A DNA stretch of 64,000 nt, taken from assembly GCF_001570565.1 (NCBI RefSeq), contig NZ_BBXE01000024.1, positions 130,653 through 194,652 on the forward strand, given 5' to 3'. Each line of letters begins with the position of its first letter. Within the stretch, counting starts at the first letter, position 1. The stretch is from Herbidospora yilanensis (GTDB lineage: Bacteria > Actinomycetota > Actinomycetes > Streptosporangiales > Streptosporangiaceae). This document shows positions 1-64,000 of the stretch, one piece after another. The notes under the pieces were generated by a model. It was not told the origin of the DNA. It made no database searches and saw nothing but the letters and a program-made list of their open reading frames with translations. Position numbers and translations under genes: made by a program.

Positions 1-55
1 CCGGCAGGTGCGGCACGGGCCGGGGCGGCGACCAGGCGCCCTTGTCCGCCGACAT
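1..55 (-). CDS. Partial CDS, N-terminus only (runs off the window)
   Basis: A minus-strand ATG at 55-53 overlaps the TGA stop of the DUF2182 gene (TGATG), the pattern of a translationally coupled next gene. Eighteen open codons follow, reading MSADKGAWSPPRPVPHLP, before the window edge. The fragment is too short to identify. Its position suggests a third member of the DUF1326/DUF2182 operon. An artefact is possible because so few codons are visible. Confidence 0.4.
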   Translation of the reverse strand, partial: MSADKGAWSPPRPVPHLP

Positions 56-810
56 CAGTGACCTCCATGTCCGGCGGCACCGGTGAGGTGCGCCACGCCG
101 ATCGCGACCGCCGCGACGATCATCACGACACCCGTGACCCGTGCCAGCGAGGCGCCCCACGGCGCGTGCTTGTGCAGCGCCGCCACGCCGCCCAGCGCGA
201 TCATCAACACCGGGTTCGCCATCCCGGCCGCGAACATCACCACCATCAGCCCCGCACAGCAGCCCAGGCAGTAGAGCCCGTGGTCGAGGCCGATCAGAGC
301 CGCCTCCGTGTGCGGCCGACGTCCCGCCCAGCGCCGGGCGAGGATCCCGAACGGCGTGCGGCAGGCGGTCAGGCACCGGGCCGCCGTACCGGAGAGCTGG
401 TAGGCCCCGGCGACCAGCAGGGAGAGGGACGGCACCGCCCACACGTAGGGGGTGCCGGCGACGACCGCGCGCACGAGGGCGTCGAGCGCGGCGAACGCGA
501 GCCCGGCCACCGCCCAGGTGGCCAGGTAGCCGGCGACCACGGTGGCGATCAGCCGGTCGGCGTCGCGCCGGTGGGCGAGCATCCGGGCGAACGCCCGCAG
601 CAGCGGCAACGAGGTGGGCAGCATGGTGGCGACCGTCATCAGCGACCAGCTCAGGGTGAACCAGCCGACCCCCGCCCAGCCCGCGGCGAGGTCGTGTTCG
701 AGCAGCGACCGCGCCGGGGAGAGCTGCCACGCCAGCAGCCCGGCCGTCCCGGCCACCGCGACGGCCGCGATCGCGATCGTGGTGCGTGAGCTCGCCGCCG
801 GGCCGGTCAC
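55..810 (-). CDS. DUF2182 predicted metal-binding integral membrane protein
   Basis: A 251-residue protein with about six hydrophobic helices. Two paired-Cys spots stand out: CLTAC near residue 147 and CLGCC near residue 181, just after HGLY. The C terminus ends in HGGH. This matches the DUF2182 family, membrane proteins of unproven function thought to bind metal. The start codon overlaps the stop of the upstream DUF1326 gene (4 bp), so the two are translationally coupled; the pair occurs together in many actinobacteria. Role is inferred only: a membrane metal or thiol function paired with a soluble cysteine-containing partner. Confidence 0.85.
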   Translation of the reverse strand: MTGPAASSRTTIAIAAVAVAGTAGLLAWQLSPARSLLEHDLAAGWAGVGWFTLSWSLMTVATMLPTSLPLLRAFARMLAHRRDADRLIATVVAGYLATWAVAGLAFAALDALVRAVVAGTPYVWAVPSLSLLVAGAYQLSGTAARCLTACRTPFGILARRWAGRRPHTEAALIGLDHGLYCLGCCAGLMVVMFAAGMANPVLMIALGGVAALHKHAPWGASLARVTGVVMIVAAVAIGVAHLTGAAGHGGH

Positions 811-1430
811 GGCTCACCCCGGCTCTCGTACCGGAACGGGCCGCGCATCGCCGCCCGGCCGGTCACCTGCACCGAGGCGGCCTGCCCGCCCAGGTCGACG
901 CGGAAGGCCGAGGTGTTGCCCACTTCGGCGCGCGGGCCGAGCACCTCGCTGAGCCGCCCGCTGCGCAGTTCGGTGATCGCGCCGTCGCCGCCGCGCACGA
1001 CCGTTCCGGCACCGCTCACCATGCGCCCGACCGTGACCGAGAGGTGGTCGTCCTGGGTGGTGAGGCTGATCGGGGCGCGGCTCGCCTCACGCAGGGCTCC
1101 CATCAGGCGGCCGAGCTCGCCGAGCGGCCCGCCGTTGCCCCCGGTGAACGTCGTGGCGAGCGCGGCGAACTGGGCGTCGTCGGCGCCGTCGTCGACGAAG
1201 AGCGTGACCTCCTGCCCGCCGGTGTCACGATGCCCGGTGTGGAAGGAGACGCTCACCACCGATCGCCCGGAGACGTCGACGTCCCCGATCGTGCCGCTCT
1301 CGATCGACCAGCAGAACGCCCCCGTGCACCGGTTGTCGTCGGGGGAACGGCCGATCCAGCATGGGCAGATCGTGTAGCAGTCGCACAACTCGAAGAAGAA
1401 ACCGTCGAGCCGGTAGGCGGGCATGCTCAC
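807..1430 (-). CDS. DUF1326 domain protein
   Basis: A 207-residue soluble protein. The N terminus carries the Cys cluster typical of DUF1326 (FELCDCYTICPCWIGR, residues about 13-28), followed by CTGAFCW. It is the first gene of the operon with DUF2182, which it overlaps by 4 bp. The predicted start is GTG at 1430; an in-frame ATG lies two codons later (1424) and could be the true start. No enzymatic function is established for the family. The clustered cysteines suggest metal or thiol binding. Upstream lies a long non-coding region with palindromes that may control this operon. Confidence 0.85.
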   Translation of the reverse strand: MSMPAYRLDGFFFELCDCYTICPCWIGRSPDDNRCTGAFCWSIESGTIGDVDVSGRSVVSVSFHTGHRDTGGQEVTLFVDDGADDAQFAALATTFTGGNGGPLGELGRLMGALREASRAPISLTTQDDHLSVTVGRMVSGAGTVVRGGDGAITELRSGRLSEVLGPRAEVGNTSAFRVDLGGQAASVQVTGRAAMRGPFRYESRGEP

Positions 1431-1513
1431 GGGCGGTTCCGCGTCGCGCGATTCTTGGTGTGGTTGTGTCCGGCCACCGGGTGTTCTCGCGGGATTCCCG
1501 GCCGATCTTCCCC

Positions 1514-1530
1514 GTCACGTGTCACGTGAC
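1514..1530. promoter_or_regulatory. Overlapping CACGTG palindromes, candidate operator
   Basis: GTCACGTG occurs at 1514-1521 and again at 1521-1528; the second copy is part of the perfect 10-bp palindrome GTCACGTGAC (1521-1530). A further GTCACGTA lies at 1588-1595. The cluster sits 85-165 bp upstream of the DUF1326 start, a sensible place for a regulator site. The regulator is unknown. Confidence 0.35.
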
Positions 1531-1557
1531 CCCCTGCTTTCCGGGCCGACCTCACTC

Positions 1558-1617
1558 GACCACTCAGAAAGGTTTCACGACTCCGCTGTCACGTAAAGCG
1601 AGAAATTCTGAGTGGTC
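1558..1617. repeat. 12-bp perfect inverted repeat with 36-bp loop
   Basis: GACCACTCAGAA at 1558-1569 is the exact reverse complement of TTCTGAGTGGTC at 1606-1617. The arms are separated by 36 bp. It may be a two-site operator, an RNA structure in a leader, or the remnant end repeat of a small element; no coding sequence lies between the arms. Confidence 0.5.
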
Positions 1618-1955
1618 TTATGTGGCGACCGAAAACGAATGTCCGCAGCCCTCGCGAACGCCCGTCGTCTTTTTTCATGACCACGGCCCGGCGCGTTTCC
1701 ACTGGTCAGTCCACCCGGCGCTCGGCGAGAATCGACAGCGTGATCGCGCCTGACGATAAGGAAGGTGTAAAGGGCTTCTATCGCTACAAAAAGTGAGAAA
1801 ACGTCGACCTGTATCCTTTTTGTGACCAAATGTCAAATAAGGGGAAGCGTCCTCGCCGCTCTTTCGCGGGGAGCCACGTCTCGCCTTGCAAGCGTTCTGC
1901 AGGCGCCTCGGTGCATAAGGGAGGGCAACACCCACGCCCTTCTGGAGCACCACCG

Positions 1956-2555
1956 ATGATCCTGCGTACCCTCACGGCCGCTGCCCTCCTGCTCGGCGCC
2001 ACGGCCGCCCCCGCCTCCGCCGCCCCGCAGCCCTGCCGTGAGGGCTTCGTCTTCCGCGCCGCCCGCCCCGCCGACAAGGTCTGCGTGACCCCGGCGACGC
2101 GGGCCCGCACCCTGGCCGACAACACGCTCAAGGCCACCCGCTGGGTGGACGGCACGCACGCCTGCGTCGACGGCTACGTCTGGCGCGAGGCCTTCCACGA
2201 GGACGACGTCTGCGTCATCCCCTCGGTGCGTGCCCAGGCGAAGGCCGACAACGCGGCGGCCGACTCGCGCCGCATGCTCGCGAAACTGTGGATCACCACC
2301 GAGGGCCACGTCGTCAAGCTGAACGGCTCGCACTACAACGTCGGCCAGGTCAGGCTGTACGTCCGCCGCTCCGGCGGCGACCTGGTCTGGAGCGGCGTGA
2401 TCGCCGCCGCCGAGTTCCCCGGCTACCCGGGCGGGAGCTGGGGCAAGAAGACCGGCCTGCCCCACTGCTCCGGCGCCGCCGACGCCTACGCCCGCGCCCA
2501 GGACGTGACCTCCGGCCGGTGGTCGGCGAAGGTGCCGCTGCGCACCGGCTGTTGA
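1956..2555 (+). CDS. Secreted protein with two Cys-x-x-G-[FY]-V repeats
   Basis: A 199-residue protein with a Sec signal peptide (MILRTLTAAALLLGATAAP, Ala-rich cleavage near residue 24). Two consecutive about 45-residue repeats follow, each with the plan C-x2-G-[FY]-V-[FW]-R-x-A...D-x-V-C-V-x-P-x2-R-A, so each holds a Cys pair likely to form a disulphide. The C-terminal half looks like a small beta-rich domain with a Cys pair. The same repeat is common in secreted actinobacterial proteins of unknown function. ATG at 1956 is preferred because GGAG precedes it and the signal peptide starts there; longer in-frame extensions look non-coding. Confidence 0.75.
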   Translation: MILRTLTAAALLLGATAAPASAAPQPCREGFVFRAARPADKVCVTPATRARTLADNTLKATRWVDGTHACVDGYVWREAFHEDDVCVIPSVRAQAKADNAAADSRRMLAKLWITTEGHVVKLNGSHYNVGQVRLYVRRSGGDLVWSGVIAAAEFPGYPGGSWGKKTGLPHCSGAADAYARAQDVTSGRWSAKVPLRTGC

Positions 2556-2592
2556 TGTTCGGCACGCCCTCCCCGGGGTAGCACGGCGGCGC

Positions 2593-3351
2593 ATGACGGA
2601 GATGCGCCGATGGTTGCTGGGACCCGATGGCGCCCTGGGCGCGCGGCTGACCGCCGCGATCCTGGCGGCGACGATCCTCATGGTCCCGTTCATGTTGCTG
2701 CTGATCCTCGTGAAGAGCGCCTTCACGCCCCTGAACCGGTTCGACCAGGGCGTGGCCGCCGATCTGCATTCCTACGCGCTGAGCCACCCCGGGTTCGCCC
2801 GCGCGATGGAGTTCATCACGAACGCGCTCGCCCCCGAGACGTGGCGGGTGCTGGTCGGCGCCGCGGCCGTCTACACGCTGCTGCGCGGCGCGCCCCGGCT
2901 GGCCATCTGGGCGATCACGACCGTGGTCGCGGGCGGGCTGATCGGGCTGGCGGTGAAGGTCGCCGTGGAGCGGGCCCGGCCGATGTTGCCCGACCCGGTC
3001 TCCTGGGCGCCCGGCTGGTCGTTCCCCTCGGGCCACGCCCTCAACGCGGCGCTGGGGGCGGTCACGCTGGTCCTCCTGCTGCTGCCGGTGCTGCACGGCC
3101 TCTGGCGCGTGGTGGCCTGGGTGCTGGCCGCGCTGGTCTCGCTGACGGTCGCCTTCACCCGGGTCGCCCTCGGCGTGCACTGGGTCAGTGACGTCGTGGC
3201 CGGGGTGATCCTCGCGCTGGCGGTGGTGGCCGCCACGGCGGCCGGATTCGAGGCGTGGCGGCGGCGCATGGGCCGGCGGCCGGTCGAACCCCACATCGAG
3301 GGCGTCGAACCCGAGTTCGCCGCTCCGAACGGCAACAGCGAACCCCGATGA
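2593..3351 (+). CDS. PAP2 superfamily membrane phosphatase
   Basis: A 252-residue integral membrane protein with about six helices and the three phosphatase motifs of the PAP2/acid phosphatase family: KVAVERARP, PSGHALN and TRVALGVHWVSDV. Such proteins dephosphorylate lipid phosphates such as phosphatidic acid or undecaprenyl diphosphate at the membrane; the substrate here is not known. The C-terminal tail is charged. A second PAP2 gene follows after 34 bp on the same strand, so the two are probably co-transcribed. Confidence 0.85.
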   Translation: MTEMRRWLLGPDGALGARLTAAILAATILMVPFMLLLILVKSAFTPLNRFDQGVAADLHSYALSHPGFARAMEFITNALAPETWRVLVGAAAVYTLLRGAPRLAIWAITTVVAGGLIGLAVKVAVERARPMLPDPVSWAPGWSFPSGHALNAALGAVTLVLLLLPVLHGLWRVVAWVLAALVSLTVAFTRVALGVHWVSDVVAGVILALAVVAATAAGFEAWRRRMGRRPVEPHIEGVEPEFAAPNGNSEPR

Positions 3352-3385
3352 CGGCTTCGATGAAAGCCCGAGATTGGAGCCCCCA

Positions 3386-4126
3386 ATGGTGACGACGAGT
3401 CCCGCCGAGACCCCCATGGCCGCCCGCGGCCGTCAGCGGCCCTGGCAGCGGGTCGACTACAAGGAGGTCGGGCGGCGCGTGTTACTGCCGCTGCTGGCCC
3501 TGCTGATCGCCACGCTCGGCACCGGGCTGCTGCTGGTCAACGTGCTCGGGGACAGCTGGCTCATCGAGCGGGACGAGGCGGTCAGCCGGGAGGTCGCGGG
3601 GGAGCGGTCGCCGTTCTGGAACGGGGTCACCGACGTCGTTTCGTCGTTCTCGGACACGCCGGTGATCGTCGTCGCCACGGCGATCTTCGCGATCGGCTTC
3701 CGGATCGCCTACAAACGCTGGCGCGAGTCGGTCTTCCTGATCTTCGCCGTGTGGTCGCAGTCGCTGATCTTCCTGGCCTCCACGGTCGTGTCGCAGCGGC
3801 CCCGGCCCGAGGTCGCCCACCTCGACCCGGCGCCGCCGACGTCGAGCTGGCCCTCGGGGCACACCAGCGCCGGGGTCGCCTTCTACTTCGGCGTCGCCGC
3901 CGTGCTCACCCTGCACCTGCACCGGCACGCGATCCTGCGGTGGGTGCTGCTCGCGATCGGCCTGGGCGTGCCCCTCGCCATCGCCGCCTCGCGCCTCTAT
4001 CGGGGCATGCACCACCTGACCGACGTGAGCTGGGGCTTCATGCTCGGCGCGGCCTGTGTGGCGATCCTCGCCGGTGGCGCCCTCTATCGGCCCGCTCTGA
4101 AGGCCACCGGCCGGGTCTCCACCTGA
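3386..4126 (+). CDS. PAP2 superfamily membrane phosphatase (second copy)
   Basis: A 246-residue membrane protein with a cytosolic N terminus and about six helices. The PAP2 motifs are visible: a basic QRPRPE motif, SSWPSGHTSAG, and SRLYRGMHHLTDV with the catalytic His and Asp. ATG at 3386 is chosen because GGAG lies 6 bp upstream; an in-frame TTG at 3374 would place that Shine-Dalgarno inside the gene. It is only distantly similar to the PAP2 gene just upstream, so the pair is not a recent duplication. Its 3' end overlaps the converging gene by 43 bp. Confidence 0.85.
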   Translation: MVTTSPAETPMAARGRQRPWQRVDYKEVGRRVLLPLLALLIATLGTGLLLVNVLGDSWLIERDEAVSREVAGERSPFWNGVTDVVSSFSDTPVIVVATAIFAIGFRIAYKRWRESVFLIFAVWSQSLIFLASTVVSQRPRPEVAHLDPAPPTSSWPSGHTSAGVAFYFGVAAVLTLHLHRHAILRWVLLAIGLGVPLAIAASRLYRGMHHLTDVSWGFMLGAACVAILAGGALYRPALKATGRVST

Positions 4127-4782
4127 TCGGGGCCGACCATGGCCCTGACCTCGTCGATGGCCGTGGTCAGCAGTTCCCGCAGGATCAGGTCGGGATCGTC
4201 GACGCACGCCTGTGAGACGCCGCGTACGGCGAGCTGGACCGTGTTCGGGGCCGCGTAGCGGCGGAAGCCCCGGCGGGACACCTTGACCCCGCTGCGGAAG
4301 CCGTAGGCCCAGCGGGCGGCGTCGGGCACCAGGTCGAGCGCCTCCTGGCTGGCCGGTTCGAGGCCGGGTTCCCGGCCTTCGAGGTCGGCCAGGACGTGCT
4401 CGGCCGCCAGCACCGAGACCGCGAGGGCCAGTTGCCGTTCGGCCGCGACCACCGGCAGCGCCGTCGTGGCCGCGCGCAGCGCGATCCGGACGTCGGCCCG
4501 TGGATCGTTCGTGGTGAGTCCGATCACCGACGGGATCAGCGGCGCGAGCCGCTGCCGGTTGGTGTCGGTCGTGTAGTCGTTGACAAGCCGCGCCATCGCC
4601 GCCAGCAGCGGGTGGGTGCAGGCCGGGTGGTCGCTCCAGCGCTCACCGGCCAGATAGGACGCGAACTCCATGAAACACGCACCCTTGCGCGGGTTGCGGT
4701 GCTTGCCTCGGGACAGCAGCGGGACCGCCGCCGGAAGGTGACCTTGCACAGCCGCTCCATGCGATTTCGCCCAGGATGTCAC
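4084..4782 (-). CDS. Conserved actinobacterial protein of unknown function
   Basis: About 232 residues, soluble, mostly helical. It contains GACFMEFASYLAGERWSDHP followed by CTHPLLAAMARLVND, a pattern I recall as conserved among actinobacterial hypothetical proteins that have no assigned role. The start is uncertain. GTG at 4782 has GGAAAG just upstream, while ATG at 4671 (MEFASYL) would cut into the conserved GACFME stretch, so the longer form is preferred. It converges on the second PAP2 gene. No function is proposed. Confidence 0.65.
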   Translation of the reverse strand: MTSWAKSHGAAVQGHLPAAVPLLSRGKHRNPRKGACFMEFASYLAGERWSDHPACTHPLLAAMARLVNDYTTDTNRQRLAPLIPSVIGLTTNDPRADVRIALRAATTALPVVAAERQLALAVSVLAAEHVLADLEGREPGLEPASQEALDLVPDAARWAYGFRSGVKVSRRGFRRYAAPNTVQLAVRGVSQACVDDPDLILRELLTTAIDEVRAMVGPDQVETRPVAFRAGR

Positions 4783-4851
4783 TTTCCATAGTGCGCCCGG
4801 ATCACGCGGATCGGAAGGCCCCCCTCCGATGGCGGCCCCTTTCAGCGGATG

Positions 4852-5094
4852 TCAGCCCCCGCTCTTGCGGCGAAACGAACGTTTGCCGCCGGCGGCCTCA
4901 TGCGTGCCGTGGATCTTCGACGACCCCCGGGCACCCTTCCCGTTGCGGTCGGACTGCGCCTGGCGCTTACGGTCGAGAGCCTCGCGGAACTTCCGCTTGA
5001 GCTCGTCTTCCGCGTTCGCCCCGTCGGCGACCCCGTCGATCGACTCGTCGGTCGGCTCCGCCTCGACGGCGGAATCGGGTGTGCTGTCAGACAT
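4852..5094 (-). CDS. DUF5302 small protein
   Basis: An 80-residue hydrophilic protein with an acidic N-terminal half and a basic C-terminal half. The central DELKRKFREALDRKR helix and the C-terminal SKIHGTHEAAGGKRSFRRKSG pattern match the DUF5302 family, short actinobacterial proteins of unknown function. AGGAGG stands just upstream of the ATG at 5094. It is transcribed divergently from the phosphopantetheinyl transferase. Confidence 0.8.
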   Translation of the reverse strand: MSDSTPDSAVEAEPTDESIDGVADGANAEDELKRKFREALDRKRQAQSDRNGKGARGSSKIHGTHEAAGGKRSFRRKSGG

Positions 5095-5114
5095 CGGACC
5101 TCCTGGGCTGTCAC

Positions 5115-5142
5115 TTTACCGTTTCCGTTCACGCGGTAAGGT
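5115..5142 (+). promoter_or_regulatory. Candidate promoter of the PPTase gene
   Basis: TTTACC (5115-5120) and TAAGGT (5137-5142) are separated by 16 bp and lie 22 bp upstream of the ATG at 5165. The same stretch also forms a TTACCG...CGGTAA inverted repeat (5116-5121 and 5134-5139), so it may double as an operator. The match to the sigma-70-type consensus is moderate. Confidence 0.3.
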
Positions 5143-5164
5143 CCAGCCGGAAAGGGGGCGTTTC

Positions 5165-5797
5165 ATGCTGGGATCGGTGCTTCCCTCGGGCGTCGTGTGG
5201 CACGAGAGCTTCGGCGACCCTCCCGGGGTGCGGCCCCTCCCCGAGGAGGAGTCTCTGGTCGCCCGCGCCGTGCCGCGCCGCCGGGCCGAGTTCGCCACCG
5301 CCCGCTGGTGCGCCCGCCAGGCCCTGTCGTCCTTCGGGTACGCCGACACGCCCATCCTCTCCGGCCCCAAGCGCGAACCCCTGTGGCCCAAGGGGATCGT
5401 GGGGAGCATGACCCACTGCGAGGGCTACCGGGCCGCCGCCGTGGCCGCCGACGACGTGGTGGTCTCGATCGGCATCGACGCCGAGCCCGACCAGCCCGTG
5501 CCCGACGGGGTGCTCGGCGCGGTCGCCTCGCCCGAGGAGCAGATGGCGGTCGGGCGGCTGCTGGCCGACCGTCCCGTGGTGGCCTGGGACCGGCTGCTGT
5601 TCTCGGCCAAGGAGTCGGTGTACAAGGCGTGGTTCCCGATCACCGGGCGCTGGCTGGGGTTCGAGGACGCCCATGTGACCTTCGGGGACGGGGTGTTCAG
5701 CGCCCGGATCCTCGTCGACTCGCCGTTACCGGTGTTCGAGGGCCGCTGGGCGGCGGAGGGCGGGCTCGTCGTCACCTCTGTGGTCGTGCAGGCGTAA
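5165..5797 (+). CDS. 4'-phosphopantetheinyl transferase (Sfp/EntD type)
   Basis: A 210-residue enzyme that would transfer 4'-phosphopantetheine from CoA to the conserved Ser of carrier proteins. Both family signatures are present: GIDAE (residues 103-107, Mg-binding acids) and WDRLLFSAKESVYKAW (141-156, the WxxKE(S/A)xxK motif). SMTHCEGY near residue 81 is the usual third motif, and the length fits the EntD-like group. ATG at 5165 follows a GGAAAGGGGG ribosome site; upstream in-frame codons would run through the divergent promoter. It is the only PPTase in the window and could activate the carrier domains of the NRPS at 29-41 kb. That link is inference. Confidence 0.9.
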   Translation: MLGSVLPSGVVWHESFGDPPGVRPLPEEESLVARAVPRRRAEFATARWCARQALSSFGYADTPILSGPKREPLWPKGIVGSMTHCEGYRAAAVAADDVVVSIGIDAEPDQPVPDGVLGAVASPEEQMAVGRLLADRPVVAWDRLLFSAKESVYKAWFPITGRWLGFEDAHVTFGDGVFSARILVDSPLPVFEGRWAAEGGLVVTSVVVQA

Positions 5798-5807
5798 TGT
5801 CGGTTAT

Positions 5808-6455
5808 GTGCGCGTGATCGTGTTCGGGGCGACCGGAATGGTCGGCCAGGGGGTCCTGCGGGAGTGCCTGCTCGCCCCCGACGTGTCCGAGGTGCTCGTC
5901 GTCGGGCGCACGCCCACCGGCGTCACCGACCCCAAACTCACCGAAGTGATCGCCGACCTGGCGCAACCGGCCGAGTACGCGGCGTTCCTGCAGGGCTTCG
6001 ACGCGTGCTTCTTCTGCGTCGGGGTCGGCTCGGCCGGGATGACGGAGGCCGACTACCGGCGGGTGACGTACACGATGACCATGGACGTCGCCCAGACGCT
6101 GCGGCGCGACGTGACGTTCGTGTACGTCTCGGGCCAGGGCGCCGACGCCGAGGGGCGCCGGATGTGGGCCCGGGTGAAGGGCGAGACCGAGAACGCGCTG
6201 TTCGAGCGGTTCGACCGGGCCTTCGCGATGCGCCCCGGCTTCATCCGTCCCATGCACGGCGCGACCAGCAAGACCCGGTCCTACCGGGTGATCTACATGA
6301 TCGGCACGCCGATCTGGCCGGTCTTCAGCCGGCTGTTCCCCCGGCTGGTGACCACCACCGAGGCGATCGGCCAGGCCATGCTCGCCCTCGCGCGCGGAGT
6401 GAAAGCCCCGAAGATCCTGTATGCGACCGGTATCAACCGGCTCGCCCGGATGTGA
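5808..6455 (+). CDS. NAD(P)-binding Rossmann protein (atypical SDR)
   Basis: A 215-residue protein with an N-terminal Rossmann motif GATGMVGQG (residues 7-15). It has the VSGQGAD and RPGFIRP patterns seen in atypical SDR proteins that lack the classical YxxxK pair (NmrA/HTATIP2-like). It starts at GTG 5808, 10 bp after the PPTase stop, so it is probably in the same operon. The substrate is unknown and catalysis is uncertain. A second epimerase-like gene follows 14 bp downstream. Confidence 0.75.
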   Translation: MRVIVFGATGMVGQGVLRECLLAPDVSEVLVVGRTPTGVTDPKLTEVIADLAQPAEYAAFLQGFDACFFCVGVGSAGMTEADYRRVTYTMTMDVAQTLRRDVTFVYVSGQGADAEGRRMWARVKGETENALFERFDRAFAMRPGFIRPMHGATSKTRSYRVIYMIGTPIWPVFSRLFPRLVTTTEAIGQAMLALARGVKAPKILYATGINRLARM

Positions 6456-6469
6456 AAGGCTTCCGTGGC

Positions 6470-7288
6470 ATGGAACGCATCTGTGTCACCGGCGCCGCCG
6501 GGAAGGCCGGCCGGGCGGTCGTCGCCGACCTGCGCGAACACGGCTACGACGTGGTCGCCACCGATCTCGCCGGCCCCGGCGTGCTGGCCGCCGACCTGAC
6601 CGACCACGGCCAGGCGGTCGAGGTCCTCGAAGGTTGCTCGGCCGTCGTCCACCTGGCCAACATCCCGGCCCCCGGCATGGCCACCCCGGCCGTCACCTTC
6701 CAGCGCAACGTGACCATGAACGCCAACGTGTTCCTGGCGGCGGCGACCCTGAAGCTGCGCCGCGTCGTCTGGGCCTCCAGCGAGACCACCCTCGGCCTGC
6801 CCTTCGACGACGCCCCCCGCTACGCCCCCGTCGACGAGGCCCACTACCCCGTGCCGACCTCGACCTACGCCCTGTCGAAGGTCGTGACCGAGACGACCGC
6901 CGAGCACGTCGCCGCCTGGTCGGGCATCCCGTTCGTGGCCCTGCGCCTGTCCAACATCCACCTGCCCGAGGACTACGCGAACGTCCCGTCCTACTGGGCC
7001 GACGCCGCCTCGCGGCGCTGGAACCTGTGGGGCTACGTCGACGTGCGCGACGTCGCCCAGAGTTGCCGCCTGGGCCTGACCGCCGAGGTCACCGGGGCCG
7101 AGAGCTTCGTGATCGCGGCGGCCGACACCATCATGAACCGGCCCTCGGCCGACCTCCTGCGCGAGGAGTTCCCGGGCGTCGAGCTGACCCACGACGTGGG
7201 CGAGTTCGGCACGCTGTTGTCGATCGACAAGGCCAGGAAGGTGCTGGGCTACGATCCCCGGCACTCCTGGCGCGATCACGTGGGCTGA
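6470..7288 (+). CDS. NAD-dependent epimerase/dehydratase family protein (extended SDR)
   Basis: A 272-residue extended short-chain dehydrogenase. The cofactor motif GAAGKAGRA is near residue 7, and VVWASSE is followed by STYALSKVV, which gives the YxxxK catalytic pair. It probably acts on a nucleotide-sugar or related substrate, which cannot be named. ATG at 6470 lies 14 bp after the preceding gene. The 3' end overlaps the converging ACT-domain gene by 13 bp. Confidence 0.8.
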   Translation: MERICVTGAAGKAGRAVVADLREHGYDVVATDLAGPGVLAADLTDHGQAVEVLEGCSAVVHLANIPAPGMATPAVTFQRNVTMNANVFLAAATLKLRRVVWASSETTLGLPFDDAPRYAPVDEAHYPVPTSTYALSKVVTETTAEHVAAWSGIPFVALRLSNIHLPEDYANVPSYWADAASRRWNLWGYVDVRDVAQSCRLGLTAEVTGAESFVIAAADTIMNRPSADLLREEFPGVELTHDVGEFGTLLSIDKARKVLGYDPRHSWRDHVG

Positions 7289-7932
7289 GAGGCCGACCGG
7301 AAGGCCTTCTCCGCGCTCTGCTCGATCGCCGGCAGCAGCAGGAAGATGTCGAGGATCCGGGTCAGCCGGGCCACCTCGATCCGGTGGAAGGCGGGCCCCT
7401 CGACCCGGGCCAGCACCAGCGTCAGCGCCAGCGGCGGCAGCGGCGCGTTGACGACGTGGACGCCCGACTCCAGCGTCGCGGCCACCGGCCGGGCCGGCAC
7501 GAGGTCGGGGAACCTGACCGACTCGGGCGCCCGCCAGCTCGCGCAGACCACGTCGTGGCTGCCGTCGGCCGCGCAGGCGGCCCAGTCGGCGCTGAAGATC
7601 ACCGGCATCGCGTCGACGAGGGTCGCCAGCGCGCGGTCTCCGGCGGTGGTCAGGAACTTGAGCACCTCCAGCTCCGGGTAGGTGCCCGGCGCCTCCCGGG
7701 TGGCCCAGGCGCCCTCGACCTTGATGTCGGGTATCTCGTCGAGGGCCCGGAGGAGATGCTCGCGTGGCGCGGCGTCGGGCCACGAGACGGTGAAGTCGTC
7801 GACCGCGCGCTCCTCGCCCCGGTCGAGCACGACCACCTGGATGATGTCGGCCCCCGCGACACCGAGGGCCTGCGTGACGGCGCCCAGGGCGCCGGGACGG
7901 TCGGGCAGCGCGATCCGCAGCCGCAGCAGCAT
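7276..7932 (-). CDS. ACT domain protein (amino-acid-binding regulator)
   Basis: A 218-residue protein with an N-terminal ACT domain: LRLRIALPDRPGALGAVTQA followed by GADIIQVVVLD, the usual ligand-binding hinge. The remaining residues include a second alpha/beta region that resembles a GNAT/PAS-like accessory part, not assigned. ACT domains usually bind amino acids to control enzyme activity. There is no fused enzyme here, so it is a stand-alone sensor. It is divergent from dusB. Confidence 0.75.
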   Translation of the reverse strand: MLLRLRIALPDRPGALGAVTQALGVAGADIIQVVVLDRGEERAVDDFTVSWPDAAPREHLLRALDEIPDIKVEGAWATREAPGTYPELEVLKFLTTAGDRALATLVDAMPVIFSADWAACAADGSHDVVCASWRAPESVRFPDLVPARPVAATLESGVHVVNAPLPPLALTLVLARVEGPAFHRIEVARLTRILDIFLLLPAIEQSAEKAFRSASQPT

Positions 7933-7983
7933 GCGTCCAGGCTAGTGCACCGGTCACTCCCGGTCGTGGACGACAATGAGTGG

Positions 7984-9096
7984 ATGAAAATCGGGTCGCT
8001 CGACGTCTGGCCCCCCGTGGTGCTCGCCCCGATGGCCGGCATCACCAACCGCGCCTACCGCACGCTCTGCCGCGAACAGGGCGGCGGCCTGTTCGTGTGC
8101 GAGATGATCACCTCGCGGGCGCTGGTCGAACGCAACCCGCTGACCTACGAGATGATCCGCTTCGGCCCCACGGAGTCGCCGCGCAGCATCCAGCTCTACG
8201 GGGTCGACCCGGTGATCATGGGCCGCGCGGCCAGGATCATCGCCGACGAGGACCTGGCCGACCACATCGACCTCAACTTCGGCTGCCCCGTGCCCAAGGT
8301 GACCCGCCGGGGCGGGGGCGCGGCGGTGCCCTACAAGCGGCGGCTGCTCCGGGCGATCATCCGCGAGGTGGTGGCCAACGCGGGCCCCCTGCCGGTGACC
8401 GTGAAGATGCGCAAGGGCATCGACGACGACCACCTGACCTACCTCGACGCCGGCCTGATCGCCGCGGAAGAGGGCGTGCAGGCGGTGGCCCTCCACGCGC
8501 GCACCGCCATCCAGCACTACGGCGGCTTCGCCGACTGGGACGCCGTGGCCCGCCTGCGCGACGCGGTGCCCGGCGACGTGCCGGTCCTGGGCAACGGCGA
8601 CATCTGGACGGCCGACGACGCCCTGCGCATGGTCGCCCAGACCGGGTGCGACGGCGTGGTGATCGGGCGCGGCTGCCTCGGCCGGCCGTGGTTGTTCCGC
8701 GACCTGGAGAACGCGTTCAACGGGTCGCCCGAGCGCGCCGAGCCCCGCCTCGGCGAGGTGGTCACCATGTTGCTGCGCCACGCCGAGCTCCTGGTCGAGG
8801 TGATGGGCGACGAGAAGCACGGCGTCTCCGACTTCCGCAAGCACGTCGGGTGGTATCTGAAGGCCTTCTCCGTCGGCGCCGAGACCCGGCGGCTCACCGC
8901 CCAGGCCGCCTCGCTCGACGAGCTGCGCGAGCGCCTGTCGGGCCTCGACCTCGACCAGCCGTGGCCCGGCGAGGCGGCCGACGGCCCGCGCGGGAAGAGT
9001 GGCGAACGGCAGAAGGTGCTGCTGCCGCACGGCTGGCTCGACGACCCCGACGACTTCGCCGTGCCCGAGGCCGAAGACGCGCTTTCCGGCGGTTGA
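7984..9096 (+). CDS. dusB: tRNA-dihydrouridine synthase B
   Basis: A 370-residue flavoenzyme that reduces uridines in tRNA with FMN and NADPH. Visible signatures are VVLAPMAGITNRAYR at the N terminus, ITSRAL, IDLNFGCPVPKVTRRG with the catalytic Cys, VKMRKGI, and GNGDIWT/GRGCLGRPW for FMN phosphate binding. ATG at 7984 begins right before the family's conserved N terminus; a GTG six codons upstream is possible. It is a house-keeping gene, with a small secreted protein 37 bp downstream. Confidence 0.93.
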   Translation: MKIGSLDVWPPVVLAPMAGITNRAYRTLCREQGGGLFVCEMITSRALVERNPLTYEMIRFGPTESPRSIQLYGVDPVIMGRAARIIADEDLADHIDLNFGCPVPKVTRRGGGAAVPYKRRLLRAIIREVVANAGPLPVTVKMRKGIDDDHLTYLDAGLIAAEEGVQAVALHARTAIQHYGGFADWDAVARLRDAVPGDVPVLGNGDIWTADDALRMVAQTGCDGVVIGRGCLGRPWLFRDLENAFNGSPERAEPRLGEVVTMLLRHAELLVEVMGDEKHGVSDFRKHVGWYLKAFSVGAETRRLTAQAASLDELRERLSGLDLDQPWPGEAADGPRGKSGERQKVLLPHGWLDDPDDFAVPEAEDALSGG

Positions 9097-9132
9097 CGCC
9101 CGCTTTATGGATTCGTGACTTATCGTGCTTGC

Positions 9133-9465
9133 ATGCGTCGCAGATCGGCTGTCGCCGCCGTCTTCACGGTGGTCCTGTTCGCGGCGCCCGCGAGCGCGGC
9201 GGCGGGCGGCCCGGTGACCACCCTGACCCCGTACGGCGGGCAGGCGACCTACGGGCAGGGCGTGCTCGACGTGTGGGACACCGAGGCCGACGGCCGGGCG
9301 GTCCGGACCTACGTCGGCGTCGGCGGCGTCGGCCAGGGCTACGACGAGAACACCGGCGGCGCGGGGACCGTCGTCAGGCACTATCTCAAGGCCGCCGACG
9401 TGACTCTCCAGACCTGCCGTCAGCGGGGCTCCTTCGTGTCCGACTGCGGCGCGGTGGGAGGCTGA
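9133..9465 (+). CDS. Small secreted protein
   Basis: A 110-residue protein with a clear signal peptide (MRRRSAVAAVFTVVLFAAP, cleavage near ASA-AAGG). The mature part is beta-rich, contains repeated VGVGGVGQGYD-type Gly residues, and holds one likely Cys pair near the C terminus (TCRQRGSFVSDC). I do not recognise the family. The stop is 2 bp before the TTG start of the next gene, so the two are probably co-translated; both are secreted. Confidence 0.6.
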   Translation: MRRRSAVAAVFTVVLFAAPASAAAGGPVTTLTPYGGQATYGQGVLDVWDTEADGRAVRTYVGVGGVGQGYDENTGGAGTVVRHYLKAADVTLQTCRQRGSFVSDCGAVGG

Positions 9466-9467
9466 CC

Positions 9468-10493
9468 TTGCGCGTCCTGCTCGCCGCCCTCGCACTGACC
9501 GGCACCCTGACCGGCACCCTGACCGGCACCCTGAACGGCACCCTGAACGGCACCGCCCTCGTCGAACGCCCCCCGCTCGTGCAGAACCTCTGGCCGCAGG
9601 CCGTCCACGTCATCCCCGCCGTGCTGGCCGACGGCCGGACGATCACCCCGCGCCTGTTCCTCGACGACGACACCCTTCTCGCGACCGCGGCCAAGGGCTT
9701 CGAGCGGTCGGAGGCGCTGGTGTCGTACCGGCTGACGAACGGGGAGACCACCGAGCTGGCCGAGCTGCCCCTGCCGCCCCGGACCGTCGTCCACCCCTCG
9801 GGCGTGGCCGCCGGGTCGGGCCACATCGCGTGGTGGACGGCCCGCCGCGACGGCGCCGGACGCGTCGGCGAGATCTGGGCGGTGCCGCTCACCGGCGGCG
9901 ACCCGGTCGCCATCGCCGCCTTCGCGCTGACCGGCACGGTCACCGGCCTTGAACTGACCCCGCAGGGGGTCGTGTGGTCGACCGACGCCGGGGGTGTGTG
10001 GCGGGTGCCCTACGCGGGCGGCAGGCCTGCCGAGGTGCCCGGCACGCAGGGGCAACACGTGCTGAGGTGGCCGTGGGTGGGCTCGCCCGCCCGCGCCTTC
10101 ACCACGGCCGTCAACGCCGAGACGGGCGAGCGGCGGGAGACCCGTCCCGGCTCGTTGTGCGGGGTGAACCTGTGCGTGTCGGCCGACCGGCTGGCCTCGG
10201 CGCGGTCGGGGGCCGGGCTGCGGGCGACCAAACTGACCGACCCGCCGGTGTCCCGGCCCGCGCGCGACCGGTTCGTCACCTCCAGCACGATGGCGGGGCC
10301 GGGGGAGATCTGGGCGGGGCTCCACGACCTCGTCTCGGGGCAGGTGGCCGACCTGGGGGTGAAGCCGCTACCCGCCACGGGGGTGCAGGCGGGCGGGGTC
10401 GCGATCCCGGTGCCGGCCTCCGACGACCGGTTGCTGAGCTACCGGCAGGACGGCAGGCACGTCGTCGTCGACCTCGCCAAGGTCGGTGGCTAG
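9468..10493 (+). CDS. Secreted beta-propeller-like protein with repeat-bearing signal peptide
   Basis: A 341-residue protein starting at TTG 9468 with GGAGG 6 bp upstream. The N terminus MRVLLAALALTGTLTGT is followed by five in-frame copies of a 12-bp unit encoding LTGT/LNGT, inside or just after the signal peptide. The mature part has repeated short strands with IAWWTARRDG, EIWAVPLTGG and GVWRVPYAGG patterns, like a TolB/WD-type propeller. One Cys pair (SLCGVNLC) is present. Function unknown. The gene converges on the helicase with a 4-bp overlap. Confidence 0.7.
   Translation: MRVLLAALALTGTLTGTLTGTLNGTLNGTALVERPPLVQNLWPQAVHVIPAVLADGRTITPRLFLDDDTLLATAAKGFERSEALVSYRLTNGETTELAELPLPPRTVVHPSGVAAGSGHIAWWTARRDGAGRVGEIWAVPLTGGDPVAIAAFALTGTVTGLELTPQGVVWSTDAGGVWRVPYAGGRPAEVPGTQGQHVLRWPWVGSPARAFTTAVNAETGERRETRPGSLCGVNLCVSADRLASARSGAGLRATKLTDPPVSRPARDRFVTSSTMAGPGEIWAGLHDLVSGQVADLGVKPLPATGVQAGGVAIPVPASDDRLLSYRQDGRHVVVDLAKVGG
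9495..9554 (+). repeat. Five tandem 12-bp repeats in a signal peptide
   Basis: Units begin at 9495, 9507, 9519, 9531 and 9543. The first three are CTGACCGGCACC and the last two CTGAACGGCACC, encoding LTGT three times and LNGT twice. The unit is a multiple of three, so copy-number change by slippage would keep the frame and only lengthen or shorten the signal region. Confidence 0.9.
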
Positions 10494-12979
10494 AGGCGGT
10501 TGATGCCCACCACGTGGAGCACCGCCGTGCCCTCCTCGTCGGACGCCGCCAGATCCACATCCGCCGACACCCCCCAGTCGCCGTCCCCGTTCGGGTCTTC
10601 GATGACCTGCCGCACTCGCCACACCCCCGGCTCCTCCTCGATCCGCAGGAACGCCGGCCCGCGCGCCGAAGGCCCGGTGCCGATCGTGTCGTGCTCCTCG
10701 TAGTAGGCGTCGAGCCCCGCCGCCCAGTCGACGTCGGGGTACAGCTCCTCCAGCTCCTCCTGCTGGTCGAGCGCGGCCAGCTCCACCATCCGGAACATCG
10801 CGTTGCGGACCAGCACGCGGAAGGCGCGGGTGTTCGCGGTCACCGGGCGGAGCTTCGACTCCAGCTCGTCGCGGTGTTCCAGGGCCTCCGACGGGTTGGC
10901 CAGCTTCTCCCACTCGTCGATCAGGCTGGAGTCGACCTGGCGGATCAGTTCGCCGAGCCACTCGATCAGGTCGATCAGATCGTCGGTCTTCATGTGTTCG
11001 GGGACCGTGCGTGACAGGGCGCGGTAGGCGTCGGCCAGGTAGCGCAGGACGGTGCCCTCCGACCGGGCCAGTTCGTAGAACTGGATGTAGTCGGTGAAGG
11101 TCATCGCCCGTTCGTACATGTCGCGGATGATGGACTTCGGGCTGACCGTGTGGTCGCCGACCCAGGGGTGGCCCTGGCGGTAGGTCTCGTAGGCGCCGAA
11201 GAGCAGGGCCTCCAGCGGCATCGGGTAGGTGACCTCCTGGAGGAGCTCCATGCGCTCCTCGTATTCGATGCCGTCGGCCTTCATCTGGGCGACCGCCTCG
11301 CCGCGCGCCTTGTTGAGCTGGGCGTGCAGGATCTGCCTCGGGTCGTCGAGGGTCGACTCGACGACGCTGACGACGTCGAGGGCGTAGGTGGGGCTGTCGG
11401 GGGCCAGGAGTTCGAAGGTGGCCAGGGCGAAGGTCGACAGGGCCTGGTTGAGGGCGAAGTCCTGCTGGAGGTCGACCGTCAGGCGGGCGTAGCGGCCCTG
11501 GTCGTCGGGCTCCTTCAGGGTCTCGACGATGCCGCCCGCGAGCAGCGATCGGTAGATCGCGATGGCGTGGCTGATGTGGCGGCGCTGGTTCTTGCGCTCC
11601 TCGTGGTTGTCGGTCAGCAGGCTCTTCATCGCCTGGAAGCAGTTGCCGGGGCGGTTGATGACCGCCAGCAGCATCGCGTTGGAGACCTTGAACCGGCTGG
11701 TCAGCGGCTCGGGTTCGGCCGTCTGGAGCTTCTCGAAGGTCTCCTCGTTCCAGTTGACGAAGCCCTCCGGGGGCTTCTTGCGGGCGTAGCCGCGCCGGCG
11801 CTTGGGGTCGTCGCCGATCTTCGCCAAAGCACGTTCGTTCTCGATCACGTGGTCGGGGGCCTGGCAGGAGACGTAGCCGATGGTGTCGAAGCCGGCCCGG
11901 CCGGCGCGGCCGGCGATCTGGTGGAACTCGCGGGCGCGCAGGCGGCGGACGCGGTTGCCGTCGTACTTGGTGAGCGCGGTGAACAGCACCGTGCGGATCG
12001 GGACGTTGACGCCGACGCCGAGGGTGTCGGTGCCGCAGATGACCTTCAGGAGGCCGGCCTGGGCGAGCTTCTCGACGAGCCGGCGGTATTTGGGCAGCAT
12101 GCCCGCGTGGTGGACGCCGATCCCGTGGCGTACCAGCCGGGAGAGGGCGCGGCCGAACTTGGTCGTGAAGCGGAAGTTGCCGATCAGGGCCGCGATGGCC
12201 TCCTTCTCGGCCTTGCTGCACATGTTGATGCTCATCAGCGCCTGGGCGCGCTCCATCGCGGCGGCCTGGGTGAAGTGGACCACGTAGACGGGGGCCTGCC
12301 CGGTCGACAGGAACTCCTCCAGCGTCTCGTGCAGCGGGGTCATCCGGTACGAGTAGACCAGCGGCACCGGGCGTTCGGAGTGTTTGACCACGGCCGTCGG
12401 ACGGCCGGTGCGTCGCGTGAGGTCCTTCTCGAAGCGGGTGACGTCGCCCAGGGTCGCCGACATCAGCACGAACTGGGCCTGCGGGAGCTCCAGCAGCGGG
12501 ACCTGCCAGGCCCAGCCCCGGTCGGGCTCGGCGTAGAAGTGGAACTCGTCCATGATCACCATGCCGACGTCGGCCTGGCGGCCCTCGGCCAGCGCGACCT
12601 GGGCGAGGATCTCGGCGGTGCAGCAGATGATCGGGGCGTCGGCGTTGACCGAGGCGTCGCCGGTCATCATGCCGACGTTCTCGGTGCCGAAGATCGCGCA
12701 CAGGTCGAAGAACTTCTCCGAGACCAGCGCCTTGATGGGGGCCGTGTAGAAGGAGACCTGGTCGTTGGCGAGGGCCGCGAAGTGGGCCCCGGCCGCCACG
12801 AGCGACTTGCCCGAGCCGGTGGGGGTCGACAGGATCAGGTTGCCGCCCGTCACCACCTCCATCAGCGCCTCCTCCTGCGCCGGATAGAGCGTCAGGCCAC
12901 GCTCCTCGTTCCAGGCGGCGAACGCCTCGAAGAGGGAATCCGGGTCGGGGGTCTGCGGCAGGCGCTCGATCAGGCTCAC
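10490..12979 (-). CDS. DEAD/DEAH-box helicase with DUF3516 (Ski2-like)
   Basis: An 829-residue superfamily 2 helicase. Motifs: Walker A TPTGSGKS (residues 52-59), DEFH (144-147), SATLG, a helicase C-terminal domain with GTDTLGVGVN, and QIAGRAGRAG. The C-terminal half matches DUF3516, found in actinobacterial relatives of Ski2/Mtr4 RNA helicases. It probably unwinds RNA or RNA-DNA in the cytosol; it is widespread and looks like house-keeping, not a defence gene. GTG start at 12979. It converges on the secreted protein gene (4-bp overlap) and is divergent from the histidine kinase. Confidence 0.9.
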   Translation of the reverse strand: MSLIERLPQTPDPDSLFEAFAAWNEERGLTLYPAQEEALMEVVTGGNLILSTPTGSGKSLVAAGAHFAALANDQVSFYTAPIKALVSEKFFDLCAIFGTENVGMMTGDASVNADAPIICCTAEILAQVALAEGRQADVGMVIMDEFHFYAEPDRGWAWQVPLLELPQAQFVLMSATLGDVTRFEKDLTRRTGRPTAVVKHSERPVPLVYSYRMTPLHETLEEFLSTGQAPVYVVHFTQAAAMERAQALMSINMCSKAEKEAIAALIGNFRFTTKFGRALSRLVRHGIGVHHAGMLPKYRRLVEKLAQAGLLKVICGTDTLGVGVNVPIRTVLFTALTKYDGNRVRRLRAREFHQIAGRAGRAGFDTIGYVSCQAPDHVIENERALAKIGDDPKRRRGYARKKPPEGFVNWNEETFEKLQTAEPEPLTSRFKVSNAMLLAVINRPGNCFQAMKSLLTDNHEERKNQRRHISHAIAIYRSLLAGGIVETLKEPDDQGRYARLTVDLQQDFALNQALSTFALATFELLAPDSPTYALDVVSVVESTLDDPRQILHAQLNKARGEAVAQMKADGIEYEERMELLQEVTYPMPLEALLFGAYETYRQGHPWVGDHTVSPKSIIRDMYERAMTFTDYIQFYELARSEGTVLRYLADAYRALSRTVPEHMKTDDLIDLIEWLGELIRQVDSSLIDEWEKLANPSEALEHRDELESKLRPVTANTRAFRVLVRNAMFRMVELAALDQQEELEELYPDVDWAAGLDAYYEEHDTIGTGPSARGPAFLRIEEEPGVWRVRQVIEDPNGDGDWGVSADVDLAASDEEGTAVLHVVGINRL

Positions 12980-13092
12980 CGCTCTATCCTGCCCCGAAGC
13001 ACGGGGAGAGCGGAAACGCGTGTTCGTACAAGATCGGGAAAGTCCGCGTGTCAGAGGGCCGCCGGCGGGCCCGTAGGGCCGAGATTGGCGGA

Positions 13093-14241
13093 ATGCGGGA
13101 GACGATCGACCGGTGGCGCGCGCGGTGGGACGCGCTGAGCCCGGACCGCCGGGGCGAGGTCACCGACGTCGCCCTCGCGGCCTCGATCCTCGTCTACACC
13201 CTGCCGCCGGCCTTCCTGGAGCCGGCCCAGGCGGGCATCGACGTGCCCATGGGATGGTCGGTGGCCAGCGCCATCGCCGTCTCGGCGAGCATGATGGTCC
13301 GCCGTGGCTGGGGGTGGCCGCCCCTGATCCTGGGCATGGTCTGCTTCTTCTTCACCGGGCAGGGCATGCCGGTCTCGATCGCGGCCTACTCGATGACGGC
13401 GCACCGGACGGTGCGGTGGTGGCAGGCCGTGGCGGCGGTGCTGACCGTCGTGTACGCCATCGGCGACTTCGTCCAGCCCCACGTCGAGCCCAACGCCGTG
13501 GTCAGCGCGGTGCGCGCGGTCATGCTCGTCTACGTGGCGGCCGTGCTCGGCACCTGGGTGCGCGGGTACCGGGACCTGATCCAGACGCTGAAGGAGGACG
13601 CGTCCCTGCGGGAGGAGAACGCCGCCGCGCGTGAGCGCAGGCGGATCGCGGCCGAGCTCCACGACACCGTGACCCACGCCGTGACCGTGATGGTGCTCAA
13701 GGCCGGGATGATTCAGGAGGACACCGACCAGGAGGACAACCCGGCGCTGGCCAGGGACATCGAAGATCAGGGGGTCCGCGCCCTCACCGAGCTCCGCGAG
13801 CTGCTCACCGTGTTGCGGGCCGAGGACCTGCCCGAGTCGGCCCAGGGGATCGACGCCATCCCCAGGCTCGTGGCCGACAGCAACACGACCGGGCAGCGGG
13901 TCGACCTGGACTTCGAGGTCGACGGGGTGCGCCTGTCGCGCAGCGTCGAGCACGCCGCCTACCGGGTCGTCCAGGAAGGGCTGAACAACGCCCGCAAGCA
14001 CGCGCCCCGGGCCGCGGTCACCGTCACCGGGCGGATCTCCGGCGACGAGCTCGTCATCGTCGTGCACAACGCCGCCGGGCCGCCGCGCGGGCGGGTCTTC
14101 GGCGAGTCGGGCTACGGGCTGGCGGGCCTGCGGGAACGCGTCATGCTGGTCGGCGGCACGCTCCAGGCGGGCGCCGCCGCCGGGGGGTTCACCCTGACCG
14201 CGCGTATCCCGGTCGCTCCAACAGTTCCCGAACCCTCCTGA
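13093..14241 (+). CDS. Sensor histidine kinase, NarX/LiaS type
   Basis: About 382 residues with four or five membrane segments in the first 150, a short linker helix, then a HisKA_3 dimerisation motif RRRIAAELHDTVTHA (phospho-acceptor His near residue 190). A HATPase domain follows (YRVVQEGLNNARKHAP, GYGLAGLRERV). It should autophosphorylate and pass phosphate to a LuxR/NarL-type response regulator, but none lies next to it in this window, so it is an orphan here. ATG at 13093 is used; a GTG at 13048 in frame is possible. The 3' end overlaps the converging XRE gene by 53 bp. Confidence 0.82.
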   Translation: MRETIDRWRARWDALSPDRRGEVTDVALAASILVYTLPPAFLEPAQAGIDVPMGWSVASAIAVSASMMVRRGWGWPPLILGMVCFFFTGQGMPVSIAAYSMTAHRTVRWWQAVAAVLTVVYAIGDFVQPHVEPNAVVSAVRAVMLVYVAAVLGTWVRGYRDLIQTLKEDASLREENAAARERRRIAAELHDTVTHAVTVMVLKAGMIQEDTDQEDNPALARDIEDQGVRALTELRELLTVLRAEDLPESAQGIDAIPRLVADSNTTGQRVDLDFEVDGVRLSRSVEHAAYRVVQEGLNNARKHAPRAAVTVTGRISGDELVIVVHNAAGPPRGRVFGESGYGLAGLRERVMLVGGTLQAGAAAGGFTLTARIPVAPTVPEPS

Positions 14242-15007
14242 GGGCCTCCTGCGCGCCGGTGCCGGGGATCGGGACGTACATGATCAGCCGCTGGCCCGAG
14301 TCGGGGATGGCCAGGATCTGCCTCCGTACGTCGATCTCGCCGACGACCTCGTGCAGGAGCCGTTTGCGCAGCTCACGACGGATCTCCACGTCATGGGCGG
14401 CCCACAGGCCGCGGAACAGGGGGCTGCCGGCGGCCAGTTCGGCGACCAGGTCCGTCAGCTCCGGCCGGGTCGCCGACGCCGCCCTGAGCTCGCGGACCGC
14501 CGCCGCGGCGAACGACTCGGCGTGGCGGCAGACCTCGCGGTGCACCGGACCGGCGAAGATGCCGCGCATCTCGTTCCCGCCGACCGTCAGGTAGGGGATC
14601 AGGTGCAGGGCCATCGGGTTGGCGGCCAGCACGTCGAACCCATCGTCGAGGACGTAGGCCGGGACGTCGGTGAGAGTCGCCAGGAGCTCCACCACGCCCT
14701 GCGGCACCGTGGCCGAGACGCCGCCCCGGGCGGGCGTCTCCCCGGCCAGGTGGTAGAGGTGGGCACGCTCGTCGGCGGTGAGCATCAGGGCCCTGGCCAG
14801 CGCGTTGAGGATCTGCCGTGAGGGGTGGGGGCCGCGCCCCTGCTCCAGCCGGATGTAGTAGTCGACCGACATCCCGGCCAGTTCGGCGACCTCCTGCCGG
14901 CGCAGCCCCGTGATCCGCCGCCGCGCGCCGTCGGGCAACCCGACGTCGCGGGGCTTCAGCCGGGCGCGGCGGGTGCGGAGGAAGTCGGCCAGCCCGTTCC
15001 TGTCCAT
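14189..15007 (-). CDS. XRE-family regulator with MmyB-like C-terminal domain
   Basis: A 272-residue DNA-binding protein. The N terminus carries a helix-turn-helix (RRQEVAELAGMSVDYYIRLEQGRGPHPS). The remaining part matches the MmyB-like ligand-binding domain (PAYVLDDGFDVLAANPMA, EVCRHAESFAAAAVRELR). Family members of this type often sit divergently from, and control, a short-chain dehydrogenase, exactly the arrangement seen here with the gene at 15110. It probably represses the SDR until a ligand is bound. The ligand is unknown. Confidence 0.88.
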   Translation of the reverse strand: MDRNGLADFLRTRRARLKPRDVGLPDGARRRITGLRRQEVAELAGMSVDYYIRLEQGRGPHPSRQILNALARALMLTADERAHLYHLAGETPARGGVSATVPQGVVELLATLTDVPAYVLDDGFDVLAANPMALHLIPYLTVGGNEMRGIFAGPVHREVCRHAESFAAAAVRELRAASATRPELTDLVAELAAGSPLFRGLWAAHDVEIRRELRKRLLHEVVGEIDVRRQILAIPDSGQRLIMYVPIPGTGAQEALRRVRELLERPGYARSG

Positions 15008-15109
15008 GAGCCGATTTTTCCTCTTATCGGGGGCGCGTGGGTGGTACCGCCGATCCCAGCCTCAGCCGGTCTCTCGTCCTCCGGTACGGCCCCGCCCACT
15101 CTTGACGTC

Positions 15110-15808
15110 ATGACGACAGCACTCATCACCGGCGCGAACAAGGGAATCGGCTTCGAGACGGCCCGCCTCCTGGCGGAGCGGGGCGTGGACGTGGTCATCG
15201 GCGCCCGGGATCCCGGCAGGGGAGAGGAGGCGGCCGCGCGCCTGGGCGTCGGCTGGGTCGAGCTCGACGTGACCTCTCCCACGACGATCACGGCCGCCGC
15301 GGCGGTCCTGGAGGAACGTTTCGGCTCTCTGGACGTCCTGGTGAACAACGCCGGGATCGCCCGGGGCGGCCCGCCCACCGAGACCCCGCTCGACCTGATG
15401 CGCGGCCTCTACGAGGTGAACGTCTTCGGCGTCGTCGCGGTCACCAACGCCATGGTCCCGCTCCTGCGCAAGTCGCCCGCCGGCCGGATCGTCATGGTGT
15501 CGAGCGAGGTCGGCAGCCTGACGGTCACCACCGACCCGGCCAACCCGTGGGGCGACCTGAACAGCCTGGCCTACCAGTCGTCCAAGACGGCCCTCAACAT
15601 GGTCACCGCCCTGTACGCCAAGGAGCTGGCCGGCACCGCGATCAAGGTGAACGCGATCTCGCCCGGCTACTGCGCCACCGACCTCAACGGCTTCCAGGGA
15701 GACCGGACGGCCGCCCAGGGCGCGGCCGTGTCGGTGTCGATGGCCCTGCTCGGCGACGACGGCCCGACGGGCACGTTCGTCAACGAGGAGGGCGTGGTCG
15801 CCTGGTAG
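15110..15808 (+). CDS. Short-chain dehydrogenase/reductase
   Basis: A 232-residue classical SDR. Cofactor motif TGANKGIG (residues 7-14), LVNNAGIA, catalytic Ser in VMVSSEVG, and YQSSK with the Tyr-Lys pair. It reduces or oxidises a carbonyl or alcohol using NAD(P)(H); the substrate is not predictable. It is divergently oriented from the MmyB-like XRE regulator across 102 bp and is the likely regulatory target. It stops directly against the converging deazaflavin-type gene. Confidence 0.88.
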   Translation: MTTALITGANKGIGFETARLLAERGVDVVIGARDPGRGEEAAARLGVGWVELDVTSPTTITAAAAVLEERFGSLDVLVNNAGIARGGPPTETPLDLMRGLYEVNVFGVVAVTNAMVPLLRKSPAGRIVMVSSEVGSLTVTTDPANPWGDLNSLAYQSSKTALNMVTALYAKELAGTAIKVNAISPGYCATDLNGFQGDRTAAQGAAVSVSMALLGDDGPTGTFVNEEGVVAW

Positions 15809-16210
15809 TTAGAGGCGTTCGATGACGACGACCGGGATCTCGCGGTCGGTCTTCTTCGTGTACTCGTCGTAGTCGGGCCAGGCGGCCACCATCACCCGCC
15901 ACATGTCGGGCTTCTCCTCCGGGGTGGCGGTCCGGGCGCGGGCGCGGAACCGGTCGCCCAAGACCTGGAACCCCACCTCGGGGTTGGCCTGGAGGTTCAG
16001 ATACCACTCGGGCGGGGCGTCCGCACCGCCCTTGGAGGCGACCAGCAGATAGTCGTCGCCGTACTTCTGGTAGATCAGCGGGGTCGTGTGTTCCTTGCCG
16101 GTGCGGCGGCCCTTCGTGGTGAGCAGGGCCGCCGTCGTGCCCTGCCACTCGTGACCCTCGGCGCCGTCGGTGGCCTGATAACGCTCGACGTGTTCCTTAC
16201 CGAAAAGCAT
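15809..16210 (-). CDS. Deazaflavin (F420)-dependent nitroreductase family protein
   Basis: A 133-residue protein of the Ddn/split-beta-barrel family: TTKGRRTGKEHTTPLIY, DDYLLVASKGGADAPPEWYLN, and a PVVVIERL C terminus. Relatives use coenzyme F420H2 to reduce quinones or nitro compounds. The start is either ATG 16210 (MLFGKEHV, with AGGTG upstream) or GTG 16219; the former fits the family N terminus. It sits downstream of the TetR gene on the same strand with a 26-bp gap and may be co-transcribed. Confidence 0.83.
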   Translation of the reverse strand: MLFGKEHVERYQATDGAEGHEWQGTTAALLTTKGRRTGKEHTTPLIYQKYGDDYLLVASKGGADAPPEWYLNLQANPEVGFQVLGDRFRARARTATPEEKPDMWRVMVAAWPDYDEYTKKTDREIPVVVIERL

Positions 16211-16236
16211 GCGTTTCACCTACCCTTTCGGGCGGA

Positions 16237-16815
16237 TCAACTCCCGGTCGCCTCGATCAATTCCAGGGCAACCTTCAGTGAGGCCTCATACCTCTCGTTC
16301 TCGTCGATCTTCGGATCGGGCAGTATGAACCCGACCGCGTGGATGGCGAACAGGGCCAGGCCGTGCTTGAGCCGGAGCGTCAGCGGCTGGTCGTGGTCGA
16401 TCAGGAGCTCGCTGAGCTCGATCACCTTCTCGCGCATCCGCAGCATCACCGGGTGGTGCTTCATCGCGGTCGGATTGCGCTCCATGAAGCGGGTGATCGC
16501 GCGGCCCTCGTAGGCGCCCTCGGCGTAGCGGACGATCGCCGCGCGGCGGACCTCGGGCGTGACGGCGTCGTGGGCGCGCAGCTCGCCGATGATCACGTCG
16601 AGCGTCGCGATGCGATCGATGATCATGCCCGCGACGATGTCTTCCTTGGTCTTGAAGTGGTAATAGAGGGCCGCCTTGGTCACTCCCAGCGCCTCGGCGA
16701 TCTCGCGGAGCGAGGTCGCCTCATAGCCCTGCTCGGTGAACAGTTCGAGCGCGATCTCCTGGATGCGCGCACGGGTGTCTCGGGTCTCCCGAGGGGCGAA
16801 CACACGTTCGCTCAT
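16237..16815 (-). CDS. TetR-family repressor of the adjacent MFS exporter
   Basis: A 192-residue TetR protein. The N-terminal helix-turn-helix reads LREIAEALGVTKAALYYHFKTK, followed by a helical ligand-binding domain. It is divergent from a 14-helix drug exporter, with a perfect palindrome between them, the standard efflux-repressor arrangement. ATG at 16815 (MSERVFAP) is preferred; an upstream in-frame extension would read through the operator region. The ligand is probably a substrate of the exporter. Confidence 0.88.
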   Translation of the reverse strand: MSERVFAPRETRDTRARIQEIALELFTEQGYEATSLREIAEALGVTKAALYYHFKTKEDIVAGMIIDRIATLDVIIGELRAHDAVTPEVRRAAIVRYAEGAYEGRAITRFMERNPTAMKHHPVMLRMREKVIELSELLIDHDQPLTLRLKHGLALFAIHAVGFILPDPKIDENERYEASLKVALELIEATGS

Positions 16816-16842
16816 GGTGTTTGGTCGTCCTTTTAATTCAAC

Positions 16843-16872
16843 TTGACGGGCGGCTAGTACGGACCTTACCTT
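16843..16872 (+). promoter_or_regulatory. Candidate promoter of the MFS exporter
   Basis: TTGACG (16843-16848) and TACCTT (16867-16872) with an 18-bp spacer, 59 bp upstream of the MFS start. The palindromic operator begins 11 bp downstream of the -10 element, so a bound repressor would block transcription start or escape. Confidence 0.5.
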
Positions 16873-16882
16873 AACTCCGGCC

Positions 16883-16900
16883 ACTTGCCGGTCGGCAAGT
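16883..16900. promoter_or_regulatory. TetR operator palindrome
   Basis: ACTTGCCG-GT-CGGCAAGT: perfect 8-bp arms with a 2-bp centre. It lies between the divergent TetR and MFS genes. Its form is typical of TetR/QacR-type efflux operators and it probably serves the adjacent repressor. Confidence 0.75.
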
Positions 16901-16930
16901 AAGTACACGGGTTAACAAGGGGGCCCCGCA

Positions 16931-18511
16931 ATGTCGGAAACCGCCGCCAGTCCACCTCCGGCGCGGTCCAGAGAAGTCATGCTCATCCTGCCGGGGTTGC
17001 TCCTGGCGATGATGCTCGCCTTCCTCGACAACATGATCGTCGGCACCGCGATGCCCCGCATCGTCGGCGAGCTGAACGGTCTCGAATACTTCACGTGGGT
17101 CACCACCGCCTACATCCTGGGCACGACGGTGTCCACCCCCATCTGGGGCAAGCTGGGCGACCTCTACGGCCGCAAGACCGTCTTCCTCACCTCGATCGTC
17201 ATCTTCCTGGTCGGCTCGGCCCTGTGCGGCATGGCCGGCTCGTCGTTCTTGGGCGGCGTCGACAACGGCATGACCGAGCTGATCGCCTTCCGCGCGATCC
17301 AGGGCCTGGGCGCCGGCGGCCTCATCGTCGGCGTGATGGCCATCATCGGCGACCTGGTGCCGCCGCGTGAGCGTGGTCAGTACCAGGGCATCATGGCCGC
17401 CATCATGTCGCTCGCGATGATCGCCGGCCCCCTCGCCGGCGGCTTCATCACCGACCACCTCGACTGGCGCTGGGCCTTCTACGTGAATCTGCCGCTCGGC
17501 GGCGTCTCGCTGGTGTGGTTGTGGCTCAAGCTCGACCTGCCCAAGAAGCGCACCGAACACCGCATCGACTGGTTCGGCGCGATCATCCTTACGGTCGGGA
17601 TCACCGCTTTGGTCCTGATCACCTCGTGGGGAGGCCAGAGCCACGGCTACCCGTGGGGGTCGTGGCAGATCATCGGGCTGGGCGTGCTGGCCGTCGTGTC
17701 GTTCGCGGCCTTCATCCCGGTTGAGCGGCGCGCCGCCGAGCCGATCATGCCCCTGCACGTGTTCAGGGACCGCAACTTCAACCTGATCTCGTGGATCGGC
17801 TTCCTGCTCGGCTTCGCCATGTTCGGCGCGATCTCGTTCCTGCCGCTGTTCCAGCAGCTCGTCCAGGGGGCGTCCGCGACCAACTCCGGCCTCCTCCTGC
17901 TGCCGATGATGGCGGCCTCGATGGTCGTCTCGCTCTACGTCGGCAAGCGCATCACCGCGACCGGCAAGTACAAGGCGTTCCCGGTCATCGGCGGCGTCGT
18001 CATGGCCATCGGCATGGGCCTGCTCACACTCATGGACGTCAGCACCCCGCTCTGGCAGACCGGCGTGTTCATCGCCGTGCTCGGCCTCGGCATGGGCTTC
18101 CTGATGCAGACCACCATGCTGATCGCGCAGAACAGCGTGGAGCAGAAGGACCTGGGCGTCGCCTCCAGCGCCTCGACCTTCTTCCGCTCGATCGGCGGCT
18201 CGTTCGGCGTGGCCCTGTTCGGCGCGGTGTTCAACAACCACCTGGCCGACGGCCTGCGCGAGAAGTTCGGCGAGCAGTCGGCCGACATGGTCGCCTCGGG
18301 CGGCCAGATGAGCCCGGCGGCCCTGGCACAGCTCCCCCCGCAGATCAAGACCGGTTTCCTGGAGTCGCTGGCGGGCGCGATCAGCGGCGTCTTCCTCTGG
18401 GCGATCGTCTTCGCGGTCGCGGTCCCGATCCTGGCGGCCTTCATCAAGGAGGTCCCGCTCCGGGGCGGGCCGGAGGAGCTCAGCAAGGAGGAGCCCGTGG
18501 CGGCTCTCTAG
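16931..18511 (+). CDS. MFS drug exporter, DHA2 (EmrB/QacA) family
   Basis: A 526-residue membrane protein with about 14 helices, the length and topology of the DHA2 proton antiporters. Motifs include LAFLDNMIVGTAMPRI in helix 1, GKLGDLYGRKTVF (motif A) and the helix-5 antiporter pattern PLAGGFITDHLDWRWAFYVN (motif C region). It should export toxic or self-made compounds using the proton gradient. It is controlled by the divergent TetR gene through the palindrome at 16883. A strong hairpin terminator follows. Confidence 0.92.
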   Translation: MSETAASPPPARSREVMLILPGLLLAMMLAFLDNMIVGTAMPRIVGELNGLEYFTWVTTAYILGTTVSTPIWGKLGDLYGRKTVFLTSIVIFLVGSALCGMAGSSFLGGVDNGMTELIAFRAIQGLGAGGLIVGVMAIIGDLVPPRERGQYQGIMAAIMSLAMIAGPLAGGFITDHLDWRWAFYVNLPLGGVSLVWLWLKLDLPKKRTEHRIDWFGAIILTVGITALVLITSWGGQSHGYPWGSWQIIGLGVLAVVSFAAFIPVERRAAEPIMPLHVFRDRNFNLISWIGFLLGFAMFGAISFLPLFQQLVQGASATNSGLLLLPMMAASMVVSLYVGKRITATGKYKAFPVIGGVVMAIGMGLLTLMDVSTPLWQTGVFIAVLGLGMGFLMQTTMLIAQNSVEQKDLGVASSASTFFRSIGGSFGVALFGAVFNNHLADGLREKFGEQSADMVASGGQMSPAALAQLPPQIKTGFLESLAGAISGVFLWAIVFAVAVPILAAFIKEVPLRGGPEELSKEEPVAAL

Positions 18512-18528
18512 ATCCCCGCTTTTCCGGT

Positions 18529-18563
18529 ACGGCCCCCGCCCAGGCGGGGGCCGTATTCGTTTT
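18529..18563 (+). terminator. Rho-independent terminator after the MFS gene
   Basis: ACGGCCCCCG and CGGGGGCCGT form a 10-bp GC stem around a short CCCAGG loop, followed within a few bases by TTTT. It lies 18 bp past the MFS stop. Confidence 0.75.
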
Positions 18564-18596
18564 GAACCCCGGGCCGGTGTCAGGCGTCATGTGACC

Positions 18597-19439
18597 ATGA
18601 AGCGATGGATGCCGCCGGCGGCCCTCCTGCTGGTCGCGGCCTGCACGTCCGCTCCCCTCACCGCCCCCGCGCCCTGCCCGGAGACGTGGACCGGGCAGGC
18701 GCCGGAGGAGACGACCGTCGGCGGGGCGGCCGACATGCTGGTACCGGGCACCCTCGCCGGGGCGCTGATGTGCGCCTATCCCGGGGACAACATGACCGAG
18801 GGCGAGGCGCTGGGCGGACAGCGGAACCTGTCGCCGGACGAGACGGCGCGGATGGCGCGGGACCTGAACCACCTCCCCGCCGGACCGGGGTCCGGCGCCT
18901 GCACCCTGGCGGGCGGGCCCGAGACCAACTATCTGGTACGGGTCGACTACGCGGGCGGGGAACGCCTCTGGCTCACCACGGGAGAGGAGGTCAACCACTG
19001 CACGGACACCGCGAACGGGTCGTTCAAGACGGGCGCCTACCTGGGGGAGGCGATGACCGCCGCGTACCGGACCGGTAAGTGGACGACCCCCCGGCGTGCG
19101 GACCCCTGCCACCGGTCGCTCGGGCGGCGCGGCCAGGAGTTCGACATGGTGCCCGGCCGGCCCGTCGGGGTGCTGGTCTGCGGGGACGACTCCAAGCGCG
19201 ATCACGGCCGTGACGTGGCCCTCGCGCTCGCCGGCGAGCTGAACACGATCCCGGCCCGGCCGGGCGGGGGCTCGTGCACCGGCACGCCCACGGAGACCTA
19301 CCAGCTTCAGTTCCGCTACGCGGAGGGCCCCGGCGTGGGGGTGTCGGTGCGGGTGGGCTGCCGTCCGCCGATCCACAACGGCAGCCTCAGCGGAACCGGG
19401 GAGTTCCCCGGGTTGAAGGCGCTGGCGACCGGCGGATGA
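18597..19439 (+). CDS. Putative lipoprotein with internal duplication
   Basis: A 280-residue protein with a lipobox (LLVAAC, Cys16). The mature part has two similar halves. Both carry a [M/D]xVPGxxxGxLxC segment, then a helix, LNxxPAxPGxGxCT, and a strand pattern ending before a Cys and NGS. Each half has paired Cys residues, so disulphides outside the membrane are likely. I do not recognise the family. ATG at 18597 is preferred over GTG at 18591 because the signal peptide starts there. Function unknown. Confidence 0.65.
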   Translation: MKRWMPPAALLLVAACTSAPLTAPAPCPETWTGQAPEETTVGGAADMLVPGTLAGALMCAYPGDNMTEGEALGGQRNLSPDETARMARDLNHLPAGPGSGACTLAGGPETNYLVRVDYAGGERLWLTTGEEVNHCTDTANGSFKTGAYLGEAMTAAYRTGKWTTPRRADPCHRSLGRRGQEFDMVPGRPVGVLVCGDDSKRDHGRDVALALAGELNTIPARPGGGSCTGTPTETYQLQFRYAEGPGVGVSVRVGCRPPIHNGSLSGTGEFPGLKALATGG

Positions 19440-19519
19440 CGGCTGCCCCTCCGAACGGACGATCCGTCCCTCCCAAAGGAGGATGGCCGCGGCACGCCGG
19501 GTGCGTCAGCGTTGAACAC

Positions 19520-20647
19520 ATGAATCGATTCCGCGGAGCTCGGGGAAGTCTGGCCGCGCTCCTGGTCCTGGTGGTGACGGCGGCCTGTGGAACGCAGGAG
19601 GCGGCGGCGCCGCCCGCCGCCGCCCCCAAGCACGGTCACGCGGCGAGCAAGGCGCCGGCGGCGCCGCTGCGCGACGGCGAGCGGTTCGTCACGCTGACGA
19701 TGCCGGAGCCGTACACCCCCAAAGGACCGGGCGGCGGGTCCGACGACTACCGGTGTTTCCTCATCGACCCCGGCGCGCAGGGCACCGGCTTCCTGACCGG
19801 AGCCCAGTTCCAGCCGCTCAACCTGGCCATCGTCCACCACGCGATCTTCTTCCGGCTGGCCCCTGACCAGGTGGCCGAGGCCGAGAGGATGGACGCCGCC
19901 GCCCCCGGCCAGGGCTGGACCTGCTTCGCCGACGCGGGGGTCAGGGAGGCCGGATGGGTGGCCCACTGGGCGCCGGGCGACCGCGAGACGCTGCTCGATC
20001 CGAAGTACGGCCACCCCATCCCGGCGGGCAGCAAGCTCGTCATGCAGGTCCACTACAACACCCGGGCGGGCGCCGGCGCCGACCAGTCGGCCATCCGGCT
20101 GCGGGTCAGCGACAGGCGGCTCGAACCTCTCGGCACCGCCCTGTTCCCGGGGGCCGTCGAACTGCCCTGCACCCCCGAGGAGTCGGGGCCGCTCTGCGAC
20201 CGCGAGGCCGCCGTCGAGGACATCGGCCGCCGCTTCGGGGCCGAGTCGGCGCGCACGCCGGGGTTCCTGACCGAGATGTGCGGCCCGGCGAAGCCGGGAC
20301 CCACCCAGCACTGCGACCTCCCGGTGCGGGAAGGAGGGCTCCTGCACGCCCTGGCCGGGCACATGCACCTGCTCGGACGGTCGATCAAGATCGAGCTCAA
20401 CCCCGGCACACCCGGCGCGCGGACCCTTCTCGACGTGCCCGAGTACGACTTCGACGACCAGGCGCTGCGCCCGCTGCCCGCGCCGGTGAAGGTGAGCGAG
20501 GGCGACGTGGTGCGGGTGACCTGCACCCACGACGCCAAGCTGCGGAGCATGTTGCCGCAGTTCGAGAAGGAACCGGCCCGCTACGTCGTGTGGGGCGAGG
20601 GGACCGCCGACGAGATGTGCCTGGGGGTCGCGATCATGTCGGCCTGA
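19520..20647 (+). CDS. PHM/DBM-like type II copper monooxygenase, lipoprotein
   Basis: A 375-residue exported protein with a lipobox (VVTAAC, Cys23). The mature part has the copper ligands of the ascorbate-dependent monooxygenase fold. Candidates for the first site are VHHAIFF and later His residues; for the second site, MQVHYN, GHMHLLG, CTHD and a Met in DEMCLG. These match peptidylglycine alpha-hydroxylating and dopamine beta-monooxygenases. The substrate is unknown; bacterial members are little studied. It starts at ATG 19520, where the signal peptide begins. The YibE/F gene follows after 16 bp, so they probably form an operon. Confidence 0.8.
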   Translation: MNRFRGARGSLAALLVLVVTAACGTQEAAAPPAAAPKHGHAASKAPAAPLRDGERFVTLTMPEPYTPKGPGGGSDDYRCFLIDPGAQGTGFLTGAQFQPLNLAIVHHAIFFRLAPDQVAEAERMDAAAPGQGWTCFADAGVREAGWVAHWAPGDRETLLDPKYGHPIPAGSKLVMQVHYNTRAGAGADQSAIRLRVSDRRLEPLGTALFPGAVELPCTPEESGPLCDREAAVEDIGRRFGAESARTPGFLTEMCGPAKPGPTQHCDLPVREGGLLHALAGHMHLLGRSIKIELNPGTPGARTLLDVPEYDFDDQALRPLPAPVKVSEGDVVRVTCTHDAKLRSMLPQFEKEPARYVVWGEGTADEMCLGVAIMSA

Positions 20648-20663
20648 GCTACTGTTCCTCGCC

Positions 20664-21791
20664 ATGGGGCACTCGCACGGGCCGGTCGCGCCCGCCGACC
20701 GCACAACCGTCCTGGCCGTGCTGGCCGTGATCCTGCCGCTGGCGGCCGCGACGCTCGTGGCGCTGGTCTTCTTATGGCCCGGTGAGGTGAAGAAGGCGGA
20801 CGAGCCCCGGCTTCCCGAGCTCGCCGGGGTGATCACGTCGGTCTCCGGCGAGAAGGCGACCGTCGAGTTCTCGGTGTACCACCAGGTGACCGCGATGTTG
20901 CCGACCGCGCCGGGGTCGGCGACGTTCGCCGAGGGCGACAAGGTCGTCGTGCTCGACCTGCAGGACGGCACCTACGCCGTGTCCGACCACGACCGCTCCT
21001 CGCCGTTGTGGTTGTTCGGGGCGGCGTTCGCGCTGACGGTGATCGCCTTCGGGCGGTGGAAGGGGATCACCGCCCTGGCCGGGCTCGCGATCACCTTCGG
21101 GCTGCTGCTCACGTTCGTGCTCCCGGCCATCCTGGCCGGGCGGTCGCCGTTGCTGGTCGCCGTCGTCGGCGCGGCGGCGATCATGCTGATCGTCCTGTAC
21201 GTCACCCACGGCGTCTCCGTGCCCACGTCGGTGGCCGTGATCGGCACCCTGGTCAGCCTGGCCCTGACGGGCCTGCTGTCGCTGCTGGCCATCGACTGGG
21301 TCCACCTGACCGGCGTGAGCGACGACAGCAGCTGGCTCCTGGGGACCAGCCACCAGATCAACACCCAGGGCCTGCTGCTGGCCGGCATCATCATCGGCTC
21401 GCTGGGGGTGCTCGACGACGTCACGGTCACCCAGGCCGCCACGGTCGCCGAACTCGCCCACGCCAACCCGGGATACACGGCCCGGCAGCTCTACCGGGCC
21501 GCCACCCGGGTCGGGCGGGCGCACATCGCCTCGGTCATCAACACGATCGTGCTCGCGTACGCCGGCGCGTCGCTCCCGCTGCTGCTGCTCATCAGCGTCG
21601 GGAACGAGCCCCTGGGCGAGGTGCTGGCCGGGCCGGTGGTGGCCCAGGAGCTGGTCCGGAGCATCGTGGGCACGATCGGGCTGGTGGCGGCGGTGCCGAT
21701 CACGACGGCGCTGGCCGCAATGACCTGCAGGAGGCGGGCCCGTTCGGCCGGGGACGTGCCCGAACGGGCCCACGACCTGGTTACCGGTTAG
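20664..21791 (+). CDS. YibE/F family membrane protein
   Basis: A 375-residue protein with an N-terminal membrane anchor, an about 90-residue extracytoplasmic beta domain (residues about 50-115), then seven or so helices. The signatures GSLGVLDDVTVTQA, RVGRAHIASVINTIVLAYAGASLPLLLL match the YibE/F family. The role is unknown. It is found with secreted proteins in actinobacteria and may be a transporter. It follows the PHM-like gene closely and overlaps the converging SH3 gene by 4 bp. Confidence 0.87.
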   Translation: MGHSHGPVAPADRTTVLAVLAVILPLAAATLVALVFLWPGEVKKADEPRLPELAGVITSVSGEKATVEFSVYHQVTAMLPTAPGSATFAEGDKVVVLDLQDGTYAVSDHDRSSPLWLFGAAFALTVIAFGRWKGITALAGLAITFGLLLTFVLPAILAGRSPLLVAVVGAAAIMLIVLYVTHGVSVPTSVAVIGTLVSLALTGLLSLLAIDWVHLTGVSDDSSWLLGTSHQINTQGLLLAGIIIGSLGVLDDVTVTQAATVAELAHANPGYTARQLYRAATRVGRAHIASVINTIVLAYAGASLPLLLLISVGNEPLGEVLAGPVVAQELVRSIVGTIGLVAAVPITTALAAMTCRRRARSAGDVPERAHDLVTG

Positions 21792-22357
21792 GCGCGGCGC
21801 AGGTAGTAGCCGTACGACCAGCCGGTCGTGCCCTTCTTCGTGGTCACCTTGACCCAGCCCCTCTCACGGACCGGGGACCCCTGGACGGTGGCCTTCCACT
21901 TCAGCTTGCCGACCACCCCATGGCCCAGGCCCGGCCCCGACCGGACGTTGAGGTGGCTGCCCCTGCGGACGTGCTGGACCCGGTACTTCACCGAGGTCCC
22001 GGCGGCCACGACCGTCAGGTAGCCGAACGCGGTCGGGTAGGTGTGGCCCTGGCAGGCGACGGAGACCGAGTAGGTGCCCGGCTTCGTGCCCGACCAGACG
22101 GTGGCCCGCCCGGTGGCCCGCACGCCGTTGGGCAGCAGGGTGACGCTGCGGCCCCACGCCGGCGAGTAGGCGTATCCCGGCCGGTTGGGGCACGCCTTGG
22201 TGCGGAGCCGGACGGTCTGCCCGGCGTGGACGGTGGAGGGGGCGGCGGTCACGGCCAAGCCGGAGGACGCGGCGGGGAGCGCGGTGCTCGCGCCGGCCGG
22301 GAGGGCCAGGCAGAACACGGTCGCTGTGGCGAGGACGGCGGGCTTGACGAGATCCAT
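21788..22357 (-). CDS. Secreted SH3-domain protein
   Basis: A 189-residue secreted protein. After a signal peptide (MDLVKPAVLATATVFCLALP) comes an immunoglobulin-like domain with two Cys (KACPNRP, VACQGHT; disulphide likely). A bacterial SH3 domain follows, with HLNVRSGPGLGHGVVG and GWVKVTTKKGTTGWSYGYYL. Such domains bind cell-wall peptides. ATG at 22357 is chosen because AAGGAG precedes it. A palindrome lies between it and the divergent sulfotransferase. Confidence 0.83.
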   Translation of the reverse strand: MDLVKPAVLATATVFCLALPAGASTALPAASSGLAVTAAPSTVHAGQTVRLRTKACPNRPGYAYSPAWGRSVTLLPNGVRATGRATVWSGTKPGTYSVSVACQGHTYPTAFGYLTVVAAGTSVKYRVQHVRRGSHLNVRSGPGLGHGVVGKLKWKATVQGSPVRERGWVKVTTKKGTTGWSYGYYLRRA

Positions 22358-22409
22358 GATCTCACTCCTTACGTACCAGGCAGGCTTTTGACCTGCTGTT
22401 ACTACCAAG

Positions 22410-22427
22410 AGTAATCGCATGATTACT
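22410..22427. promoter_or_regulatory. AGTAATC/GATTACT palindrome, candidate operator
   Basis: AGTAATC-GCAT-GATTACT: perfect 7-bp arms around 4 bp, in an unusually A/T-rich stretch between the divergent SH3-protein and sulfotransferase genes. The bound factor is unknown. Confidence 0.35.
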
Positions 22428-22553
22428 TATTGTGAATACCTTGGCGCAGATCTGGTTGCCAACCGCCGGTGAGCTCCACGTAGCGTGGGAAGTGCCGGGA
22501 CGTTGAAGGAGGAGCGATTCCATACTAATTTTGTAGGAAAAGTGGAGGTTAGT

Positions 22554-23507
22554 GTGACTCTGCCCGGCTTCCTGGTCATCGGGGCTCCGAAGGCCGCCAC
22601 GACCGCCCTGCACGCCGCGCTCAGCGCCCACCCGGACCTGTACCTGTCCGCGGTGAAGGAGCCGAAGTTCTTCCTCTCCGACGGCCCGCCGCCCGACAGG
22701 GGCGGGCCCGGCGACGCCGAGACCTACCGCGAGCACGTGTGGCGCCGCGACGACTACGAGGCCCTGTTCCGGCCGGGCTACCTGAACGGCGAGTCGACCC
22801 CGTTCTACCTGTACGACCGGGCCGCCCACCGGCGCATCAAGGCTCTGATCCCCGAGGTCCGGCTCATCGTGGTCGTGCGCGACCCGGTCGAGCGGGCCCA
22901 CTCGAACTGGACCCACTTGTGGTCGGCCGGGCTGGAGCCCGTCGGCGACGTCGTCGAGGCCTGCGCCTGCGAGTCCGAGCGGATCAGGGCCGGGTGGGCC
23001 CCGTTCTGGCACTACGTCGGCCTGGGCCGGTACGGCGAGCAGCTCCGCGACCTCTACGACCTGTTCACCGAGGAGCAGGTGCTGGTCTTCCGCTACCGCG
23101 ACCTGCTCGACCGGCCGGCCGAGACCCTCGACCGCATCTGCGGGCATCTCGGCGTGCGCACCGGGCTGATCTCCGAGGTGCCCCGGGAGAACGTGACCGT
23201 GCACCCCCCGGAGACGGTCCTGCACCAGGTGTTGTCACAGGTGGTGCGGGTGGGCGACCGGCTGGGCGGCCAGACGCTGACGGCGCCGCTCGCCCGGGTG
23301 CTCCAGCGCGACGGCAGGGCCCGGCGGCCCCTGACGTGGGAGCAGCGGCAGGAGCTCATCCCGTATTTCACCGACGACATCAAGCTGCTCGAAGAGGTGA
23401 CGGGGGAGGACTTCTCCGACTGGATCCGGCCCCGCGACCGCTCGGGCGGCCAGGTCGGCCACCGCCCGGACGGCCAGGGCCAGGCGCGCAACGGACGGCC
23501 CAGATAG
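22554..23507 (+). CDS. PAPS-dependent sulfotransferase
   Basis: A 317-residue sulfotransferase. The 5'-phosphosulfate loop reads GAPKAATTAL near residue 8 and the 3'-phosphate motif is VVVRDPVERAHSNW near residue 105. The enzyme would transfer sulfate from PAPS to a hydroxyl or amine on a carbohydrate, lipid or small molecule. GTG at 22554 is chosen because GGAGG sits 5 bp upstream and the family motif starts shortly after; an upstream in-frame ATG would add unlike sequence. The acceptor is unknown and no PAPS synthesis genes are nearby. Confidence 0.87.
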   Translation: MTLPGFLVIGAPKAATTALHAALSAHPDLYLSAVKEPKFFLSDGPPPDRGGPGDAETYREHVWRRDDYEALFRPGYLNGESTPFYLYDRAAHRRIKALIPEVRLIVVVRDPVERAHSNWTHLWSAGLEPVGDVVEACACESERIRAGWAPFWHYVGLGRYGEQLRDLYDLFTEEQVLVFRYRDLLDRPAETLDRICGHLGVRTGLISEVPRENVTVHPPETVLHQVLSQVVRVGDRLGGQTLTAPLARVLQRDGRARRPLTWEQRQELIPYFTDDIKLLEEVTGEDFSDWIRPRDRSGGQVGHRPDGQGQARNGRPR

Positions 23508-23663
23508 CCGCCTGACCGGGGCGGCCGGGCCGGAAGGGGTGGTCGCGGATGGTCGCCTCGTCGCGGCGGGTCGGTGGAGCGGTGGCCGGCGCCGGGTGCG
23601 GTGCCTGGGCGGGGCGGGCGTCGGTGCCGGGGCGGGCGGAGCCGTAACGGAGAAGGAGCTTTG

Positions 23664-23699
23664 ACCCGCGCCGGTGGCCGATGAGGTGACGGCGCGGGT
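23664..23699. terminator. Inverted repeat between convergent genes, candidate terminator
   Basis: ACCCGCGCCG (23664-23673) and CGGCGCGGGT (23690-23699) are perfect 10-bp arms with a 16-bp loop, just past the minus-strand gene ending at 23704 and downstream of the sulfotransferase. There is no strong T run, so termination is plausible but unproven. The rest of the 196-bp gap is G-rich and shows nothing else. Confidence 0.45.
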
Positions 23700-23703
23700 T
23701 CCG

Positions 23704-24579
23704 TCAGATGAGTTCTGTGCGGAGGTCGTGGGCGCCGTCGGGGCGGGTCCACTCGTAGAAGACGCGCTGCCCGCCGCCCGGCAGGTCGAGGATGTCCAGA
23801 TACCGCAGGCCGCCGTGGGGCGACTGGGCGTGGGGGTGGTCGCCCACGGCCGTCAGGGTCGACGGGTCGGGGCCGGTCGCGACGCCGGTGCGCTCCTCGT
23901 AGTTCTCGGCCGCGCTGGCCCGGCCGTCGTAGTAGGCCAGCACCCCGTCGTCGGTGAACCGGACCGCCGAGACGCGCACGCCGCGCGAGTCCCAGGCGCC
24001 GGGGCGGCGGTCGAGGGCGGTGCCGTGCCAGGACCACTCGCGGCCGTCGGGGCTGGTCGCGTAGTCGGTGACCATCTGGTCGGCCTCGTCGGGGATCTCC
24101 AGCGGGTGGCAGGACGCCCACAGGTGCCACTGGCCGCCGTGGTGGACGATCACCGGGTCCTTCACGCCCGTCTTGAGGTCGCCGGGCAGCACCACGCGGG
24201 CGGTCTCGGGGTCGAAGTCCTCGGGGCGGGAGGCCTCCAGCAGCTCCACCCGCCAGTGCTTGGTGCCGTAGGTCGCGCAGCTCAGGTAGAGGCGCCAGTC
24301 GCCCTCGGGGGTGAGCACGAGCGTCGGGCGCTCCAGCGACTCGGTCCGCATCTGGTCTTTGGTGATCGTCAGCACCGGCTCGTAACGCTCGCCGTCGGCG
24401 GAGCGGGCGATCTGGATCGCGTAGCCGCGGCCTTCGCCGATGGGACGGCGCAGCCGGTAGGCCAGGTAGATCGTGCCGTCGGGCGTCGCCACGGCGCTCG
24501 GCGCGCCGGCCCAGAAGCCGGGGCCGTCTCCCGGCGGGGGAATCGCCACGACGGAGCGCTGAGGCTGGGGGAGGAACAT
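23704..24579 (-). CDS. Glycosidase-like five-bladed propeller protein (GH43/GH32-like)
   Basis: A 291-residue soluble protein without a signal peptide. Repeated blade-like segments are visible: [54 protein letters not shown], and [20 protein letters not shown] with a DPxI element. They resemble the catalytic propellers of GH43/GH32/GH130-type enzymes. A sugar-cleaving or sugar-binding role is inferred, and the substrate is unknown. ATG at 24579 is used, with GGAG about 8 bp upstream; an in-frame GTG at 24600 is possible. Confidence 0.65.
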
Positions 24580-24652
24580 TCCGGAGTCTCCAAGGATCAC
24601 ACGTCGACGATAGACAGCGAGGTGGAGGGGTCAAAGGGGCTTTGCCGGCTCG

Positions 24653-24682
24653 TTGATTCGACAAACCCTACCCTTTTACTAG
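24653..24682 (+). promoter_or_regulatory. Candidate promoter upstream of the TIGR03118 gene
   Basis: TTGATT (24653-24658) and TACTAG (24677-24682) are spaced by 18 bp in a locally A/T-rich stretch of the 220-bp intergenic region. They would give a leader of about 110 nt before the ATG at 24800. Assigned by pattern only. Confidence 0.3.
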
Positions 24683-24799
24683 GTTTTCGGGCCGGTGAAC
24701 CCTCTCGGGAAGCGCCGCGTATCTCCGCCCGTAAGGGAGCTTCGCGAACCTCCGCACCTTAGGTCATGAACCGAGAAGGCCCTCGAAGGAGACCACCAG

Positions 24800-26005
24800 A
24801 TGCGTTCACGCGTCGCCGTGCTCACCGCCGGGACGCTCGTTCTGAGCACCCCCCTGAGCATTCCCGCAAGCGCCCAGACGGCCCCACAGGCCAAGCCCGC
24901 CACCGTCAAGGTTACCGGGACGACCACGTCGACCAACCGGTTCGCCCAGGTCAACCTGGTTTCCGACGTGCCCGGCAAGGCCCCCGTCACCGATCCCAAG
25001 CTGGTCAACCCCTGGGGTCTGGCGATGGGCAAGACGTTGTGGGTCTCGGGCGCCGGCACCGGTGTCGCGACCGTCTACTCCGGCAACGCCAAGAAGGAGC
25101 AGACCGAGGTCGCCATTCCGGGCGGCACGCCGACCGGCCAGGTCGTCAACACGTCGCAGGACGAGTTCCTGATCAAGGACAAGCCCGCGACCTTCATCTT
25201 CGCCAGCCCCTCGGGGGCGATCACGGCCTGGAACGCCGAGGTCAACCCCAAGAACGCGGTCATCGCGGCGTTCACGAAGAACGCCGACTACAAGGGCCTG
25301 GCGGTGATGAACACCAACCGGGGCGCCTTCCTGCTGGCCCCGTCATTCTCGCACGGCAAGATCCACGTGTACGACTCGGAGTTCGACCGCGTGCGGTTGT
25401 CCCGCTCGCAGTTCCGCGACCCGCGCATGCCCGGTGACTACGCCCCCTTCAACGTCGAGGTCGTCGGCAACGTGATCATGGTCGCGTACGCCAAGCGCGA
25501 CGCCGTCACCGGCAAGGCCGTGCCCGGCCGGGGCAACGGGTTCGTCTCCCGGTTCTCGGCCAACGGCCGCTTCCTCGGCCGCTTCGCCAACCGCGGCGCG
25601 CTGAACGCGCCCTGGGCGATGATCCGGGCGCCGCGTGGATTCGGCGCCTTGGCCGGGGCCGTCCTGGTGGGTAACTTCGGAGATGGGCTGGTCAACGCCT
25701 ATAACGCCCGCACCGGCCGGTACCTCGGGCCGCTCCGGCAGACCAACGGACAGGCGATCCAGCTCGAAGGTCTGTGGGATCTGGAGCCGGGCACTGCGAC
25801 GAACGGCGGAGAGAACTCTGTATGGTTCGCGGCGGGTATCGACAAGGCGCAGCACGGCCTCCTGGGCGTGCTGAGGCCGTCTGACGCCGGGCCGCTGCCC
25901 GGCGCGGCGTCGACGCCGGCGCCCTCGGTGTCGGCGCCGGCGACGCCCAAGCCGTCGGCGGCCACCACGCCGACGTCGTCAGCGGGCGGCATGTACGGTT
26001 ACTGA
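24800..26005 (+). CDS. TIGR03118 family secreted protein
   Basis: A 401-residue protein with a signal peptide (MRSRVAVLTAGTLVLSTPLS, cleavage near ASA-QTAP). The body matches the TIGR03118 family: VNLVSDVPGKAPVTDPKLVNPWGLA, GNGFVSRFSANGRFLGRFA and GALAGAVLVGNFGDG, an NHL-like propeller of unknown function. A Pro/Ser/Ala/Thr-rich low-complexity tail (residues about 360-395) leads to a short GGMYGY end. AAGGAGA precedes the ATG at 24800. Confidence 0.88.
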   Translation: MRSRVAVLTAGTLVLSTPLSIPASAQTAPQAKPATVKVTGTTTSTNRFAQVNLVSDVPGKAPVTDPKLVNPWGLAMGKTLWVSGAGTGVATVYSGNAKKEQTEVAIPGGTPTGQVVNTSQDEFLIKDKPATFIFASPSGAITAWNAEVNPKNAVIAAFTKNADYKGLAVMNTNRGAFLLAPSFSHGKIHVYDSEFDRVRLSRSQFRDPRMPGDYAPFNVEVVGNVIMVAYAKRDAVTGKAVPGRGNGFVSRFSANGRFLGRFANRGALNAPWAMIRAPRGFGALAGAVLVGNFGDGLVNAYNARTGRYLGPLRQTNGQAIQLEGLWDLEPGTATNGGENSVWFAAGIDKAQHGLLGVLRPSDAGPLPGAASTPAPSVSAPATPKPSAATTPTSSAGGMYGY

Positions 26006-26031
26006 GCTGCCCGGAAGGATAGGAGCGGCGC

Positions 26032-27471
26032 ATGGACAAGAACGTTTTGGGCACGGCTGACATCGGGGTGACCGGCCTTGCGGTGATGGGCCGGAACCTC
26101 GCGAGGAACCTGGCCCACCACGGATACGTCGTCGCGGTGCACAACCGCACCGAGAGCAAGACCCAGGAGCTCGTCGAGAACCACGCCGGAGAGGGCGCGT
26201 TCGTGGCGACGGGCACGACGGCGGAGTTCGTGGCGTCGCTCACGAAACCCCGCAAGGCGATCATCATGGTGAAGGCCGGTCCGTCCACCGACGCCGTGAT
26301 CGAGGACCTGGCGGCCCACATGGAGCCGGGCGACATGATCGTCGACGGCGGGAACGCCCTGTTCTCCGACACCCGTCGCCGCGAGGCGGCGCTGAAGGAG
26401 CGCGGGATCCTGTTCGTCGGGACCGGCATCTCCGGCGGTGAGGAGGGCGCGCTCAACGGGCCCAGCATCATGCCGGGCGGCTCGCCGGAGGCCTACAAGT
26501 CCCTCGGGCCGATCCTGGAGGACATCTCGGCCAAGGTCGACGGGGTGCCCTGCTGCACCCACGTCGGCGCCGACGGCGCGGGCCACTTCGTGAAGATGGT
26601 CCACAACGGCATCGAATACTCCGACATGCAGCTCATCGCGGAGGCCTACGACCTGCTCCGGCAGGCCCTCGGCCGCTCCCCGGGCGAGCTGGCGGAGATC
26701 TTCACCGAGTGGAACCGGGGCGACCTCGAGTCCTACCTGATCGAGATCACCGCCGAGGTGCTCGGCCACGTCGACGCCAAGACCGGCCGTCCGTTCGTGG
26801 ACGTCGTCGCCGACCGCGCCGAGCAGAAGGGCACCGGCCGCTGGACGGTCCAGAACGCCCTCGAACTCGGCGTGCCGGTCACCGGCATCGCCGAGGCGGT
26901 GTTCGCGCGCGGCCTGTCGGGTGACGTCACCCGTCGCCAGGCCGCCCGCGACCTGGAGGGCCCGATCGGTTCGGCGCCGAACTACTCCCTGGTCGACGAC
27001 GTCCGGCAGGCCCTGCTCGCGTCGAAGATCGTGGCGTACGCCCAGGGCTTCGACCAGATGGCCGCGGCCTCCAAGGAGTTCGGCTGGAACATCAACCTCG
27101 GTGACATGGCGACGATCTGGCGGGGCGGCTGCATCATCCGGGCCCGCTTCCTCGACCGGATCCGCGACGCCTACGCCAAGGACCCGGGGCTGCCGACGCT
27201 GCTGGCCTCGCCGTCCTTCAGCGAGGCGCTGGCCGAGGCGCAGGGCGCCTGGCGCCGGGTCGTCTCCACGGCCGCCTCGATCGGGGTCCCGACGCCCGGG
27301 TTCTCGTCGGCGCTGGCCTACTACGACGGCCTCCGCCGCGACCGTCTGCCGGCGGCCCTGATCCAGGGCCTGCGCGACTACTTCGGCGCCCACACCTACC
27401 ACCGTGTGGACCGCGAAGGGGTCTACCACACCGACTGGAGCGGCGACCGCGCCGAGCACCAGGAGAAGTAG
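26032..27471 (+). CDS. gndA: 6-phosphogluconate dehydrogenase (decarboxylating)
   Basis: A 479-residue NADP enzyme of the pentose phosphate pathway converting 6-phosphogluconate to ribulose 5-phosphate and CO2. Motifs: VTGLAVMGRNLARNLA (cofactor loop), HNRTESK, VDGGNALFSDT, GTGISGGEEGAL, and HFVKMVHNGIEYSDMQLIAEA with the catalytic Lys and substrate-binding Asn-Glu. The length fits the long homodimeric form. It starts 27 bp after the TIGR03118 gene, and a strong hairpin follows 112 bp downstream. Confidence 0.95.
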   Translation: MDKNVLGTADIGVTGLAVMGRNLARNLAHHGYVVAVHNRTESKTQELVENHAGEGAFVATGTTAEFVASLTKPRKAIIMVKAGPSTDAVIEDLAAHMEPGDMIVDGGNALFSDTRRREAALKERGILFVGTGISGGEEGALNGPSIMPGGSPEAYKSLGPILEDISAKVDGVPCCTHVGADGAGHFVKMVHNGIEYSDMQLIAEAYDLLRQALGRSPGELAEIFTEWNRGDLESYLIEITAEVLGHVDAKTGRPFVDVVADRAEQKGTGRWTVQNALELGVPVTGIAEAVFARGLSGDVTRRQAARDLEGPIGSAPNYSLVDDVRQALLASKIVAYAQGFDQMAAASKEFGWNINLGDMATIWRGGCIIRARFLDRIRDAYAKDPGLPTLLASPSFSEALAEAQGAWRRVVSTAASIGVPTPGFSSALAYYDGLRRDRLPAALIQGLRDYFGAHTYHRVDREGVYHTDWSGDRAEHQEK

Positions 27472-27582
27472 GGACCACGCGGGGCGCCGGTGACCTGACC
27501 GCCGGCCCTCCGCACCCCCGTCCCGGACCGTACGGTGACCACGGGCGGCGCGCGCCCGCGCCACCACGATCCGGGCGACGGC

Positions 27583-27617
27583 GTGGGGGCCGGTGCGCCA
27601 TTCCCACCGGCCCCCAC
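27583..27617. terminator. Bidirectional hairpin between gnd and the NRPS cluster
   Basis: GTGGGGGCCGGTG (27583-27595) pairs perfectly with CACCGGCCCCCAC (27605-27617) across a 9-nt loop. It sits in the 247-bp gap between two converging genes and would insulate gnd from the NRPS cluster. No long T run is present. The rest of the gap shows no gene. Confidence 0.65.
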
Positions 27618-27718
27618 CCGCCCGCACGTCATTCAGGCTTTGAAGACTGTGCCGGTAAGTGAGACGGCGCTACCGCCGCCCCCGCCCGGCGTGATCCAAT
27701 GCGCGGGTGCCGGGCCCG

Positions 27719-29107
27719 TCATCGAAGTTCTTCGAGCAACTCCCGGAAGACGACCGGCAGCTCCTTGACCTGACCTGCGGAGAATCGGTCAAGCTTGCCC
27801 GTGAAGGCGAGCTCGTACTCGTCGCCCCGGGGGGTCGCGGTCAGCATCAGGTCGAGCGCGGCGTCGTCGACCTCGTGGTCCCAGACGCGGGCCTCCAGGC
27901 CTTCCCACGTGGCCGGGGGCTTCGGGTCGTCGCGGTGGATGAACGAGGTCTGGAACACCGGATGCACGCCCGGGATCCGGGCCACGCCCGCCCGCGAGAC
28001 CAGGGTGTCGAAGGGGATCTCGTTGGCCAGCGCCCCCGCCGCGGCCTCCCTGACCCTGGTGAGCAGCGCGGGGAACCCCTGCCCGGCGGGCAGCGCGACG
28101 CGCAGCGGCAACATGTTCACGAACGTGCCGACGACCGGTTCGAGCTCGCGGCGGGTGCGCGAGGCCGAGACGATGCCGGTGACCAGATCGCGCCGGCCGG
28201 TCATCCGCTGCAGCAGCGTGAGATAGGCCGCGCAGAGGGCCACGAACGGCGTCGTCGGCCCGTCGCCCAGCCGCCGCAGCCGGTCGACGGTCTCCCGGCC
28301 GACCCTGATCGCGGCGGTCGCCCCCGCCCGGCGGCCCCTGGCGGAAGCGGTCTCCCCAGCGGTCAGGCCCTCGAAGAGCGGGGCCGGGGCGCCGCTCAGG
28401 AGGTCGTGCCAGTAGGGGAGGCGTTCGGCGATCCTCGTCTCGGCGCGCTGGGTCGACCAGGCCGCGTAGTCGGCGTACTGGATCGGGAGGTCCGGCCGGG
28501 GCAGGCCCGAATAGAGGGCGGCGAGGTCGTCGGCGACGACGCCCAGCGAGCCGCCGTCGGCGGCGATGTGGTGGCAGACCAGGAACAGCCGGTGCTCCTC
28601 GGGAGCCACCCGGAACACGGTCAGGCGCAGCAGCGGGCCGTGCCCGACCGGGAAGCGTTCGCCGCTCCGCGCGAGGGCCAGGTCCAAGGCCGCGTGTTCG
28701 GGCCGGGGCATGTCGCCGACGTCGAGATACTCCAGGGGAGCGGGCAGCGCGCCGTGAACCACCTGCTCCGGGGTCTCCGTGTACGTCGTCCGGAACACCT
28801 CGTGCCGTCGGATCAGCGCGGCGAACGCCTCGGCCAGCCGGGCGAGGTCGAGCCGCCCGGAGAGGGCCACGCCCAGCGTCACGTTGGGCGCGGCGGCCGG
28901 GTCGGACTGCTGGGCGAGCCAGATGCGGCGCTGCTCGTGGGAGCACGGGAGCGGGCCGCCGTCCCGCGGAACCGGGGTGACCCCCTGCGGGGCGGCCTTG
29001 CGCGCCAGCAGCTTGGCCACCAGAGCGCGGCGCTTGTCGGCCTGTTCGGGCACTGTCATCCCGCGATTGTCGCCGAAGTCCTTGATCGCGGAGAAGTCCT
29101 GTTTCAT
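27719..29107 (-). CDS. Stand-alone NRPS condensation-domain protein
   Basis: A 462-residue single C domain with an intact catalytic motif (CHHIAADGGS; second His is the catalytic residue). Family motifs include SHEQRRIWLAQQ near the N terminus, RRHEVFRTTY, and IPFDTLVSRAG. No carrier or adenylation domain is attached, so it must work on acyl or peptidyl groups held on the separate synthetases. The N-terminal DKRRALVAKLLARK helix resembles the start of the NRPS at 35721. It is divergent from the first NRPS gene with only 17 bp between start codons. ATG at 29059 is an alternative start that would open a 65-bp gap. Confidence 0.88.
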   Translation of the reverse strand: MKQDFSAIKDFGDNRGMTVPEQADKRRALVAKLLARKAAPQGVTPVPRDGGPLPCSHEQRRIWLAQQSDPAAAPNVTLGVALSGRLDLARLAEAFAALIRRHEVFRTTYTETPEQVVHGALPAPLEYLDVGDMPRPEHAALDLALARSGERFPVGHGPLLRLTVFRVAPEEHRLFLVCHHIAADGGSLGVVADDLAALYSGLPRPDLPIQYADYAAWSTQRAETRIAERLPYWHDLLSGAPAPLFEGLTAGETASARGRRAGATAAIRVGRETVDRLRRLGDGPTTPFVALCAAYLTLLQRMTGRRDLVTGIVSASRTRRELEPVVGTFVNMLPLRVALPAGQGFPALLTRVREAAAGALANEIPFDTLVSRAGVARIPGVHPVFQTSFIHRDDPKPPATWEGLEARVWDHEVDDAALDLMLTATPRGDEYELAFTGKLDRFSAGQVKELPVVFRELLEELR

Positions 29108-29124
29108 CCCTGGGAGATGGCTGC

Positions 29125-35720
<6,596 letters not shown>

Positions 35721-35724
<4 letters not shown>

Positions 35725-38700
35725 CCCAGGACATCTCCGCCGCCAAGCGGGCCCTGATCCAGCAGCGGCTCCGCCGCCGCACCGCCAAGGCCGTCATCAC
35801 CCCCCGCGAACCGGGTGTGGTGCCGCCGCTGTCGCACGCGCAGGAACGGTTGTGGTTCCTGGAGCAGTACCGGCCCGGCACGACCGCCTACACGGTCCCG
35901 TTCGCGGTCTGGCTGGAGGGCGAGCTCTCCGCCGACGCCCTGCGCGACGCGCTGACCCAGGTCACCGCCCGGCACGAGACGCTGCGCACCCGCTTCACCA
36001 CCACCGACGACGGCCGGCCGGAACTCGTCGTCGTCGACGAACCGGTCGTCGACCTGACCGTGCGCGAGGCCGCCGACGCCGAGGAGGCCCGGCGGCTGAT
36101 CTCGGCCGACCTCGCCCGGCCGTTCGACCTGGCGACCGGGCCGCTGCTACGGGCCACGCTCGTCCGGATCTCGGACGACCAGCACGTGCTCCAGCTCGCC
36201 GCCCACCACGCCGTCACCGACGGCTGGTCGGGCGACGTGCTGCTGGGCGACATCCTGACCCTGCTCGCCGGGAGGGAACCGGCGCCGCTGCCGGTGCAGT
36301 ACGGCGACTACGCCCTCTGGCAGCGGGGCCGGGTCTTCCAGTCGGACATCGACTACTGGCGCGACCGGCTGGCCCACCTGCCGCCGCTCGACCTGCCCGC
36401 CGACCTGCCCCGCCCGCCGGAGCAGAGCGCCAGGGGGGCCGAGCACGGCTTCCAGCTCGACGGGGAACTCGTCGCCGCGCTGACCGAGATGGGGAACACG
36501 CGCGGGGCGACGCCGTACATGACCTTCCTGGCCGCGCTGCAGGTCCTCCTCGGCCGCTGGTCGGGACAGGACGACTTCGCCGTCGGCACCCCGGTCAGCG
36601 GGCGCGGCCAGCCCGAGCTCGACGGGCTGGTCGGCATGTTCGTCAACACCCTCGCCATGCGGGCCGACCTCGACGGCGACCCGGCCTTCACCGACCTGCT
36701 CGACCGCGTGAAGGAGGGCGCGCTCGACGCCTTCTCCCACCAGGAGCTTCCGTTCGACCAGCTCGTCAACGAGCTCAACGTCGAACGCGACGTCAGCCGC
36801 ACGCCGATCTTCCAGGTGCTGTTCGCGTTGCAGAACTACCAGACCGGACCGGCGGGCGCCGACGTCATCAAGGTCACCGGCTTCTCGGCCGAGGTGACCG
36901 CCGCCCGGTTCGACCTGGCGCTCTACCTGTACGAGGGCCCGCAGGGCATGGGCGCCTCGTTCATCTACTGCACCGACCTGTTCCAGCCGTCGACCGTGCG
37001 GAGGCTGGCCGAGTCGTTCCAGACGCTGCTGCGGTCGATCGCGGCCGACCCGTCGGCCCGGATCTCCACGCTCGATCTGCTGCCCGCGCACGAGGCGGCC
37101 ACGACCCTGGCGTTCGGGGAGTCGGCCGGGCCGCAGCCGCTCGACGCCACCCTGCTGCACCACACGGTGCGGGTGTCCGACGCCCCGGCCGTGGTGTTCG
37201 GCGACGACACCCTCACCTACCGGGAGCTCGACCGGCGGGCCAACCACCTGGCCCGGCGGCTCGTCGGGCACGGTGTGCGGCCCGGCGAGCGGGTCGCGGT
37301 CTGCCTGGAGCAGTCGGTCGACATCGCCGTGGCGATCCTGGGCGTGCTGAAGTCGGGGGCCGCCTACGTGCCGGTCGACCCCGAGCTGCCGGCGGCGCGC
37401 ATGGCGTACATGATCGAGGACGCCGGGATCGCCCTCGCGGTGACCACCCCCGAGCTGCGGCCCGGCGGGGTCACCGGGGTCCTCCTCGACGGCGGGGTGG
37501 CCGACACCCCTCCCGAGGTCGACGTCGCGCCCGATGACCTGGCCTACGTCATCTACACGTCCGGGACGACCGGGCGGCCGAAGGGCGTCGCGGTGCAGCA
37601 CCGGGAGGTGCTGGTCTATCTGGCCGGGGTGCACGAGCGGTTCGCGGTCGAGCCCGGCTCGGAGTTCGCGCTGCTCCAGTCGCTCGCCTTCGACTTCGGC
37701 ATCACCGTCTTCTACCTGTCGCTGATGACGGGCGGCTGCCTGCACCTGCTGCCGCCGAAGACGGCCGCGCCCGATCTCGCGGCGTACTTCCGGCTCTACC
37801 CGCCCGACTACCTCAAGATCACGCCCTCGCATCTGGCCGCGCTGCTGGCCGAGGCCGACCCGGCCGAGCTGCTGCCCCGCAGGCTCCTGGTCCTCGGCGG
37901 CGAGGCGGCCCCGGCCGAATGGGCCGCCGAGCTGGCGAAAAGGGTCCGGGTCGTCAACCACTACGGGCCCACCGAGGCCACCGTCGGCGTCACCACCCAC
38001 GAGGTCGGCGCCGAGAAGGGCCTGCTGCCCATCGGCCGCCCGCTTCCGGGCGCGACGGTGCGGTTGCTCGACGCCAACGGCCGTCCGGTCCCGATCGGCA
38101 TGCCCGGGGAGATCCACCTCGGCGGCGCACGCCTGGCGCGCGGCTACCTCGGGCGCCCGGCGCTGACCGCCGAGAAGTTCGTCCCCGACCCGTACGGCCC
38201 CCCGGGAGCCCGCCTCTACCGGACCGGCGACCTCGGCCGCTGGCTGGAGTCGGGCGAGCTCCAGTTCCTGGGCCGCCGCGACCTCCAGGTCAAGGTGCGC
38301 GGCTACCGGGTGGAGCTCGGCGAGATCGAGACGCTCCTGGGCGCCTACGACGGCGTCGCCCAGGCCGTGGTCGAACTCCGCGACCAGCGCCTGGTGGCCT
38401 ACCTGGCCGGCGTCGGCGACACCGCCGCGCTGCGCGCCTGGCTGAAGGACCGCCTGCCCGACTACATGGTCCCGGCCCGGTACGTCTGGCTCGACCGCCT
38501 CCCGCTGAAGTCGCACGGCAAGGTCGACCGGGCGGCGCTGCCCGACCCGGCGGCGGTGGCCGAGCCGACGGCCGCGTTCACCGACCCGGAGACCGAGCTG
38601 GAGGAGCTCGTCGCCGGGATCTGGGCCGCCGTGCTGGGCCTGGAGCGGGTCAGCGTGACCGACGACTTCTTCGACCTCGGCGGCCACTCGCTGCTGGCCA

Positions 38701-41051
38701 TGCAGGTCGTCGCCCGGCTGCGCAAGGCCGGGCACGTCGCCACCCTGCTCGACCTGTTCAAGCACCCGACCGTCCGCGACCTGGCGCACCTCCTCGACCC
38801 GTCGACCGAGAAGGCGCCGGGCGGCCTGCTGCACCGGCTGACCCCGTCGCGGCCCGCCCGCGCCACGGTCGTCTGCGCCCCCTACGGCGGCGGCAGCGCC
38901 GTCATCTACAAGCCGCTGGCCGACGCCCTGCCCGACGACTGGGCCCTGTTCTCCCTGGCCGTGCCGGGCAACGAACTCGGCGAAGAGCCGCGCCCCATGA
39001 ACGAGGTCGCCAAGGAGTACGCCGACGAGATCCTCGCCAAGGTCAAGGGCCCGATCGTCCTGTACGGCCACTGCGGGCTCGGCGGCATGATCAGCATCGA
39101 GGCCGCCCGCCACCTGGAAGCGGCCGGGCGCGCCCCCGAGGCCGTCTACCTGGGCGGCGCCTTCCCGTTCGCCCGCCCGAAGGGCCCGTTCTCCCGGATC
39201 GGCGTCTGGCTGGAGGAGCTGGGCGGCGACCAGGGCCGCATCAACGCCCTCAGCGCCGCCGGCCTGGACGTCGCCGAGTTCGACCAGGAGGAGCTCAAGC
39301 TCATCGTGGCCAACCGCAGGACCGGCACCCGGGAGGCCGAGGAGTACTTCACCGAGGTCTTCGAGAAGGAGCTGCCGCCGCTGTCGGCCCCGGTCATCGC
39401 GGTGGTGGGGGAGCGCGACCCCGCGATGGAGTACTACCAGGAGCGGTTCCGCGAATGGCACTGCGTGGCCGACACCACCGCCTGCGTCGTGCTCGACGAG
39501 GCCGCCCACTACTTCGTGAAGTACCGCAACGAAGAGCTGGCCACGATCGTCACCCACACCCACCGGGCCATCGCCGAGGGCACCACCGGGACGCTGGAGA
39601 GGACGACCGGCGCGGAGACCTGGTGGCTGGAGGGCCTGTCGGTCGTCGGCGCGCCCGAGGGCGACCGGCCTCGGCCTGAGGTCCACGTGGGGCCGAAGCC
39701 GGGCATGAAGCGCTTCGCCGCGCTGGCCGCCGGGCAGCTCGTGTCCATCACCGGGACGGCGCTCACCGAGTTCGCGCTGCCGTTGTGGATCTACATGACC
39801 ACCGGCTCGCTGGTGAACTTCGCGCTGTTCTCCGTGCTGGCGCTGGTGCCGGGAATGCTCGCCGCGCCGCTGGCCGGAACCGTCGTCGACCGGTTCGACC
39901 GGCGCAAGGTCATCCTCGCCAGCGACATCGCCGCGGGCGGCACCCAGCTCGCCCTCGGCGTGCTCGTGTGGACCGGGAACCTGCTGGTCTGGCACGTCTA
40001 CCCGCTGCTGGTGGTGCTCTCGCTGGCGCTCACCTTCCAGCGGGTCGCCTGGGCCGCGGCGGTGCCGCAGATCGTGCCGAAACGGTTCCTCGGGCACGCC
40101 AACGGGCTCATGGGCATGGTCGGCGGCCTGGCCAACCTGGTGCCGCCGCTGGCGGCGGCCGGGCTCATGTCGGTCGTCGGGCTCGGCGGCATCCTGGTCA
40201 TCGACGTCGTCAGCTACACCGTGGCGATCATCACGGTGCTGGTCGTGAGGTTCCCCAAGACGATGGGCTGGCGGCGTCGGGAACCGCTGCTCACCGAACT
40301 GGTCAACGGGCTGAAGTTCACGTGGGGCAACCGCGGCATCCGGAGCATGCTGCTGTTCTTCGCCGTGGTGAACCTGTTCATGTCGCCGCTGTTCCTGCTC
40401 GTCTCGCCGCTCGTGCTCAGCTTCGGCGACCTCCAGGACGTCGGCCGGGTCACCTTCGCCGGCGGCCTCGGCGTGTTCGTCGGCGGCCTGCTCATGACCA
40501 TCTGGGGCGGCCCGAGGCGTCGCCGCCTGCGGGGTCAGCTCTGGTCGACGGTGGCGCTGTCGGCGGGCGCGGTCGTGGTCGGGGCGCAGGAGAACCTGGT
40601 CGTGATCGCCGCCGGGGTGTTCGGCATGTTCTTCTCGCTGACCGTCCTGAACGGCATCTACAACACGATCATCCAGGTCAAGGTCCCGCAGCGGTTCCAC
40701 GGCCGGGTCTTCGCGCTGAACCAGCTCGTCGCCTTCTCCACCCTGCCGATCGGCTACGGCCTGGTCGCCCCCTACGGCACCGCCCTCTTCGAGCCGCTCA
40801 TGGTCGAGGGCGGCCTGCTGGCCGGATCGGCCGGGCTCGTCATCGGCACCGGGGAGGGGCGCGGGATCGCGCTCATGTACGTGCTGTTCGCGCTCGTCAT
40901 GGCGACGGCCGTCCTGGTGGCCCGGTTCATCAGAGGGCTCTGGTACTTCGACGACCGGGTCCCCGACGCGCTCCCCGACGACCTCATCGGCCAGGAGATG
41001 CTGAAGGGGGCCGGACGGACCGGCCCCCTCGCGGCCAGCGGTCAGCAGTAG
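35721..41051 (+). CDS. NRPS C-A-T-TE fused to a C-terminal MFS transporter
   Basis: A 1776-residue protein. C domain 36-470 (HHAVTDGWS near 163); A domain 490-935 (YTSGTTG near 611, FDFGITVF near 657, YGPTEA near 748); T Ser near 990; thioesterase about 1040-1290; MFS transporter about 1325-1760. By eye the A pocket reads DFTKVGHVGK, nearest to Asp codes (Asn-like acids possible). The TE nucleophile motif is YGHCGLGG, with Cys (residue 1118) in place of Ser, plus a later GERDP Asp and EAAHYF His. The transporter shows FDRRKV in the loop after helix 2 and about 10-12 helices. No stop or ribosome site separates it from the TE; Met1329 could be an internal start but has no good Shine-Dalgarno. 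It probably finishes, releases and exports the peptide. Confidence 0.92.
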
Positions 41052-41662
41052 CCGAGCATCGAGTTCAGGGCCGTCTTCTCCGCCGACTGGAGCTTCAGGG
41101 AGTACTTGTACTTCACGGCGATCCACGACTTGGCGTAGGTGCAGTAGAAGGCGGTCCTGGACGGCTTCCACGCCGCCGGGTCCTTGTCGCCCTTCGACTG
41201 GTTGACGTTGTCGGTCACGGCCCAGAGCTGCGGGCTCGACAGGTCGTTGGCGAACTGCTCGCGGCGGCTGGTGGTCCAGGCGTGCGCGCCCGACTTCCAC
41301 GCCTCCGAGAGCGGCACCATGTGGTCGATGTCGACGTCGGATGCGGCGGTCCAGGTGGCGCCGTCGTAGGGCGAATACCAGCTACCGGAGGTCGCGGCGC
41401 AGGAGGAGTTGACCACGACGCCGGTGCCGTCGCGCTTGAGCACCTCCTCCCGGGTGTTGCACGCCCCGGAGACGGTGCTCCAGTGCGGGAACAGGTCGCG
41501 GTTGTACGACCCGGAGTTGGCCTCGGCGGCCACGGTCAGCGCGTTGAGCTGGCTGACGGCGGTGGAGTAGGAGGGGATGCCGGGAGGGGTGGCGGAGGCG
41601 GGGGTGGCGAGCAGGGCGAGGGTGGCGATCGAGGCCACGCCTAAGGAGAGGGCACGCCGCAC
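41042..41662 (-). CDS. Secreted HNH-family endonuclease (DUF1524-like)
   Basis: A 206-residue protein with a signal peptide (MRRALSLGVASIATLALLA, cleavage near ASA-TPPG). The core motif DVDIDHMVPLSEAWKSG and a later NDLSSPQLWAVTDNVNQSKGDKDPAAW are the HNH/DUF1524 nuclease signature; Cys residues probably form disulphides. It is likely an extracellular nuclease for DNA use as nutrient. GTG at 41662 has AAGGAG upstream. It converges on the NRPS-MFS gene with a 10-bp overlap, and is probably not part of peptide synthesis. Confidence 0.87.
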   Translation of the reverse strand: MRRALSLGVASIATLALLATPASATPPGIPSYSTAVSQLNALTVAAEANSGSYNRDLFPHWSTVSGACNTREEVLKRDGTGVVVNSSCAATSGSWYSPYDGATWTAASDVDIDHMVPLSEAWKSGAHAWTTSRREQFANDLSSPQLWAVTDNVNQSKGDKDPAAWKPSRTAFYCTYAKSWIAVKYKYSLKLQSAEKTALNSMLGYC

Positions 41663-41826
41663 GGGGGGCTCCTTGAGAGGTTGTGAACCTTGTCAAGGCT
41701 GACTCTCACATCGCTGACAAAATCCTGAAATATCATGCTTTGACTACCGGCGGCACCCCTCTTCGTGGAGACGCGCTGGGGACAAGGCGGACATAAACCC
41801 CAGTTCACCGCCCGTCCGCCGTGAAG

Positions 41827-43182
41827 TCACCGCAACACCCGCAGATCCACCGGCCGGGTGTCCCGGTAGGACGACTCGACGACGAGTTCCTCGACCCCGC
41901 GCATCAGCGTCACCATCCGGTCGCGCGGGAACCGGCACGTGTCGGCCGTCAGGCCGATCGCGAGCGTCCCGGCCTGCCGGGTGACCACGAAGCAGAAGTC
42001 GCAGTTGAAGTGCTCCACGCCGGGCAGCCACTCCACGTCGGCCGGGCACGGGCCGTCGGGCGCCACCTGCGTGGCCGTCCGCTGCTCGACCGGCCGGACG
42101 TCGTTGAAGCAGCACGACGGGTAGACCCGCACGTTCCGGTCGGCGCTCACCTTCTCCACCATCGCGTCCCAGGCCCGCTGGTCGTACTGGGCGTGGCGGT
42201 AGGAGCGCATCGCGTCGGAGTGGGACTGCTCCAGCGTCTTGGCCAGCGGCGCGAGGGGGTCGTTCCGCAGCGTGAACAGGCCGAGCTGGGTGAGCGTGGC
42301 GACCAGGTTGCGGGTGGCGGGCCGGTAGCGGTTGTGCACGATCGGGGTGATCGCGCAGACGTCGTGCCCGAGCAGCGGGCCCAGCAGCACGGTCACCGCG
42401 GTCATCAGCACCGTCGCGGTGCTGACGTGGTGGCGGGCGGCCACGACCGCGACCGCGTCCTCCAGGGCGTGCGACTCCAGGACGGCCCGGCTCCAGCGCG
42501 GCTCGGCCGGCGGGCCGACCACGGTGGGGAACATCGTGGGCGGGATGCGCCGGTAGCCCTTCTCCCAGTGGGCCAGCGCCGCCTCCGAGCGGTAGCGGCC
42601 GACGCCCGACTCCTCCTCGGTGACCAGGTCGAGCAACTGCTGCGACGGCTGCACGGGGAAGGCGCCGCGCAGCAGCAGGTGGCGCAGCTCGCGGGCCACC
42701 AGGTCGGCGGCGTAGTCGTCGGCGGCCAGATGGCACAACACGAACACCACGTGCCGGACCCGGCCCCCGACGACGACCAGGCCGAACCGGGCCGGCCACT
42801 CGTCGCCGGGCGCGAACGCCGTGCGGGCCAGCTCGGCCAGCAGCACCTCGGCGACCTCGTCGGCCTCGTCGTCGGCACACTCGGCCAGCCGGATCGGCAG
42901 CGTGCCCTCGCCGTGCACGACCTGGTAGGGCTCGCCGTCCTCGTCGACGTGGGTCCTGGCCCTGAGGGCCTCGTGCCGGAGGATCAGCGCGGCCACGGCG
43001 GCGACCACGTCCTCCAGCGGGAAGGGGCCGCGCCCTCGGGCGAAGGCGATCAGCCGGGCGATGTTGAAGAAGTGGGCGTTGGCCGGCCCGGCCTGCTGGA
43101 TCGCGTCCCAGATGGCGCGCTGCCCCCAGGCCAGCCGCGCCCGCCCCGACCGGGCTCCGGCGAATTCGGCGATAACTGTCAC
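41827..43182 (-). CDS. Stand-alone condensation-like protein with altered active site
   Basis: A 451-residue C-domain-fold protein: ARLAWGQRAIWDAIQQAG, ILRHEALRART, a catalytic region reading LCHLAADDYAADL in place of HHxxxDG (first His replaced by Cys, final Gly by Asp; catalytic second His and Asp kept), and TPIVHNRYRPATRNLVATLTQLGLFTL. It has extra Cys residues near the C terminus (SCCFNDV, FNCDFCFV). It may be active or act as a modified transferase. GTG at 43182 is chosen because GGAG lies 6 bp upstream. It flanks the NRPS genes on the side opposite the other free C protein, and a perfect hairpin stands immediately upstream. Confidence 0.8.
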   Translation of the reverse strand: MTVIAEFAGARSGRARLAWGQRAIWDAIQQAGPANAHFFNIARLIAFARGRGPFPLEDVVAAVAALILRHEALRARTHVDEDGEPYQVVHGEGTLPIRLAECADDEADEVAEVLLAELARTAFAPGDEWPARFGLVVVGGRVRHVVFVLCHLAADDYAADLVARELRHLLLRGAFPVQPSQQLLDLVTEEESGVGRYRSEAALAHWEKGYRRIPPTMFPTVVGPPAEPRWSRAVLESHALEDAVAVVAARHHVSTATVLMTAVTVLLGPLLGHDVCAITPIVHNRYRPATRNLVATLTQLGLFTLRNDPLAPLAKTLEQSHSDAMRSYRHAQYDQRAWDAMVEKVSADRNVRVYPSCCFNDVRPVEQRTATQVAPDGPCPADVEWLPGVEHFNCDFCFVVTRQAGTLAIGLTADTCRFPRDRMVTLMRGVEELVVESSYRDTRPVDLRVLR

Positions 43183-43196
43183 GGAGTACTCCAAAG

Positions 43197-43231
43197 CCCC
43201 GGTGCGTGTTCTGGCCGAACACGCACCGGGG
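43197..43231 (-). terminator. 15-bp perfect hairpin, GH48 terminator
   Basis: CCCCGGTGCGTGTTC (43197-43211) and GAACACGCACCGGGG (43217-43231) pair fully across a 5-nt loop, 16 bp past the GH48 stop. On the minus strand it is followed by CTTTGG, then directly by the ribosome site of the next gene. It may terminate GH48 transcription and attenuate read-through into the condensation gene. Confidence 0.7.
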
Positions 43232-43246
43232 ACTCACTTCAGATCG

Positions 43247-46200
43247 TCAGCCCGCCGGGAACAGCGTGCCGTAGTCGGCGAAGGCCATGGCGATGTCCGC
43301 CTGGGCCCAGAACCGGTGGTAGGTGAAGGTCGGCACGGCGCCGCCGTCCAGGTAGGCCTGGACCTTGGGCCATTCGGGGTCCTGCAGGTAGAAGGACCGG
43401 ATGCCGAGGAACGACTTGCCCGGGACGATCGTGTCGCCGTTGGGCATCACGCCGCTGTAGCCCGAGGGGATGTAGACCCCCTGGCCGGTCGAGGCGTTGT
43501 AGACGTCGTCGAAGCGGTTGTAGTCGGCGCGCGGCTCGGGGATCGCGATGCCCTTGCTGGTCTTCGACAGCGCGAGGCGGTCGATCAGGCCCTTGGCCGT
43601 GGCCTTGGCCTGGTTGCCCAGGGTCGAGCCGTTCTCCTTGGCCGCGTACCAGATCAGCGTTCTGGCCAGCGAGGCCGCGACGCCGACGTCGGTGCCGGTG
43701 TTGCGGATCGTGACGTGCAGGCCGGGGTTGTCGGCCGGCGTGCAGGTCGAGCAGTTGAAGCTGGCCGACGGGGCGCCCGACCAGTCCATCTCGTTCGGGA
43801 TGGCGAAGGTCGCGCCGCTGCCCAGGGTGGTGTTGGAGATGGCCCACGGCACCCACTTGTCGAGCACCGACTTGGCCGTGGTGTTGCCGGTCACGTAGTA
43901 GAGCTCCGCCAGGCGCTGCATGCCCCAGGCCTGGAAGCCGAACCACTGGTTGGAGGGCGGGTCGTGGTAGACGGGGTCGACGTCGTAGGTCTGGCCGAAG
44001 AACTGCGGCAGGTTGCTCGGCCGGGAGGCGTAGGCGCCGTCCCACGAGTTGGTCGCGCCACCGGCGATGCCGCCCTCGGCCGACTGGAGCCACTTGTAGA
44101 ACTGCACCTGGCGGGTGAGCGAGGTGTTCCAGTCGGTCGCGGCCGTCGGCGACTGCGGGCGCAGCGCGGTCGGGCCCGACGGGCTGAGCACCCAGGCCGC
44201 CAGCGGGTTCTGGTAGCCGCCGTGGTTGTGGCTGGAGCCGATCCGCCACGCCCACGTGCCGTCCATGGCGCCGCCCCAGGCGAAGTACCAGCTCAGCAGG
44301 TAGGCCGAGCTGCTCTTGCCGGAGCCGGCGGTGCACGTCGGGGACGCGCAGCCGGGGTTCTTGAAGTACTTGTCGTACATCGCGTAGCGCAGGTAGTCGC
44401 CGAGCTTGGCGGCCTTGGTGATGGTGGCCGCGATCTGCGACTGGTTGCCCTGCTCGGTCGCCCACTGGAGCGCCCAGTAGGCGGCCTGGACGGCGCGGGC
44501 GTCGGCGTCGGGCGCGTTGGTGTAGCGCCACTGCGGAGCCGCGGTGCCCTGGATGAACAGCGGCTGGTAGCCGCCGCCGGTCTGGCCGTAGCGCTGGGTC
44601 TCGCACGAGGGGTGCGGGATGGTCTCCCAGACCGACTCCTGCGGGCCGCGCTGGTAGGTGTTGATGTAGGTGACGCGCTTGGTGTTGTCGCCGCACTCGC
44701 TCAGGCTGCTGCCGCGGCCGGTGCCGTAGCCGTAGACGTCGTCGACGTCGATCAGCCAGTGCATGGCGTACATGGTGCGGTTGCCGTAGGTCGACTGGAG
44801 CTCGGCGGCCAGCGGGTCCTGACCCGCGACGACGCTCGTCGAGAGCGGCGACGGGTACTGGTTCGGCTGGTTGAACTCGGGCGCGTAGTCGGCCGGGTCG
44901 CTGGGGTTGTACGCCGTCTGCCCGCCCGGCTGCCCGGCCGCCGACGGGATGATGTACTGCTCCATCAGCGCCCACGAGGCGTTGAACGGCGCCCAGTTGC
45001 CGGTGATGCGGCCGTACTGCGCCTCCAGCCAGATCAGGTAGGAGAACGCCTCCGACGTGGTCTCGTGCCCGTGGTCGGGCGCCTCGACGAGCAGCGTCTC
45101 CACCGAGTGGTAGGGGATGCCCTCGGGCGACAGGTAGCCCGAGGCGCTCGCCTTGAGCTTGTTGTACTGCGTCTGGAACTCGGTGATGTACGCGTTGGTC
45201 GTGCTCTCGTCGTCGGCCTCGGTCGCCGTGACCGCCACCGAGGTCAGGCCGGTGGACGCCACGGTGAAGGTGCGCGAGCCGTTGGCGCTGTCGGCGTCCT
45301 GCGCCGCGCTCAGCGTCACGTTCTGGACGGTCGCGTAGTTCGACGGGGTGAACGTCAGCGACGCGCCGCCGGTCACGGTCAGGTCGCCGTCACCCGATCC
45401 GGCCGAGGTGGTCACGGTGACGTTCGAGGTCGGCGCGATGGCCAGCCGTACGCCGAAGATGGCGGTGTTGCCCTCGGGGACCGTCAGCGCGGTCGGCGAG
45501 ACGACCAGCGACTGGGTGGTGCCCGGGTCGTCGTCGGCCTCGTTCGCGGTGACGTTCACGCCGGCCAGGCCGCTGGAGGCGACCGTGATCGTGCGCGAGC
45601 CGTTGACGCTGTCGGCGTCCTGCGCGGCGGCCAGCGTCACGTTCTGCGGGGTGGCCCAGTTCGACGAGGTGAACGTCAGGCTGGCGCCCGAGCTCACGGT
45701 GAGGTTGGTGTCACCCGAACCGGCCGTCGAGGTCACCGTGACGTTCGAGGTGGGCTGCGCCTGGAGCCGGACCGAGTAGGTGGCGGTGCCGCCCTCGGGC
45801 ACGCTCACCGTGGTCGGCGTCACCAGGAGCGCCTGCGGGGTGGGCGAGGGGGAGGGGGACGGCGACGGGTTCGGGCCGTTGCAGACCGTCCCGTTCAGCG
45901 AGAACGAGGTCGGGTTGGTGTTGGTGCCGCTGTACTGGCCGTTGAAGCCGATGCCGACGTTCGCACCGGAGGCCAGGTTCTGCGCCCACGACGGCGCGAC
46001 GACGGTCACGTTCGCGCCCGACTGCGACCAGGTGCCGTTCCAGCCCTGCTGCACGGTCTGGTTGCCCGGCCACGTGTAGGTCAGCCGCCACGGGCTGACC
46101 GGGTCGCCGAGGTTCTGGATCGAGATGTTGGCGCCGAAGCCGGAGCCGTTGTCCCACTGCTTGGCGTAGGTCACCTGGCACGCGATGGCGGCGTTGGCGG

Positions 46201-46306
46201 GGAGGGTGGGGAACGTGGCGAGCGCGACGGCCGCCGCCACTGCGGCGAACACGGCCGTGGCGCGGAACCGCCACGACCGCGGCCGGGGTCTGGGTGGGGG
46301 TCTCAT
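43247..46306 (-). CDS. Secreted GH48 cellulase with CBM2 and two Calx-beta-like domains
   Basis: A 1019-residue extracellular enzyme. Signal peptide 1-39; CBM2 cellulose-binding module about 41-140 (ACQVTYAKQWDNGSGFGANI, paired Cys); a Pro-Ser linker; two tandem about 100-residue Calx-beta-like modules (VSVPEGGTATYSVRL, LTVPEGNTAIFGVRL), each ending EADD; then the GH48 catalytic domain from about 370 to the end, with EAPDHGHETTSEAFSYL holding the expected acid Glu. GH48 enzymes are processive cellobiohydrolases acting from the reducing end of cellulose. ATG at 46306 starts the signal peptide. The module order marks a cellulose degrader. Confidence 0.93.
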   Translation of the reverse strand: MRPPPRPRPRSWRFRATAVFAAVAAAVALATFPTLPANAAIACQVTYAKQWDNGSGFGANISIQNLGDPVSPWRLTYTWPGNQTVQQGWNGTWSQSGANVTVVAPSWAQNLASGANVGIGFNGQYSGTNTNPTSFSLNGTVCNGPNPSPSPSPSPTPQALLVTPTTVSVPEGGTATYSVRLQAQPTSNVTVTSTAGSGDTNLTVSSGASLTFTSSNWATPQNVTLAAAQDADSVNGSRTITVASSGLAGVNVTANEADDDPGTTQSLVVSPTALTVPEGNTAIFGVRLAIAPTSNVTVTTSAGSGDGDLTVTGGASLTFTPSNYATVQNVTLSAAQDADSANGSRTFTVASTGLTSVAVTATEADDESTTNAYITEFQTQYNKLKASASGYLSPEGIPYHSVETLLVEAPDHGHETTSEAFSYLIWLEAQYGRITGNWAPFNASWALMEQYIIPSAAGQPGGQTAYNPSDPADYAPEFNQPNQYPSPLSTSVVAGQDPLAAELQSTYGNRTMYAMHWLIDVDDVYGYGTGRGSSLSECGDNTKRVTYINTYQRGPQESVWETIPHPSCETQRYGQTGGGYQPLFIQGTAAPQWRYTNAPDADARAVQAAYWALQWATEQGNQSQIAATITKAAKLGDYLRYAMYDKYFKNPGCASPTCTAGSGKSSSAYLLSWYFAWGGAMDGTWAWRIGSSHNHGGYQNPLAAWVLSPSGPTALRPQSPTAATDWNTSLTRQVQFYKWLQSAEGGIAGGATNSWDGAYASRPSNLPQFFGQTYDVDPVYHDPPSNQWFGFQAWGMQRLAELYYVTGNTTAKSVLDKWVPWAISNTTLGSGATFAIPNEMDWSGAPSASFNCSTCTPADNPGLHVTIRNTGTDVGVAASLARTLIWYAAKENGSTLGNQAKATAKGLIDRLALSKTSKGIAIPEPRADYNRFDDVYNASTGQGVYIPSGYSGVMPNGDTIVPGKSFLGIRSFYLQDPEWPKVQAYLDGGAVPTFTYHRFWAQADIAMAFADYGTLFPAG

Positions 46307-46435
46307 GAGCAGGTCGTCTCCAGGGCGGGGGGGTGGGCGGCTCTCAATGTGGGCGCGTTTCCGCCCGGCGTACAGAGTGTTTCGGGAACGTGACGAGGCG
46401 GGGTCTGCCGACGTGGGGCGGCGTACGGAGTGTGG

Positions 46436-46446
46436 TGAAACGTTCA
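46436..46446. promoter_or_regulatory. TGAAACGTTCA, possible LacI-type operator for GH48
   Basis: TGAA-ACG-TTCA lies 130 bp upstream of the GH48 start in the divergent region. Its shape (TGAA...TTCA around a CG step) is like LacI-family sites that often control cellulases. The arms are short, so this is only a suggestion. Confidence 0.25.
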
Positions 46447-46499
46447 GGAACACGGCTTGTGCGCACCGGGACACAGGGTTATGCTCAACATTAGAAATA

Positions 46500-46510
46500 C
46501 TCAGTTTGAG
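46500..46510. promoter_or_regulatory. CTCA-GTT-TGAG site just upstream of the Nudix-HTH gene
   Basis: A short palindrome 12 bp before the ATG at 46523, with a related CTCAACATT at 46484. NrtR-type regulators commonly autoregulate through palindromes near their start, so it may be a self-operator. Weak by sequence alone. Confidence 0.35.
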
Positions 46511-46522
46511 AAAGACGGTGCG

Positions 46523-47269
46523 ATGGAAGAGGCGGAATGGCTGAACACCTATGAGCCGCGTGACTACCCGCCTGTGGGTGTGACGGTCGACCTCGTCATC
46601 CTGACGATCCGCGACAAGGAGCTCCACGTCCTGCTCGTCGAACGCGGCGAGCCGCCGTTCAAGGGCGAGTGGGCGCTCCCGGGCGGGTTCGTCCAGCCTG
46701 ACGAGGACCTGCACGAGGCCGCCGCCCGCGAGCTGAAGGAGGAGACAGGCCTTCGGCAGACCGACCTCGACCGCGTCTACCTGGAGCAGTTGAAGACCTT
46801 CGGCAAGCCCGGCCGCGACCCGCGCCCCCTGCGCGTGTTCACCGTGGCCTACCTGGCCTTCGCGCCCCAGGTGCCCGAGCCCGTCGCCGGAACCGACGCC
46901 GAGAACGCCGCGTGGATGTCCCTGGCTGCCACCAGGAACATGAAGCTCGCCTTCGACCACGCCGCGATCCTGGCCGAGGGCGTCGAACGGGCCCGCAACA
47001 AGCTGGAGTACAGCTCGCTCGCCACCTCGTTCGTCGGGCCGGAGTTCACCATCTCCGAACTGCGCAACGTCTACGAGGTCGTGTGGGGCGAGCAGCTCCA
47101 CCCCGGCAACTTCCACCGGAAGGTGATGTCGGTCGACGGCTACGTCGAGGAGACCGGCCGCACCACCGAGCGCGGGGGAGAACGTGGGGGCCCCCGCGCC
47201 CGGCTCTACCGGTGGGGCGGCGCGACCCAGCTCCATCCGGCGCTGCTGCGCCCGTCCGAGACGACCTGA
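46523..47269 (+). CDS. Nudix-HTH protein, NrtR-like regulator/hydrolase
   Basis: A 248-residue protein. The N-terminal Nudix domain has a complete Nudix box (GGFVQPDEDLHEAAARELKE then ETGL), so hydrolysis is possible. A C-terminal winged-helix segment follows (SSLATSFVGPEFTISELRNVYEVVWG, NFHRKVMSVDGYVEETG). This two-domain plan is that of NrtR, which senses ADP-ribose and controls NAD metabolism genes, or of related Nudix regulators. ATG at 46523 is chosen; in-frame ATG 46481 and GTG 46457 are possible and would include the palindromic site. It heads a run of three same-strand genes with VWA and PurA-like proteins. Confidence 0.82.
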   Translation: MEEAEWLNTYEPRDYPPVGVTVDLVILTIRDKELHVLLVERGEPPFKGEWALPGGFVQPDEDLHEAAARELKEETGLRQTDLDRVYLEQLKTFGKPGRDPRPLRVFTVAYLAFAPQVPEPVAGTDAENAAWMSLAATRNMKLAFDHAAILAEGVERARNKLEYSSLATSFVGPEFTISELRNVYEVVWGEQLHPGNFHRKVMSVDGYVEETGRTTERGGERGGPRARLYRWGGATQLHPALLRPSETT

Positions 47270-47311
47270 AGCCACCGAACACTCGAAGCCACCGATGAGG
47301 AGTCACCGCAC

Positions 47312-48142
47312 ATGGGATGGGGCCACTGGTCCGACGATGAATTCCAGGCCGCGCAGACCTACCGCGAGCAGCGCGGCCTGGCCGCCTTCGGACACTCCGA
47401 GGCGATGCGCGACCGCCCCCGCCACACCTGGCGGGTGCACCAGGCGCTCGACCCCTACAACGTGAAGGTCAGGGAGGCGCGCGACTCCCAGGAACACCCC
47501 GAGAGCGTCGCCGTCGCCGTCTTCTTCGACGTCACCGGCTCGATGCAGCGGGTCCCGCGCGAGTTACAGGTCCGCCTGCCGAGCCTGCTCTCCACGGTCA
47601 CCGCGCTGGTCCCCGACGCCCAGATCCTCTTCGGCGCCGTCGGCGACGCGACGTGCGACCGCGCGCCCCTCCAGATCGGCCAGTTCGAGTCCGACAACCG
47701 CATGGACGAGGACCTGCGCCGCATCCTCCTGGAGGGCGGCGGGGGCGGCGGCATGCGGGAGAGCTACGAACTGGCGCTCTACTTCCTGGCCCGGCACACC
47801 GCGCTCGACTGCCACGAGAAGCGCGGCGTGAAGGGCGTCGCCTTCGTCATCGGCGACGAGATGCCCTACCCCTCGGTGTCCGGCCACGAGGTGGCCGCGC
47901 TGTTCGGCGAGTCCATGGTCAAGGACGTCCGCACCGAGACCGTCGTCAAGGAGGCCTCCCGCACCTGGGACATCAACGTGATCATCCCGGGCGGCACCTC
48001 CCACGCGGGCGACCAGCAGGTCAGCGGCCTGTGGCGCACGCTACTCGGCGACCGCGTGATCGAGCTCGACGACGTCTCGTCGATCTGCGACACGATCGCG
48101 CTCACCGTGGTCGACCGCGTCATGTCCCAGAAGGCCCACTAG
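47312..48142 (+). CDS. VWA-domain protein
   Basis: A 276-residue soluble protein with a von Willebrand A fold. The metal-site motif is VFFDVTGSM (DxTGS, residues 73-77), and a second MIDAS acid lies in VIGDEMP. A poly-Gly stretch (GGGGGG) comes before MRESYELALYFLARHT. No signal peptide, so it works in the cytosol, probably as a metal-dependent protein-protein interaction module. GAGGAG precedes the ATG. It lies 42 bp after the Nudix gene and 17 bp before the PurA-like gene, suggesting one operon and a joint function. Confidence 0.8.
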   Translation: MGWGHWSDDEFQAAQTYREQRGLAAFGHSEAMRDRPRHTWRVHQALDPYNVKVREARDSQEHPESVAVAVFFDVTGSMQRVPRELQVRLPSLLSTVTALVPDAQILFGAVGDATCDRAPLQIGQFESDNRMDEDLRRILLEGGGGGGMRESYELALYFLARHTALDCHEKRGVKGVAFVIGDEMPYPSVSGHEVAALFGESMVKDVRTETVVKEASRTWDINVIIPGGTSHAGDQQVSGLWRTLLGDRVIELDDVSSICDTIALTVVDRVMSQKAH

Positions 48143-48159
48143 CGAGAGTGGAGGCCACC

Positions 48160-49389
48160 ATGGAAGACCACGTGATCGTCGCCGACCTCGGATACGGCGA
48201 CGCGGGCAAGGGCACCGTCGTCGACTACCTGTGCTCCCGGCACGCCGACATCAGGGCCGTCGTCCGCTACAACGGCGGCGGCCAGGCCGGCCACAACGTC
48301 GTCACCCCCGACGGCCGCCACCACACCTTCGCCCAGTTCGGCGCGGGCACCTTCTGGGGTGTGCCGACCTTCCTGTCGCGATACATGATGGTCGACCCGA
48401 TGCGGCTGGCCAGCGAGGCCAACCACCTGCGCTGGCTCGGCGTGCACCGGCCGTTCGACCTGCTGACCGTCGACCCGGAGGCGCTGGTCACCACGCCGTT
48501 CCACAAGCGCGTCAACCAGTTCCGGGAACGTTCCCGGGGCGAGCGCCGCCACGGGTCGTGCGGCATGGGCGTCGGCGAGACGGCGTCCTACGCGATCGAC
48601 AACCCCGGATCGGCGATCCGGGTCGCCGACTGCGGCAACCCCCGGGCGCTGCGCCCGCTGCTGCGGCGGCTGCGCGACTGGGCCTCCGCCGAGATCGGCC
48701 GGCCGATCAGGATGCCCTCGGTCGACGACGTGGCCGAGGCCTACCGCCAGTTCGCCGCGACCGTGCACACCGGCCGGCTGCCCTCGGGCGGGCCGCTCGT
48801 CTTCGAGGGCGCGCAGGGCGTGCTCCTCGACGAGTGGTACGGCTTCCACCCCTACACGACCTGGTCCACGACCACGTTCACCAACGCCTTCGAGCTGCTC
48901 GGGGAGGCCGGCCTGGACGACGCGAAGCGGCTGGGCGTGGTCCGGACGTACATGACCCGGCACGGCAACGGCCCGTTCGTGACCGAAGACCCCACCCTCC
49001 ATCTGCCCGAACGCCACAACATGACCGGCGAGTGGCAGGGCCCGTTCCGCACCGGCCACCTCGACCTCGTCGCGCTCCGCTACGCAGCCCGCGTCTGCGG
49101 CGGCGTCGACGAGATCGCGCTCACCCACCTCGACGTGGCCGAGGAGCACCCCGAGCTCAAGGTCTGCCGCGAGTACGCCGACGGCCTGACCCTGGTGCCC
49201 GGCGGTGGCCTGGAGCTGCGCGCGCAGGTGTCCGAACGCCTGCTCACCGCCCGCCCGGTCCTGTCCCAGGCGCCCGACTCGTGGGCGGGGCTCGTCGCCC
49301 AGGAACTCGACGCCCCGGTCACGATCAGGTCCAGCGGGCCGACCTGGCTCGACAAGAAGGTCCGCCGGTCGGCCGCGGCCCGCCGCTAA
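48160..49389 (+). CDS. Divergent adenylosuccinate synthetase (PurA) paralogue
   Basis: A 409-residue protein of the PurA fold. The N terminus reads LGYGDAGKGTVVDYL where PurA has GDEGKGK: the catalytic Asp (residue 14) is kept and the following Glu is Ala. RYNGGGQAGHNVV keeps the catalytic His (45). FEGAQGVLLD is intact, and the base/Asp-binding end reads SSGPTW in place of STGPDR. The IMP-binding GTTGRGIGP segment is replaced by GSCGMGVGE. These changes suggest a changed nucleotide or acid substrate. It is linked to VWA and Nudix genes, not to purine synthesis. A house-keeping PurA presumably lies elsewhere. It converges on the S41 gene (4-bp overlap). Confidence 0.82.
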   Translation: MEDHVIVADLGYGDAGKGTVVDYLCSRHADIRAVVRYNGGGQAGHNVVTPDGRHHTFAQFGAGTFWGVPTFLSRYMMVDPMRLASEANHLRWLGVHRPFDLLTVDPEALVTTPFHKRVNQFRERSRGERRHGSCGMGVGETASYAIDNPGSAIRVADCGNPRALRPLLRRLRDWASAEIGRPIRMPSVDDVAEAYRQFAATVHTGRLPSGGPLVFEGAQGVLLDEWYGFHPYTTWSTTTFTNAFELLGEAGLDDAKRLGVVRTYMTRHGNGPFVTEDPTLHLPERHNMTGEWQGPFRTGHLDLVALRYAARVCGGVDEIALTHLDVAEEHPELKVCREYADGLTLVPGGGLELRAQVSERLLTARPVLSQAPDSWAGLVAQELDAPVTIRSSGPTWLDKKVRRSAAARR

Positions 49390-51266
49390 CCCGCCTCGGG
49401 GAAGACCGTGGCGACCGCCACGAGTTCCCCGCCGAGGAATCCCTCGGCCCTGACCCGATCGCCGGCGCCCGGCAGGGTGAGGCCGCCGGCCCCGGGGGTG
49501 ACGTCGACTGAGCCACGGGGGCGTCCGTCGACGTACACGTCGACCCGGTCGAGGCCGAGGGTGTCGAAGTGGGTGACGAGCGCGTCGTCGCCCGGGACGA
49601 CGCTCACCTTCAGCCGCCGCCTCGGCAGCCGCGCCAGCTCGCGCCCGGCCGTCTCCATCAGGTCGGGGTTGCCCTCCAGCAGGTCGGCGACGGTGAGCCG
49701 GTGGCGTACCGACGGCACGACGCCGAGGTCCTCCAGCGGGGTCCCGGCCGATTCGCCCACCCGCAGGGTGCGCCTGATCGCGACGCTGATCGCGGCGCCG
49801 GCGGGAAGCGGCTCGTAGGGGCTGCCGGGCACGTCGCGCAGGTCGTGGAGCAGGTCGGCCTGGCCGACCACGTTGGCGCCGCCCGCGCCGGTGTTGTCGT
49901 CGACGCCGATGATCGTGCCGATGGCGTGGTCGGCGAACCCGGCGGCGAAGATGTCCGACGTCGAGTAGCAGCGCGCGTCGGTGATCAGCACGACCGGGCC
50001 GTGGTAGAACTGCCCGAACGTGTTGACGAGCTCCTCGGAGCTGAGCGGGAAGGCGTCGGAGTAGACCGCGCCCGTCTCGACCGACAACTCCAGTGACCTC
50101 CGCCAGCGGGCGTAGCCGGGAGTGTGCGCTGCCAGCAGCAGGTTCAGCGGCGAACTGACCATCTGGGCGGGTTCGGGCTGGACGCGGCGGTGGGTGAGGA
50201 ACTGGAGCAGGATCTCCCCGGCCAGGATGTGGCCGCCGGGGTTGCTCCGGATGTCGATGATCAGCCCGTCTTCCGGCAGCGACGTGATGATCTGCGCGAA
50301 CGCCTCGACGTGCGCCTGCAGCGCGGCGGTGAATCTCGCCTGCGAGGTGAACTCGCCCAGGCTGAAGCCGGTGATGCGGACGTGCCCGAACGTCCCGGAC
50401 GTCGTCTCGACGGCCCGCCAGAGGAAGATGCCGGTCGCGGTGTAGTTCGACGGGCCCGCGCCCTCGAACAGGAAGCTCCTGATCGAGGCGAGCTGCTCGC
50501 CCTCGATGTCGACGCCGCGCGGCGCGTCGCCGCCGACCGGGGCGGCCGGGACGGTCCGGCGCAGCACCAGCCACGGCATCCGCAGTTCTTGGGGCTTGCC
50601 GTCGAGGTCGACGTACGAGACGACGACCCACTCCTCGTCGGGCGGCAGGTGCCCGGCGAGCGCCCGCTGGGTCAGCGATTCGAGCCCGCGCGCGTGCCGG
50701 GCGGCCAGGTTGCCGCCCGCGTAACGTTCGCCGTTGACGTCGGCGGCCCGGCCGATGGGCACCCCGTTCCAGTGGGTGACCGTGACGCCGACCTTGAGCT
50801 CGCCGCCCACCGGCAGCAGGCCGGCGTTGACCTGCGTGACGACGTAGCGGTCGCCGGCCTGCTCGACGAGGAACGGCAGGAACGCCGCCGCGTCCGCGAA
50901 CGGCTTCGGGAGCCGGTAGCCGGTGTGCAGGTCGCGGACCGAGTGGAAGATCGACTGGAGCTGGAAGTGGAAGGCCCACTCGGGGTCGGGCGTCTCCTGG
51001 CGGCTGAGCCGCGCCTGGAGCAGCCGCAGCCGCTGGACGGGGTTGACGCCGTGCATGGCCACCTTGAGCGGCAGGTGCGCGAAGTTCTGCTCCAGCACCA
51101 GCAGCGCCTGGCGGACGATGAGCCGCCGCTGGTCGAGGGTGAGCGTCCCGGCCGTGGCGAGGAAGTCGGCGAGCGTGCCGGGGACGATCGTCCAGACGGG
51201 CTGCGGGACGGCGGCCTCGGGCCGGGGATCCGAGGCGGCGGCGGTCAAGACGGCCCTTGCGTCCAT
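49386..51266 (-). CDS. S41-family peptidase-like protein
   Basis: A 626-residue protein with no clear signal peptide. The S41 (tail-specific protease) core is visible: LIIDIRSNPGGHILAGEIL, VVLITDARCYSTSDIFAAGF with the catalytic-site Ser, and GTIIGVDDNTGAGG. The usual Lys about 25 residues after the Ser (GKG) is absent. This resembles S41 members that use another base, or an inactive one. A PDZ-like region (GGELKVGVTVTHWNGVPIG) precedes it. AGGAG stands before the ATG at 51266. It is upstream of nothing on its own strand; a TetR gene lies 83 bp away on the same strand. Confidence 0.78.
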   Translation of the reverse strand: MDARAVLTAAASDPRPEAAVPQPVWTIVPGTLADFLATAGTLTLDQRRLIVRQALLVLEQNFAHLPLKVAMHGVNPVQRLRLLQARLSRQETPDPEWAFHFQLQSIFHSVRDLHTGYRLPKPFADAAAFLPFLVEQAGDRYVVTQVNAGLLPVGGELKVGVTVTHWNGVPIGRAADVNGERYAGGNLAARHARGLESLTQRALAGHLPPDEEWVVVSYVDLDGKPQELRMPWLVLRRTVPAAPVGGDAPRGVDIEGEQLASIRSFLFEGAGPSNYTATGIFLWRAVETTSGTFGHVRITGFSLGEFTSQARFTAALQAHVEAFAQIITSLPEDGLIIDIRSNPGGHILAGEILLQFLTHRRVQPEPAQMVSSPLNLLLAAHTPGYARWRRSLELSVETGAVYSDAFPLSSEELVNTFGQFYHGPVVLITDARCYSTSDIFAAGFADHAIGTIIGVDDNTGAGGANVVGQADLLHDLRDVPGSPYEPLPAGAAISVAIRRTLRVGESAGTPLEDLGVVPSVRHRLTVADLLEGNPDLMETAGRELARLPRRRLKVSVVPGDDALVTHFDTLGLDRVDVYVDGRPRGSVDVTPGAGGLTLPGAGDRVRAEGFLGGELVAVATVFPEAG

Positions 51267-51349
51267 GTCGGGCTCCTGGTGGCCTTCGGGGGAATGCCGG
51301 AAGTCCACCATGGCCGCGCGGAACGGTCCGGGGGAGAGTAGGGGGCTAC

Positions 51350-51958
51350 TCAGCGACCCCTCCGGAGCCCGTTGAGGGCGGTCTCGACCACGGCGTCGGC
51401 GAACTCGGCCGTGAGCGGCCCCTCGCGGTGGAGCCACCGGTTCTTCAGCGGCCCCCAGAGCAGGTCGACGGCCACGTCGAGGTCGACGCCGGAGCCGAGC
51501 TGCCCGGCCTCCTGGGCGCGGCGCAGCCGGCGGCGCTTCAGCTCCCTCATTGGTTCGTCGAGGCGCTCGGCGAAGTCGGCGGCCAGGGCCGGGTCGAGGA
51601 GGATCTCGATCGCGAGGGCGCGCATGGGCTCGCTGTAGCGGGGCTCGTTGAGTTCGGCGACGGTGGCGCGGAGCACCGTCTTCAGGTCGGCTTCGAGGTC
51701 GCCGGTGTCGGGCAGGTCGGCGGGCCGGTCGCCCTGGCCCTCGGCGAGCATCAGCAGCGCGTCGAACAGCACCGCCCCCTTCGAGGGCCACCACCGGTAG
51801 ATCGTCTGCTTGCCCGCCCCGGCCCTGGCGGCGATGGCCTCGATGTTCAGCCGGGCGTAGCCGACCTCTCCGGCCAGATCGAGTGCGGCGGTGAGGATCG
51901 CCCGGCGGGCGGCCTCGTTGCGCCGGGCCGCGTCGGGCGCCTTTCGCTGCGTCGTCAT
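51350..51958 (-). CDS. TetR-family regulator
   Basis: A 202-residue TetR protein: HTH LNIEAIAARAGAGKQTIYRWWPSKGAVL at the N terminus, and a C-terminal TetR_C domain typical of the group that controls oxidoreductases (GPLKNRWLHREGPLT). It is divergent from an SDR across an 86-bp region holding two identical palindromes, so it almost certainly represses itself and the SDR. The ligand is unknown. Confidence 0.9.
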   Translation of the reverse strand: MTTQRKAPDAARRNEAARRAILTAALDLAGEVGYARLNIEAIAARAGAGKQTIYRWWPSKGAVLFDALLMLAEGQGDRPADLPDTGDLEADLKTVLRATVAELNEPRYSEPMRALAIEILLDPALAADFAERLDEPMRELKRRRLRRAQEAGQLGSGVDLDVAVDLLWGPLKNRWLHREGPLTAEFADAVVETALNGLRRGR

Positions 51959-51972
51959 GGGAGAAGTGTAGA

Positions 51973-51989
51973 CGAGACGGATCGTCTCG
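51973..51989. promoter_or_regulatory. TetR operator copy 1
   Basis: CGAGACG-GAT-CGTCTCG, perfect 7-bp arms around 3 bp, in the TetR/SDR divergent region. An identical copy follows 36 bp away. Confidence 0.8.
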
Positions 51990-52008
51990 CGTTACTGTCT
52001 TGGCAAGC

Positions 52009-52025
52009 CGAGACGGATCGTCTCG
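52009..52025. promoter_or_regulatory. TetR operator copy 2
   Basis: Identical 17-bp copy of the palindrome at 51973, 20 bp upstream of the SDR start. Twin identical sites suggest each divergent promoter has its own operator. Confidence 0.8.
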
Positions 52026-52044
52026 CAAATGACAGGGGACCGTG

Positions 52045-52887
52045 ATGACCGTTGATCGCGTGTGGTTCGTCACCGGGGCGAGCCGGGGCCTCGGCCGGGC
52101 CTTCGCCCAGGCCGCGCTCGCCGCGGGCGACCGCGTCGTCGGGGTGGCCCGCACCCTCGCGCCGCTGGAGGAACTGGCCGCCGAGCACGGCGACCGCTTC
52201 CTCGCGCTGCCCCTCGACGTCACCGACCGGGCGGCCGTCCGGGCCACCGTCGACGAGGCGGTGCGGCGTATGGGCCGTCTCGACGTCGTCGTCAACAACG
52301 CCGGCTACCTCGCCATGGGCATGCTGGAGGAGTTCGGCGAGGCCGAGGCCCGCGCCCAGATGGAGACGAACTTCTTCGGGCCCCTCTGGGTCGGCCAGGC
52401 CGTGCTGCCGCACCTGCGCGACCAGGGGAGCGGCCACATCCTGCAAATCTCCAGCATCGGCGCGCTCGGCGGCTTCCCCCTCACGGGGATGTACAGCGCC
52501 AGCAAGTTCGCCCTCGAAGGGATGAGCGAGGCGCTGGCGGCGGAGGCCGAGGGCTTCGGCGTCAAGGTCACCATCGTCGAGCCCGGCGGATACTGGACCG
52601 GCCTCTACACCACCGGGCTCGTCACGACCGAGCCGATGGACGTCTACGCGCCGCTGCGGGCCGAACTGGAGAAGCGCTTCGCCGAAGGATCCGTCGACAG
52701 CCTGCCGGAGCTCGCGGCCGAAGCCGTCATGAGACTCGTGGCCGACGAGAACCCGCCGCTGCGCCTGCTGCTGGGCAGCGCCGTCTACGACATCGCCTTC
52801 GACCTCTCCCGGAAGAAGACGGAGACCTGGGCGGCCTGGGAGGAGGTCAGCCGCGCCGCGGAGAAGGCCGTTCCGGCGCCCGAATGA
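52045..52887 (+). CDS. Short-chain dehydrogenase/reductase
   Basis: A 280-residue classical SDR: TGASRGLGRAF (cofactor), VVNNAGYLAMG, ISSIGALGGF, and YSASKFALEG with the Tyr-Lys pair. The C terminus has the VRLRLL-like shape of ketoreductases acting on larger substrates. It is regulated by the adjacent TetR gene through the twin palindromes. AGGGGA lies just before; ATG at 52045 is used, although GTG 52042 directly precedes it. The substrate is unknown. Confidence 0.88.
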   Translation: MTVDRVWFVTGASRGLGRAFAQAALAAGDRVVGVARTLAPLEELAAEHGDRFLALPLDVTDRAAVRATVDEAVRRMGRLDVVVNNAGYLAMGMLEEFGEAEARAQMETNFFGPLWVGQAVLPHLRDQGSGHILQISSIGALGGFPLTGMYSASKFALEGMSEALAAEAEGFGVKVTIVEPGGYWTGLYTTGLVTTEPMDVYAPLRAELEKRFAEGSVDSLPELAAEAVMRLVADENPPLRLLLGSAVYDIAFDLSRKKTETWAAWEEVSRAAEKAVPAPE

Positions 52888-52913
52888 CCGCCGTTTTCTG
52901 CTAGGCATGCGGC

Positions 52914-53345
52914 ATGCAGCGATTGACGCCTCTCATCGGCGAATGGGCCGTCACGACCGCGCTCGCCGACGGCCGGGTGCTCGGCCGGGTCCGGTCGACG
53001 TTCACCTGGCTCGACGACCGGTTCGTCGTCCAGCACACTGACGTCTTCCCCGGCGACCAGGGCATGCCCGAGTTGTTCCCCGCCGTCTGCGTCTACGGCC
53101 TCGACGACGACGCCGGGCGGTTCACCCAGCTCTACTCCGACGGGCGGGGCGTGCACCGCGTCTACCAGTGCAGCCTGGACGACGGCGTCTGGCGGATGTG
53201 GCGCGACCAGCCGGGGTTCGCGCAGCGTTTCACCGCCACCGTCGGGGCCGACGTCATCGACGGCGGCTGGGAGCTGGCCCTGGAGGAGGGCGGGTGGAAG
53301 CCCGACCTGTCGGTCAGGTACGAGAGAGCCGGTCGGCCAGCCTGA
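52914..53345 (+). CDS. Conserved small protein, DUF1579-like
   Basis: A 143-residue protein, beta-rich. IGEWAVTTALADGRVLGRVRSTFTWLDDRFVVQHTDV and YSDGRGVHRVYQCS recall the calycin-like DUF1579 family, which measures sample signals in unknown pathways. Assignment is tentative. It starts 26 bp after the SDR and may be co-transcribed. The 3' end overlaps the converging endonuclease V gene by 32 bp. Confidence 0.65.
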   Translation: MQRLTPLIGEWAVTTALADGRVLGRVRSTFTWLDDRFVVQHTDVFPGDQGMPELFPAVCVYGLDDDAGRFTQLYSDGRGVHRVYQCSLDDGVWRMWRDQPGFAQRFTATVGADVIDGGWELALEEGGWKPDLSVRYERAGRPA

Positions 53346-53958
53346 TCGGCTCGGGCAGCCGGAACTCCGGGGTCAGCCGCAGCACCTGGGCGCACGCGTT
53401 GGCGAGGCTCATGCGGTGTCCCTGTGACACGTACACCGGCTTCACCCCGGTCCGGGTGCGCAGGGCGCGGCCGACCGTCTCGCCGTCGAGGACGATCGGC
53501 GTCCACGAGCCGCGCTCGGCGGCGGGGGGCTCGTGCGTGCCCACGAACGCCGTCTTGGCCACCCCGATCGCCGGCAGTCCCGTCAGCACGCCCAGATGGC
53601 AGGCCAGCCCGAACCGGCGGGGGTGCGCCACCCCGTAGCCGTCGCAGACCAGCAGGCCGGGGGTGACCGACAGGCGGGAGAGCGCCGTCAGCAGGGGCGG
53701 GATCTCGCGGAACGCGAACAGCCCCGGCACGTAAGGGAACCGGGCCCTCTCCCGCGCCACCGCCTGGTCGACGACGTTGAGCGAGGAGTCGAGCACGACG
53801 ACGGCTCCGGTCACCGTGTCGTCGGCCGCGTAGCCCACGTCGAGACCGGCCGTGAAGCCGATCTCCGCGGGCCCTTCCGAGGCCAGGTCGGCGAGCGGGC
53901 GGAGCCGCGACTGGATCTCCGTCGCCTCGGCGACGGTGGCCGGTTCGTCCCAGGTCAT
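53314..53958 (-). CDS. nfi: Endonuclease V
   Basis: A 214-residue repair enzyme that nicks DNA or RNA next to deaminated bases such as inosine. Motifs: GLDVGYA (first metal Asp), YVPGLFAFREIPPLL (catalytic Glu, wedge), CDGYGVAHPRRFGLACHLG, and GVAKTAFVG. ATG at 53958 is preferred; a GTG at 53994 would overlap the start of the divergent TetR gene. Confidence 0.92.
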   Translation of the reverse strand: MTWDEPATVAEATEIQSRLRPLADLASEGPAEIGFTAGLDVGYAADDTVTGAVVVLDSSLNVVDQAVARERARFPYVPGLFAFREIPPLLTALSRLSVTPGLLVCDGYGVAHPRRFGLACHLGVLTGLPAIGVAKTAFVGTHEPPAAERGSWTPIVLDGETVGRALRTRTGVKPVYVSQGHRMSLANACAQVLRLTPEFRLPEPIRLADRLSRT

Positions 53959-53987
53959 CCCCACCAGGCCCACCGTAGACTGCCGGA

Positions 53988-54569
53988 ATGACACGAGCGG
54001 GAGGTACGCGTGCCGCGCTGCTCGACGCAGCGCTCGCGGTGTTCAACGAGCGTACCTATGGCGACACCCCGGTGGCCGTGGTGGCCGATCGGGCGGGGGT
54101 GTCGGTGGGCACCCTCTATCGATATTTCCCCAGCAAGGAGGCGCTGGGGAACGCCGTCTACCGGCTCTGGAAGCAGCGGCTGGCCGAGCGGCTCGCGGCG
54201 GAGCGGTCGGCCGGCGCGTCCTACGAGAGCACGTTCGCGGCCATGTTCCGCACGTTCGTCGGGTTCGCGGCCGACCACCCGGAGGCGTTCGCGTTCCTCG
54301 AACTCCAGCAGCACGAGAGCTACCTCGACGTCGACAGCCGGACCGCCTCGACCTCCATCGACCAGACGGCGGTCGACTTCGTCGTCCAGGGGCAGCGGGC
54401 GGGAGAGATCCGGGCCGGTGACCCTCGGATGCTGGTCGCGCTCGTCTACGGCGCCCTGGTCGGTCTGGTGAAGGCGCGGCGCGCGGGGCTGCGGCTGACC
54501 GATGAGGATCTGGCGGCGGCGCGGGCGGCCACGTGGGCGCTGCTTGACGTACGATCCCAAGCGGAGTGA
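53988..54569 (+). CDS. TetR-family regulator of the molybdenum hydroxylase operon
   Basis: A 193-residue TetR protein with HTH VAVVADRAGVSVGTLYRYFPSKEALG. It is transcribed with the downstream oxidoreductase genes. A perfect 22-bp palindrome overlaps its own stop codon, so it probably represses the downstream operon by blocking transcription just after its own gene. Confidence 0.9.
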   Translation: MTRAGGTRAALLDAALAVFNERTYGDTPVAVVADRAGVSVGTLYRYFPSKEALGNAVYRLWKQRLAERLAAERSAGASYESTFAAMFRTFVGFAADHPEAFAFLELQQHESYLDVDSRTASTSIDQTAVDFVVQGQRAGEIRAGDPRMLVALVYGALVGLVKARRAGLRLTDEDLAAARAATWALLDVRSQAE

Positions 54570-54582
54570 ACATTCACTCCGC
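54561..54582. promoter_or_regulatory. TetR operator overlapping the TetR stop codon
   Basis: GCGGAGTGAA and TTCACTCCGC form perfect 10-bp arms around CA. The TGA stop of the TetR gene (54567-54569) lies inside the left arm. The palindrome is 24 bp before the ATG of the molybdenum hydroxylase. Confidence 0.8.
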
Positions 54583-54606
54583 ATAACGGCCGAAGGGAAG
54601 CCTCCG

Positions 54607-57126
54607 ATGCGCCTGACGTTCAACGGCGGTCCACGCGAGCACGACCCCGGTCCCGACGACACCGCCGCCGACGTGATCCGGACGGTGTTCGGGGCCACCG
54701 GCACCAAGGTCGCCTGCGGCGCCGGGGTCTGCGGGGCCTGCACGATCCTCGTCGACGGCGAGCCGAAGGCGTCCTGCCTGCTGCCGGCCGCCCATCTGGA
54801 CGGGGCTGAGGTCACCACCGTCGAGGGGGTCGGTGGTGACCACCCCGTCCAGCGGGCGTTCGTCGAGTGCGACGCGCTCCAGTGCGGGTTCTGCACGCCG
54901 GGCTTCGTGACCGAGGCCGTGGCCTTCCACGACCGCTGGCGTAAAGACCGCGAGGGCACGCCCTCCCGTGAGGAGGTCGCCGACGCGCTGACCGGGCACC
55001 TGTGCCGGTGCGGGGCCTACGAGAACATCCTCACCGCCGTCCGGCAGGCCTGCTCGGGTGTGTTCGACGACCGCGAGCCGGTGCCCGCCCGGGTCGAGGC
55101 CCCGGCCAAGGTCACCGGCACGGCCGAATACACGGTCGACGTGACCCTCCCGGGCATGCTCCACGGCGTGATCGTGCGCTCCCGGCTTCCGCACGCCCGG
55201 GTCACGGTCGAACTGCCCGAGGGTTCGGTACGCCTCCTCGACGGCGACGTCGTCCGCTACGCCGGCCAGCCGATCGCGGCGGTGGCCGCCGAGACGCCCG
55301 CCCAGGCCGGAGAGCTCGCCGGGCGGGTCACGGTCGCCTACGAGCCGCTGCCCTCCGTCGTCGACCCCGGCGAGGCCCGGCGGGCCGGCGCCCCGGTGAT
55401 CTTCCCCGACGCCGCCGCCCAGAAGAAGGCGCCCTCCAGCGCCGAAGGCGCCGGATTCCCGGGCCGGTGGCGGGGCAACGTCCGGTCCGGGTACGCCTCG
55501 GCCTGGCGGGGCCGCACCGCCCGGCGCCGGCTCGACGCCGCCGAGGAGCGGAACGCGCCCGGCTACTTCGCCGCCACGTTCACCACCGCCGGTCAGTCGC
55601 ACACCGCGCTCGAACCGCACGCCTCGGTGGCCGACTGGCGGGCCGACGGGCTGACGCTCTACACCTCCACCCAGGCGCTCCCGCACCTGAAGGCCGCCGC
55701 CGCCAAACGCTGGAATCCGCCGAAGGTCGAGGTCGTCGCCCATCACGTCGGCGGCGGATTCGGCGCCAAGCTCGGCCTCGGCGCCGACGCCGTCGCCGCC
55801 GTGGAACTCTCCCGGAAGCTCGGCCGCCCGGTCAGGGTCGCGATGTCCCGCGCCGAGGAGCTCACCGACACCGGCTACCGCCCCGGCACCCGCTCGGAGC
55901 TGCGGATGCTCGGCACCCCGGCCGGCGGGCTGGCCGCGATCGAGCTCGACGTCTCCGGCCACGGCGGTGTCTCGACCGGCTCCATGGTCGCGACCCTGGG
56001 CCTGCTCATGTACGGCCGGGGCCCCCGCCACTTCCGCGACCGCGACGTCGTCGGCAACGCGCCCCCGGCCAGCCCCTTCCGGGGACCGGGCGGCCCGCCG
56101 TTCGCGTGGGCGGTCGAGCAGGGCGTCGACGAGATCGCCCACCGGCTCGGCGCCGACCCGCTCCGGCTCCGCCGCACCTGGGACGGCAACCGCCGCCGCC
56201 GCGCCCTCTACGAGATCGCCGGCGAACTCCCGCTCTGGCGCGACCGCCCCACGACGCCCCAGACGGGCCGTCACCGCCGCGGTGTCGGGGCCGCCGCGGC
56301 CAACTGGATCTACACCGCCGACCTCGACACCAAGGTCGAGCTCACGGTGCGCGACGGCCGGATCGTCGCCCGGACCGCCACCCAGGACATCGGCACCGGC
56401 GTCCGGACCGTCATCCGCAACACCGTCAGGGAGGTCTTCCCGGACGCCGACATCGTCGTCGAGGTCGGCCACTCCCACGCGCCCCACGGCCCGGTCGCCG
56501 GTGGCAGCCGGTCGACCGCCTCGGTCGGCCCGGCCGCCCGCGACGCGGCCCGGAAACTCGCCGCGCACCTCGGCGGCAAGCCCGTCGGCGAGGCCGAGGG
56601 CGTGACCGTCCTCGGCGAACGGCCCAAGGACCGGCGCGGTTCGGCGGTCCCGGTGTCGATGGACCACCTGCGGATCGGCCGAGGGCTGGCGGGGGCCGTG
56701 CACATCACCGAAGTGGAGGTCGACACCCTGCTCGGCCACACGCGGGTCACCCGGGTGTGGGGCGGCATCGCCGCCGGCGCGATCTACAACCGGGCGGCCG
56801 CCCGCAACCAGTGTGAGGGCGGCATCGTGCAGGGCATCGGCTACGCCCTCTACGAGGAGCGGCTCACCGACCCGCGCACGGGGGTGGTCCTGTCGGCGAA
56901 CCTGGAGGACTACCGCCTGCCGGGCGTCAAGGACACCCCCGAGATGACCATCCACTTCCACGAGGACGGCTGGGACCACGTCCCGGGCGGCGGCATCGGG
57001 CTCGGCGAGGTGTGCACCATCTCGGTCGCCGCCTCGGTGGGCAACGCGATTTTCAACGCGACCGGCTTCCGCCCGCTCGACCTGCCCGTCCGCCCCGACC
57101 GCCTGCTCGAAGGGATGCCCCGATGA
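54607..57126 (+). CDS. Fused Fe-S/molybdopterin xanthine dehydrogenase-family hydroxylase
   Basis: An 839-residue protein joining the two-cluster [2Fe-2S] small subunit to the molybdenum subunit. Fe-S domain (1-150): CGAGVCGACTILVDG and a second cluster CGFCTPG...CRCGAY. Mo domain: GGGFGAK, FRGPGGPP, QGIGYALYEE, and the catalytic Glu in PGGGIGLGEVC. It oxidises an aldehyde or N-heterocycle, using water as oxygen source; the substrate is unknown. In most relatives these are two polypeptides (E. coli PaoA/PaoC-like). The next gene supplies the FAD subunit with a 4-bp overlap. Confidence 0.9.
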   Translation: MRLTFNGGPREHDPGPDDTAADVIRTVFGATGTKVACGAGVCGACTILVDGEPKASCLLPAAHLDGAEVTTVEGVGGDHPVQRAFVECDALQCGFCTPGFVTEAVAFHDRWRKDREGTPSREEVADALTGHLCRCGAYENILTAVRQACSGVFDDREPVPARVEAPAKVTGTAEYTVDVTLPGMLHGVIVRSRLPHARVTVELPEGSVRLLDGDVVRYAGQPIAAVAAETPAQAGELAGRVTVAYEPLPSVVDPGEARRAGAPVIFPDAAAQKKAPSSAEGAGFPGRWRGNVRSGYASAWRGRTARRRLDAAEERNAPGYFAATFTTAGQSHTALEPHASVADWRADGLTLYTSTQALPHLKAAAAKRWNPPKVEVVAHHVGGGFGAKLGLGADAVAAVELSRKLGRPVRVAMSRAEELTDTGYRPGTRSELRMLGTPAGGLAAIELDVSGHGGVSTGSMVATLGLLMYGRGPRHFRDRDVVGNAPPASPFRGPGGPPFAWAVEQGVDEIAHRLGADPLRLRRTWDGNRRRRALYEIAGELPLWRDRPTTPQTGRHRRGVGAAAANWIYTADLDTKVELTVRDGRIVARTATQDIGTGVRTVIRNTVREVFPDADIVVEVGHSHAPHGPVAGGSRSTASVGPAARDAARKLAAHLGGKPVGEAEGVTVLGERPKDRRGSAVPVSMDHLRIGRGLAGAVHITEVEVDTLLGHTRVTRVWGGIAAGAIYNRAAARNQCEGGIVQGIGYALYEERLTDPRTGVVLSANLEDYRLPGVKDTPEMTIHFHEDGWDHVPGGGIGLGEVCTISVAASVGNAIFNATGFRPLDLPVRPDRLLEGMPR

Positions 57127-57995
57127 CCGAATACCGGGCCGGCGGGACCGATCTGATGGAACGCCGCGCGTCGGGCCGCTCGACCGGCCCGATCGTCGAT
57201 CTGCGCGACCGGGGCCTCCGGTCGATCGAGACCACCGAAAAGGGCGGGTTCCGGATCGGCGCGATGGTCACCGTCGACACCCTGGCGACCGACCCCCGCC
57301 TCCGGGCCGCCTACCCCGCCCTCGCGCTGACGGCCGGCGCGCTGGCGACGCCGCAGATCAGGCGGGCCGCCACGCTCGGCGGGGTGCTGCTCCAGCGCAC
57401 CCGCTGCCGCTACTACCGCAACGAGCACTACGAGTGCCTGAAGACCGGCGGCGAGGGTTGCCCGGCGCGCGGCAACCCCGGCGAGCGCGCCGTCGTGCTC
57501 GACCTCGGCCCGTGCGTCGCGCCGCACCCGTCGTCGGTGGCGATGGCGCTGCTCACCTACGACGCCGTCGCCGAGATCGAAGAGCGGCCCGCGAGACCCG
57601 TGGCCGGCCTCTACGGCGACGGCGCCCGCGACCACCTGCTCGACGCGTCCGACCTGCTCACCGCGGTCACCCTGCCGCCGCCGGTCGACGGCGAACGCGC
57701 CGGGTACGGGCGTGCGACCGGCCGCGCCTCGGCCGAGTGGCCGCTGGCCGAGGCGGTCGCCCACCTGACGGTGCGCGACGGCGTGATCGTCCGGGCCGGG
57801 GTGGCCGTCGGGGGAGTGGCGGCGGTGCCGCTCCGGCTGCCCGGCGTCGAGGCGGCGCTCACGGGCGGCGCGCCGTCGGAGGGGCTGTTCGCACGGGCGG
57901 CCCGCCTCGACTGGTCCCCGGCGTTCCCCGAGACGGCCTACAAGATCCCGATGACGGCGACGCTGATCGGCGACGTGCTGGCTCAGGCCCTGTAG
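57123..57995 (+). CDS. FAD-binding subunit of molybdenum hydroxylase (PaoB/CoxM-like)
   Basis: A 290-residue FAD subunit: RAGGTDLMERRA and ATPQIRRAATLGGVLLQRTR bind FAD. A Cys-rich loop CRYYRNEHYECLKTGGEGC follows, as in PaoB and 4-hydroxybenzoyl-CoA reductase, where it holds an extra [4Fe-4S] cluster. It passes electrons from the Mo centre to an acceptor. It starts within the stop of the fused Mo subunit (ATGA), and the 3' end overlaps the converging helicase operon by 13 bp. Confidence 0.9.
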   Translation: MTEYRAGGTDLMERRASGRSTGPIVDLRDRGLRSIETTEKGGFRIGAMVTVDTLATDPRLRAAYPALALTAGALATPQIRRAATLGGVLLQRTRCRYYRNEHYECLKTGGEGCPARGNPGERAVVLDLGPCVAPHPSSVAMALLTYDAVAEIEERPARPVAGLYGDGARDHLLDASDLLTAVTLPPPVDGERAGYGRATGRASAEWPLAEAVAHLTVRDGVIVRAGVAVGGVAAVPLRLPGVEAALTGGAPSEGLFARAARLDWSPAFPETAYKIPMTATLIGDVLAQAL

Positions 57996-59275
57996 TTCTC
58001 CAGGTGGGCCAGGACCGCGTGGTTCGCGGCCCACCCGTCGGGGAACTTGATCGGCACGTTGAGCTGCACCCTCGGGCTCATCGGGTGGTGGTCGAGCAGG
58101 TCGGCGATGCCCGCGCGGGCCACCACGACGCAGGCGTGCCGGTGCCGCGAGGTCAGCACGCAGAGCCGCCCCGACTCCAGGTGGAAGGCGGTCGCGTCGC
58201 GCCGTCCCGACAGCGGGTGGAGCACGATCGTGACGTCGTATTCGCGGCCCTGGAGCCGGTTGGCCGTGTCGACGGTGACGCCCTCGGGCGGTTCGGCCAG
58301 CTTCACCGCGGCCACCTGGTCGTTGTGGGCGCAGCCGATCGCGATCCGGTCGGGCGTCACCGGGTGGGAGCCGTGCTCGTCGTGGGCGACCGCGCCGCGC
58401 TGGACCAGCCGCCGGGCGATCTCGGCGCAGGCCTGCGCCGCCTCCGGGTCGGTGCGGACGGTGTGCCGGTTCGGCAGCTCGTAGAGGGCCCACCCGGTGG
58501 CGGCGGCCATCTCGACCGTGCGGTCGAACGGCGAGCGCATCCCCGGCACGGTCAGCTCCAGCCGCCGGGCGCCCTCCTCGGTGCCGGCGGTGAAGCCGCC
58601 CGCCGGGTAGAACGCCTCGGACACCATCGGCGCGGCGCTGGCGGGCAGCCGCCACGACACCGGCAGCCGGTGGGTGCGCAATCCGTTGAGCCGCTGGGTC
58701 ACCGCGACGGCGCTCTGCAGCGGGTCCCACTTCAGGCCGGTCCACCGCTCGCTGTCGACCACGCTGAACGGGTCGAGCTGGCCCGGGTCGCCCACGAACA
58801 ACGCGTGGCCGTCGGCGAACAACCGGGCCACCCCGAGGAGCTTGTCGGAGCGCATCTGGTAGGCCTCGTCGACGATCGCCCACTTCCAGCTCCGGTCGGC
58901 CACGTAGGCCCACTTGTCGGCGGTGGCGGTGACGACCTGGCAGGCGTCGACCTGGGCGATCTTGCTGCCGGTGGTGACGGCGGCGTGGCGGCGGACCCGC
59001 TCGGGCGGGTCGAAGCCCTCGGCGTGCAGCCGCCCGATCGTCAGCTCGGGGGAGCGCCGCGCCAGCCGGTCGACGAGGTCGTCGACCTGCTCGTTGGTCT
59101 GCGCCACGATCATCAGCCGCTCGCCCTTGGCGGCGATGGCGGCCGTGGTCTCGACGACCAGCGTGGTCTTCCCGGCGCCCGGGGGCGAGTCGACGACCAG
59201 GCCCGGCGAGGCCGCGCTGGTGTAGTCGGCCAGGATCGTCTCGGTGGCCGCCCTGGCGGCTTCTGCGGGGGTCAT
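57983..59275 (-). CDS. SF1 helicase (AAA/Upf1-like), last gene of the four-gene operon
   Basis: A 430-residue superfamily 1 helicase, short for the group. Walker A DSPPGAGKTT (residues 29-38), Walker B IVDEAYQM, GDPGQLDP (motif III), LPVSWRLP, VDTANRLQGREYDVTIV (motif V) and LTSRHRHACVVV (motif VI). The compact form without large inserts suits Dna2/Upf1-type or conjugative-helicase-like enzymes. Its start overlaps the stop of the upstream gene by 4 bp. It is coupled with an Fe-S Cas4-like protein, so a DNA end-processing complex is inferred. Confidence 0.88.
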   Translation of the reverse strand: MTPAEAARAATETILADYTSAASPGLVVDSPPGAGKTTLVVETTAAIAAKGERLMIVAQTNEQVDDLVDRLARRSPELTIGRLHAEGFDPPERVRRHAAVTTGSKIAQVDACQVVTATADKWAYVADRSWKWAIVDEAYQMRSDKLLGVARLFADGHALFVGDPGQLDPFSVVDSERWTGLKWDPLQSAVAVTQRLNGLRTHRLPVSWRLPASAAPMVSEAFYPAGGFTAGTEEGARRLELTVPGMRSPFDRTVEMAAATGWALYELPNRHTVRTDPEAAQACAEIARRLVQRGAVAHDEHGSHPVTPDRIAIGCAHNDQVAAVKLAEPPEGVTVDTANRLQGREYDVTIVLHPLSGRRDATAFHLESGRLCVLTSRHRHACVVVARAGIADLLDHHPMSPRVQLNVPIKFPDGWAANHAVLAHLENYRA

Positions 59276-60729
59276 GACCAGGGCTCCGCGGCGTCGTCGT
59301 CGGTCGGCACGTAGTCGGGCGGCGGGCCGCCGTGGGTCCACGGCGTCTCCTCGCGCGGCGGCAGCGGCGCGCGGCGCGACTCGCCGGGGTCGAGCTCGGT
59401 GTAGCAGATCACGGTCCCGACCCCGGGCACGCTGCCCTCGGCGGGCTGCGAGCCCCGGCCCATGCCGTCGTCGATCTGCACGGTCACCATGCGGTCGGCC
59501 AACGAGGTGATCGTCGCCGACTGGCGCGGCCGGGAGGGCGAGCGCACCTTCTTGCCCTTCGCCAGGCGTACCGGATCGGAGGTCTCGATCGTCACCAGGG
59601 GACGCGGGACCTCGCGCTTGCCGCCCGGCGGCACGATGCGCCGGGTCAGGTCGACGGCCACGACCTCGCCCGCGAACGCCACGCCGTCGGCCCGGTATTC
59701 GGCCATCACGAGCGGGTCGTCGAAGGCGCGGGTCGCCTCGAACGACTGCTGCGCCGCCTCCAGCCGGGCCAGCCGCTTGGCCGCCGCGACCGCGCTGTCG
59801 CGCTTGCCCTGCGGCAGGCCGCCGCCGTCGATCCAGGCGCGGTGGAGGGCGACGTGGACACGGTCGCGCTCCCAGCGGGTGGTCGCGCCGGGCGACTCCT
59901 TCAGGGCCGCGAGCAGACCGATCGCCTGCCACATGCGGTCCCACGTGGGCCGCAACTGGCCGTGCAGCGCCTCCTCGACCTGCGTGGCCGAACCGGTCAC
60001 GTCGTAGTGCTCGATCGCCTTCTGGAGCTCCTGCCGGTCGAACTCGGGATGGGTGTCGGGACCGGCGGGCGGGGTCAGCGGATCGTCGGCCAGCGCCGCC
60101 GCCTCGGGGCCGGTCAGGCCCTCGGGCGGGTCGATCCAGCCGAGCAGCGCGGCCAGGTCGGCGTCTTCGACGGCGCTCTGGCCGGTCACCCAGTGGGCGG
60201 TCAGCAGGTCGGTCATCGCCACCATCAGCGACGACCCGGCGAACTCGCTCTGCTCGGCCAGGAAGGTCAGCCACCGGCCCAGCATCGGCACCGCCGGGTC
60301 GACCGCGTAGGGCCCGGTCGTGCGCCGGAACCGCGACGAACGCCCCAGCTTGGCGGCGAACTCCACCCCGCCGGGGCTCGGCACGACGATCTGCGGCGCG
60401 TCGAGGCACCGCTCGAACGGCGTCTTCGCCTCGACCGTCTCGACCTGCCGGGAGATCCGGTCGATGTAGGGCAGCAGCACCGCCCCGAGGTCGGCGAGGA
60501 ACTGGAACCGCAGGTCGCGGTTGCGCGGCTGCGGCACCACGAGCAGCGTCGGCCGCCGCGGATCGGTGCCGACCATCGCGCCGAGCGGCGCGGCGGCCTC
60601 ACCGGCCAGCCGGAGCGGCACGAACACCATCGGCGCCTCGGCCAGGTGGACGTGGCGCACGGTGGCGCGCGGCAGCGCCCGGCCCCGCTCCCGCGCCTTC
60701 ACCTTCACGTAGGAGTGGAGCAGGCTCAC
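59272..60729 (-). CDS. Unknown protein between helicase and Cas4-like protein
   Basis: A 485-residue soluble protein. I do not recognise a family. The N-terminal half has a Rossmann-like or helical part (VFVPLRLAGEAAAPLGAMVG, RRPTLLVVPQPRNRDLRF). The middle is helical and rich in Ala/Leu. The C-terminal about 100 residues are basic then beta-rich (KKVRSPSRPRQSATITSLAD, RMVTVQIDDGMGRGSQPAEG), possibly an OB-fold nucleic-acid binder like the accessory domains of Upf1-type helicases. ATGA overlaps on both sides show tight translational coupling with the helicase and the Cas4-like gene. Confidence 0.7.
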   Translation of the reverse strand: MSLLHSYVKVKARERGRALPRATVRHVHLAEAPMVFVPLRLAGEAAAPLGAMVGTDPRRPTLLVVPQPRNRDLRFQFLADLGAVLLPYIDRISRQVETVEAKTPFERCLDAPQIVVPSPGGVEFAAKLGRSSRFRRTTGPYAVDPAVPMLGRWLTFLAEQSEFAGSSLMVAMTDLLTAHWVTGQSAVEDADLAALLGWIDPPEGLTGPEAAALADDPLTPPAGPDTHPEFDRQELQKAIEHYDVTGSATQVEEALHGQLRPTWDRMWQAIGLLAALKESPGATTRWERDRVHVALHRAWIDGGGLPQGKRDSAVAAAKRLARLEAAQQSFEATRAFDDPLVMAEYRADGVAFAGEVVAVDLTRRIVPPGGKREVPRPLVTIETSDPVRLAKGKKVRSPSRPRQSATITSLADRMVTVQIDDGMGRGSQPAEGSVPGVGTVICYTELDPGESRRAPLPPREETPWTHGGPPPDYVPTDDDAAEPWS

Positions 60730-61799
60730 GCGACCGCCTCGTCGTAGAGGCGCGCGACGTGGCGGAGCCGCTCGGCGATCTCGGCCTGGTCGTCGGCCAC
60801 CGGCTCGCCCGGCGTCGCGACCCGCAGCGCGGCCCGCACCGACTCGATGCCGCCCAGGTCGTCGCGGACGACGCGGCCCAGCGCGTCGAGGTGGCCCAGG
60901 TCGTGGGCCTCACGGCGGCACAGGTGGGACAACTCGCAGGCCGACAGGCACTGCGGGGCGTAGCGCGCCGGGACGGCGGCCACGGCGGCCTCGATCTGGG
61001 CCGGCGACAACGCGTCGAGGTCGAGGCTGAGGTTCTCGGGCAGCCGGTCGAGGATCGTGTCGATCCGGGTCAGCCGGGAGAGCTGGCGGGCGAGTGTGAC
61101 GAGCTGGTGGCGGACGTCGACCGTGGTCGCCGTCGGCTCGTTGGTGAAGTCGCGCGGGCAGACCAGGATCACGTCGTGGGAGACCAGGTCGCGGCCGACG
61201 AGCTCGCGCAGGGCGTGGACGTAGACCGCCGCCTCGCGCGCCGCCGCCGACACCTTCGGGGTGTCGGCCTGGTCGTCGACGATCGCGAACGACTTGATCG
61301 CCACGATGTGGAACACGCCGCCGAGCTGGAAGGCGATGACGTCGGGCTCCAGGTAGACCTGCGCGCCCGCGACGTCGAGCCGCAGCAGCGGCCGGTCGAG
61401 GATCGTCGCCCGGCCGCGGCCCTCGGCAGTCTGTCGGATGACGCGGCGGGTGTGCCCGTGGCGCGCCACCTGGCCCTCGTTCCCTCCGGCGTCTTCGAGG
61501 TTGACGTAACCGGCCTCCTCGATCGGCAGGTCGAGCAGGGTGCGCAGCAGCCGCAGCAGGTGGGCCGCGCCGTTGGCCTTCACCAGGTCGGTGAACTGCT
61601 GGTTGCGCTGGATCGCGAACGGCGACTGGCCCCACCGGTCGTCGAACCGCAGCCGCCGCATCAGCCGGGGCTTGTCGATCGCCGCCGCGTCGAGGACCGC
61701 CCGCCGGTCGCACGCCGGGTTCGCCGCCAGGGCCGCGATGCTGCGCGCGTTGTGGTCCTGCCCCGGGGTGCCGCCCCGGATGGCGTCGAGCCGGTTCAT
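60726..61799 (-). CDS. Cas4/RecB-like Fe-S protein with degenerate nuclease motif
   Basis: A 357-residue protein. An N-terminal Cys (ANPACDRRAVLDAAAIDK, Cys30) and a C-terminal CLSACELSHLC triplet (near 281-291) give the four-Cys layout of [4Fe-4S] clusters in Cas4 and AddB-type nucleases. The central beta region reads LEPDVIAFQLGGVFHIVAIK, resembling the D...(D/E)xK nuclease core, but the acid two before Lys is Ala. A QxxxY-like EAAVYVHAL helix follows. It may be a DNA-binding or inactivated nuclease. ATG at 61799 overlaps the previous stop, and the 3' end overlaps the next start. Confidence 0.65.
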   Translation of the reverse strand: MNRLDAIRGGTPGQDHNARSIAALAANPACDRRAVLDAAAIDKPRLMRRLRFDDRWGQSPFAIQRNQQFTDLVKANGAAHLLRLLRTLLDLPIEEAGYVNLEDAGGNEGQVARHGHTRRVIRQTAEGRGRATILDRPLLRLDVAGAQVYLEPDVIAFQLGGVFHIVAIKSFAIVDDQADTPKVSAAAREAAVYVHALRELVGRDLVSHDVILVCPRDFTNEPTATTVDVRHQLVTLARQLSRLTRIDTILDRLPENLSLDLDALSPAQIEAAVAAVPARYAPQCLSACELSHLCRREAHDLGHLDALGRVVRDDLGGIESVRAALRVATPGEPVADDQAEIAERLRHVARLYDEAVA

Positions 61800-62545
61800 G
61801 CGGACCTCACCGTCCTGATTCCCGAACCGAAGAGCCGCTCGACCGGTCCGAGCCGGTCGGTCGCCCGCGCGGCCGCCTCCCGCCTGTCCATCTGATCCCT
61901 CTCCTGGTGTACGGCCAGCTCCGCCCCCGCCGCGGCGATCACCTTGGCCGGATCGGCCGGTCCGAAGCCGTCGCCGGCCCCCGGGATGTTCTGCGCGAGC
62001 TGCCCCAGCAGCCGGAACGCGCCCGGTGAGACGTCGTCGAGCCGCATCAGGTGTTCGGCGAGCCGGACGGCCGAGGTCAGGAAGTCGGTGCGCGGGCTCA
62101 GCGGCCCGATGATCCGCTGGGGCAGCGCCCACGTGCTGAGCGCCAGTAAACCTCGGGCCGGGGACAGCAGTTCGGAGGTCAGCGCCGCGCACAGGTAGTA
62201 GGGCCGGGCGCCGGGCGCCGACCGGTAGGACTTCTCCTCGTCCCGCCGGAGGCTGGTGAGCTGGGTGTTGGCCATCTGGCCGCCGAAGAACGACTCGTCG
62301 ACCGCGACGATCATCCTCGCGGCGGTGGGGGCGCCGAGCAGGGTCAGCGCCCGGTGGACCTGTTCGCGTACCGGAACCAGGGGGGGCTGGGTGGCGGGCT
62401 GCTCGACCTCGGCGTCCCACTGACGCTCGGCCTCCCGCAGCCGGGCCCGCAGCGCCCGCGCCTCGGCGTGCCGCCCGGCCGCCGTCGCCTGCCGGATGGC
62501 TTTCCTCAGCTTCCCCATCTGTGCTTCCAGCCCGTCCAGATCCAC
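61796..62545 (-). CDS. Coiled-coil protein, first gene of the four-gene operon
   Basis: A 249-residue soluble protein. Residues about 5-50 form a charged helical/coiled-coil segment (LEAQMGKLRKAIRQATAAG, then ARALRARLREAERQW). The rest has FFGGQMANTQLTSLRRDEEK and RPYYLCAALTSELLSPARGL, which I cannot assign. GTG at 62545 is chosen with AAGGTGCGGAAAC upstream; an in-frame ATG at 62572 is possible. It is coupled to the Cas4-like gene by a 4-bp overlap, and its promoter region carries three phased TTCCAG repeats. Confidence 0.65.
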   Translation of the reverse strand: MDLDGLEAQMGKLRKAIRQATAAGRHAEARALRARLREAERQWDAEVEQPATQPPLVPVREQVHRALTLLGAPTAARMIVAVDESFFGGQMANTQLTSLRRDEEKSYRSAPGARPYYLCAALTSELLSPARGLLALSTWALPQRIIGPLSPRTDFLTSAVRLAEHLMRLDDVSPGAFRLLGQLAQNIPGAGDGFGPADPAKVIAAAGAELAVHQERDQMDRREAAARATDRLGPVERLFGSGIRTVRSA

Positions 62546-62586
62546 GTTTCCGCACCTTAACAGCGGGCCCACGGAAAGCCAAGCTA

Positions 62587-62626
62587 TTCCAGTTGCTTCC
62601 AGTAATTTCCAGCATTACATTTCCAC
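62587..62626. repeat. TTCCAG direct repeats phased at 10 bp
   Basis: TTCCAG occurs at 62587, 62597 and 62607, exactly 10 bp apart (one helical turn), with TTCCAC at 62621. On the minus strand these are CTGGAA repeats 42-81 bp upstream of the operon's first gene, and they also lie 34 bp before the divergent gene at 62660. This is the form of an iteron or of a regulator that binds head-to-tail. Confidence 0.75.
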
Positions 62627-62659
62627 AACCGAAGACACCCGCGAGAAGAGAGACGACCC

Positions 62660-63460
62660 ATGAGCCGCTGCCGCCCCCCGTTATCCCGGGCCGAACTCGA
62701 CGCCCGGCTCGACGAGCGGATCGACACCCGCCCCGACGGAGACGCCGTGACGTGGTCGGTGGTCGTGCCGCCCGCCTGCCGCGCCGCCCACGCGCGGGCC
62801 GACCGCTTCCGCGTCAAGGTCGGCAGCGTGTCGGGCTACCGCCCCTCGGTCGACCCGGCCTACGTGCTGCAGCGTGCCCTCCTCCAGCCCGCCGGCGGGC
62901 GGGTGGCCGCGCTCCGGTCCGGGATCATCCGCATGTACGCTGGCCGGCAGGACATCGGCGGCGCCCGCGTGCCGGCCTGGCTGCAGGCGGTCATGGACGA
63001 TCGCTGGGCCCTGGTCGACGGGGAGTGGCGCGCACTCGACCCCGGCCGGCTGGCCGACGCCCTGGCCCGCGTCCGCCCGCTCTTCGTTCCCGGCTGGGAC
63101 CTGCCCGCCTGGCACCCGGGGGAGTCGCCCCGCGTCTACGCGGCCAACGCCGGCAACCTCCGCCCCGACCTGCTCGCCCTGCCCGGCGGCGACCTCGGCG
63201 ACCTCCTGACCGCGCGGGGCGACCTGGTGTACGTGACCACGGCCGCCGGTCTCGGCCCGGTCGTGACCTCTGCGGTGAGGGCCGCCCGCGGCCGGTTCCC
63301 GGGCGGGGCGCGCCCCGCCCGGGTGGTCTTCGTCGTCCTGTCGGTCACCCCGGTGCCGCCGGAGCGGCTGTTCCCGCTGGTCCGGATGTCGCTCGCGGAC
63401 GCCGCCCGGACGCTCGGCGATCTCGGGGTGGGCGTCGAGGTCGTCGTACACCGCCCATAA
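62660..63460 (+). CDS. Unknown protein divergent from the four-gene operon
   Basis: A 266-residue soluble protein rich in Ala, Arg and Val. I do not recognise it. Segments such as RVPAWLQAVMDDRWALVDGE, FVPGWDLPAWHPGESPRVYA and ARVVFVVLSVTPVPPERLF suggest an alpha/beta fold. No signal peptide. It shares the TTCCAG-bearing intergenic region with the helicase operon, so it may be co-regulated and part of the same system. A GAGA-type ribosome site precedes the ATG. Confidence 0.6.
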   Translation: MSRCRPPLSRAELDARLDERIDTRPDGDAVTWSVVVPPACRAAHARADRFRVKVGSVSGYRPSVDPAYVLQRALLQPAGGRVAALRSGIIRMYAGRQDIGGARVPAWLQAVMDDRWALVDGEWRALDPGRLADALARVRPLFVPGWDLPAWHPGESPRVYAANAGNLRPDLLALPGGDLGDLLTARGDLVYVTTAAGLGPVVTSAVRAARGRFPGGARPARVVFVVLSVTPVPPERLFPLVRMSLADAARTLGDLGVGVEVVVHRP

Positions 63461-63481
63461 CCAGCCGATATAAGTGGATAT

Positions 63482-63502
63482 ACGCCCGCTATACGCGGGC
63501 GT
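63482..63502. repeat. Perfect hairpin between 63460 and 63538
   Basis: ACGCCCGC (63482-63489) and GCGGGCGT (63495-63502) around TATAC. It may terminate the gene at 62660 or be an operator of the small secreted pair. No T run follows. Confidence 0.4.
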
Positions 63503-63537
63503 GTCACTCTGGCGTCTCACCTCTGACGGGGGACCAG

Positions 63538-63774
63538 ATGAGAGAAAGAGCACAAGCGGGCCTGACCGCCGTCGCGCTGACGGTCGGGGCTCTCGGGGCA
63601 CTCAGCGCGCCCGCCGCCGCGGTCGAGCCGGTCGGCGGGGTCGTCATCGTCGGGATCAAGACCGACCCGACCAAATACCACCACGACCCCATCGCATGCG
63701 GGGACAACATGCACTGGGGCAATCCCTACTGCGCCGACGACATCGACGAGACCACACGCGGGGGCGCCGAATGA
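63538..63774 (+). CDS. Small secreted protein with NMHWGN motif (1)
   Basis: A 78-residue precursor. Signal peptide 1-28 (cleavage at APAAA-VEP), then a 50-residue mature peptide with two Cys (54, 65) flanking NMHWGN (57-62) and an acidic tail. GGGGGA precedes the ATG. The stop overlaps the start of the next small gene by 4 bp, and that protein ends with the same motif. I do not recognise the family. It may be a secreted factor or processed peptide. Confidence 0.65.
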   Translation: MRERAQAGLTAVALTVGALGALSAPAAAVEPVGGVVIVGIKTDPTKYHHDPIACGDNMHWGNPYCADDIDETTRGGAE

Positions 63775-63968
63775 ACCTGAAGCAGAGCCGCAAGGCCGTG
63801 GTGGTCGCCGCGCTGGCCGTGGGCGGGCTCGGGGTGTCCGGCACGTCCGCCCTCGCGGCGCCGGGGCCGCTGCCGCCTCCTCCGTGCGACTACGCTGTCG
63901 ACCCCGACGACTGCGTCGTCCCGCCGGACCCCAACATGCACTGGGGTAACGAGCCTCCCAGCGACTGA
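63771..63968 (+). CDS. Small secreted protein with NMHWGN motif (2)
   Basis: A 65-residue precursor. Signal peptide 1-30 (cleavage near ALAA-PGP), then a 35-residue mature peptide with Pro-rich start (GPLPPPP), two Cys (39, 48), several Asp, and NMHWGN at 55-60 followed by EPPSD. It is translationally coupled to the upstream gene (ATGA). The two mature peptides share the NMHWGN motif and a Cys pair but little else, so they are diverged partners, not a recent copy. Confidence 0.65.
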   Translation: MNLKQSRKAVVVAALAVGGLGVSGTSALAAPGPLPPPPCDYAVDPDDCVVPPDPNMHWGNEPPSD

Positions 63969-64000
63969 TGTCGGCGTGCGTGTCACGGAGTCCCATTCCT

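Follow-up and report, generated by a model that had tools for sequence, protein, structure and literature searches.

A four-gene operon, termed A-B-C-D, was identified in a 64,000-nucleotide stretch of the genome of the soil bacterium Herbidospora yilanensis (the window), in which genes B, C and D appear, by predicted fold and profile, to be collinear with the eukaryotic helicase-nuclease DNA2, responsible in human cells for trimming broken DNA, and to form a split version of the fused bacterial enzyme Bad. The reading preferred here, to which a probability of about 70% is assigned, is that B-C-D is a dissected DNA2-like helicase-nuclease that is probably linked to DNA damage in Streptomyces-type hosts, is accompanied elsewhere by an A protein probably reading repeats upstream of the operon, and is expected in Herbidospora to be mainly an unwinding form. 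Its most likely task is to process DNA ends or flaps during the damage response, and some lineages would have recruited it to defence. The set is common among actinomycetes that produce antibiotics, and the split arrangement is new as far as the literature and family searches reach.

Organization of the operon

The four genes follow one another on the minus strand, every junction being a four-base overlap (Table 1). An earlier sequence-only reading of this DNA had located the same genes, and its open frames and positions were confirmed; the ATGA it placed at all junctions is found at A/B and C/D, the B/C junction being GTGA. Among the loci in which both neighbours were called by a simple in-house gene caller, the four-base overlap is kept at 47 of 88 A/B, 53 of 121 B/C and 69 of 114 C/D junctions, and this recurrence, together with a gene order shared by many genera, exceeds chance. 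Such overlaps suggest translational coupling of A to D, which is as much as can be retained of the proposal that the proteins are made in a fixed ratio. The 3' end of D falls within the final bases of a convergent gene.

Table 1. Features of the A-B-C-D operon and its upstream region, in window positions
Feature	Position	Strand	Remark
Gene A	61796-62545	minus	GTG start, 249 aa
Gene B	60726-61799	minus	ATG start, 357 aa
Gene C	59272-60729	minus	GTG start, 485 aa
Gene D	57983-59275	minus	ATG start, 430 aa
A/B overlap, ATGA	61796..61799	minus
B/C overlap, GTGA	60726..60729	minus
C/D overlap, ATGA	59272..59275	minus
B, PD-(D/E)XK nuclease fold, iron-staple (Cas4/AddB/DNA2-type)	60726..61799	minus	predicted fold and profile
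B Cys30 codon, first Fe-S candidate cysteine	61710..61712	minus	alignment
B codon 167, Ala at the motif-III acid place ((D/E)xK)	61299..61301	minus	alignment
B Cys284, Cys288, Cys294 codons (C-x3-C-x5-C)	60918..60950	minus	alignment
C, N-terminal alpha/beta domain, C-terminal stalk and barrel	59272..60729	minus
C residues 310-450, stalk helix and beta-barrel	59380..59802	minus	predicted fold
D, UPF1/DNA2-type SF1B helicase core	57983..59275	minus	intact motifs
Promoter-like TTGGCT-17-TAAGGT	62554..62582	minus	by eye
Three CTGGAA direct repeats, 10-base period	62587..62612	minus	end 41 bases before A start

The genome analysed comprises 7.85 Mb in 67 contigs, and gene C of the window shares 96% identity with its H. 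solisilvae counterpart. Pairwise dN/dS values among Herbidospora-type loci are low (A 0.11-0.36, B 0.08-0.43, C 0.10-0.26, and D 0.05-0.09 from three pairs), and purifying selection on all four genes is therefore concluded for this group. Proteins A, B and C gave no significant family in Pfam, PADLOC, NCBIfam or PHROGs and no match up to E 1 to the anti-phage system models of PADLOC 2.0.0, and in Pfam B likewise remained unmatched up to E 1. The set had been described as nameless, which agrees with PADLOC and with the open-licence literature, where no published description was found, although papers that name it only by S. coelicolor locus tags could be missed.

Predicted architecture of B, C and D

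Predicted fold and profile assign B to the iron-staple nuclease domains of the Cas4/AddB/DNA2 type with four cysteines, the fold being taken from prediction and the Fe-S cysteines from alignment. Its best structural match is Cas4, RecB-family nuclease domains of the AddAB, AdnAB and RecBCD type are matched as well, and all 123 aligned rows keep the C-x3-C-x5-C motif. At its N-terminus, C has a domain that bears a likeness to polymerase exonuclease regions, while its C-terminal end appears, by the same two kinds of evidence, to correspond to the stalk-and-barrel part of UPF1/IGHMBP2/DNA2-type helicases, with residues 310-450 resembling residues 5-142 of IGHMBP2 and 442-570 of DNA2. Protein D, which itself lacks both stalk and barrel, exceeds the cut-offs of the models AAA_11, AAA_12, AAA_19 and AAA_30 and matches UPF1/DNA2 types best, the UvrD-helicase model reaching only E 0.013; its PADLOC 2.0.0 matches are all partial and fall on the helicase models of several systems.

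These assignments accord with the Cas4/RecB-like Fe-S protein and the SF1 helicase recognized in the sequence-only reading, in which C had also been given an OB tail; a beta-barrel is indeed present there, its best match being of the UPF1/DNA2 type. The pairing of a helicase with an Fe-S nuclease holds too, and what had been missed is that B-C-D seem to rebuild the DNA2/Bad type and that the motif-III acid of the nuclease is absent here. In the proposed mechanism, B would provide the nuclease module, C the stalk and barrel together with an extra domain, and D the SF1B motor; co-produced from overlapping genes, the three would assemble into one enzyme, which may load on 5'-ended single strands and unwind and trim DNA ends or flaps.

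Distribution and a damage-type promoter site

Counting the window's own genome where drawn, gene B was found in 142 of 150 genomes of the genus g70 (one with an E of only 4e-4), in 82 of 150 from the family of the window and in 16 of the 396 drawn from the phylum; for gene C, the figure at class level is 49 of 296. Close relatives on named Streptomyces plasmids are the reason for taking the genus g70 as Streptomyces. In a named genome collection, a relative of C is encoded at 582 of at least 595 pattern matches, the best 80 of the 582 being kept; among the matches listed, C occurs in Herbidospora, Nonomuraea, Actinomadura, Streptosporangium and Micromonospora and also in Frankia, Nocardia, Amycolatopsis, Dactylosporangium and others.

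A survey of gene neighbourhoods, suggested earlier as a check on conservation, found the order A-B-C-D recurring in many genera. In 41 loci, B was called in 40, C in 40, D in 39 and A in 22, the last gene being under-called (missed by the caller in L052, L156, L161 and L177, partial in L169, and recovered by tblastn). Another 84 loci comprise 65 with A-B-C-D, one of which has an extra D-like call upstream, 12 with B-C-D, three with B-C and four others, among them a viral-collection contig (L107) so classed since its genes were not called. D lies away from B-C in the Micromonosporaceae loci L174, L175 and L183 and in genome G353; in G353 and its congener G830, D (66% identical) is retained 36 and 49 kb away. 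Nine g70 loci hold a B-C-D copy without A in one constant neighbourhood, and two g70 loci (L068 and L069) carry A-B-C-D at other places.

Each of the nine g70 core loci shows, ahead of B, a TTGTCAGTG-type site that departs from the RecA-NDp consensus used here by 1-4 mismatches; as L139 and L164 likewise reach four mismatches, only sites with at most three stand out. In 800 kb of control DNA over both strands, there were none at two mismatches or fewer, one at three and 19 at four. Of 20 further g70 genomes, 19 carry a site with one or two mismatches and the 20th one with five, the best in the shuffled control having four. A stricter pattern found five sites in one genome, G172, and none when reversed: one lies 7 bases before B of the B-C-D set, another before recA (43 bases from the recognized start, 7 from an upstream GTG), and the others precede uvrA, a pentapeptide-like gene and an unknown gene, these gene names being assigned by eye. 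No RecA-NDp site with five or fewer mismatches was found at the Herbidospora operon, and the damage-regulon (PafBC) site, scored against that consensus, is present in Streptomyces-type copies only.

According to PMC6789036 and PMC8223512, PafBC switches on RecA-NDp promoters in mycobacteria following damage, and the motif reaches other actinobacteria too. The Streptomyces-type B-C-D would probably be induced alongside recA and uvrA through this LexA-independent response. The set had been thought open to refutation as universal housekeeping with a known repair role, and this is half borne out, the set being near-core in the Streptomyces-type genus with a recA-type site, but with no published role found. 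The same genus, with B in nearly all of its genomes, offers tractable hosts in which the role of a bacterial DNA2-like enzyme could be tested by deletion.

Genomic neighbours and possible roles in defence

An alternative that retains a real chance of being correct, somewhat short of even, is that the set serves primarily in restriction-like defence against phage or plasmid DNA, in which the DNA2-like motor-nuclease would attack DNA entering the cell, with A as a recognition or self-marking subunit. Several neighbours of relatives are consistent with it. Of 124 loci, eight have SbcD/SbcC-like genes adjoining the module, namely L069 of g70, three in Amycolatopsis, one each in Kibdelosporangium and Micromonospora, and two on Streptomyces plasmids, in two arrangements and with at least four changes on the tree; in L156, L161 and L169 the SbcC match is a called fragment only, and in L094 SbcD and SbcC are both short pieces, two and three genes away. 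Wadjet genes too lie beside relatives on two Streptomyces plasmids, and the loci that have them are L092 and L094. DUF3427 type IV restriction helicases lie at most three genes away in five loci, with a fragment in a sixth (L143, L163, L111 and L051 being among them), two Micromonospora loci carry a GmrSD-type gene in between C and D, pPIWI-RE_Z and HmaA-like genes adjoin L068, and McrC adjoins L083. L107 contains A-B-C-D in order, with two integrase genes ahead of the set and Vsr and C5 methyltransferase genes after it; it is probably not actinobacterial in view of its divergence, its C being 28% identical over the best-matching segment. The gene of Bad likewise adjoins a methyltransferase gene, as stated in PMC7430649.

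At E 1e-20, 155 PADLOC families were matched in 118 flank proteins of a mixed set of loci against 47 in 130 control proteins, a difference that is overstated, as models rather than genes are tallied and one protein can match many. The mixed set was hand-picked from outside Streptosporangiaceae and the g70 core (118 of 125 proteins scanned, seven of L117 and L079 being left out), and one control locus contained a DISARM gene (130 of 138 scanned, seven of L190 and one of L206 being left out). Against the defence explanation, the flanks of Streptosporangiaceae-type loci, window included, are without enrichment, with 35 families in 140 proteins, two of which match type IV restriction models; the fixed setting, near-core presence and recA-type site in g70 also speak against it, as does the absence of C from all phage records and from all but three plasmid records, of which one is a whole chromosome. 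The defence-island neighbours looked for on the strength of the sequence-only reading are found in part of the relatives, but the window genes flanking the operon include no recognizable defence gene. Copies amid restriction and defence genes suggest that the same machine is reused against foreign DNA, which the preferred damage-response reading accommodates.

A bolder extension of that reading, held tentatively and on the doubtful side of even, would make the set an actinomycete counterpart of the eukaryotic Mre11-Rad50 plus DNA2 resection pair, with a split DNA2 that is beside SbcD/SbcC in several lineages, under a recA-type switch in Streptomyces, under control by a repeat-reading A elsewhere and in an unwinding-only form in Herbidospora. 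The recA-type site and the SbcD/SbcC-like neighbours provide a clear prediction, namely a damage response and end processing.

Alanine at the motif-III acid position in Herbidospora

The motif-III acid of B is retained in 103 of 122 rows having that column, and its state changed at least five times on the tree, in a direction that the tree does not tell. In the window, A167 stands in its place, the PD-(D/E)XK catalytic motif being incomplete, and the same alanine is found in nine of nine Herbidospora-type loci checked (seven distinct genomes). In Bad, unwinding was unmasked by nuclease inactivation in the motif-III mutant D150A, according to PMC7430649; the motif altered there is the one in which Herbidospora B naturally lacks the acid. 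By analogy with this mutant, the Herbidospora B-C-D is expected to be a form mainly unwinding rather than cutting DNA, the cutting being left to other nucleases. If true, evolution in Herbidospora repeated the nuclease-silencing experiment done on Bad.

The alanine at residue 167, the repeated change at this place, the UPF1-like character of D and the strong constraint on D could also point to a motor without any nuclease action in Herbidospora, perhaps working on RNA or R-loops like UPF1, Senataxin and IGHMBP2. This is considered unlikely: window B retains E151, D153 and K169 along with the cysteines, so that some nuclease activity is possible, and the neighbours of relatives, such as SbcD/SbcC and restriction genes, concern DNA.

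Gene A and the CTGGAA repeats

Protein A consists of a coiled-coil-like N-terminal stretch followed by a conserved domain without a recognized fold. The exact pair CTGGAA-N4-CTGGAA occurs in the 7.85 Mb genome only upstream of A, as two overlapping matches, and the reversed-pattern control gave none; it is also absent from 400 kb of control DNA. Across the loci compared, the exact pair precedes 39 of the 90 that contain A and none of the 30 that lack it; when up to two mismatches are allowed, the counts are 79 of 90 and 0 of 30, against 0.9% of shuffled upstream DNA; near relatives remain among these 120 rows, from which L145, L158 and L182 had been dropped for having fewer than 80 upstream bases. 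Some genomes stand twice in the locus set, as two separate loci. On a tree of 117 of 121 rows, after removal of duplicates by one stretch, 11 independent pairs differ in A; the repeats differ in the same way in 8.3 on average, in the opposite way in none and not at all in 2.7 (median sign test p 0.008).

Since A and the repeats co-occur and change together, A is the best candidate reader of the repeats and a candidate DNA-binding and regulatory subunit. It is rather improbable that another regulator binds the repeats and that A is a structural subunit lost with them by coincidence. This would suit the failure of A to match a DNA-binding family at significance in the family searches, as well as the first repeat standing, by eye, at the -35 position in some genera (a consensus scan reported no promoter at the promoter-like element of Table 1), but the absence of repeats from all loci without A, the coinciding independent differences and the uniqueness of the exact pair in the genome argue against it. 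In most hosts other than the Streptomyces types, the role of A would probably be that of a specialized subunit binding DNA at the CTGGAA repeats in the promoter of its own operon.

Comparison with known systems

A Cas4 pair of CRISPR adaptation, to which the top structural match of B might point, can be set aside as very improbable, there being no match to the Cas4 model PF01930 in the genome and no window gene call that reads, by eye, as a cas gene. AddAB, AdnAB and RecBCD share with the set RecB-family nuclease domains working with helicases at DNA ends; they have UvrD-type motors plus other subunits. Membership of these complexes was rejected, as D is of the UPF1/DNA2 type and not a UvrD/PcrA-type (SF1A) motor. 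The UvrD-Cas4 fusions likewise combine a Cas4-like nuclease with a helicase and, according to PMC5704561, occur in defence loci with Dcm and Vsr, neighbours resembling those at L107; UvrD is a 3'-5' SF1 helicase, whereas D is of the UPF1/DNA2 type.

Actinobacterial fusions of the TIGR03491 (TM0106) family, mostly about 1120-1340 aa as called, join a RecB-like nuclease model to a helicase clearly related to D (E 2.6e-31). B matches them weakly (E 0.045, probability 1.2%) and C not at all. The family was found in 15 of 60 genomes, with nine proteins aligned from 12 loci; neither the window genome nor the three g70 genomes included in that search gave a match. We infer that these proteins are the second Bad class mentioned for Mycobacteria and Rhodococcus in PMC7430649.

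With DNA2, as described in PMC4716839, the set shares the order of an Fe-S nuclease, a barrel with stalk and a helicase core; DNA2 differs in being fused, in its N-terminal OB domain and in its partner RPA, and no counterpart of the N-terminal domain of C is stated in that text. PMC7430649 describes Bad of Geobacillus as a rare, fused DNA2-like helicase-nuclease with an Fe-S cluster and 5'-3' polarity, whose role and central domain structure are unknown. Like B-C-D, it combines an iron-staple nuclease, an SF1B helicase and an extra bacterial domain, in one polypeptide rather than in three genes. Further differences from Bad are the A gene with its CTGGAA repeats, the SbcD/SbcC-like neighbours in some loci and the damage-type site in Streptomyces-type copies. 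Membership of Bad is not claimed, because the genes are unfused and the nuclease motif is incomplete in the window; the likeness is one of build. Of the features of DNA2 and Bad, the set has, by prediction, the Fe-S nuclease fold, the stalk and barrel between nuclease and helicase, and the UPF1-like SF1B core. Its nuclease and helicase are encoded apart, both in the window and in the relatives whose gene order was compared, and having them as distinct subunits would let motor, barrel and nuclease be investigated one by one.

Genes beside the operon and elsewhere in the window

The gene adjoining A, the coiled-coil-like member of the A-B-C-D set, belongs to cluster c22, and relatives adjoin the module at 2 of the other 40 loci. 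A c22 gene adjoins the set in L052, where the simple gene caller returned C as a short piece only and did not call D, and decay of the set at this locus is possible. Elsewhere in the window, two very large ORFs read, by eye, like non-ribosomal peptide synthetases.

Features and loci outside the A-B-C-D set
Feature	Location	Strand or orientation	Size (aa)	Remark
Unknown gene adjoining A	window 62660-63460	divergent	266	cluster c22
Two very large ORFs	window 29125-41051	plus	2199 + 1776	
Two further G172 genes with recA/uvrA-type promoter site	L268, L269			one pentapeptide-like, one unknown
Plasmid MoxR/VWA-like/D-like helicase module	L089, L090, L091			Mycobacterium avium, Rhodococcus opacus, Xylanimonas

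Related sets and modules

In G172, taken as a Streptomyces genome, the recA/uvrA-type promoter site before B, the nuclease-fold gene, is common to two more genes. A divergent family of the set, with B identity of about 32%, is represented by L081, L082, L083 and L078; a UvrD-like helicase adjoins it in L081 (by eye) and in L078, and McrC in L083. On actinobacterial plasmids, an SF1 helicase resembling D recurs (56 records); the genes ahead of it encode a MoxR-type ATPase, a VWA-like protein and two unnamed products, one small and one an unknown protein of 390 aa, and this group is another conserved module, besides A-B-C-D.
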